A stretch of 27,645 nt of DNA. Origin: a virus. Position 1 is the first letter of the stretch; every line of letters starts with the position of its first letter. Where the stretch lies: the IMG/VR virus record IMGVR_UViG_3300040801_004484, positions 1-27,645 of that record, one strand, 5' to 3'. Shown piece after piece: positions 1-27,645 of this stretch. Both the position numbers and the translations under genes were made by a program. The notes below the pieces were generated by a model that ran no database searches, was not told where the DNA came from, and worked only from the letters and a program-made list of their open reading frames with translations.

Positions 1-105
1 CGCGACCGGGTGTTCGCTGAGTCGGAGTGGGGCTGAAGCCGCATACGGAGCCCGAAGGCTACGCCAGGGAAGGCTGGCAGGGGGGCTTGTGAGTCTGTTG
101 TCTCG

Positions 106-121
106 CCCTTCGTGTGAAGGG
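106..121. repeat. Perfect 6-4-6 inverted repeat near the left end
   Basis: CCCTTC, a four-base GTGT centre and GAAGGG form a perfect dyad. It lies about 20 bp before the phased repeats and could be part of a transposase-binding site or a small hairpin. There is no T-tract after it, so it is not a classical terminator. Confidence 0.5.
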
Positions 122-140
122 ACAAGGGGATTGCGACAGG

Positions 141-180
141 CGGGACTTAGCGGGATTGGGCGGGAAGTAGTGGGACTTGC
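141..180 (+). repeat. Four 10-bp phased repeats (YGGGANNNRG-like) at the left end
   Basis: CGGGACTTAG, CGGGATTGGG, CGGGAAGTAG and TGGGACTTGC follow one another without spacers, each exactly 10 bp, so the GGGA core recurs once per helical turn. From memory, the left end of Mu also has GGGA/TGGG-rich sequence ending in a similar GTGGGGCTTG between its outer and inner MuA sites. A transposase-binding or DNA-bending role at the left end is therefore an inference from position and phasing. Confidence 0.6.
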
Positions 181-235
181 CAGAGGAATCAGGGAGTTAG
201 TAGATCCACCGACCTGGTCGGGTCGCCCAGGTCCG

Positions 236-284
236 GACACGCAGTTGCGAGCCCTTTAAGCGGCCCTAGACACGCAGTTTGCGA
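236..284 (+). repeat. Pair of direct repeats GACACGCAGTT(T)GCGA
   Basis: One copy spans 236-250 and the second 269-284, which has one extra T. They start 33 bp apart, about three helical turns, and the TTGCGA core also occurs at 131-136. The spacing and location fit inner transposase-binding sites (the L2/L3 role in Mu). The second copy sits immediately before the stop codon of the minus-strand gene that ends at 289. Confidence 0.4.
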
Positions 285-288
285 CCGC

Positions 289-531
289 TCAAAGGCCCCT
301 GGCTGGGGCGTGGGTGCCGGCGCCGATGACGACGTGGTACCGCTGGTCGACGTCGCTGTGGCTGATCGTGATCTGCTCCGGCGACTGGTCGACGACGGTC
401 ACGATCACTGCGACCAGTCCCAGGGTGGTGATCGCCAGCCAGGCCGTGAGGTTGCCCTGCTGTCGGCATCCGCAGCGCGGGGCCTCACCGATGATGTGGC
501 GCAGCTCTTCGCGCACCTGCTCCTTGCTCAT
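289..531 (-). CDS. Small single-pass membrane protein downstream of the repressor
   Basis: An 80-residue protein of unknown function. Residues 1-27 are charged and include a C-G-C pair. Residues about 27-48 form a hydrophobic segment (TAWLAITTLGLVAVIVTVV) that should span the inner membrane, followed by a short polar tail. The start is supported by a GGAG Shine-Dalgarno about 8 nt upstream, which overlaps the end of the repressor gene. The two genes therefore form an operon expressed in the lysogen. A lysogenically expressed membrane protein in this position could exclude superinfecting phages, but nothing in the sequence proves that. Confidence 0.6.
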   Translation of the reverse strand: MSKEQVREELRHIIGEAPRCGCRQQGNLTAWLAITTLGLVAVIVTVVDQSPEQITISHSDVDQRYHVVIGAGTHAPARGL

Positions 532-540
532 AGCCTACTC

Positions 541-1035
541 CTAGCTCGCTAAGCGGATCAGCTGGACCACCTTCTCCCGGTCCACGGCTGGAGTCTCGTC
601 CTCGCGCGCGAGCTCTAACAATAGGCGATACACCCGGGCGCGCTTGGCACCCGACAGACGGATGCCGTACTCCTCGAGCAGCTCGTCCGTCACCTCGACG
701 ATGTCCTGTAGCAGGTCGAGCTCATCGGCCTGCAGCCCACCAGCGCCGGGCTCACCCGGACGCATGGCGCCCTCCCCCGTGGCCAGCCACTGCACGCTGA
801 CGCCAGCGGCTCCCGCGATCCGCACCAAGCTATCGAGCTTGGGCAATCCTCCGCTCAATAGGTTACGCAGGGTCCCCTCGTTCACGTCGGCGCGGCTCGC
901 AAACGCCCGGAGCGGCTCACCTTTCACGGCCTCTTTGAGGCGCTCGGGGAAGCGTCCGAGTTGATCCTCCCAAGTTGGACGCGGCGTCCGACTTTCACCG
1001 ATCTCGTCGCGAACACCGTAACCCTTTGTTTTCAT
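541..1035 (-). CDS. XRE-type phage repressor (Mu c / CI-like role)
   Basis: A 164-residue DNA-binding protein, the likely lysogenic repressor. Residues about 25-80 form a helix-turn-helix of the XRE/CI type (RAFASRADVNEGTLRNLL, followed by SLVRIAGAAGVSVQWLATGEG). The C-terminal half is helical (LLQDIVEVTDELLEEYGIRL) and probably oligomerises. No Ser/Lys LexA-type peptidase domain is present, so RecA-stimulated self-cleavage is unlikely. I chose the ATG at 1035; an in-frame GTG at 1059 would add eight residues. It is transcribed divergently from the Ner-like gene across a region with operator-like dyads, and the small membrane protein follows it. Confidence 0.8.
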   Translation of the reverse strand: MKTKGYGVRDEIGESRTPRPTWEDQLGRFPERLKEAVKGEPLRAFASRADVNEGTLRNLLSGGLPKLDSLVRIAGAAGVSVQWLATGEGAMRPGEPGAGGLQADELDLLQDIVEVTDELLEEYGIRLSGAKRARVYRLLLELAREDETPAVDREKVVQLIRLAS

Positions 1036-1054
1036 TTTGAATCCGCTCAGAGCG

Positions 1055-1080
1055 CGCACTGAGTGCGTAATCGGTTAGTC
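1055..1080. promoter_or_regulatory. Operator-like dyads next to the repressor start
   Basis: A perfect dyad CGCACT-G-AGTGCG covers 1055-1067. Overlapping it, GCGTAA-TCGG-TTAGTC (1065-1080) is an imperfect copy of the perfect operator-like dyad at 1108-1123, with the same half-site and the same 4-bp centre. It lies 20-45 bp from the repressor ATG and would suit autoregulation or Ner repression of the repressor promoter. I could not identify the repressor -35/-10 with confidence. Confidence 0.5.
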
Positions 1081-1099
1081 GGAAATGCGGAAGGCCTTG

Positions 1100-1128
1100 T
1101 TGACATCGCGTAATGCCTTACGCACTAT
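1100..1128 (+). promoter_or_regulatory. Early promoter with operator between -35 and -10
   Basis: TTGACA (1100-1105) is a perfect sigma-70 -35 element. With a 17-bp spacer the -10 would be CACTAT (1123-1128), a poor match. The spacer holds the perfect dyad GCGTAA-TGCC-TTACGC (1108-1123), so a protein bound there would block RNA polymerase directly. The promoter points to the Ner-like gene at 1137 and probably drives the early operon. The operator is best read as the target of the repressor, Ner or both. Confidence 0.6.
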
Positions 1129-1136
1129 CTACTCCC

Positions 1137-1487
1137 ATGAGACGCCTAGACAGACACGAGCGGGGCCTCGTCCGCGATCCTCATAAGCGCCGCGCCTGGG
1201 TCATGTACCAGCTGCAGCTGCAGGACGAGACGGTCGCCGGCCTGGCGCGCAAAGAGGGCGTCCGGCGGCAGACGATCTACCAGGTCTGGACGGCGCCGTA
1301 TCCCCGCATGGAGAAGGTGCTCGCCGACGCGCTGGACATGCGCCCCCAGGACCTGTTCCCCGAGCGCTACGACGCCGACGGCCTGCCCACTCGGCGCCGC
1401 GGTCTTCGGCCTCAGCGTACTGACAAGACAGTAGAGCCTACCACCACCCAGCGCGGGCGCAATGTCCGCGGCCAGGAGGCCGCGTAG
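1137..1487 (+). CDS. ner: Ner-like early transcription regulator
   Basis: A 116-residue protein whose first about 65 residues match the Ner/Nlp HTH family: an HKRRAWV start, a helix-turn-helix LAGLARKEGVRRQTIYQVW-like segment, then YPRMEKVLADALDMRPQDLFPERY, the family's typical end. In Mu, Ner turns down early and repressor transcription. The start at 1137 is preferred over the in-frame ATG at 1113, which lies inside the operator dyad and would sit upstream of the promoter's own start site. Residues about 70-116 form a basic low-complexity tail longer than in Mu Ner (about 75 residues). Confidence 0.8.
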   Translation: MRRLDRHERGLVRDPHKRRAWVMYQLQLQDETVAGLARKEGVRRQTIYQVWTAPYPRMEKVLADALDMRPQDLFPERYDADGLPTRRRGLRPQRTDKTVEPTTTQRGRNVRGQEAA

Positions 1488-1489
1488 AC

Positions 1490-1930
1490 ATGGCCGGCCG
1501 CCGCGATGCGCGCACACCCGACCTCTTCGAGGTGCCGCAACCGGCGGCGCCGCTACCCGCCGCGATGGACTACCGCGCCGAGCTCTCGGCCCTGGTCGGC
1601 GCCGAGCTGCGCGAGGCCGACGGCGACCGCCACGAGATCGCCGCGCGCATGAGCCGCCTCGCCGGGCATGACGTCACCAAGTACATGCTCGATGCCTACA
1701 CGAGCGAGGGCCGGGAGACGTTCAACCTCCCGCTCTGGCTTGTGCCTTCGTTAGAGGAGGCCTGCCAAACCCACGCCATCACCAACTGGCTCGTCGGCGT
1801 GCGCGGCGGGCGGCTGCTCCTCGGCCGCCAGGTGCTCGAGGCCGAGATGGGCAAGTGGGAGCGCCAGCGCGAGCAGGCGGCGCGGATGGTCCGCGAGCTG
1901 CGCAAGATCATGGGGGAGGGCGAGGGGTGA
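1490..1930 (+). CDS. Conserved early protein of Mu-like phages, function unknown
   Basis: A 146-residue protein that begins 3 nt after the Ner-like gene, behind a strong AGGAGG, so the two are translated as an operon. A low-complexity N-terminus of about 25 residues is followed by a compact domain starting MDYRAELS, with a segment IAARMSRLAGHDVTKYMLDAYTS that could hold a helix-turn-helix, and a charged helical C-terminus (WERQREQAARMVRELRKIM). The position between ner and the transposase is where Mu-like phages keep small regulators. A DNA-binding role is an inference only. Confidence 0.75.
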   Translation: MAGRRDARTPDLFEVPQPAAPLPAAMDYRAELSALVGAELREADGDRHEIAARMSRLAGHDVTKYMLDAYTSEGRETFNLPLWLVPSLEEACQTHAITNWLVGVRGGRLLLGRQVLEAEMGKWERQREQAARMVRELRKIMGEGEG

Positions 1931-1935
1931 TCGCC

Positions 1936-2433
1936 TCAGTACTCATCTTCCCAGCGCGGCACCTTCTCGACCCTGTGCTGCGGCTTGGCGCGCGTGGCCG
2001 CATTCGGCGCAACGACCTGCGTCTCGCAGGCAGGACACTTGTAATGGCTGCCCCCCACCACTCGCCGCACAAGCTGCAGGATCACCGCATGCCCCTTCGG
2101 CAGGCAGTGGGCGCAGAAGTACACCGCCGTCTCGGCGGGCTGATCTACGGCATCATGCTCGACGAAGACGACGGCGCCAGTCGCCAGCACCGCACGCCGG
2201 TATCGATCCGCATCCAGTTTCTCGCGCGTCGCCTCGGCCAAGCCCTCCTTCAACTCCAAATTCTGCTCGCGCAACGCCAGCACTTCCTCGCGGACCTCGA
2301 GCAGTTCCTGGCGCAGGGCCTGCAGCCGCTCCTGCAGCGTAGTCAACGCCTCGGTCGGATTGCCGTCTTTGACGATATCGATCAAGGCCGAGACCGCGCG
2401 CACCGAGTTCGCGAGCTTGTCGATCTGTGTCAC
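1936..2433 (-). CDS. Minus-strand coiled-coil plus zinc-ribbon protein
   Basis: A 165-residue protein encoded against the early operon. Residues about 28-75 are strongly predicted coiled coil (LQERLQALRQELLEVREEV and onward). Residues about 105-140 hold two CxxC knuckles (CAHC ... CPAC, about 31 residues apart) that would bind one zinc. The GTG start at 2433 is fixed by a perfect AGGAGGT about 6 nt upstream. The gene converges on the one ending at 1930 and diverges from the transposase, so it has its own promoter and may be expressed in the lysogen. Zinc-ribbon proteins of this shape occur in other prophages without assigned function. Confidence 0.7.
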   Translation of the reverse strand: MTQIDKLANSVRAVSALIDIVKDGNPTEALTTLQERLQALRQELLEVREEVLALREQNLELKEGLAEATREKLDADRYRRAVLATGAVVFVEHDAVDQPAETAVYFCAHCLPKGHAVILQLVRRVVGGSHYKCPACETQVVAPNAATRAKPQHRVEKVPRWEDEY

Positions 2434-2458
2434 CGAGGTACCTCCTCATGCGTGGGCT

Positions 2459-2471
2459 TGGGTCGTACCCA
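2459..2471. promoter_or_regulatory. Small dyad in the divergent region before the transposase
   Basis: TGGGT-CGT-ACCCA is a perfect 5-3-5 dyad in the 64-bp gap between the divergent minus-strand zinc-ribbon gene and the transposase gene. It is well placed to be an operator for either gene, but a dyad this short could be chance in GC-rich DNA. Confidence 0.3.
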
Positions 2472-2497
2472 CAAAGATACCAAGCCAGGGTTCGGCC

Positions 2498-4660
2498 ATG
2501 CGTGAGTGGTACAGCGCCGCCGAGCTGGCCGGGCTGCCGGGGCTGCCGGGGACGGCGCGCAGAATCAGCGCCCGCGCTCAGCGCGATCACTGGCAACACC
2601 GCCCGCGCCGCGCCCGTGGTGGCGGCCGCGAGTACCACATCAGCGCACTCCCACGCGAGACCCGCGCGCACCTGGCCGCGCAGGCCGGCGGCTCGATCGA
2701 TGCCGAGACCCTGGAGGCCGTCACCGGCGATCGCGACGCCCGCGCGCGGCGTCGGCGCGCGAAGCAGGATGGACTCCGGCGACTCGCCGCGATGCGCCCG
2801 GATGATCCCCGCAAGCTGCGCGCCCATGCCCGCGAGTGGGTGCTGCGCCGCTGGGCCGACTACGCGCAGGTCTACGGCACCGGCACCGCCGGTTGCGTGC
2901 ACGAGTTCGTCGCCGCCTACTGCGGCGGCGAGATCGAGATCCCCGGCATCCACGCCGCGCACCTGCCGGTGCGCCACGGCGCGCGCTCGCTCGATCGCGC
3001 CACCCTCTACCGATGGCAGCAGGCCTACCGCGACCGCGGCCTGGCCGGACTGCTCGACGGCTACGGCCAGAGCCGCGGGCGCAGCAAGATCGCCGAGACG
3101 CCCGCGCTGCGCGACGTCGTGCTCGCCTGCATCCAGCAGCAGCCTCACATTACACCGAGCAAGATCAAGGACTACCTCGCCGCCGAGCATCCCGACCTCG
3201 ACATCGTCAGCGCCAAGAGCATCGAGCGCTACCTCGCGGGCTGGAAGCGCGAGCACGCACAGCTCTGGACCTACACGACGAACCCGGACCGCTGGAAGAA
3301 CGCCTACCTGCCGGCCTACGGCTCGCATCACGAGCACATCGAGCGTCTCAACCAGCTCTGGGAGATGGACTCCACGCCGGCCGACTGGATGCTGGTCGAC
3401 GGCCGCCACGTCGTCGTCGGCGTGATCGACCTGTACTCGCGCCGCCTGCGCCTGCGTGTCAGCAAGACCTCGCGCGCCGAGGCCGTCGCGCTGACCGCGC
3501 GCGACGCACTGCTCGCCTGGGGCGTGCCCGAGGCCGTGCGCACGGACAACGGCAAGGACTACACCAGCGCGCAGTTCCGTCGCGTGCTCGAGGACCTGGA
3601 GGTCGAGCAGCTCCTCTGCCTGCCGTTCGCCTCCGAGGAGAAGGGCACCATCGAGCGCGCCCTGCAGACCGTCACCCACGGCCTGCTCGATCTGCTGCCC
3701 GGCTTCATCGGCCACTCGGTGGCCGACCGCAAGGTCATCGAGGCGCGTAAGAGCTTCGCCCAGCGCGTCATGGAGCCGGGCGCGGTCGTCGACGTGCAGC
3801 TCACCGCGACCGAGCTGCAGGCCAAGCTCGACGACTGGTGCGAGCACGTCTACGCGCGCGACGCACACGCCGGCCTGTCCGGCCGCAGCCCGTTCGCGGT
3901 CGCCACCGCCTGGACGGGCGAGGTCCACCGCATCGAGGACGAGCGCGCGCTCGACGCGCTGCTCTGCGAGGTGGCGGGCGTGCGCACGGTCACGAAGAAG
4001 GGCATCCGCTACGAGCACCACGACTACGTCGCGCCCGAGCTCGTCGAGCACACCGGGCGCGAGGTGCAGCTGCGCCGCGACGCCGACGACATCGGCCGGC
4101 TCTACGTCTACGACCTGCAGGGCCAATACCTGTGCATGGCGCAGGCGCACGCGCTGCTCGGCATCTCCCGCCAGGAGGTCGCCGCCGTCGCCAAGGCCCA
4201 CGCGCGCGGCTGGCTCGCCGACCAGAAGGCCGAGCTGCGCGCGGCCAAGCAGGCCGTCAAGCGCAACATCGCCGAGGCCGTCCTCGAGCACCGCATCGCC
4301 GAGGCCGAGAAGGTCACCGCACTCCCGTCTCGCGCCACCCCCTACAGCACACCCGCGCTCGAGCAGCACGGCATCGCGGCGCGCGCGAGCGACGCGCCCC
4401 AGGGTGCCGACATCGACACGGGCCGGCATGCCGAGTTCGTCGCGACCTTCGACCCCACGCCGACCCCCATCGAGCAGCACGACCCCCGGCGTATCTACGC
4501 GCGCTGGATGCGCATCGCCCAGCGGATCGAGCGCGGCGCGCCGGTGAGCGAGGCCGACCGCCTCGGCCTGGAGCGCTACCGGCAGACGCCGGAGCACGCC
4601 TCGATGCGCGACTTCTTCACGGACTTCGCCGACCAGATCAGCATCGACGAATTCGGCTAG
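2498..4660 (+). CDS. muA: MuA-type DDE transposase
   Basis: A 720-residue transposase that integrates and replicates the phage by transposition. The N-terminus (WYSAAELAGLPGLPGTARRI, about 4-23) is the Mu-type winged-helix start, followed by helical DNA-binding domains to about residue 280. The catalytic core has D291 (WEMDST), D350 (RTDNGKDY) and E386 (KGTIERAL), so all three DDE residues are present, with 35 residues between the second and third. A Mu-type C-terminal beta domain and a basic C-terminus follow. I chose the ATG at 2498 because the protein then begins with the family's first helix; the frame stays open to 2360 but those residues look non-native. The ATPase partner follows after 69 bp. 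Confidence 0.95.
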   Translation: MREWYSAAELAGLPGLPGTARRISARAQRDHWQHRPRRARGGGREYHISALPRETRAHLAAQAGGSIDAETLEAVTGDRDARARRRRAKQDGLRRLAAMRPDDPRKLRAHAREWVLRRWADYAQVYGTGTAGCVHEFVAAYCGGEIEIPGIHAAHLPVRHGARSLDRATLYRWQQAYRDRGLAGLLDGYGQSRGRSKIAETPALRDVVLACIQQQPHITPSKIKDYLAAEHPDLDIVSAKSIERYLAGWKREHAQLWTYTTNPDRWKNAYLPAYGSHHEHIERLNQLWEMDSTPADWMLVDGRHVVVGVIDLYSRRLRLRVSKTSRAEAVALTARDALLAWGVPEAVRTDNGKDYTSAQFRRVLEDLEVEQLLCLPFASEEKGTIERALQTVTHGLLDLLPGFIGHSVADRKVIEARKSFAQRVMEPGAVVDVQLTATELQAKLDDWCEHVYARDAHAGLSGRSPFAVATAWTGEVHRIEDERALDALLCEVAGVRTVTKKGIRYEHHDYVAPELVEHTGREVQLRRDADDIGRLYVYDLQGQYLCMAQAHALLGISRQEVAAVAKAHARGWLADQKAELRAAKQAVKRNIAEAVLEHRIAEAEKVTALPSRATPYSTPALEQHGIAARASDAPQGADIDTGRHAEFVATFDPTPTPIEQHDPRRIYARWMRIAQRIERGAPVSEADRLGLERYRQTPEHASMRDFFTDFADQISIDEFG

Positions 4661-4683
4661 CACCGACGCAACGAGCAAAGAGC

Positions 4684-4701
4684 AGGCCCGCTGGCGGGCC
4701 T
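4684..4701. repeat. GC-rich hairpin between transposase and ATPase genes
   Basis: AGGCCCGC and GCGGGCCT are perfect 8-bp arms around a TG centre, 23 bp after the transposase stop and 28 bp before the ATPase start. No T-tract follows. It could stabilise the upstream message or attenuate transcription, setting the ratio of transposase to ATPase. Confidence 0.45.
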
Positions 4702-4729
4702 CACGACGACAACACGAGGAGCAAGCAGG

Positions 4730-5515
4730 ATGTCAGAGCCCAACGTCATCAGCCTACCGGCGCAATCGATCGCCCCGACCAGCAACGTCTCCCTGTGCAC
4801 CGATGCGCTCTCGCGCGCGATGGAGCGCCCGGAGCATCTGCCGGGGCTGGTCGGATTCTATGGCCCCTCAGGATTCGGGAAATCGATGGCCGCGACGCAC
4901 GCGGCGAATCGCTACCGCGCCTACTACGTCGAGGCCAAATCGGTCTGGACGCGCAAGAGCTTCCTGCAGGCGATCCTGCGCGAGATCGGCGTGCCGGCGG
5001 CGCGCACCATCGCCGAGATGTGCGACCAGGTCGCCGAGCAGCTGGTGCTCAGCCGCCGCCCGCTGATCGTCGACGAGGTCGACTACCTCATCGACAAACA
5101 CATGATCCCCGTCGTGCGCGACATCTACGAGTCGAGCGGGGTGCCCATCCTGCTCATCGGCGAGGAGCGCCTGGAGGCCTCGCTGCGCGCCTACGAGCGT
5201 ATCCACAACCGCGTGCTCGAGTGGGTCGAGGCGCAGCCGACCGGCCTGGCCGACGCGCAGAAGCTCGCGCGCCTGTACTGCCGCGACATCCAGGTCGCCG
5301 ACGACCTGCTCGAGCGCATCGTGCAGGTCGCCGCGGGCGGCGCCCGGCGCGTCGCGGTCAACCTCAACCTCGTGCGCGACTGGGCCACCCGGCGCGGCGT
5401 CGATGCGGTCGACCTCGCCGCCTGGGGCGATCAGGCGCTCTACACCGGCAGCGCGCCGCTGCGCGGTAGCACGCGGGCAGCGCCCAGGCGTCGCGGCGCC
5501 CAGGCGGTCTCCTGA
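4730..5515 (+). CDS. muB: MuB-type AAA ATPase, transposition activator
   Basis: A 261-residue ATPase that in Mu binds target DNA, chooses the insertion site and activates the transposase. Walker A is GPSGFGKS (residues 45-52) and Walker B is LIVDE (112-116), followed by an arginine-rich helical region. It lacks the long N-terminal HTH extension of Mu MuB (312 residues), as in the shorter TniB/B3-like relatives. A GGAG lies upstream of the start. The stop overlaps the next start (TGATG), coupling it to the small early genes. Confidence 0.92.
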   Translation: MSEPNVISLPAQSIAPTSNVSLCTDALSRAMERPEHLPGLVGFYGPSGFGKSMAATHAANRYRAYYVEAKSVWTRKSFLQAILREIGVPAARTIAEMCDQVAEQLVLSRRPLIVDEVDYLIDKHMIPVVRDIYESSGVPILLIGEERLEASLRAYERIHNRVLEWVEAQPTGLADAQKLARLYCRDIQVADDLLERIVQVAAGGARRVAVNLNLVRDWATRRGVDAVDLAAWGDQALYTGSAPLRGSTRAAPRRRGAQAVS

Positions 5516-5745
5516 TGCGCGGCCGGCTGATCCAGGGCAACGCCATCCTGCTGCGCCGGCGTTGCGGCGTCGGCTCGACAGCCGACGGCCGCGCGTACGA
5601 GACCGGCACCGCACCCGACGGCTCGCCGATCCTGCGCAGCCGACAGAGCGGCGTGTACTGGCAGGCCAACTGGGCGGCCCTCGTCACGATGGCGATCGAG
5701 GACGGCATCGACGACCCGCAGGGAGGGGGCGGCGATGTCGCGTAG
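5515..5745 (+). CDS. Small early protein, function unknown
   Basis: A 76-residue protein translated by stop-start overlap with the ATPase gene. It is basic at the N-terminus, with a central segment (SGVYWQANWAALVTMAIEDGIDD) that may be an amphipathic helix. No known motif is visible. Tight coupling on both sides supports it as a real gene of the transposition operon. Confidence 0.65.
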   Translation: MRGRLIQGNAILLRRRCGVGSTADGRAYETGTAPDGSPILRSRQSGVYWQANWAALVTMAIEDGIDDPQGGGGDVA

Positions 5746-6382
5746 ACCCGCCGACGACGCGCGCATCCCCGGCCAGCGCGCGCAGCGCCCCGGACGCGAG
5801 GGCGTGTGGGACGCCATCCGCCGCGGGCGCCGATTCACGGTGGCCGACCTGCAGGGTGAGACGCGCCTCGGCGTCGACTCCATCCGCGACTACCTGCACG
5901 GCCTGCAGGCCGCCGGCTACATCCGCAGCCTCGGCCCGGACACCCGTCGCGAGCAGCGCACCAGCCGACGGGCGAACGAGTTCCTGCCCACGCTGTATGA
6001 GCTCGTCGGCGACCCCGGCCCCGATGCGCCGCGCCTGCGCCGCGACGGCAGCGAGGTCACCCAGGGGCGCGGGCGCGATCACATGTGGCGCACCGCCAAG
6101 ATGCTCGGCGCCTTCGACGCCCGCGACCTCGCGGTACACGCCTCGACCGAGGACTGCACCGTCTCCGAGGCCGACGCCAAGTACTACTGCGCCTACCTCG
6201 CCCGCGCCGGCTACCTGGCCGTCGTCGAGCCGGGCGGGCCCGCGCGCCTCGCGCGCTACCGCTTCCTCGTGACGCGCAACACCGGCCCACGCGCGCCGAT
6301 GGTCCAGCGCGTGCGCCAGGTCTTCGATCCCAACCTTGGGCGCGTCGTCTGGCGCCCGGGCGATGGGGAGGCGTCGACATGA
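5735..6382 (+). CDS. Tandem winged-helix early protein
   Basis: A 215-residue protein with two likely winged-helix units: residues about 20-80 (GVWDAIRRGRRFTVADLQGE, then a recognition helix SIRDYLHGLQAAGYIRSLG) and about 115-185 (MWRTAKMLGAFDARDLAVHA, then DAKYYCAYLARAGYLAVVE). The second ends in a hairpin wing (ARYRFLVTRNTG). It starts behind GGGAGGGGG, overlapping the previous gene by 11 bp, and overlaps the next by 4 bp. A DNA-binding role in early regulation or replication is likely from the fold; the target is unknown. Confidence 0.75.
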   Translation: MSRRPADDARIPGQRAQRPGREGVWDAIRRGRRFTVADLQGETRLGVDSIRDYLHGLQAAGYIRSLGPDTRREQRTSRRANEFLPTLYELVGDPGPDAPRLRRDGSEVTQGRGRDHMWRTAKMLGAFDARDLAVHASTEDCTVSEADAKYYCAYLARAGYLAVVEPGGPARLARYRFLVTRNTGPRAPMVQRVRQVFDPNLGRVVWRPGDGEAST

Positions 6383-6726
6383 GCGCGCCCACGCCCATCG
6401 CCCCCGCCGACGACTGGATCGACGCGCTCGCGTGCGCCTGCCGAGGCGCCACCCAGCGGCGCATCGCCGAGCGTGTCGGCTACAGCCCGACCGTGATCAA
6501 CCAAGTCCTCAAGGGCCGCTACCAGGGCGATTTATCCGCCGTCGAGCAGGCCGTGCGCGGCGCGCTGATGGACCTACACGTCGACTGCCCCGTCCTCGGC
6601 GCGCTCGCCGCCGACCGCTGCCTGGAGATCCAGCGCCGGCCCTTCGCCGCGACCAACGCCACGCGCGTGCGCCTCTACCGGGCCTGTCGATCCGGCTGCC
6701 CGCACTCACGCCTGCAGGAGACCTGA
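6379..6726 (+). CDS. HTH protein conserved in Mu-like phages
   Basis: A 115-residue protein. Residues about 22-50 are a classic helix-turn-helix (TQRRIAERVGYSPTVINQVL, then KGRYQGD). The C-terminal half carries a cysteine pattern (VDCPVLG, RCLEIQRRPF, YRACRSGCPHS) typical of a family found beside the transposition genes of many Mu-like phages, where it is usually annotated as a transcriptional regulator. The cysteines may bind metal. The ATG is preceded by GGGGAG and overlaps the upstream stop by 4 bp. Confidence 0.78.
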   Translation: MSAPTPIAPADDWIDALACACRGATQRRIAERVGYSPTVINQVLKGRYQGDLSAVEQAVRGALMDLHVDCPVLGALAADRCLEIQRRPFAATNATRVRLYRACRSGCPHSRLQET

Positions 6727-6729
6727 GCC

Positions 6730-7038
6730 ATGACCGCCACCGCCGTCGACCTCACCCGCCAGGCCGCAGAGCGCGCCGGGCGTCTCAACGCCCACCTGCT
6801 CACCAGCCTGCTCACCGCCCGCGCCTGCGCCGAGGACCTGGTCGCGCGCGGGCACACCCTGCTCAGCATCGACATCCAGGCCCGCAACCCCGTCATCTGG
6901 ATCGCCCGCGACCCCAGCACCGACCAGTTCGCCCGGGCCGTCAAGGTCCTGCGCCAGCGCGGCTACGGCCACACCGAGCGCCTCATGGTCGCCCTGCACC
7001 TGGGCTGCCAGGTGCAGTGGCACGTGCGCGGTCACTAG
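6730..7038 (+). CDS. Early protein, function unknown
   Basis: A 102-residue protein with an AGGAG ribosome site inside the preceding gene. An N-terminal helical region is followed by a beta-rich part (LLSIDIQARNPVIWIARDP, then RLMVALHLGCQVQWHVRG). No family is recognised. Spacing of 3 nt from the previous gene places it in the early operon. Confidence 0.65.
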   Translation: MTATAVDLTRQAAERAGRLNAHLLTSLLTARACAEDLVARGHTLLSIDIQARNPVIWIARDPSTDQFARAVKVLRQRGYGHTERLMVALHLGCQVQWHVRGH

Positions 7039-7052
7039 AGAGGAGCCCACGC

Positions 7053-7322
7053 ATGCCCCCCATCACCTACCAGGACGACGACGGCACGCTCGAGTACCGG
7101 GCGGCGCCCTCGCCACCGCCCGCGCGCGCGCATCTTCGCGCGGACCCCGCACGCCATCGCCTGCTGCTGCTGGGCTCGATGATGGCGCAGCTGCTCGAGC
7201 GCCACGCCGATGCGCTCGACGCATCCTGCGGCCCCGACCCCGAGCGCACCGAGCGCGTCCTGGCCGAGGCCTGGGCGCAACAGTTGGGCGAACTGCCCAG
7301 TGCCGCGGGGCGCGGCTCATGA
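7053..7322 (+). CDS. Small early protein, function unknown
   Basis: An 89-residue protein. It has a short acidic start, a proline-rich linker (APSPPPARAH) and a helical C-terminal half (LLLLGSMMAQLLERHADAL, then AEAWAQQLGEL). A GAGAGGAG precedes the start. No domain is recognised. Its stop overlaps the next small gene by 4 bp. Confidence 0.6.
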   Translation: MPPITYQDDDGTLEYRAAPSPPPARAHLRADPARHRLLLLGSMMAQLLERHADALDASCGPDPERTERVLAEAWAQQLGELPSAAGRGS

Positions 7323-7429
7323 GCATCCTGACGGCGATCGGCTGGCTCACCCTCGGCGCCTGCCTCGGCGTCATCATCGCCGCGCTGCTGTTCGCCGCGC
7401 GCGACAACACCCCGGAGGACGACGTATGA
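7319..7429 (+). CDS. 36-residue single-pass membrane peptide
   Basis: This short gene is supported by ATGA overlaps with both neighbours. Almost the whole peptide is a hydrophobic helix (residues about 3-26: ILTAIGWLTLGACLGVIIAA), followed by an acidic tail NTPEDDV. It immediately precedes a gene with a signal peptide, so the pair may act together at the cell envelope. It may be a small accessory membrane protein. No homolog is recognised. Confidence 0.55.
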   Translation: MSILTAIGWLTLGACLGVIIAALLFAARDNTPEDDV

Positions 7430-7803
7430 CACGGATCGCAGGCAGCACCGCACTCACCACCGCAGGCCTCATCGCGCTGCTGGCCGGCCCCGGCGCGCAG
7501 GCCCGCTCGCTCGACCTCTACGCCGACGCGGGCCTGGGCTGGCACAGCGGCGGCGTCGAGCGCTGCATCGAGCACCCGCTCGACCAGGCCCGCTCCGGCT
7601 GTGCCGAGCCCTACGGGCGTCTCGCCCTGGGTCTGCAGGCCGCCGCGCTCGTGCAGCTCGGCGCGCTGGAGCTCTCGCCCTATCTGGAGTACCGCCACGA
7701 GTCCAGTGCCGCCGACGGCGGCCTGCGCCCCAACGCCGGCGACCGCGGCACCGAGCAGCTCTGGCTCGGCGTGCGCGCCACCTGGTCGATCCTGGATTGG
7801 TAG
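7426..7803 (+). CDS. Putative exported outer-membrane beta-barrel protein
   Basis: A 125-residue protein with a Sec signal peptide (MTRIAGSTALTTAGLIALLA, then GPGAQA; likely cleavage after AQA, about residue 26). The mature part alternates polar and hydrophobic residues (LDLYADAGLGWHSGG, YGRLALGLQAAALVQLGALEL, SPYLEYRHES) and ends LWLGVRATWSILDW, like the last strand of a small outer-membrane barrel. One Cys pair (C44 and C55 approximately) may form a disulfide. The ATG follows GGAGG and overlaps the membrane peptide stop. Such a protein in an early phage operon suggests surface modification or superinfection exclusion, which is inference. Confidence 0.6.
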   Translation: MTRIAGSTALTTAGLIALLAGPGAQARSLDLYADAGLGWHSGGVERCIEHPLDQARSGCAEPYGRLALGLQAAALVQLGALELSPYLEYRHESSAADGGLRPNAGDRGTEQLWLGVRATWSILDW

Positions 7804-7818
7804 AGGAGTAAACGCGCC

Positions 7819-8268
7819 ATGAGCGAGCCCAGCGGCCTGACCGACGAAGTGCGCGAGATCCTGCGTGCGGCCGGCGAGCCCATGACGACAGCCGAGATCG
7901 CGGCGCGTAGCGGCCTCGCGCAGTCGACGAGCGATGTGAGCAAGATCCTCTACGGCCTGCGGATCGGCGGCTTTGTCGCGCGCACCCCGGACAAGCGCTA
8001 CCGCCTCATCGATCCGCCGCCCGAGCGCCCGCAACGCCGACGCAAGACCGAGGTGCAACGCATGCCCGCCGTCGTCGAGCCGGCAACGTGCCCGCCCGCC
8101 CAGCCGCCCGCCGCCGAGGGCCTGCTCGCCGGCAACGCCGAGCGCGCCCGCGCGACGCTCGAGCAGTACGTCAGCCGGATCGCCGACCCCGTGCTCGACG
8201 CGCTGCTGCGCGCCGCCGTCGACGCCCAGGGCGCCCTGGATGCCTACCGGAGCCGCCACGATGTCTGA
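7819..8268 (+). CDS. Winged-helix early protein
   Basis: A 149-residue protein. Residues about 5-60 are a winged helix: VREILRAAGEPMTTAEIAAR, then a recognition helix (STSDVSKILYGLRIGGFVAR) and a wing ending KRYRLIDPP. A proline-rich basic linker of about 50 residues joins it to a C-terminal helix that may dimerise (NAERARATLEQYVSRIADPV). GAGGAG precedes the start. Likely DNA binding; target unknown. Confidence 0.7.
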   Translation: MSEPSGLTDEVREILRAAGEPMTTAEIAARSGLAQSTSDVSKILYGLRIGGFVARTPDKRYRLIDPPPERPQRRRKTEVQRMPAVVEPATCPPAQPPAAEGLLAGNAERARATLEQYVSRIADPVLDALLRAAVDAQGALDAYRSRHDV

Positions 8269-8617
8269 GTCCGAGCGCCACCCCATCACCGCCGAGCGCG
8301 TGCTCGAGGTCCTCTCCCGGCACATCGGCGCCGCCCAGGGCCTGCATGTCGACGAGCTGGTCTTCGCGCTGACGGCTACGGCGAGCAACGCACACCTCGA
8401 GCGCCAGGTGCGCACGGTCGTCACCGCGCTGCGCCTGCAGGGCCAACACATCTGCGGCCACCCGCGCAGCGGCTACTACATCGCCGCCACGCCTGAGGAC
8501 CTCGACGCCACCTGCGAGTTTCTCCTCGAGCGCGCAATGACCGGCCTCTCGCAGGTCGCCGCCATGCGCCGCGTCAGCCTGCCCGACCTGCGCGGCCAAC
8601 TGAGGCTGCCGACATGA
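8261..8617 (+). CDS. Early protein with winged-helix-like fold
   Basis: A 118-residue protein overlapping the previous gene by 8 bp. The N-terminal part (ITAERVLEVLSRHIGAAQGL, HVDELVF) and the later VRTVVTALRLQGQHICGHPR, then SGYYIAATPEDL, fit a winged helix with a beta-wing. The C-terminal helix resembles a short HTH tail. It probably acts with the neighbouring winged-helix protein, but no family is recognised. Confidence 0.62.
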   Translation: MSESERHPITAERVLEVLSRHIGAAQGLHVDELVFALTATASNAHLERQVRTVVTALRLQGQHICGHPRSGYYIAATPEDLDATCEFLLERAMTGLSQVAAMRRVSLPDLRGQLRLPT

Positions 8618-8823
8618 GCGCGCCCATGAACGACATCAGCATCCGCATCAGAGACGTGGGCGAGGGGCGGAGCGTCGAGGTGACGACGCAGGCCGCGACA
8701 CCGCCCGCGACCGACCCCGCTCAGGCTACATACGCGGAGCACCTCGCGGAGGTTGCTTTGCAGTCGATAGAGCTCGAGGCCGAGCGACTCCTGACCGGCA
8801 CTGCCACGGGCAGTGCGCATTAG
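8614..8823 (+). CDS. Small early protein, function unknown
   Basis: A 69-residue acidic protein overlapping the previous stop by 4 bp (ATGA). It has a short beta-like start (ISIRIRDVGEGRSVEVTTQA) and a C-terminal helix. Base composition is slightly less GC-rich than the neighbours. No motif is recognised. Confidence 0.55.
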   Translation: MSAPMNDISIRIRDVGEGRSVEVTTQAATPPATDPAQATYAEHLAEVALQSIELEAERLLTGTATGSAH

Positions 8824-8834
8824 AGGAACCGACC

Positions 8835-9368
8835 ATGCACATGCACCAGATCGAGACCCTCGCCTACGCCTTCTCTCGCGCCCATGCCCGGCTGGGTGGT
8901 GAGGTGCGTCAGCTGCAGGAAGCCATCGCGGAGCTGCAGCGCGCGTACCTGCCCGACATCAAGGCTGCGCTACAGGACCTCGCCCAGACCAAGACGGTCC
9001 TGCAGCTCGCGATCGAGGCCCATCCCGAACTCTTCGAGCGCCCGCGCACCACCGTCCTGCATGACGTCAAGGTCGGCTACGCCAAGCAGAAGGGCAAGGT
9101 CGTCATCGACGACGAGGCCAAGACCCTCGAGCGCATCCGTGCGCAGCTCCCCGCCGAGCAGGCCGAGCTGCTGATCCGCGTCAGAGAGTCGGTGGACCGC
9201 CACGCCGTGGCCGACCTCACCGCCGCCGACCTCAAGCGCCTGGACATCCGCATCGAGGCGAGCGGCGATGCCGTCGTCATCCGCCCCGTCGACGGCGAGG
9301 TGGACAAGGTCGTCGACGCGCTGCTCCGCGACCTGGAGAGCACCCTGGTCGGGGAGGCGGCGGCATGA
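8835..9368 (+). CDS. Gam-like DNA-end-binding protein
   Basis: A 177-residue protein of the length of Mu Gam (174). By eye it has the same layout: a long N-terminal coiled coil (residues about 20-60, RQLQEAIAELQRAY...IKAALQDL), a central strand DVKVGYAKQKGKVVI, a segment LLIRVRESVDRHAVADLT matching the conserved FIRTKQEINKEA region of Gam, and a C-terminal VVIRPVDGEVDK. Mu Gam is a Ku-like protein that shields linear phage DNA from exonucleases. The alignment is from memory, so the family call is moderate. Confidence 0.65.
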   Translation: MHMHQIETLAYAFSRAHARLGGEVRQLQEAIAELQRAYLPDIKAALQDLAQTKTVLQLAIEAHPELFERPRTTVLHDVKVGYAKQKGKVVIDDEAKTLERIRAQLPAEQAELLIRVRESVDRHAVADLTAADLKRLDIRIEASGDAVVIRPVDGEVDKVVDALLRDLESTLVGEAAA

Positions 9369-9493
9369 GCGACACCTATCTGATGACTGCCTATCGCGCC
9401 TGGCTGCGAGCCTGCCGCAGGGACGGCGCGCAGCTGCAGGACTACCCCTGCCCGCAGTGTGGCCGCGAGATGTCCGAGGAGGCGCGCTCATGA
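9365..9493 (+). CDS. 42-residue zinc-knuckle peptide
   Basis: A short gene locked in by ATGA overlaps at both ends. It encodes a basic helix (AYRAWLRACRRDG) followed by a CPQC knuckle (residues about 29-34, PCPQCGREM). With C17 it has three cysteines that could bind metal, perhaps as a dimer. Function unknown. It sits directly before gemA. Confidence 0.55.
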   Translation: MSDTYLMTAYRAWLRACRRDGAQLQDYPCPQCGREMSEEARS

Positions 9494-9885
9494 CCGACCA
9501 CCGCCGCGCCGAGCTCGCCAAGATCCATATCGCCCGCGCGCAGCTCCAGCTCGACGACGACGCCTATCGCGACATGCTCTGGACCGTCGCGCGCGCGCGC
9601 TCGGCCGCCGACCTCGACAGCGAAGGCCGGCATCAGGTCCTGGAACACCTGAAGGCGCGCGGCTTTCGCGGTCGGCGCAAGGGGCGCAGCCGCCCGGGCG
9701 TTGGGCGCGTCCGGCTCGTGCGCAAGATCCGCGCGCAGCTGCGCGCGGCCGGGCGCCAGGACGCCTATGCCGACGGCATCGCCCAGCGTATGTTCCACGT
9801 GGACCGCTACGAGTGGTGCGACCGGGACCAGCTGCATCGCATCGTCGCCGCGCTGACCTACGACGCGCAGAGGCACGGGCGGTGA
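9490..9885 (+). CDS. gemA: GemA-like regulator (DUF1018 / Gp16)
   Basis: A 131-residue protein of the GemA family. The signature start RRAELAKIHIARAQLQLDDD, then AYRDMLW, is clear, followed by SAADLDSEGRHQVLEHLKARGF and a C-terminal helical part (RLVRKIRAQLRAAGRQ...DQLHRIVAAL). In Mu, GemA modulates host gene expression and DNA supercoiling and is encoded just before mor, as here. It overlaps the previous gene by 4 bp and the next by 4 bp. Confidence 0.88.
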   Translation: MTDHRRAELAKIHIARAQLQLDDDAYRDMLWTVARARSAADLDSEGRHQVLEHLKARGFRGRRKGRSRPGVGRVRLVRKIRAQLRAAGRQDAYADGIAQRMFHVDRYEWCDRDQLHRIVAALTYDAQRHGR

Positions 9886-10154
9886 TCCGCGTCACCGTCG
9901 AGCTGATCAGTGCTGTGCATCCCGCGCGCAGCCGCGTACTCGGTATCGCCGAGATCGCCAACGACGGCGAGACCTCGCGCGCGAGTCATGGCGCGCGCGG
10001 CAGCTACACCGTGCGCCTGAGCAAGCGCGCACCGCAGACGAGTCACACCTGGCGGCGCGGGCGCGTCGAGAATTTCCCGCGGCGCCGGCTCGGCGCCTGG
10101 GATCTGCTCTATCGTGCCCTGCGCGCCACGGTCGGTGAGCGCAATGCCGACTAA
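9882..10154 (+). CDS. Conserved early protein, function unknown
   Basis: A 90-residue basic protein with a GTG start overlapping the gemA stop. It appears beta-rich: IRVTVELISAVHP, VLGIAEIANDG, SYTVRLSKRAP, then WRRGRVENFPRRRLGAWDLL and a final helix. I recall this arrangement from other Mu-like phages between gemA and mor, without assigned function. It overlaps the following gene by 11 bp. Confidence 0.7.
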   Translation: MIRVTVELISAVHPARSRVLGIAEIANDGETSRASHGARGSYTVRLSKRAPQTSHTWRRGRVENFPRRRLGAWDLLYRALRATVGERNAD

Positions 10155-10491
10155 ACGCCCCTCGAGCCCCGGTTTCGTCGGCCTCGGCTACGTGCCGCCG
10201 GGCCCCGCGCGCAGCGCACTGCGCCGGGAGATCGCCTCGCTGGAGACGCGGCTCGGTGAGTCGCGCGCCAAGGCGCGTGCCCAGGCCGATCGCTTGTCCG
10301 AGCAGGCCCGCCGACTCGAGGCCCTGGCCGACATCGAGCGCGAGCTCGCCCTGCTGCACGGCCACCTCGGCTGTCTGCGCGCGGCCGCCGAGATCCTCGC
10401 CGACACGGTGATCGACGCCCGCCCGCTGAGCGCCGTGCGCGGCGCGGACCTGGACCGCCTGCTCGGCATGCTGGGCGTGCTGCGCCGGTGA
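10144..10491 (+). CDS. Coiled-coil early protein
   Basis: A 115-residue protein. After a Gly/Pro-rich start (SSPGFVGLGYVPPGPARS) it is a long coiled coil (residues about 28-75, LRREIASLETRLGESRAKAR, then QADRLSEQARRLEALADIER) with a C-terminal helical tail. No known function. It overlaps both neighbours, so it is co-translated with the Mor-like activator. Confidence 0.62.
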   Translation: MPTKRPSSPGFVGLGYVPPGPARSALRREIASLETRLGESRAKARAQADRLSEQARRLEALADIERELALLHGHLGCLRAAAEILADTVIDARPLSAVRGADLDRLLGMLGVLRR

Positions 10492-10907
10492 GCCGCGCCG
10501 ACGTTCGCCTGCAGGACCTGCCCACCTCGGCCCGCGACCTGGCTGAGACCGTCGGCTTGCAGTCAGCGCTCGCGATCGTCGAGCGATGGGGTGGCGTCGG
10601 CCTGTGGGTTCCGGTGCAGTGGCGGGCCGACGCGCCGCCTACGCAGCGCTTGCTCGCGGCCCTGGGCGAGCGCACGGCCCGGCGGCTCTGGGAGGTGTAT
10701 CGCGGCACGCACCTCGATGTTCCCAAGTGCGACCGCGCGCTGCGCATGCTGCGCGACGACGAGATCCGCGCGCGCAAGCGTCAGGGCGCCACGGTGGCCC
10801 GCCTCGCGCGCGAGCACCATCTGACCGAGCGCCAGATCTACAACATCGCCGCGGCGCCGGCCGTGCAGGACGACGGCCAGGCCGACCTGTTCGAGACCGG
10901 CGCTTGA
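10488..10907 (+). CDS. mor: Mor/C-family middle-late transcription activator
   Basis: A 139-residue protein with a GTG start overlapping the previous stop. The central GGVGLWVPVQW corresponds to the beta-strand dimer interface of Mor, and residues about 95-125 (RQGATVARLAREHHLTERQIYNI) are the C-terminal helix-turn-helix. In Mu, Mor and C bind dyads next to weak promoters and recruit RNA polymerase. This is the only such gene in the window and it ends 53 bp before the first late dyad at 10960. It is therefore the likely activator of both late promoter modules here. Confidence 0.85.
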   Translation: MSRADVRLQDLPTSARDLAETVGLQSALAIVERWGGVGLWVPVQWRADAPPTQRLLAALGERTARRLWEVYRGTHLDVPKCDRALRMLRDDEIRARKRQGATVARLAREHHLTERQIYNIAAAPAVQDDGQADLFETGA

Positions 10908-10958
10908 GTCACGCGCATGCGCGCCCTACAGTGACCAGGCGCGTTCACGCCCCCCGAC

Positions 10959-11010
10959 CCTGAACCGCTTCAGCTCTGACCCGCCCGCCGCCGCCTCGAC
11001 ACTGGCGGCA
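10959..11010 (+). promoter_or_regulatory. Late promoter module 1 (Plys-like), probable leaderless start
   Basis: CCTGAACCGCTTCAGCT (10959-10975) holds the perfect dyad CTGAA-CCGC-TTCAG, centred at 10966.5. The endolysin ATG begins at 11010, exactly 43.5 bp downstream. ACACTGGCG-G-CATG precedes and includes that ATG; GACACT (10998-11003) would be a weak -10 at -12 to -7 if the A of ATG is +1. The same 17-mer, spacing and start-proximal sequence recur at 21284-21335. No Shine-Dalgarno is seen before the ATG, so the message may be leaderless. The Mor-family protein just upstream is the likely activator. Confidence 0.72.
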
Positions 11011-11585
11011 TGGCTGATCCCCGCAGCGCCCTCGACCTCGACTGGTCGACCATCGAGTACTTCGCCCCGACCGAGTGGCCCGACCACGAGGGCGCGAGCG
11101 TCCTGGCCCACATGGATGCACGCCTCATCCTCGCCTTGGACGAGCTGCGCGGCAGGGTGGCGCCGGGCCATACCCTCACACCCTCGCCGCTTGCGCGCGC
11201 GCACATCCGCCCCGAGCAGCGCGCGCGCGCGAGCTGCGGGGGTCGTCACTCGCTGAAGGACCGCAACGGCAACCCGCGCCTGGCCGACGCCACCGACCCC
11301 TTCGCCGACTGGCAGACCTGGTGGGACCTCTGGGTCGCCGCCCAGCAATGCGCCTTCGGCGGCATCGGCGTGTATTTCGATGCGCGGCTCGACGGCGCGC
11401 CGCGCCCGATGTTCCATTTCGATCTGCGCCCGCAGCGTGTGCTCTGGGCGCGCATCACCGAGCCCGCCCCCGACGGCCAGGCGCGGCAGCGCTACATCTA
11501 CCCGCATCGCAGCCCGCGCGAGCGCAGCCTGTTCCTGCACGTCCTGGCCGAGCACTCCTGGAGCCCTGCCGATGCGCTGGGCTGA
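11010..11585 (+). CDS. Putative M15-type endolysin
   Basis: A 191-residue protein, first gene of the late region and followed by a holin. H80 (GGRHS), D93/D96 (ADATD) and H136 with D138 (MFHFDLR) resemble the zinc ligands of peptidase M15 (SxHxxGxAxD ... H) used by phage L-Ala-D-Glu/D-Ala-D-Ala endopeptidases, though the first motif is altered. There is no signal peptide, so release would depend on the holin. It starts at the late promoter without a ribosome-binding site and overlaps the holin gene by 14 bp. Family membership is less sure than the lysis role suggested by context. Confidence 0.6.
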   Translation: MADPRSALDLDWSTIEYFAPTEWPDHEGASVLAHMDARLILALDELRGRVAPGHTLTPSPLARAHIRPEQRARASCGGRHSLKDRNGNPRLADATDPFADWQTWWDLWVAAQQCAFGGIGVYFDARLDGAPRPMFHFDLRPQRVLWARITEPAPDGQARQRYIYPHRSPRERSLFLHVLAEHSWSPADALG

Positions 11586-12156
11586 CATCGCGAGCGGCCT
11601 CGCGCGCATCGCGCCCGTCCTCGGCACCGCCCTCGCCGGGCCGGCCGGCACGGCCGTCGGGGGGCTCATCGCCCAGGCGCTCGGCGTCGACGCCGCGCCC
11701 GACGCCGTCGCCCAGGCCATCGAGCGCGACCCCGAGGCCGCGCTCACGCTGCGCCGGCTCGCCAACGACCACGAGCGCGCGCTCACCGGCATGGTGCTCG
11801 AGGCCGAGACGCAACGGCATGCCCAGATCAACCAGACCATCCGCGCCGAGGCCGCGAGCACCGACGCCTACGTGCGCCGCTGGCGGCCGAGCTTCGGCTA
11901 CGCCGTCGCCGCCACCTGGGTCGCGCAGACCCTCGGCATCATGGTCGCGCTGGCCTACGCCATCGCCCAGCCCGCGCACGCGGCGGACATCATCACGGCG
12001 ATCTCCCAGGTCTTGGGCGCCATGACCGTCATGTGGTCGCTGGCGCTGGCGGTCCTCGGCGTCAACGTGACCAGCAGATCCAAGGACAAACAAGTCGCCG
12101 CCGGGCAGAGCCCCGGCGGCCTGGTCGAGGCCATCCAGGCACTGCGAGGTCGCTGA
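11572..12156 (+). CDS. Holin of the 3TM (GTA-type) family
   Basis: A 194-residue protein. The N-terminal 55 residues are Ala/Gly-rich and hydrophobic (IAPVLGTALAGPAGTAVGGL). A charged helical middle ends in RRWRPSFGYAVAATW, the family's conserved block, followed by two membrane helices (about 116-135 and 145-168) and a basic tail. Holins of this family permeabilise the inner membrane so the endolysin reaches the wall. It overlaps the endolysin gene, and its stop overlaps the next start (TGATG). Confidence 0.82.
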   Translation: MRWADIASGLARIAPVLGTALAGPAGTAVGGLIAQALGVDAAPDAVAQAIERDPEAALTLRRLANDHERALTGMVLEAETQRHAQINQTIRAEAASTDAYVRRWRPSFGYAVAATWVAQTLGIMVALAYAIAQPAHAADIITAISQVLGAMTVMWSLALAVLGVNVTSRSKDKQVAAGQSPGGLVEAIQALRGR

Positions 12157-12500
12157 TGGACTACCCCGCGCTCAAGTTCTGGCTCGACGTCGTGCAGCTC
12201 GCCGGCACCTTCGCGATCGGCGTGTATGTCTGGATGAGCAATCGCCAGCGCGTCACCACCGATGCCATCGACCGCCTGGAGGGCCACGTCGACGGTCGGC
12301 TGGACGACCATCACGAGCGCCTCGCGCGCCTCGAGCAGGACCTCGAGCACGCGCCCACGCATGACGATCTCGGCCAACTGTACGAGCGCATCAACGGCCT
12401 GAAGGAATCCGTGCAGGAGCTGTCCGGCGAGTTCAAGGGCGTGCGGCACCTGCTCAACGTCATCCACCAGCACATGCTCCATAGCAGCCGCCATGAGTGA
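12156..12500 (+). CDS. DUF2730 membrane/coiled-coil protein
   Basis: A 114-residue protein with one N-terminal membrane helix (residues about 8-27, FWLDVVQLAGTFAIGVYVWM) and a long coiled coil (about 36-105, IDRLEGHVDGRLDDHHERLA). This is the layout of the DUF2730 family found between lysis and terminase genes in Mu-like phages (Mu gp25 position). It may be a lysis accessory protein. No lipoprotein or separate spanin gene is seen nearby. Confidence 0.75.
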   Translation: MDYPALKFWLDVVQLAGTFAIGVYVWMSNRQRVTTDAIDRLEGHVDGRLDDHHERLARLEQDLEHAPTHDDLGQLYERINGLKESVQELSGEFKGVRHLLNVIHQHMLHSSRHE

Positions 12501-12789
12501 CTACAGCACACTGCTCACCGCCGACCGACGCCTGGTCATCCTGCGCCTCCTGGGCGAGAGCGGTGGCTACACGGCGAACGAGTACCTGATACAGGCCGCA
12601 CTCGACGGCTTCGGCCACAACATCGGCCGCGACCTGCTGCACACCGAGCTGGCCTGGCTCGCCGAGCAGGGCCTGCTCAGCGTCGCCGAGGTCGGTGGCG
12701 TGCAAGTCGCCACGCTCAGCGCGCGCGGCAGCGATGTCGCCGAGGGTCGCGCGCTCGTGCCCGGGGTGAAGCGCCCGGAGCCCGGCTGA
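12493..12789 (+). CDS. Small winged-helix-like phage protein (Mu gp26 position)
   Basis: A 98-residue protein overlapping the previous gene by 8 bp. It reads as a winged helix: RRLVILRLLGESGGYTANEY, an intervening helix, LLHTELAWLAEQGLLSVAEV and a beta wing VQVATLSARG. Such proteins directly before the small terminase gene in Mu-like phages are often labelled ArsR-like. It may regulate late genes or assist packaging. Confidence 0.72.
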   Translation: MSDYSTLLTADRRLVILRLLGESGGYTANEYLIQAALDGFGHNIGRDLLHTELAWLAEQGLLSVAEVGGVQVATLSARGSDVAEGRALVPGVKRPEPG

Positions 12790-12790
12790 C

Positions 12791-13321
12791 GTGGGCCGCA
12801 AATCATCCATCACCCAGCTCGACCCGCGGGTGCGCGAGGCGGTCGATCGCCTCGTGCGCGACGGGCGCGCGAGCATCGACGAGATCGTCGACGCGATCGA
12901 GGGTCTGGGTGGTGCGGCCTCGCGCTCCGCGGTCGGGCGCTACGTCAAGAGTGCCCGCGATCAGATGGAGCGTTACCGCCAGGCGCAGGAGGTCGCCAAG
13001 GTCTGGGTCGGCAAGCTCGAAGAGGAGCCCGAGAGCGACGTCGGGCGGCTGCTGACCGAGATGCTGCGCACCGTCGCCTTCCAGACCATCGGCCAGCTCG
13101 GCGACCAGGACGAGGTCAACCCCGGCGCCGTGATGTTCCTCGCGCGCGCGATCAAGGACATGGCCAGCGCCGACAAGCTGGCCGCGGAGCGCGAGCTCAA
13201 GGTCCGCCAGGAGGTCACCAGACAGGCGGCCGAGCATGCGGCGAAGATCGCCCGCAAGGGCGGCATGTCGCGCGAGACGGTCGCGGAGATCCGCCGCGAG
13301 ATCCTGGGTATGGCCGGATGA
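12791..13321 (+). CDS. Terminase small subunit (DUF3486, Mu gp27-like)
   Basis: A 176-residue protein with a GTG start. The N-terminal HTH (LDPRVREAVDRLVRDGRASI, DEIVDAIEGL, then SRSAVGRYVKS) and the following helical part match the DUF3486 family, the DNA-recognition subunit of Mu-like packaging. The middle (VGRLLTEMLRTVAFQTIGQL) probably forms the oligomer. It is followed with a 4-bp overlap by the large subunit. Confidence 0.87.
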   Translation: MGRKSSITQLDPRVREAVDRLVRDGRASIDEIVDAIEGLGGAASRSAVGRYVKSARDQMERYRQAQEVAKVWVGKLEEEPESDVGRLLTEMLRTVAFQTIGQLGDQDEVNPGAVMFLARAIKDMASADKLAAERELKVRQEVTRQAAEHAAKIARKGGMSRETVAEIRREILGMAG

Positions 13322-14919
13322 GCGACAGACTCCGCGACGACCTGCCCGCCGCCGGCGCCGCCGAAATCCCCGCGGCGCTGCTCCCCTATCAGCAGGCCTG
13401 GGTCGCCGACGACGCCCCGCTCAAGGTCGCCGAGAAATCGAGGCGCATCGGCCTCACGTGGGCGGAGGCCTCGGACGACGTCTTGATCGCCGCGGCCGAC
13501 GCGCAGAGCGACGGGCAGAACGTCTACTACATCGGCTACAACCAGGACATGGCCATCGAGTACGTCGAGGCCTGCGCCATGTGGGCGCGTGCCTTCGACT
13601 ACGCGGCATCCCAGATCGAGGAAGGCCTCTGGGACGACGGCGACGACGACAAACACATCAAGACCTTTACCATCCGCTTTCCCAGCTCCGGCCATCGCGT
13701 CGTCGCGCTCAGCTCGCGCCCGGCCAACCTGCGCGGCAAGCAGGGCGTGGTCGTCATCGACGAGGCGGCCTTCCACGATCAGCTCGACCAGCTCCTCAAG
13801 GCCGCACTCGCGCTGCTGATCTGGGGTGGGCGGGTGCGGGTGCTGTCCACGCACAACGGCGACCAGAACGCCTTCAACGAACTCATCCAGGAGATCCGCG
13901 CCGGCAAGCGCCGCGGCTCCGTTCAGCGCACCACCTTTCGCGAGGCCGTGGCGCAGGGCCTCTACCGGCGGGTGTGCCTGCGCCTCGGTCAGGCCTGGAC
14001 GCAGGCGGGCGAGGACACGTGGGTGCAGGACGTCTATGCCTTCTACGGCGAGGACGCGGCCGAGGAGCTCGACGTCGTCCCGAGCCAGGGCTCGGGGCGC
14101 TACCTCACACGCGCCCTGGTCGAGTCGACGGCGCAGGGCGAGGCGCCGCTGCTGCGCCTGGCCCTGCCCAGCAGCTTCGCTCAGCTCGCGCAGCATCTGC
14201 GCGAGGCCGAGGCACGCGACTGGTGCGAGGCCGAGCTCGCCCCGCTGCTCGCAGGACTCGACCCGAACCTGGCGAGCTACTTCGGCGAGGACTTCGCGCG
14301 CTCGGGCGACGTGACCGTGGTCTGGCCCGCGCAACAGCAGGGCGACCTATCCCTGCGCACGCCCTTTGTGCTGGAACTGCGCAACGTGCCCTACGAGCAG
14401 CAGAAGCAGGTCCTGTTCTACCTGGTCGACCGACTGCCCCGATTCACCGCCGGGGCCTTGGATGCGACCGGCAACGGCGGCTACCTCGCCGAGGTCGCCA
14501 TGCAGCGCTACGGCGCCACGCGCATCGCCGAGATCAAGATCACCGCGGAGTGGTACCGCCAGCACATGCCGCGCTTCAAGGCCGCGTTCGAGGACCGCAC
14601 GCACACCATCCCGAAGCACGCCGACGTCGTCGCGGACATGCTCGCGGTGCGGGTGCGCAAGGGCGTTGCCCAGGTCCCCGACGACGCCCGCACCAAGGGC
14701 ACGGACGGCTTCGAGCGCCACGGCGACTCGGCCATCGCACTGGCCCTGCTGCACTACGCCGTCGCCGAGATGGAGCCCGTGCCGATCGAGTTCCAGTCCA
14801 CCGGCCGACGGCGCGCAGCGCTGGACGCCTACGACGAGACCGGCGCCCACGCCCGACGCCTGCGAGAGGACGTCGGCTTCGGCACGGTCGCTGGCGACAC
14901 CGACTTCGGGGGGCTCTGA
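13318..14919 (+). CDS. Terminase large subunit (Mu gp28-like)
   Basis: A 533-residue packaging motor. The ATPase part has an atypical Walker A (EKSRRIGLTW, 39-48), Walker B with catalytic Glu (VVVIDEA, 144-150) and a coupling motif STHNG (177-181). The nuclease half has acidic clusters of the RNase-H-like fold: GEDFARSGD, LDATGNGGYLAE and HADVVADM. Mu-like terminases cut host DNA beyond the phage ends and package by headful. It directly precedes the portal gene with no gap. Confidence 0.93.
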   Translation: MSDRLRDDLPAAGAAEIPAALLPYQQAWVADDAPLKVAEKSRRIGLTWAEASDDVLIAAADAQSDGQNVYYIGYNQDMAIEYVEACAMWARAFDYAASQIEEGLWDDGDDDKHIKTFTIRFPSSGHRVVALSSRPANLRGKQGVVVIDEAAFHDQLDQLLKAALALLIWGGRVRVLSTHNGDQNAFNELIQEIRAGKRRGSVQRTTFREAVAQGLYRRVCLRLGQAWTQAGEDTWVQDVYAFYGEDAAEELDVVPSQGSGRYLTRALVESTAQGEAPLLRLALPSSFAQLAQHLREAEARDWCEAELAPLLAGLDPNLASYFGEDFARSGDVTVVWPAQQQGDLSLRTPFVLELRNVPYEQQKQVLFYLVDRLPRFTAGALDATGNGGYLAEVAMQRYGATRIAEIKITAEWYRQHMPRFKAAFEDRTHTIPKHADVVADMLAVRVRKGVAQVPDDARTKGTDGFERHGDSAIALALLHYAVAEMEPVPIEFQSTGRRRAALDAYDETGAHARRLREDVGFGTVAGDTDFGGL

Positions 14920-16482
14920 ATGGCCGGTTACATACAGCGCGGCAGCGGCCTGATCATCCCGGCGAGCTTCGCCGAGACGGCGCCCGCCGGGGAGGTGGCG
15001 ACCACCCGCGACGGGCGCGACATCACACGCGGCTACGTCGACCCGATGGTGTTGTTGCTGCCGCAGGACGAGATCCTGCTCGCGCGCGGCGCCGGCAACC
15101 AAGCGCTCTACCGAGAGGTCCTGCGCGACGACCAGGTCGCCTCCGTCTTGCAGCAGCGCCGCCGCGCCGTCGTCTCCGCCGAGTGGGAGGTGCAGCCCGG
15201 CGGGGCGAAGCGCCAGGACAAGGCGGCGGCCGACGCCCTGCGCGACTGGCTCACGGGCGTCAACCTCGGCCTAGACGACGACCAACACGCGCGCCTACCG
15301 CAGCCCGGCTGGGACGCGGTCACCGACAAGATGCTCTTCGGCCTGTTCTACGGCTACGCCGTGGCGGAGTGTCTATGGGGGCGCGATGGGCGGCATATCA
15401 CGCTGGATGCCGTGCGCGTGCGCGACCGTCGCCGCTTCGCCTTCGACGGCGCGATGCGCCTGCGCCTGCGCACCATGAGCAAGCCCGAGGGCGAGCTGCT
15501 GCCGCCGCGCAAGTTCTGGGCCTTCGCCACCGGCGCCGATCACGACGACGAGCCCTATGGCTTGGGCCTTGCGCACTGGCTGTACTGGCCGGTGCTGTTC
15601 AAGCGCCAGAACCTCAAGTTCTGGCTCATCTTCCTCGAGAAGTTCGGCCAGCCGACGGTGACGGGCAAGTACGCCTCCAACGCCGGCCCGCTCGAGCGCC
15701 AGCGCCTGCTGCAGGCCGTGGAGGCCGTGCGCACCGATACCGGCGTGATCATCCCCGAGGGCATGGCACTGGAGCTGCTCGAGGCCGCGCGCTCGGGCAC
15801 GGCCGACTACACCGCGCTGTTCGATCGCATGAACGCGGCGATCACCAAGGTCGTACTCGGGCACACCGGGACCTCCGACAGCACCCCCGGCAAGCTCGGC
15901 TCCGAGGACATGGCGCAGGACGTGCGCGAAGACGTCATCAAGGCCGATGCCGACCTGGTCTGCGACTCGTTCAACCGGGGCCCGGCACGCTGGCTGACGC
16001 AGTGGAACTACCCCAACGCCGCCGCGCCGCGCGTGTGGCGGCGCACCGAGCAACCCGAGGACCTCAACGCCGTCGCCGAGCGCGACAAGACGATCGTCGA
16101 CATGGGCTTTCGCCCGAGCCTGCGCCACGTCACCGACACCTACGGCGGCGAGTGGACCGAGCGCGCGCCGTGCGTGCCGGACGGGCCGCCGACCGGGGCA
16201 CAGCCAGGCCGGTCGGCCGAGTTCGCCGAGGACGCGCCCGACGCGCCCGACATGCCCGAGCTGCAGGCCGAGCGTCTGGACCAAGAGCTCGGGCCCGCGA
16301 CGGACGCCTGGATCGATGAGCTGCGTGCGCGGGTCGAGGCCGCCGAGAGCCTGCAGGCCCTGCGCGACGAGCTGCTCGAGGCCTACCCGGGCATGGAGCC
16401 TGAGCGCTTCGCGGCGGTCATGCGCGAGGCCCTGGCCAGCGCGCAGCTCGCCGGCCGCTACGACATCCTCGACGAGACCTGA
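14920..16482 (+). CDS. Portal protein (DUF935, Mu gp29-like)
   Basis: A 520-residue portal forming the ring through which DNA enters the head and to which the tail attaches. Family features include the early LRDDQVASVLQQRRRAVVSAEW block, the central KFWAFATGADHDDEPYGLGL with ALYWPVLFKRQNLKFW-type helices, FLEKFGQPTVTGKY, and GHTGTSDSTPGKLGSEDMAQ. The C-terminus is acidic and helical. The start codon follows the terminase stop directly. Confidence 0.93.
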   Translation: MAGYIQRGSGLIIPASFAETAPAGEVATTRDGRDITRGYVDPMVLLLPQDEILLARGAGNQALYREVLRDDQVASVLQQRRRAVVSAEWEVQPGGAKRQDKAAADALRDWLTGVNLGLDDDQHARLPQPGWDAVTDKMLFGLFYGYAVAECLWGRDGRHITLDAVRVRDRRRFAFDGAMRLRLRTMSKPEGELLPPRKFWAFATGADHDDEPYGLGLAHWLYWPVLFKRQNLKFWLIFLEKFGQPTVTGKYASNAGPLERQRLLQAVEAVRTDTGVIIPEGMALELLEAARSGTADYTALFDRMNAAITKVVLGHTGTSDSTPGKLGSEDMAQDVREDVIKADADLVCDSFNRGPARWLTQWNYPNAAAPRVWRRTEQPEDLNAVAERDKTIVDMGFRPSLRHVTDTYGGEWTERAPCVPDGPPTGAQPGRSAEFAEDAPDAPDMPELQAERLDQELGPATDAWIDELRARVEAAESLQALRDELLEAYPGMEPERFAAVMREALASAQLAGRYDILDET

Positions 16483-16658
16483 GCGCGATGGCCGCGCAAC
16501 CGAAGCAAGGGGAGCGTCGGCGGCGTGCAGCAACACGCCGCCGACATCCCCGGACCGCAGTCAGGGCTGCGGCACGGCAGACCCAAGGCTCCCCGCCACG
16601 TCGACGCGGCCCGGGCAGCCTACGGGTCGGCCACCGCATCGACAATGGGAGAAAACCC
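16483..16658 (+). other. 176-bp gap before the methylase gene, with strong hairpin
   Basis: In a segment where neighbouring genes overlap or nearly touch, this gap is conspicuous. It contains a perfect 12-bp inverted repeat, listed separately. The reading frame of the methylase stays open upstream to 16488, but those residues are Arg-rich and unlike the family, so I treat the stretch as untranslated. Confidence 0.6.
16516..16545. repeat. Perfect 12-bp hairpin upstream of the methylase
   Basis: GTCGGCGGCGTG and CACGCCGCCGAC are perfect inverted arms around the loop CAGCAA. The RNA hairpin would be very stable. No T-tract follows, so an intrinsic terminator is unlikely. An mRNA-processing, attenuation or insertion-boundary role is possible. 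Confidence 0.65.
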
Positions 16659-17417
16659 ATGCGAAGCCCGATCCCCTGGATGGGCGGAAAGGCCCGACTG
16701 GCGCACACCGTGCTGCGCCGCATGCCCGAGCACAAGACCTACGTCGAGGCCTTTGCCGGAGGCGCGGCCGTACTCTTCATGCGCGAGGCACCGGCGCCGG
16801 TCGAGGTGCTCAACGACATCGACTCCGAGCTGGTGAGCTTCTTCCGCGTGGTCAAGCACCACATGGTCGAGTTCTGCAACCAGTTCCGCTGGGCCCTGGT
16901 CAGCCGCCAGCTCTTCCAGTGGTTGGACGAGACGCCGCCCGACACGCTCACCGACATCCAGCGCGCCGCGCGCTTCTACTACCTGCAGAAGCTTTGCTTC
17001 GGCGCCCGGCCGGACAGCCGCAGCTTCGGTGTCGATCCCGGTAGCCGCCCGCGCCTGAACCTCGTGCGCCTTGAGGAGGACATCTCGGCGGCCCACGAGC
17101 GCCTGGCGCGAGTCGTCATCGAGCACCTCGGTTACGCCGAGTGCATCCAGCGCTACGATCGCGAGCAGACGTTTTTCTTCCTGGACCCGCTGTACTGGAA
17201 GCTCGCCGGCTACGGCCACCCCTTCGGCCTGGACGACTACGAACGGCTCGCCGAGCTGATGCGCGGCATGCGCGGTAAGGCCATGCTCACCATCAACGAT
17301 CACCCGGACATCAGGCGCGTTTTCAAAGGCCTTAAACGCGACCGGGTCGCCATCAAGTACACCGTCGGCAAGGTCGCGCCCAAGACCTCGGCCGAGCTGG
17401 TCTACCGGAACTGGTGA
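16659..17417 (+). CDS. D12-class N6-adenine DNA methyltransferase with DPLY motif
   Basis: A 252-residue Dam-like methylase inserted between portal and head-protein genes. It has the N-terminal IPWMGGK (5-11), the SAM-binding motif YVEAFAGGAAVLF (28-40) and NDID, then the catalytic motif at 176-179. That motif reads DPLY instead of the usual DPPY (codons 17184-17195), followed by the normal downstream blocks and a C-terminal TINDHPDIRRVF. The start at 16659 has GGGAGA about 7-9 nt upstream. It likely protects phage DNA from host restriction or alters methylation-sensitive control; whether the variant motif is active is unknown. Confidence 0.9.
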   Translation: MRSPIPWMGGKARLAHTVLRRMPEHKTYVEAFAGGAAVLFMREAPAPVEVLNDIDSELVSFFRVVKHHMVEFCNQFRWALVSRQLFQWLDETPPDTLTDIQRAARFYYLQKLCFGARPDSRSFGVDPGSRPRLNLVRLEEDISAAHERLARVVIEHLGYAECIQRYDREQTFFFLDPLYWKLAGYGHPFGLDDYERLAELMRGMRGKAMLTINDHPDIRRVFKGLKRDRVAIKYTVGKVAPKTSAELVYRNW

Positions 17418-17420
17418 GCC

Positions 17421-18641
17421 ATGCCCTCGACCCGGTACGGCGGTCTCAGCTTTCGCGAGCAGGTCGCGTTCTTTCGCGACAAGGTCAACGTGCCGACGGC
17501 CGCCTGGACCGATGTGTGGCAGGGCATGCACGCGCGCGCCTTCGTGGTGGCGGGGGCGCTGCGTGAGGACCTGTTGACCGACCTGCGCGGCGCCGTCGAC
17601 CAGGCCATCGCCGAGGGCACCACGCTTGCCGCGTTCCGGCGCGACTTCGATCGCATCGTCGCGACCCACGGCTGGAGCTACCGCGGTGGGCGCGGCTGGC
17701 GCAGCCGGGTCATCTACGACACCAACCTGCGCACGAGCTACCAGGCCGGGCGCTACGCCCAGCTGCGCGCGGTCAGGGCCGCCAGGCCCTACTGGCGCTA
17801 CCGCCACAGCGACGCCGTCACCCACCCGCGCCCCGAACACCAGGCCTGGGACGGACTCATCCTGAGCGCGGACGATCCGTGGTGGCAGACCCACTACCCG
17901 CCGAACGGCTGGGGCTGCCAGTGCACCGTCGAGGCCCTGGCCGAGCGCGACCTGCGCCGCCTGGGTAAGGATGGGCCGGACCGCCCCCCGCCGCTGCAGG
18001 CGCGCGAGGTGAGCGTCGGTGTGCGCGGACCCACGCCGCGCACCGTGCAGGTGCCCGAAGGCATCGACCCGGGCTGGGCCTACAACGTCGGCGAGGCGGC
18101 CTGGGGGCGCGAGCTCTGCGAGCGGGCGATGGCGCAGTACAGGGCGGGGGGGCGCGATGCCTGGGAGCTGCTCACGCCCGCCGGCCCCGAGCGCTTCGGG
18201 CGCCCGGCGCAGATCCCGGCGGACCGCCCCAGCCGCGGGCGCGGCCGGCGCCTGCGCGACGAGGCGGGTGTGCAGGGCGCGCTGCGCGAGATCCTCGACG
18301 GCGAGGAGCGGGTCTACCGCCCGGGCGGCCTGGCGGTGCTGGTGAACGCGCAGGCCCTCGCGCGCCACGTCGACCCCAACCGCGGCGAGTTCCTGCCGCT
18401 GCTCGACGATGTCCTCAGCGACCCCTTCGAGGTCTGGCTCGCCTTCGAGCGGCACCGGGGCACCGGCCAGGTCGTCATGCGCAGCCGCGTGCTCAAGCTC
18501 TTTGATCTGGGCCGCGATCGCGGCGTGCTCGTCGTCGCCAACGCGCGCCGTGGCCTGCTCGAGGCCTGGACGGTCGTGCCGACGTCGGATCTGCGCTACC
18601 TGCAGCGCCAGCGGCGCGGGATGCTGCTGTATGGGCGCTGA
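17421..18641 (+). CDS. MuF-like minor head protein fused to a BECR-type nuclease-like domain
   Basis: A 406-residue protein. Residues 1 to about 185 match the phage Mu F family (Mu gp30): a helical start, YDTNLRTSYQAGRYAQL, RYRHSDAVTHPRPEHQAW and GWGCQC (163-168). After a linker rich in Arg and Gly (about 270-285), the last about 115 residues look like the PBECR-type nuclease domain: LAVLVNAQALARHVDPNRGE, DPFEVWLAFE, VLKLFDLG, VLVVANARRGLLEAWTVV and RRGMLLYG. Such domains are known as toxin-like cargo of MuF proteins injected with phage DNA. The start is 3 nt after the methylase stop. Confidence 0.85.
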   Translation: MPSTRYGGLSFREQVAFFRDKVNVPTAAWTDVWQGMHARAFVVAGALREDLLTDLRGAVDQAIAEGTTLAAFRRDFDRIVATHGWSYRGGRGWRSRVIYDTNLRTSYQAGRYAQLRAVRAARPYWRYRHSDAVTHPRPEHQAWDGLILSADDPWWQTHYPPNGWGCQCTVEALAERDLRRLGKDGPDRPPPLQAREVSVGVRGPTPRTVQVPEGIDPGWAYNVGEAAWGRELCERAMAQYRAGGRDAWELLTPAGPERFGRPAQIPADRPSRGRGRRLRDEAGVQGALREILDGEERVYRPGGLAVLVNAQALARHVDPNRGEFLPLLDDVLSDPFEVWLAFERHRGTGQVVMRSRVLKLFDLGRDRGVLVVANARRGLLEAWTVVPTSDLRYLQRQRRGMLLYGR

Positions 18642-18690
18642 GCACAGGGTGGGAGGGGCCCTCACTCCCCACGCGCGGGGCGGGCGGGCT

Positions 18691-18723
18691 GCTGACGTCG
18701 TCGGGGCGCGTCCCCACGTCAGC
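18691..18723. repeat. Hairpin between the MuF-like gene and gene G
   Basis: GCTGACGT (18691-18698) and ACGTCAGC (18716-18723) are perfect arms. Inside them GGGG and CCCC can pair further around a CGCGT loop. TATAAG (18744-18749) follows 3 nt before the next ATG. There is no T-tract. It could end or attenuate the upstream transcript, or mark a control site for gene G. Confidence 0.45.
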
Positions 18724-18751
18724 GGCCGGGTTCACCCCTAGAGTATAAGAC

Positions 18752-19210
18752 ATGGCCGGGGCGCGCATCGAGATCGACGATCGGCAGGTCCTGGCGGCCC
18801 TGCGCCGCCTCGAGGACTTCGCCCGCAACCCCGACCTGGCCCTGCGGGACATCGGCGAGGCCCTGCTCGGCACGCACCGCGCCCGCTTCGAGGATCAGGA
18901 GGCCCCGGACGGCACCCCCTGGGCGGCCCTGGACCCCAAGTACCAGGCCCGCAAGCGCCGCAACGCCGAGCGCATCCTCGTCCTGGAGGGCTGGCTGCGC
19001 GACCAGCTCAGCTACCAGGTCGACGGCCAGCGCCTGGAGCTCGGCACCGCGCGCATCTACGGCGCCACCCACCAATTCGGCCGCGAGGAGGCCGGCATCC
19101 CGGCCCGGCCGTTCCTGGGCCTCTCAGAGGCCGACCAGGCCGAGATCCTCGAGATCCTGCGCGAACACCTCGAGGCGGGCCTGGGCGGGCGCGGCGCGTT
19201 GAGCCCCTGA
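18752..19210 (+). CDS. Virion morphogenesis protein (Mu gpG / Phage_tail_S family)
   Basis: A 152-residue protein of the family that includes Mu gpG and P2 gpS. The conserved blocks are LRDIGEALLGTHRARFEDQEAP, DGTPWAALDPKYQARKRRN and ATHQFGREEAGIPARPFLGL, the last being the family hallmark. It acts in head or head-tail assembly. Only a weak AGAG precedes the start. In Mu, gene I follows directly; here a two-gene accessory cassette intervenes. Confidence 0.88.
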   Translation: MAGARIEIDDRQVLAALRRLEDFARNPDLALRDIGEALLGTHRARFEDQEAPDGTPWAALDPKYQARKRRNAERILVLEGWLRDQLSYQVDGQRLELGTARIYGATHQFGREEAGIPARPFLGLSEADQAEILEILREHLEAGLGGRGALSP

Positions 19211-19416
19211 AACGCCCTGAGCGGCGCCGAGGGCCCCGAGCCGCCCCGGGTGGGCGCGTGCCAGGGAGTAAAATGCGTGTCGGCGAATTTAAACGGGTTC
19301 TAGGGCGGCTCTCTTGTGTTGGGTGGTGCTGCACTGGTGCAATACCCCCCGTAAATGGCTCTGGGCCCTAGCGACCTGAATCTTATCCGCACCATCACCG
19401 ACCAGGGAGACGCGGG
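19211..19416 (+). other. 206-bp gap before the accessory cassette
   Basis: The first about 50 bp are GC-rich and self-complementary. From about 19270 the sequence turns abruptly AT-richer (AATTTAAAC) and this lower-GC composition continues through the next two genes. A weak promoter candidate is TTGTGT (19314-19319), 18 bp, TGCAAT (19338-19343). The boundary near 19260-19290 is the likely left edge of an insertion. Confidence 0.45.
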
Positions 19417-20247
19417 ATGGCCAAGAACTCTAAGATTGAGTGGACGCACCACACCTTCAACCCCTGGTGGGGTTGCACCAAGGTCTCGCCCGGCTGCACG
19501 CATTGCTATGCCCAGGCCTGGGCCAACCGGGTCGGCCTGGAGGTTTGGGGGGCAAAGGCCCCCCGCCGTTTCTTGAGCGACCAGCATTGGCAGGAGCCGC
19601 TGCGCTGGAATCGAGAAGCCGAGCGTTCGCGCGAGAGGCGCCGCGTGTTCTGCGCCTCGATGGCTGACGTCTTCGAGTACCGCCCGGAACTCAGGCCGTT
19701 GCGTGAGCGGCTCTGGGACCTCATTGCGGCAACGCCACACCTTGACTGGCTGTTGTTGACCAAGCGGCCCCACCTGATCGGGAGATTCGTCCCCTGGACG
19801 GACGATTGGCCCGAGAACGTTTGGCTTGGCACGACCGCTGAGAATCAGCGTTGGGCGGCCAAGCGTCTGCCGCTGCTGCTGCGCCACCCTGCGACCGTGC
19901 GCTTCGTATCTTGCGAACCGCTGCTGGGGCCAGTCGATCTTGCGCCGTGGCTGCCGGGCCTGGATTGGGTCATAGCAGGCGGGGAAAGCGGTTCTGGTGC
20001 GCGCCCCATGAATCCTGAGTGGGCCGCTGCATTGCGAGACCAGTGCAACGACGCAGGCGTGGCCTTTCATTTCAAGCAGTGGGGGCACTGGTCGCCCAAC
20101 GTGCCCGCGGACCGCAGGCCGCGACAGGTCATTGAGTTGTCGGGCTCGGACGGGCAGCCCATTCATCTAGCTAGACTATCGAAGAAGGATGCCGGCCGGG
20201 AGCTCGACGGCCGGGTGTGGGATGAGTTTCCTCGCCGCTACGCATGA
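19417..20247 (+). CDS. Three-Cys-motif protein (DUF5131, phage Gp37/Gp68 family)
   Basis: A 276-residue protein with the family's N-terminal KIEWTHHTFNPWWGC and the cysteine cluster C20-X6-C27-X2-C30 (followed by YA). This cluster resembles an iron-sulfur or metal site of radical-SAM-like proteins. Further family blocks are VFCASMADVFE, LDWLLLTKRP, VWLGTTAENQ, FVSCEPLLGPVDL, DWVIAGGESGSGARPM and a C-terminal FHFKQWG. Biochemical function is not established. GGGAG precedes the start. It pairs with the TcmP gene that follows, a partnership known widely. The base composition is clearly lower in GC than the phage core, so it was probably acquired separately. Confidence 0.88.
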   Translation: MAKNSKIEWTHHTFNPWWGCTKVSPGCTHCYAQAWANRVGLEVWGAKAPRRFLSDQHWQEPLRWNREAERSRERRRVFCASMADVFEYRPELRPLRERLWDLIAATPHLDWLLLTKRPHLIGRFVPWTDDWPENVWLGTTAENQRWAAKRLPLLLRHPATVRFVSCEPLLGPVDLAPWLPGLDWVIAGGESGSGARPMNPEWAAALRDQCNDAGVAFHFKQWGHWSPNVPADRRPRQVIELSGSDGQPIHLARLSKKDAGRELDGRVWDEFPRRYA

Positions 20248-20271
20248 GGGCACTGTCAGGGAGGAAGGGTC

Positions 20272-21147
20272 TTGCAGGAGCCTACAGTAGGCGCTTGGGC
20301 ACGGCACAAACTGGATTTTCTGAGCAGGTACCTCTCCGCATACACGAAGATCCTGAGCAAGCAGCCCTGGGCGGACGGGTTCGTCTATATCGACGCGTTC
20401 GCGGGTCCGGGGAGGGCGCGGGTACGCGCCAAGCCGGACGCGCTTCCCGGGGGTGTCGATCTATTGGCTCCTGTTCTGGACGAAGACGACGCCGAATACC
20501 TCAAAGGGTCGCCCAGAGTTGCCCTCGACATTGATCCACCCTTCAGTCATTACGTCTTTATAGACCTCAACTCAGAACGGATTGCGTTGCTAGAGGCGGT
20601 GGCGGCGGAGTTCGGCGCTGCGCGCACAGTCGCCATCAGGCAGTGCGACTGCAACGCCTATCTCCTCGAGCTGCTCCCGCGCATCAAATGGGATACGTGG
20701 CGCGGGGTCGTATTCCTGGACCCGTTCGGGATGCACGTGCCTTGGTCGACCATTCAGGCGTTGGCCGAGACGCGGGCCCTTGAGGTCTTCGTCAACTTCC
20801 CACTCGGCATGGCCATTCAACGGCTGTTGCCGCGTGACGGCCAACTGCAACCGCAACGGCGTCGCAAGCTCGATGAGTACTTCGGAGGGCCGGAGTGGTT
20901 CGATGTCATGTACCAAGAACGACAGGTAGACCTGTTCGGAGAGGAACAACGCCAAAAGATGCCGGGCGAACACCTGGCCAAGTGGTATCGCGATAGGCTG
21001 CAGGCCGCCTTCGGTTATGCCTCCAAGGCGCGCCTGGTGCGCAACTCCCGGGGAGGACATCTCTACTATCTCATCCACGCGGGTCCCAACAAGACCGGCG
21101 CAAAGATCGCGAATGAACTGTTGTCCAAGTGGGAGGGTGTAGGCTGA
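20272..21147 (+). CDS. tcmP: Three-Cys-motif partner protein TcmP
   Basis: A 291-residue protein. The N-terminal VGAWARHKLDFLSRYLSAYT, then YIDAFAGPG (39-47) and VFLDPFGMHVPW (147-158), are the TcmP family hallmarks. The DAFAGPG and LDPFG blocks look like the SAM-binding and catalytic motifs of class I methyltransferases, so it may modify a nucleic acid or protein. The TTG start at 20272 is supported by GGGAGGAAGG about 5-12 nt upstream and by the family's start; no ATG is available. It lies 24 bp after the three-Cys-motif gene. One 60-bp stretch (20521-20580) is 29/60 GC, against about 70% in the phage core. Confidence 0.88.
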   Translation: MQEPTVGAWARHKLDFLSRYLSAYTKILSKQPWADGFVYIDAFAGPGRARVRAKPDALPGGVDLLAPVLDEDDAEYLKGSPRVALDIDPPFSHYVFIDLNSERIALLEAVAAEFGAARTVAIRQCDCNAYLLELLPRIKWDTWRGVVFLDPFGMHVPWSTIQALAETRALEVFVNFPLGMAIQRLLPRDGQLQPQRRRKLDEYFGGPEWFDVMYQERQVDLFGEEQRQKMPGEHLAKWYRDRLQAAFGYASKARLVRNSRGGHLYYLIHAGPNKTGAKIANELLSKWEGVG

Positions 21148-21219
21148 TCGCGCCTGCCCATGTACGGCCGATGCTCGACGACCTGCTGCGCCCCCACGTC
21201 GTAATCCGCTAGCACCAAC

Positions 21220-21235
21220 CCTCACGGTTGTGAGG
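21220..21235. repeat. Hairpin after the accessory cassette
   Basis: CCTCAC-GGTT-GTGAGG is a perfect 6-4-6 dyad, 72 bp after the tcmP stop and about 50 bp before the second late promoter. Only a short CTT follows. It may insulate the cassette from the downstream late operon. Confidence 0.4.
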
Positions 21236-21283
21236 CGCTTATCCCCGCGCTAGTCTGAACCCGCTCGTTTCCCGAGCCCCCAT

Positions 21284-21335
21284 CCTGAACCGCTTCAGCT
21301 ACGCCACCGCGTAGCCCCTCGCCACACTGGCGCCA
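21284..21335 (+). promoter_or_regulatory. Late promoter module 2 (PI-like), probable leaderless start
   Basis: CCTGAACCGCTTCAGCT (21284-21300) is identical to the 17-mer at 10959-10975. The dyad centre, 21291.5, is 43.5 bp before the A of the ATG at 21335, the same distance as in module 1. ACACTGGCG-C-CATG (21324-21337) also matches, with CACACT (21323-21328) as a weak -10 at -12 to -7 if the A is +1. The 34-bp spacer between is otherwise unlike the first copy. The location before protease gene I corresponds to the PI promoter of Mu. Confidence 0.72.
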
Positions 21336-22492
21336 TGTACGGAACACCCGACATGGCGCGCGCCGCGCTCCAGCCGATCGAGATCTTCCGCCCTGGGCGG
21401 CATACCGACATGAGCGGCGAGGCGCTGGAATTCTCCGAGGCCGACCTACACGCCTCGGCCGCCGCCTACGACCCGGCGCTGCACGAGGCCCCGCTGACCG
21501 TCGGGCACCCGCGCCACAACCTGCCGGCCTACGGCTGGGTGCGCGCGCTGGCCGTGCCCGAGACCGACTCCTCCCTGCAGGCGACGCCGCACCAGGTCGA
21601 CCCTGCCTTCGCCGAGATGGTCCGCGCGGGCCGCTTCAAGAAGATCTCGGCCTCCTTCTACCGCCCGCACGCGCCGGGCAACCCCAAGCCCGGCGTGTAC
21701 TACCTGCGCCATGTCGGCTTCCTCGGCGCGCAACCGCCGGCCGTCAAGGGCCTGCGCGACGCCGAGTTCGCCGACGACGAGGCCGGCGTGGTGACGCTGG
21801 AGTTCGGCGAGGACGCGCGCTGGGGCTTTGAGTCCATCGCCCGGGTGTTGCGCGGCCTGCGCGAATGGCTCATCGAGCGCGACGGCACCGAGACCGCCGA
21901 CCGCGTCGTGCCGGACTACCTCATCCGCGACACCCAGGCCGTCGCCGAGGACGAGCGCGAAGCCGGCGCTGCGGCCTACTCAGAACCCACACAGGAGACC
22001 CCCGCGATGCCAGAGCAGCAGCCCGTCGACCTTGCCGAGCGCGAGGCGGAACTGAACAGCCGCGAGCAGGCCATCAAGGACCGCGAAGACCAGGCCCGGG
22101 CCGGCGAGGCCGCACGCCGTCACGCCGAGGCCGCAGCCTTCGCCGAGCGCCTGGTCGAGGCGGGCAAGGTCCTGCCCAAGGATCGCGACGCCCTGGTCGC
22201 CTTCATGGACGGGCTGGACGCCGAGGCGGCGATCGAGTTCGGCGAGGGCGATGAGCGCCGCCGGCATGGCGCCGGCGAATGGCTGCAGGAGTTCCTCGAG
22301 GCGCTGCCGCCGCGCGTGGACTTCGGCGAGCACACGCCGGGCGAGACGCAGGATGAGCAGACCGCGGACTTCGCGGCGCCGCCCGGCTACGCCGTGGACG
22401 CGCAGCAGCTCGAGCTGCATCGCAAGGCGCTCGCCTACCAACGCGAGCATGACACCGACTACGTGACCGCAGCGCGCGCCGTCGCGCCGTAG
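21335..22492 (+). CDS. Head maturation protease (Mu gpI-like)
   Basis: A 385-residue protein. The protease part (about 1-150) has the family blocks IEIFRPGRHTDMSGEALEFS, YDPALHEAPLTVGHPRHNLP, then AYGWVRAL, ARPA-type FKKISASFYRP and YYLRHVGFLGAQPPAVKGL; the H of VGHP and the S of ISASFY are likely catalytic. The C-terminal half is a charged scaffold-like region that is also made alone from an internal start. The ATG at 21335 lies at the promoter without a ribosome site; an in-frame ATG at 21353 is a possible alternative. Confidence 0.9.
   Translation: MYGTPDMARAALQPIEIFRPGRHTDMSGEALEFSEADLHASAAAYDPALHEAPLTVGHPRHNLPAYGWVRALAVPETDSSLQATPHQVDPAFAEMVRAGRFKKISASFYRPHAPGNPKPGVYYLRHVGFLGAQPPAVKGLRDAEFADDEAGVVTLEFGEDARWGFESIARVLRGLREWLIERDGTETADRVVPDYLIRDTQAVAEDEREAGAAAYSEPTQETPAMPEQQPVDLAEREAELNSREQAIKDREDQARAGEAARRHAEAAAFAERLVEAGKVLPKDRDALVAFMDGLDAEAAIEFGEGDERRRHGAGEWLQEFLEALPPRVDFGEHTPGETQDEQTADFAAPPGYAVDAQQLELHRKALAYQREHDTDYVTAARAVAP
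22007..22492 (+). CDS. Nested in-frame scaffold protein (Mu gpZ-like)
   Basis: An ATG at 22007, in frame with the protease gene, is preceded by a strong AGGAG 8 nt upstream, which is unexpected inside a gene unless used. It would yield the last 161 residues: a coiled coil (LAEREAELNSREQAIKDRED), an acidic middle and a C-terminal helix. In Mu, the scaffold gpZ is likewise the C-terminal part of gpI from an internal start. The free scaffold would organise the capsid protein before cleavage. Confidence 0.72.
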   Translation: MPEQQPVDLAEREAELNSREQAIKDREDQARAGEAARRHAEAAAFAERLVEAGKVLPKDRDALVAFMDGLDAEAAIEFGEGDERRRHGAGEWLQEFLEALPPRVDFGEHTPGETQDEQTADFAAPPGYAVDAQQLELHRKALAYQREHDTDYVTAARAVAP

Positions 22493-22521
22493 CCTCGCTG
22501 CCCATCGATTAGGAGCACGCC

Positions 22522-22929
22522 ATGCAGAACATCTCCATCCTCACGCTCACCCTTGTCGCCACCGCCCTGATCAGCAGGTATCGCGGCGTCGGTTTCGACG
22601 GGGCCCAGGCGACCGTACAGGGGCAGAAGGTCGCCGGCTTCGCGCGCCACGACGCTGCGATCGGCGAGTCGGTACCCGTCGACAGCAAGGGCACCCTCGT
22701 CGCCGAGACCGGCGCCCCCGTGGCGGTCGGCGACACGCTGATCGTCGACGCTCAGGGGCGCGTCATCCCGGGCGCGCCGCTCGCCGTCCAGGCGGGGGGC
22801 GTCGCAGTCACCAGCACGGCCGCCAACGGCGAGATCCTCGAGGGCGCGGCGCTGCCCGACTTCGCCGTCGGCGAGGCGCTGGAGTCGGCCGCCGGCGCGG
22901 GCGAGTTCATCGAGATCCTCGCGCGCTAG
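22522..22929 (+). CDS. Capsid decoration/cement protein (DUF2190)
   Basis: A 135-residue beta-rich protein with the DUF2190 pattern: a repeated barrel of short strands and glycines (VGFDGAQATVQGQKVAGFAR, PVAVGDTLIVDAQGRVIPGA, then EILEGAALPDFAVGEALESA). Such proteins sit on the outside of the head in related phages. TAGGAG precedes the start. It is placed, as usual, between protease/scaffold and the major capsid gene. Confidence 0.8.
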   Translation: MQNISILTLTLVATALISRYRGVGFDGAQATVQGQKVAGFARHDAAIGESVPVDSKGTLVAETGAPVAVGDTLIVDAQGRVIPGAPLAVQAGGVAVTSTAANGEILEGAALPDFAVGEALESAAGAGEFIEILAR

Positions 22930-22975
22930 CCCCTGCGGTCACTAGCCGCATCGACCACACACAGGAGTCAGCATC

Positions 22976-23905
22976 ATGCCCATCGGTATGTCCCCCAGCC
23001 AGGTGCGGGTCGTCGACCCGGTCCTCTCGAACGTCGTCCAGGGCTACCGCCATCCCGAGCACGTGGGCATGGCGCTGTTCCCGCGCGTGCCCGTCATGGT
23101 CAGCGGCGGGCAGGTGATCGAGTTCGGCAAGGAGAGCTTCCAGCTCTACAACGCACGCCGCGCCCCGGGCGCCAACACCAAGCGCGTGCAGTTCGGCTAC
23201 CTCGGCAAGCCCTTCGCCCTGGTGCAGGACGCCCTGGAGGGTCAGGTGCCGCGCGAGCACATGCGCGATGCGAGCCGCACCCCGGGCATCGACCTGGGCA
23301 CCCGCGCGAGCAACACCACCATGCGCAGCCTCTCGCTCGCCCTGGAGCACGAGCAGGCCCAGCTCGCGCGCAACCTCGCCAACTACGACGTCAACCACCA
23401 GGTCGACCTCGCCGCCGCGCCGTGGACCACCGACACCAACAACCCCAATGCCGACATCGAGGCGGGCAAGGAGGCGGTGCGTGCGAGCGTCGGCATCTAC
23501 CCGAACACGCTGCTGCTCTCGGCGCTGGCCTTCAAGGCGGCGAAGAACAACGCCCTGGTCGTCGAGCGCTTCAAGTACACCAGCCGCGAATCGATCACGG
23601 TCGAGATGCTGGCCAACCTCTGGGATCTCGACCGCGTCGTGGTCGGCTCGGCGATCACCTTCGACGATGCCGGCGCGCCGACCGACGTCTGGGGCGCCGA
23701 TGCGGTGCTCGCCTACGTGCCCCCGGCGCCGTCCAGCATGGAGGAGCCCTCCTACGGGTACACCTACACGATGGAGGCCCACCCGCTGGTCGAGCAGGCC
23801 TACTACGACAACAACGCCAAGTCCTGGATCTACCCGGTCACCTACGAGCGCGTGCCGGTGCTCTCCGGCATCACCTCCGGTTACCTGATCCAGAACGCGG
23901 GCTGA
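22976..23905 (+). CDS. Major capsid protein (Mu gpT position)
   Basis: A 309-residue protein, close to Mu gpT (305). Its position after scaffold and decoration genes, the strong CAGGAGT site upstream, and a long N-terminal segment followed by the LSLALEHEQAQLARNLANYD helix fit an HK97-fold capsid protein of the transposable-phage type. It has blocks MVSGGQVIEFGKESFQLYNA, NTLLLSALAFKAAKNN and VWGADAVLAYVPPAPSSMEE. A strong hairpin follows the stop, fitting a highly expressed gene. Confidence 0.88.
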   Translation: MPIGMSPSQVRVVDPVLSNVVQGYRHPEHVGMALFPRVPVMVSGGQVIEFGKESFQLYNARRAPGANTKRVQFGYLGKPFALVQDALEGQVPREHMRDASRTPGIDLGTRASNTTMRSLSLALEHEQAQLARNLANYDVNHQVDLAAAPWTTDTNNPNADIEAGKEAVRASVGIYPNTLLLSALAFKAAKNNALVVERFKYTSRESITVEMLANLWDLDRVVVGSAITFDDAGAPTDVWGADAVLAYVPPAPSSMEEPSYGYTYTMEAHPLVEQAYYDNNAKSWIYPVTYERVPVLSGITSGYLIQNAG

Positions 23906-23925
23906 CTTCCACCGCCACGCAGCGC

Positions 23926-23946
23926 AGGCGCCCTTTGAGGGCGCCT
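23926..23946. terminator. Hairpin after the major capsid gene
   Basis: AGGCGCCC-TTTGA-GGGCGCCT is a perfect 8-5-8 hairpin 20 bp after the capsid stop. No U-tract follows and the next ribosome-binding site (TAGAGGAG) comes right after, so partial termination or protection of the capsid message from 3' decay is more likely than full termination. Confidence 0.45.
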
Positions 23947-23959
23947 AGAGGAGACGACA

Positions 23960-24151
23960 ATGGCCAAGTACCGCATCGTGCGACCCGTCAAGATCGAGGG
24001 CGCGCTCCACAAGCCGGGCGAGCACGACCTCGAGCTCGAGCCGAAGGTCGCGGCCCCCGCGCTGAAGTCCGGCAGCCTGGTCGCGGCCGGCGCAGGTCAA
24101 CACCTACCGCGCGCTGCGGACAAGCCTGCCGGCAAGGGCGCGGGCAAGTAG
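23960..24151 (+). CDS. Small head-region protein, function unknown
   Basis: A 63-residue protein with a strong GAGGAG upstream. It starts AKYRIVRPVKIEGALHKPGE and ends in a Lys/Ala/Gly tail. The beta-like first half resembles short proteins encoded after the capsid gene in Mu-like phages (gp35 position). It may be a head-completion factor, which is inference. Confidence 0.65.
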   Translation: MAKYRIVRPVKIEGALHKPGEHDLELEPKVAAPALKSGSLVAAGAGQHLPRAADKPAGKGAGK

Positions 24152-24154
24152 CCC

Positions 24155-24643
24155 ATGTATGCGCTCGCGGCCGATCTGCTCGTGCGCTTCGACGCCACCG
24201 AGCTGGCGCAGGTGGCGACACCGGCCGAGCATCCGGTCGTGGCGCCCGCACTGCTGCGCCTGACCATCGAGGGCGCCGACCGCAGCGCCTACACCCCCGA
24301 GCAGATCGTCGCGGCCGACGCCGCCGCCGCGCGCATCGGCCAGGCGCTGGGCGATGCGGACAACGACATCGACCTGTACCTGGGCGCGCGCTACGACCTG
24401 CCCATCACGCCCGTGCCGCAGACCTTGGTGCGTGTCGCCTGCGACCTCGCCCGCTACCAGCTCTACGACGACGCCGCCCCCGAGGAGGTGCGTGATCGTT
24501 ACAAGGCCGCGCGACGCGTACTGGAGCACCTCGCCAAGGGCATGCTCAAGCTCGGCCTGGATACCGAGCCCGCCCCCGAGAACGCGCCGCAGGTCAGCGG
24601 CGGTGCGCGCGTGTTCACCGAGCGCACGCTCGAGGACTTCTGA
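24155..24643 (+). CDS. Head-tail completion protein (DUF1320, Mu gp36-like)
   Basis: A 162-residue protein with the DUF1320 pattern: a helical start MYALAADLLVRFDATELAQV, AARIGQALGDADNDIDLYLG, RYDLPITPVPQTLVRVACDL and RYQLYDDAAPEEVRDRYKAA. The family is related to head-tail connectors. It begins 3 nt after the previous stop, and its stop overlaps the next start (TGATG). Confidence 0.88.
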   Translation: MYALAADLLVRFDATELAQVATPAEHPVVAPALLRLTIEGADRSAYTPEQIVAADAAAARIGQALGDADNDIDLYLGARYDLPITPVPQTLVRVACDLARYQLYDDAAPEEVRDRYKAARRVLEHLAKGMLKLGLDTEPAPENAPQVSGGARVFTERTLEDF

Positions 24644-25209
24644 TGAGCGTCATCCGCCAGGTCGAGGATGCGTTGCTGGCCGAGGTCGACGCCGCCCTCG
24701 CCGACACCGTGCGCGTCAAGCAGACGCTGGGCGGCTCGTGGACGCTCGACGCGCTGAAGCGCGCCCTGCAGACATCGCCCGGTGTCTACGCCGCCTTTCT
24801 CGGCGCCCGCCAGGTCGGACGCAACACGGAGAGCTCCGGCATCGACGGGCGCTTCGCCGTCTACATCGTCGCCAAGGCGTCGAGCGATCCGATTCGCCGT
24901 CGCGGCACACCGCATGAGATCGGCGCCTACGACATGCTCGAGCGCCTGGCCCCGCGCCTGGGCGGGCTCACGGTGCCCGGCGTCGGCAGCTGCGAGCTGA
25001 CCGCGATCGAGAACCTCTTCCGCGACGCGCTCTTTGACGTCGGCGGCACCGTGTACGGCCTGATGCTCACGCTGCCGAGGATGCCGCTACCGCCCGCGCT
25101 CGATACGACCGTGCTCGACAACTTCGCCACCTACCGCGCCGACTCCAACCCCGGCGGACCGGACACGCCGGCCATGCCGACCGAGCTCACCCTGGAGACC
25201 CTGCCATGA
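24643..25209 (+). CDS. Tail terminator-type protein (DUF1834, Mu gp37-like)
   Basis: A 188-residue protein with the DUF1834 layout: VIRQVEDALLAEVDAALADT at the start, GVYAAFLG, then RFAVYIVAKASSDPIRRRGT and GAYDMLERLAPRLGGLTVPG. Mu gp37-type proteins act at the head-tail joint. Overlaps of 1 bp upstream and 4 bp downstream tie it to the tail operon. Confidence 0.87.
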   Translation: MSVIRQVEDALLAEVDAALADTVRVKQTLGGSWTLDALKRALQTSPGVYAAFLGARQVGRNTESSGIDGRFAVYIVAKASSDPIRRRGTPHEIGAYDMLERLAPRLGGLTVPGVGSCELTAIENLFRDALFDVGGTVYGLMLTLPRMPLPPALDTTVLDNFATYRADSNPGGPDTPAMPTELTLETLP

Positions 25210-25436
25210 GCACCGACCCGACCTCGTTCGTGCTGCGCCCGACGGCCGCGCGCATCGTCCTCGACCCGCAGACCTTGCGCCCGCTCGCCTCCGAGGGCGA
25301 GCGCAAGCCGCGCGATGCCTACTGGTTGCGGCGCCTGGCCGAGGGCAGCGTCGAGGTCGTCTGCGAGCCTGCCGAGGCGAGTGCCTCCAAGCCGGTCCCT
25401 GACAAGCCGGCCAAGACCGCCAAGAGGAACGCCTGA
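25206..25436 (+). CDS. DUF2635 protein (Mu gp38-like)
   Basis: A 76-residue protein. FVLRPTAARIVLDPQTLRPL, then ASEGERKPRDAYWLRRLAEG, is the DUF2635 signature, followed by a short Lys/Ala tail. In Mu-like phages this gene always precedes the sheath gene. Function is unknown. Stop and start of the sheath gene overlap (TGATG). Confidence 0.85.
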   Translation: MSTDPTSFVLRPTAARIVLDPQTLRPLASEGERKPRDAYWLRRLAEGSVEVVCEPAEASASKPVPDKPAKTAKRNA

Positions 25437-26908
25437 TGCCGATCAGCTTCGACAACATCCCCGATGCGCTGCGCACGCCGGGCGTCTACATCGAATTCAA
25501 TGCCGAGCTGGCCGCGCAGTCCGAGATCCAGCAGCGCATCCTGTTCATCGGCCAACGCCTGGCCACCGGCAGCGTCGCGGCCGCGACGCCCGTGCGTGTC
25601 TCGCGCATCTCCGATGCCCGCGCGTACTTCGGCGCCGGCTCGATGCTGAGCGAGATGCTGCGCCACGCCCTGCCGCTGGTGCAGGGCCAGGAGGTCTGGG
25701 CGATCGCGCTGGACGACGACCCGGCCGACACCGCCGCCACCGGCACGATCGAATTCCTCGGTGCACCCACCGAGCCCGGCACCGTGGCCATCAGCATCGC
25801 CGGTCGTCGTGTCGAGTTCGCCGTCACCGCGGGCATGACCGCCGCGGCGGTGGCGGACGCCTTCCGCGCCGCGCTGCTGGGGGGCGAGTTCGCGACCGAC
25901 CCGGCCGCGATGATCGGCGCGGCCAACGGCGTCAACCCCGCCATCACCGACCTCACCGCGCGCATGAGCGGTGAGATCGGCGAGGGCATCGAGCTGCGCG
26001 TGCACGCGCCGCTGCCGGCCGGGCTCACCGCGACGACCACCGGGCCCAACTTCGGTGCGGGCGCGGTGGACGTCGGCAGCGCCATCGCCGCGATGGGCGA
26101 CGAGTGGTGGAACTGGATCGTCTGCCCCTACACCGATGCCGTGAACCTGCCCCTGATGCGCCAGGAGCTGGATCGACGCTGGGGCCCGCTGGTGCAGCAG
26201 GGCGCGCGCATGTTCGCCGCGCTGCGCGGCGAATACGCCGACACCACCAGCGCGCTGGACGTGCCGCCCAACAGCGCGCACATCAGCATCCTGGCGACCG
26301 GCCTCGCGCCGCAGCCGCCCTGGGTGTGGGCGGGCGTCAACGCCGCCGTCGCCGCGCGCTCGCTGTCCATCGACCCCGCGCGCCCGCTGCAGCGCCTGGA
26401 GCTGCCCGGCCTGTTGCCGGCCGACGTGGCGGCGCGCTTCATCCAGGCGGAGCGCAACACGCTGCTCTACTCGGGCCTGGCCACGCACACCGTCGGCGCC
26501 GACGGGCGCGTGCGCATCGAGCGGCAGATCACCACCTACACCGCCGATGCCTCCGGCGCGGCCGACTCGGCCTACCTGGACATCAACACCCCCGAGACCC
26601 TGGAGCGCATCCGCTACGCCCAGCGCACGCTCTTCGCGCAGAAGTACCCGCGGCACAAGCTCGCCGCGGACGACGCACGCGTCGGCGCCGGCCAGGCCGT
26701 CATGCAGCCGAAGATCGCGCGCGCCGAGCTGCTCGCCCTCTATCGCGACTTCGAGGAGGGCGGCTGGACGCAGGACTACGAGGGCTACAAGGAGAGCCTC
26801 ATCGTCGAGATCGACGCCACCGACCCCAGCCGGCTCAACGTGCTCGACTCGCCCAAGCTCGTCGGCCAGTACCGCGTGCACGCGATGAAGACCCAGTTCC
26901 GCCGCTGA
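25436..26908 (+). CDS. Contractile tail sheath protein (Mu gpL-like)
   Basis: A 490-residue protein, close to Mu gpL (495). It starts ISFDNIPDALRTPGVYIEFN, typical of the family, and ends in the conserved sheath C-terminal domain (YEGYKESLIVEIDATDPSRL, NVLDSPKLVGQYRVHAMKTQ). The middle has the expected variable insertion. It shows that the phage is a myovirus. The tail tube gene follows after 23 bp. Confidence 0.94.
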   Translation: MPISFDNIPDALRTPGVYIEFNAELAAQSEIQQRILFIGQRLATGSVAAATPVRVSRISDARAYFGAGSMLSEMLRHALPLVQGQEVWAIALDDDPADTAATGTIEFLGAPTEPGTVAISIAGRRVEFAVTAGMTAAAVADAFRAALLGGEFATDPAAMIGAANGVNPAITDLTARMSGEIGEGIELRVHAPLPAGLTATTTGPNFGAGAVDVGSAIAAMGDEWWNWIVCPYTDAVNLPLMRQELDRRWGPLVQQGARMFAALRGEYADTTSALDVPPNSAHISILATGLAPQPPWVWAGVNAAVAARSLSIDPARPLQRLELPGLLPADVAARFIQAERNTLLYSGLATHTVGADGRVRIERQITTYTADASGAADSAYLDINTPETLERIRYAQRTLFAQKYPRHKLAADDARVGAGQAVMQPKIARAELLALYRDFEEGGWTQDYEGYKESLIVEIDATDPSRLNVLDSPKLVGQYRVHAMKTQFRR

Positions 26909-26931
26909 CACTGACATAGGAGCACGCACAC

Positions 26932-27291
26932 ATGGCACAGATCACAGGGCGCGCCACCATCCGCGTCGACGGCCAGGAGCTGCGCAGCCTCGGCGGCGCC
27001 ACGCTCAACATCGGCGGCGTCAGCCGCGAGGCCGTCACGGGCGGGGGCAAGATCCACGGCTACAGGGAGGCCGACGAGGCCTCGACGCTGGAGTGCCGCA
27101 TCGCCCACACCCGCGCGCTCTCCCTGCGCTGGCTGGCCTCCATCGAGTCCGCCACCGTCGAGTTCGAGACCGATACCGGCGTCCAATTTCTCATGCGCGG
27201 CGCCTTCACCACCGCCGTGCCCAGCCTCGCCGAGTCCGACGGCGCGGTCGACCTCTCGATGGCCGCGCTCGAATGCGACGAGCTCAGCTGA
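26932..27291 (+). CDS. Tail tube protein (Mu gpM-like)
   Basis: A 119-residue protein of the Mu tail-tube family: ITGRATIRVDGQELRSLGGA, then TLNIGGVSREAVTGGGKIHG and TLECRIAHTRALSLRWLASI. It forms the inner tube within the sheath. TAGGAG lies upstream of the start. Its stop overlaps the start of the next gene. Confidence 0.92.
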   Translation: MAQITGRATIRVDGQELRSLGGATLNIGGVSREAVTGGGKIHGYREADEASTLECRIAHTRALSLRWLASIESATVEFETDTGVQFLMRGAFTTAVPSLAESDGAVDLSMAALECDELS

Positions 27292-27645
27292 TGGCCAGCG
27301 ACACCTTCGAGCTCCAGGACGGTTACCAGCTCGGCGAGCAGACGCTCACCGAGGTCGAGCTGCGCGAGGTCGGCGCGGGCGACATCATCGAGGCGCAGGG
27401 CGAGAGCGAGCAGCTCCTGCGCACGGCCGAGGGCTGGCAGCTCATCCCCAGCCCCTCGGCCGTGGGCATCCACATCCTGCGCCGCCAGATCGTGCGCATC
27501 GGCGATGTGCAGGGGCCGCTCTCGCTGAGTGACATCAAGCGCCTCAGCGCACGCGACCTCGCCCGCATCCAGGATCGCGCCGACGCCCTGGAGCAGGCCG
27601 CCCTCGCCGAGGGTGCCGCGCGGGGGGTCGCGCAGCGGGGGCGAG
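27291..27645 (+). CDS. Tail assembly protein (Mu gp41-like), cut by the window end
   Basis: At least 118 residues, open to the end of the window. It reads SDTFELQDGYQLGEQTLTEV, then ELREVGAGDIIEAQGESEQL and LSLSDIKRLSARDLARIQDR, matching the phage tail assembly family (Mu gp41, FluMu gp41). In Mu this region is translated with a frameshift into a second product before the tape measure gene; that part is outside the window. It starts by stop-start overlap with the tube gene. Confidence 0.85.
   Translation, partial: MASDTFELQDGYQLGEQTLTEVELREVGAGDIIEAQGESEQLLRTAEGWQLIPSPSAVGIHILRRQIVRIGDVQGPLSLSDIKRLSARDLARIQDRADALEQAALAEGAARGVAQRGR

Follow-up and report, generated by a model that had tools for sequence, protein, structure and literature searches.

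Late genes and candidate promoters of the contig

The window, meaning the whole stretch of DNA analysed here, is an entire IMG/VR contig of 27,645 bp from a Mu-like phage. Its Mu-like gene set comprises a Mor-family activator, Gp27, Mu portal, head protease, scaffold and major head protein. The Mor-family late transcription activator is encoded from a GTG start at 10488..10907 (plus strand) and matches PF08765 (E = 7e-12) and PHROG 836, 'late transcriptional activator' (E = 4e-31); a search for a second Mor/C homologue in the contig returned this gene as its sole match. Downstream lies the lysis gene (11010..11585, plus strand), which has no match in Pfam or PHROG. Its product shares 34-37% identity with Vibrio phage 'hedgehog/DD-peptidase' proteins, which supports the label of an M15-type DD-peptidase-like endolysin and makes 'endolysin', the name used in an earlier note written from the letters alone, a reasonable one. 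The same note had called the gene at 21335..22492 (plus strand) protease gene I, in agreement with its match to PHROG 976 (E = 3e-121), and this head maturation protease is proposed to be the gene that opens the head operon, without a leader. Mu-type late promoter positions are present before lys and before I, and the contig stops short of the tail promoter position. Between the end of the upstream gene and the ATG there are about 100-190 bp. In the interval from mor to lys no terminator was recognised, and early transcripts may therefore extend into lys.

Other features of these genomes are recorded here as observations in their own right. Positions 19417-21147, between a G-like tail completion gene (18752-19210) and I, probably hold a moron pair, made up of a PHROG 2045 protein and the three-Cys-motif partner TcmP (TIGR04474, 5e-62; PADLOC candidate PDC-M41A, 9e-73). 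AcrF3 of phage MP22 occupies the same slot. The head region includes a Dam-family adenine methyltransferase-like gene (16488-17417; E 8e-26, under the NCBIfam cut-off). In contig L009 (1-393), a Mor/C homologue stands immediately 5' of protease I, not before the lysis gene.

The candidate activator site of the lysis promoter is a 17-mer, CCTGAACCGCTTCAGCT (10959..10975, plus strand), which recurs with 0 mismatches before gene I (21284..21300, plus strand). Both copies contain the perfect dyad CTGAA-CCGC-TTCAG (10960-10973 and 21285-21298), with arms at 10960-10964 and 10969-10973 in the lysis copy. The dyad centres, 10966.5 and 21291.5, lie exactly 43.5 bp 5' of the A of the ATG at 11010 and 21335, respectively. 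The perfect dyad, its identical second copy, the equal distance to both start codons and a shared ACACTGGCG-N-CATG had all been described in the earlier note, and each is borne out. Its statement that the 34-bp spacer differs was loosely worded: 23 bp are dissimilar, as claimed, but the last 11 bp are shared.

If the A of the ATG is taken as +1, the -10-like hexamers at -12..-7, aligned with those of 52 promoters, read GACACT for lys (10998..11003, plus strand) and CACACT for I (21323..21328, plus strand). Both retain -11A and -7T and are otherwise poor, matching the weak -10 that had been anticipated. Likewise, neither ATG is preceded by a Shine-Dalgarno (SD) sequence (anti-SD energy -1.5 kcal/mol at each); a GGAG-type SD precedes many other genes of the contig.

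A pair of short repeats could in principle be a chance occurrence or the duplicate of a short segment left by recombination, and the presence of only two copies in the 27.6-kb contig fits this; no third copy of the 17-mer was found there with up to 3 mismatches. The expected number of chance matches is 0.09, and at least two copies arose in 1 of 100 shuffles. The flanks of the two copies differ, and dozens of phages show the same arrangement with different sequences, so that the comparative scans below refute this explanation and leave it a practically negligible probability.

Conservation of the dyad-to-ATG spacing

Among 47 contigs with a related protease, many carry a perfect dyad whose sequence differs, for instance GCGGAA/TTCCGC, GCTGAC/GTCAGC or TCCGAA/TTCGGA. 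It lies 44.5-46.5 bp 5' of the start of the protease gene, and an nAnnnT-type -10 follows, a few bases short of the ATG. When each phage was scanned for exact-arm copies of its own dyad, the copies fell before the same late genes. Phage B23 and G016 have them 44.5 bp before both lys and I, and G007 at 44.5 (lys) and 45.5 (I). In G011 they lie 44.5 bp before lys and I and 48.5 bp before a tail gene, while I and the tail gene are both at 45.5 in G006 and both at 44.5 in G005. The first genes after these putative promoters encode a holin, an amidase, a VanY or GH108 endolysin, the protease, and DNA_circ_N or GP46; by gene content, the sites correspond to Plys and PI of Mu, with a tail promoter in addition. 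Two exact dyads are orphans with no ATG at the usual spacing (position 4139 of G007, contig L078, and position 13792 of G005, contig L103). They may be promoters for non-coding RNA or leadered genes, or decoys.

Since a spectrum of distances for all 6-bp-arm dyads, regardless of sequence, gave only a modest peak at 44.5-45.5 (17 and 12 vs about 7), pattern scans were needed. The first covered 2.9 million viral contigs with GAA-N4-TTC-N{13-43}-A-N3-T-GGCGGC-ATG, in which a spacer of any length from 13 to 43 bases separates the dyad core from ANNNTGGCGGCATG, giving 31 possible spacings. Among the 81 matches listed, 44 lie at 42.5-45.5, including 19 at 43.5 and 18 at 44.5, and every spacing other than 43.5 and 44.5 has 0-5. 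The recognised late genes among the matches listed (20 head proteases, 6 genes after mor and 5 GP46 genes, the latter assigned in two cases by Pfam and in three by eye similarity) are all at 42.5-45.5, and the 37 matches at other spacings include no such gene. The ATG of the pattern is in frame every time, as each gene is translated in the frame of that ATG.

An independent second scan, with GCGGAA-N4-TTCCGC arms and GGCGGC not fixed, returned 12 proteases, 2 genes after mor and 4 tail genes, all at 44.5-45.5, with no late gene among 32 matches at other spacings. The four tail proteins, beginning MAWS..., are assigned to DNA_circ_N through the identity of L104 with L349, and the remainder by eye. 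For the matches listed in these two scans together, recognisable late genes therefore occur only at 42.5-45.5, with 0 in 69 matches elsewhere. A third scan, with CTGAA arms and two spacings only, added 20 proteases and 11 genes after mor. The second and third scans required T at -8 and thereby sample the 44.5-45.5 class rather than the 43.5 class, which leaves the spacing test unaffected.

Approaches that used no promoter pattern or other sequence sets gave further examples. Protease relatives collected with the B23 protein have spacings of 44.5 (nine) and 45.5 (one), as read by a script that favoured 42-47 where several dyads were present. A scan of genome contigs gave 61 matches, mostly due to chance; three of these (L251, L252 and L282, all 44.5) are Mu-like by protease or mor, and two (L274 at 44.5 and L245 at 43.5) are GP46-like by eye. 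Viral contigs queried with the Mor protein gave no match, and conservation along the Mor alignment was nowhere sufficient to support a scan. Relatives occur in Pseudomonas and Stutzerimonas genomes and among marine phages, and phage MP22 has the -10/ATG half of the module. A -10 with GGCGGC-ATG and no clear dyad is also seen in Bhz63 and phiSHP3 (L053/L058; protease start 19176 / 19300), whose Mor proteins are shorter and divergent.

Sequence comparison thus establishes a fixed geometry of dyad, -10 and ATG that is repeated at two to three late promoters. The earlier note had staked its reading on homologous phages keeping the spacing and had suggested a search of relatives; diverse relatives with other dyads do keep 43.5-46.5 bp, and they do so before lysis, protease and tail genes. 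The note had overlooked the tail-gene promoters, the recognition-helix covariation, the leaders in Mu and in alphaproteobacterial Mu-like phages, and a second palindrome around the -10.

The Mor recognition helix and the dyad arm

The dyad arm covaries with a residue of the Mor helix-turn-helix, the one that follows LTERQI. This residue is Y, W or H in 12 of 13 proteins from phages with the arm xTGA (the other has K), R or K in 7/7 with xGGA, and E in one phage with xCGA; related phages are included in these counts, which are therefore not independent. The covariation links the dyad to each phage's own Mor protein. We infer that the Mor-family protein binds the dyad and activates sigma-70 polymerase.

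Start site and leaders

Promoters of the proposed leaderless type lack an SD motif. None was found in 56 non-redundant promoters, and one in the 52 of the first set, compared with 40 of 45 annotated genes of phage B23 taken as a control. In the alignment of the 52 promoters, +1 is A and -1 is C in 51, a pyrimidine-purine start, though C was fixed by the search pattern in part of this set.

Leaders are present in alphaproteobacterial Mu-like phages, and apparently at Mu lys and I too. In the leadered relatives RcapMu, RR1-B, YPCBV-1, G019 and G014, the dyad is present with the ATG about 60-85 bp away, and all 6 annotated first genes of RcapMu, RR1-B and YPCBV-1 have an SD. Of their 11 promoters, 9 have an nAnnnT hexamer at 32.5-34.5 bp from the dyad centre, the same range as in the leaderless set. 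The dyad is therefore tied to where transcription starts rather than to the start codon, as the leadered relatives keep the dyad-to-minus-10 distance though the ATG has moved.

These observations bear on the possibility that the late messages are not leaderless at all, but start upstream. The dyad would then have another use, as a repressor site or a processing hairpin, and lys and I would be translated by coupling to upstream genes. Late operons are long, so read-through must occur, as this account expects. Coupling is nevertheless unlikely in the window, given the 100-190 bp that separate the end of the upstream gene from the ATG. An upstream start also sits poorly with the fixed ATG spacing in unrelated contigs, where no late gene was found at other spacings among the matches listed, with the conserved -11A/-7T and -1C/+1A, and with leadered relatives that keep the dyad-to-minus-10 spacing and have an SD. 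We consider it improbable. A start at, or up to 3 nt from, the A of the ATG is the reading to which the aligned promoters point.

In log phase, proteobacterial ribosomes generally translate leaderless mRNAs poorly, a consideration that weighs against efficient translation of a head protease in this way. A literature search for leaderless late promoters in Mu-like phages found no paper. A comparison of P. aeruginosa Mu-like phages used generic promoter predictors (PMC4378225).

Two further observations concern repeats in leadered phages. A different group (L005, L008, L039, L309, L313, L314, L316 and L319) has a repeat of the type TTTAAA-N5-TTTAAA close to where the protease gene begins, in many cases accompanied by a clear SD; the repeat is possibly another class of activator site. 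In Rhizobium phage RR1-B (L055), a CCGGAA..TTCCGG element occurs four times, at 11533, 18997, 26074 and 31111. The copies precede lys, I, the tape measure gene and a baseplate gene, forming an unannotated late regulon.

A second palindrome around the -10

In most leaderless promoters, inverted arms flank the -10 and the right arm ends at or beside the ATG. The lysis promoter of the window has GCCGCC-TCGACACT-GGCGGC (10990..11009, plus strand), a predicted fold that flanks the -10, adjoins the ATG and corresponds to a covarying element in relatives. At gene I, CGCCA-CAC-TGGCG surrounds the -10 (21320..21332, plus strand). Other examples are GGTTGGCA-CAA-TGCCAACC in L346, GCTGCCAG-AAA-CTGGCAGC in L432, CATGACCCGCA-CAC-TGCGGGTCATG in L438 and GCCCAT-CACA-ATGGGC in G016. 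Across the 56 non-redundant promoters, the mean arm is 4.66, vs 3.38 +/- 0.14 after left flanks were swapped between promoters (z 8.9; 0/3000); the same statistic anchored 17 nt upstream is 2.9. Some relatives have only a short stem or none. In the window itself, the lysis hairpin is not more stable than its shuffles (z -0.36), and the fold predicted at I has a z of -2.5, although its minimum-energy form pairs the arms differently from the short palindrome.

Two other accounts of this region were rejected. One took ATGGCGGCATGA for an upstream open reading frame of three codons, but this frame requires an A at -8. The other saw in GGCGGC no more than a discriminator, which is at odds with the many promoters that replace it yet keep the palindrome.

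A dyad over the -10 occupies the usual position of an operator, and the palindrome could accordingly bind a dimeric repressor and keep the late promoters off until the lytic switch. The six-base right-end sequences are of 43 different kinds among the 56 promoters, the centres range from -9 to -15 and the loops from 3 to 12, and even the two promoters of the window differ in their arms. There is no fixed spacing or shared half-site, unlike at the activator dyad. This diversity of hexamers and centres identifies the second palindrome as a structure rather than an operator sequence, and we give the repressor site very little credence.

Whether the structure acts as RNA or as DNA is a closer question. 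In the RNA that reads through from upstream, positions -6 to -1 have a predicted probability of being unpaired of 0.23, vs 0.44 at ordinary starts (p = 6e-7), while in RNA beginning at the ATG the AUG is predicted to be 0.74 unpaired. The left arms all lie 5' of the proposed +1. Alternatively, the activator-dependent promoter would be the same but the palindrome would act on DNA and aid strand opening, with no RNA role: a cruciform or single-strand hairpin would present the -10 in its loop, like the N4 hairpin promoters. The -10 is indeed in the loop nearly always, arms that covary without sequence conservation fit DNA as well as RNA, and Mu C is reported to unwind promoter DNA (PMC4461284). 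Loop length, on the other hand, varies from 3 to 12, and single mismatches in the coding-strand stem are of the G-U type in 7 cases and the A-C type in 1, which favours RNA, a bias that rests on these 8 events. Because the fold energies of the coding and template strands show no strand preference, the RNA reading depends on mismatch type and accessibility. A DNA role is the less favoured of the two, a minority possibility that keeps some weight; we prefer a hairpin that would act in the read-through RNA.

Relation to known systems

Among the closest parallels is Mu Pm, where Mor takes the place of a -35: its dimer binds a 16-bp element centred at -43.5 that contains two 5-bp inverted repeats (PMC4390567). 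The statement in the earlier note that Mor binds near this position was correct. The promoters described here resemble Pm in their Mor-family activator, in 5-bp inverted repeats at -43.5 from the proposed +1 replacing the -35, and in a weak or recognisable -10 (PMC4390567). They differ in their half-sites (CTGAA, GCGGAA or GCTGAC), in a spacer of 4 where that of Mu is 6, and in their targets, as they serve lysis, protease and tail genes with the start codon at the proposed +1 while Mor of Mu serves the middle operon.

The C-activated promoters Plys, PI and PP of Mu (PMC4461284) share the same downstream genes (lysis, I and tail), and a sequence is likewise common to the lys and I promoters. 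Mu C belongs to the same family as Mor, and PDB entries 9l0x / 9vw8, 'Late transcription activator C', were matched by profile. In contrast to the arrangement proposed here, the Mu lys and I starts apparently lie downstream of a leader, and Mu has separate Mor and C where the contig has the single Mor-family gene found. With a phage-encoded Mor-family activator and an inverted repeat with arms of about 5 bp near -43.5 of the inferred start site, the promoters of the window would belong to the known Mor/C-activated kind.

The proposed role of the hairpin recalls phage T4, in which the long early RNA of gene e, soc, 49 and I-TevI hides the start and the RNA from the late promoter is made without the 5' arm (PMC3014915, PMC2988022). 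Lysis and other late genes are involved in both phages, and a long RNA that folds over the start is predicted here from sequence. As in T4 gene e, a conserved stem lies beside the start with its 5' arm upstream of the late start (z 8.9). T4 differs in using a late sigma factor and in freeing an RNA that keeps its SD; in the present promoters, the -10 is in the hairpin loop and apparently nothing of the leader would remain.

A third comparison is with Deinococcus, in which TANNNT a few bases before an open reading frame has been found experimentally to yield leaderless mRNA (PMC12340547). TAnnnT at a fixed short distance from the ATG and the lack of a ribosome binding site are common to both (PMC12340547). 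The Deinococcus promoters, however, are activator-independent and serve cellular genes, in a phylum with widespread leaderless expression.

A model for late gene expression and its implications

Taken together, it is quite probable that 10959-11012 is the Plys of this Mu-like phage, with PI as its sister, an activator-dependent and leaderless promoter that also encodes a start-codon hairpin in read-through RNA. The Mor-family activator (gene 10488-10907), made from the early operon, would bind CTGAA-N4-TTCAG at -43.5 instead of a -35 element, and the bound protein would recruit or open host sigma-70 RNA polymerase at the weak nAnnnT -10. Transcription would begin at the A of the ATG or no more than 1-3 nt away from it, and the lysis and protease messages, being leaderless, would need no SD. 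In RNA reading through from upstream, the palindrome would fold against the start codon and block translation. Early lysis protein should therefore not be made, as the hairpin adjoins the AUG in early read-through RNA and there is no SD. The promoter's own RNA would be without the left arm and its start would be open.

A wider proposition, on which we are evenly divided, is that in this clade of Mu-like phages promoter and translation control are fused in one 50-bp module, so that late genes are translated only, and leaderlessly, from their own promoter's RNA. Within the module, the dyad would fix the start at the A of the AUG, while the 20 bp with the -10 would encode the silencing hairpin.

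If this is true, the key late messages of a large group of temperate proteobacterial phages are leaderless, although translation of such messages is considered rare and weak in their hosts. These natural leaderless messages could then be used to ask whether ribosomes change late in infection. The simple sequence rule of a dyad, 44 bp and an ATG would help to find late operons and correct start codons in Mu-like phages, and the arm preferences would amount to a DNA-recognition code for Mor proteins. The promoters would also provide a second case, unrelated to T4, of a phage concealing its lysis gene from early read-through RNA.
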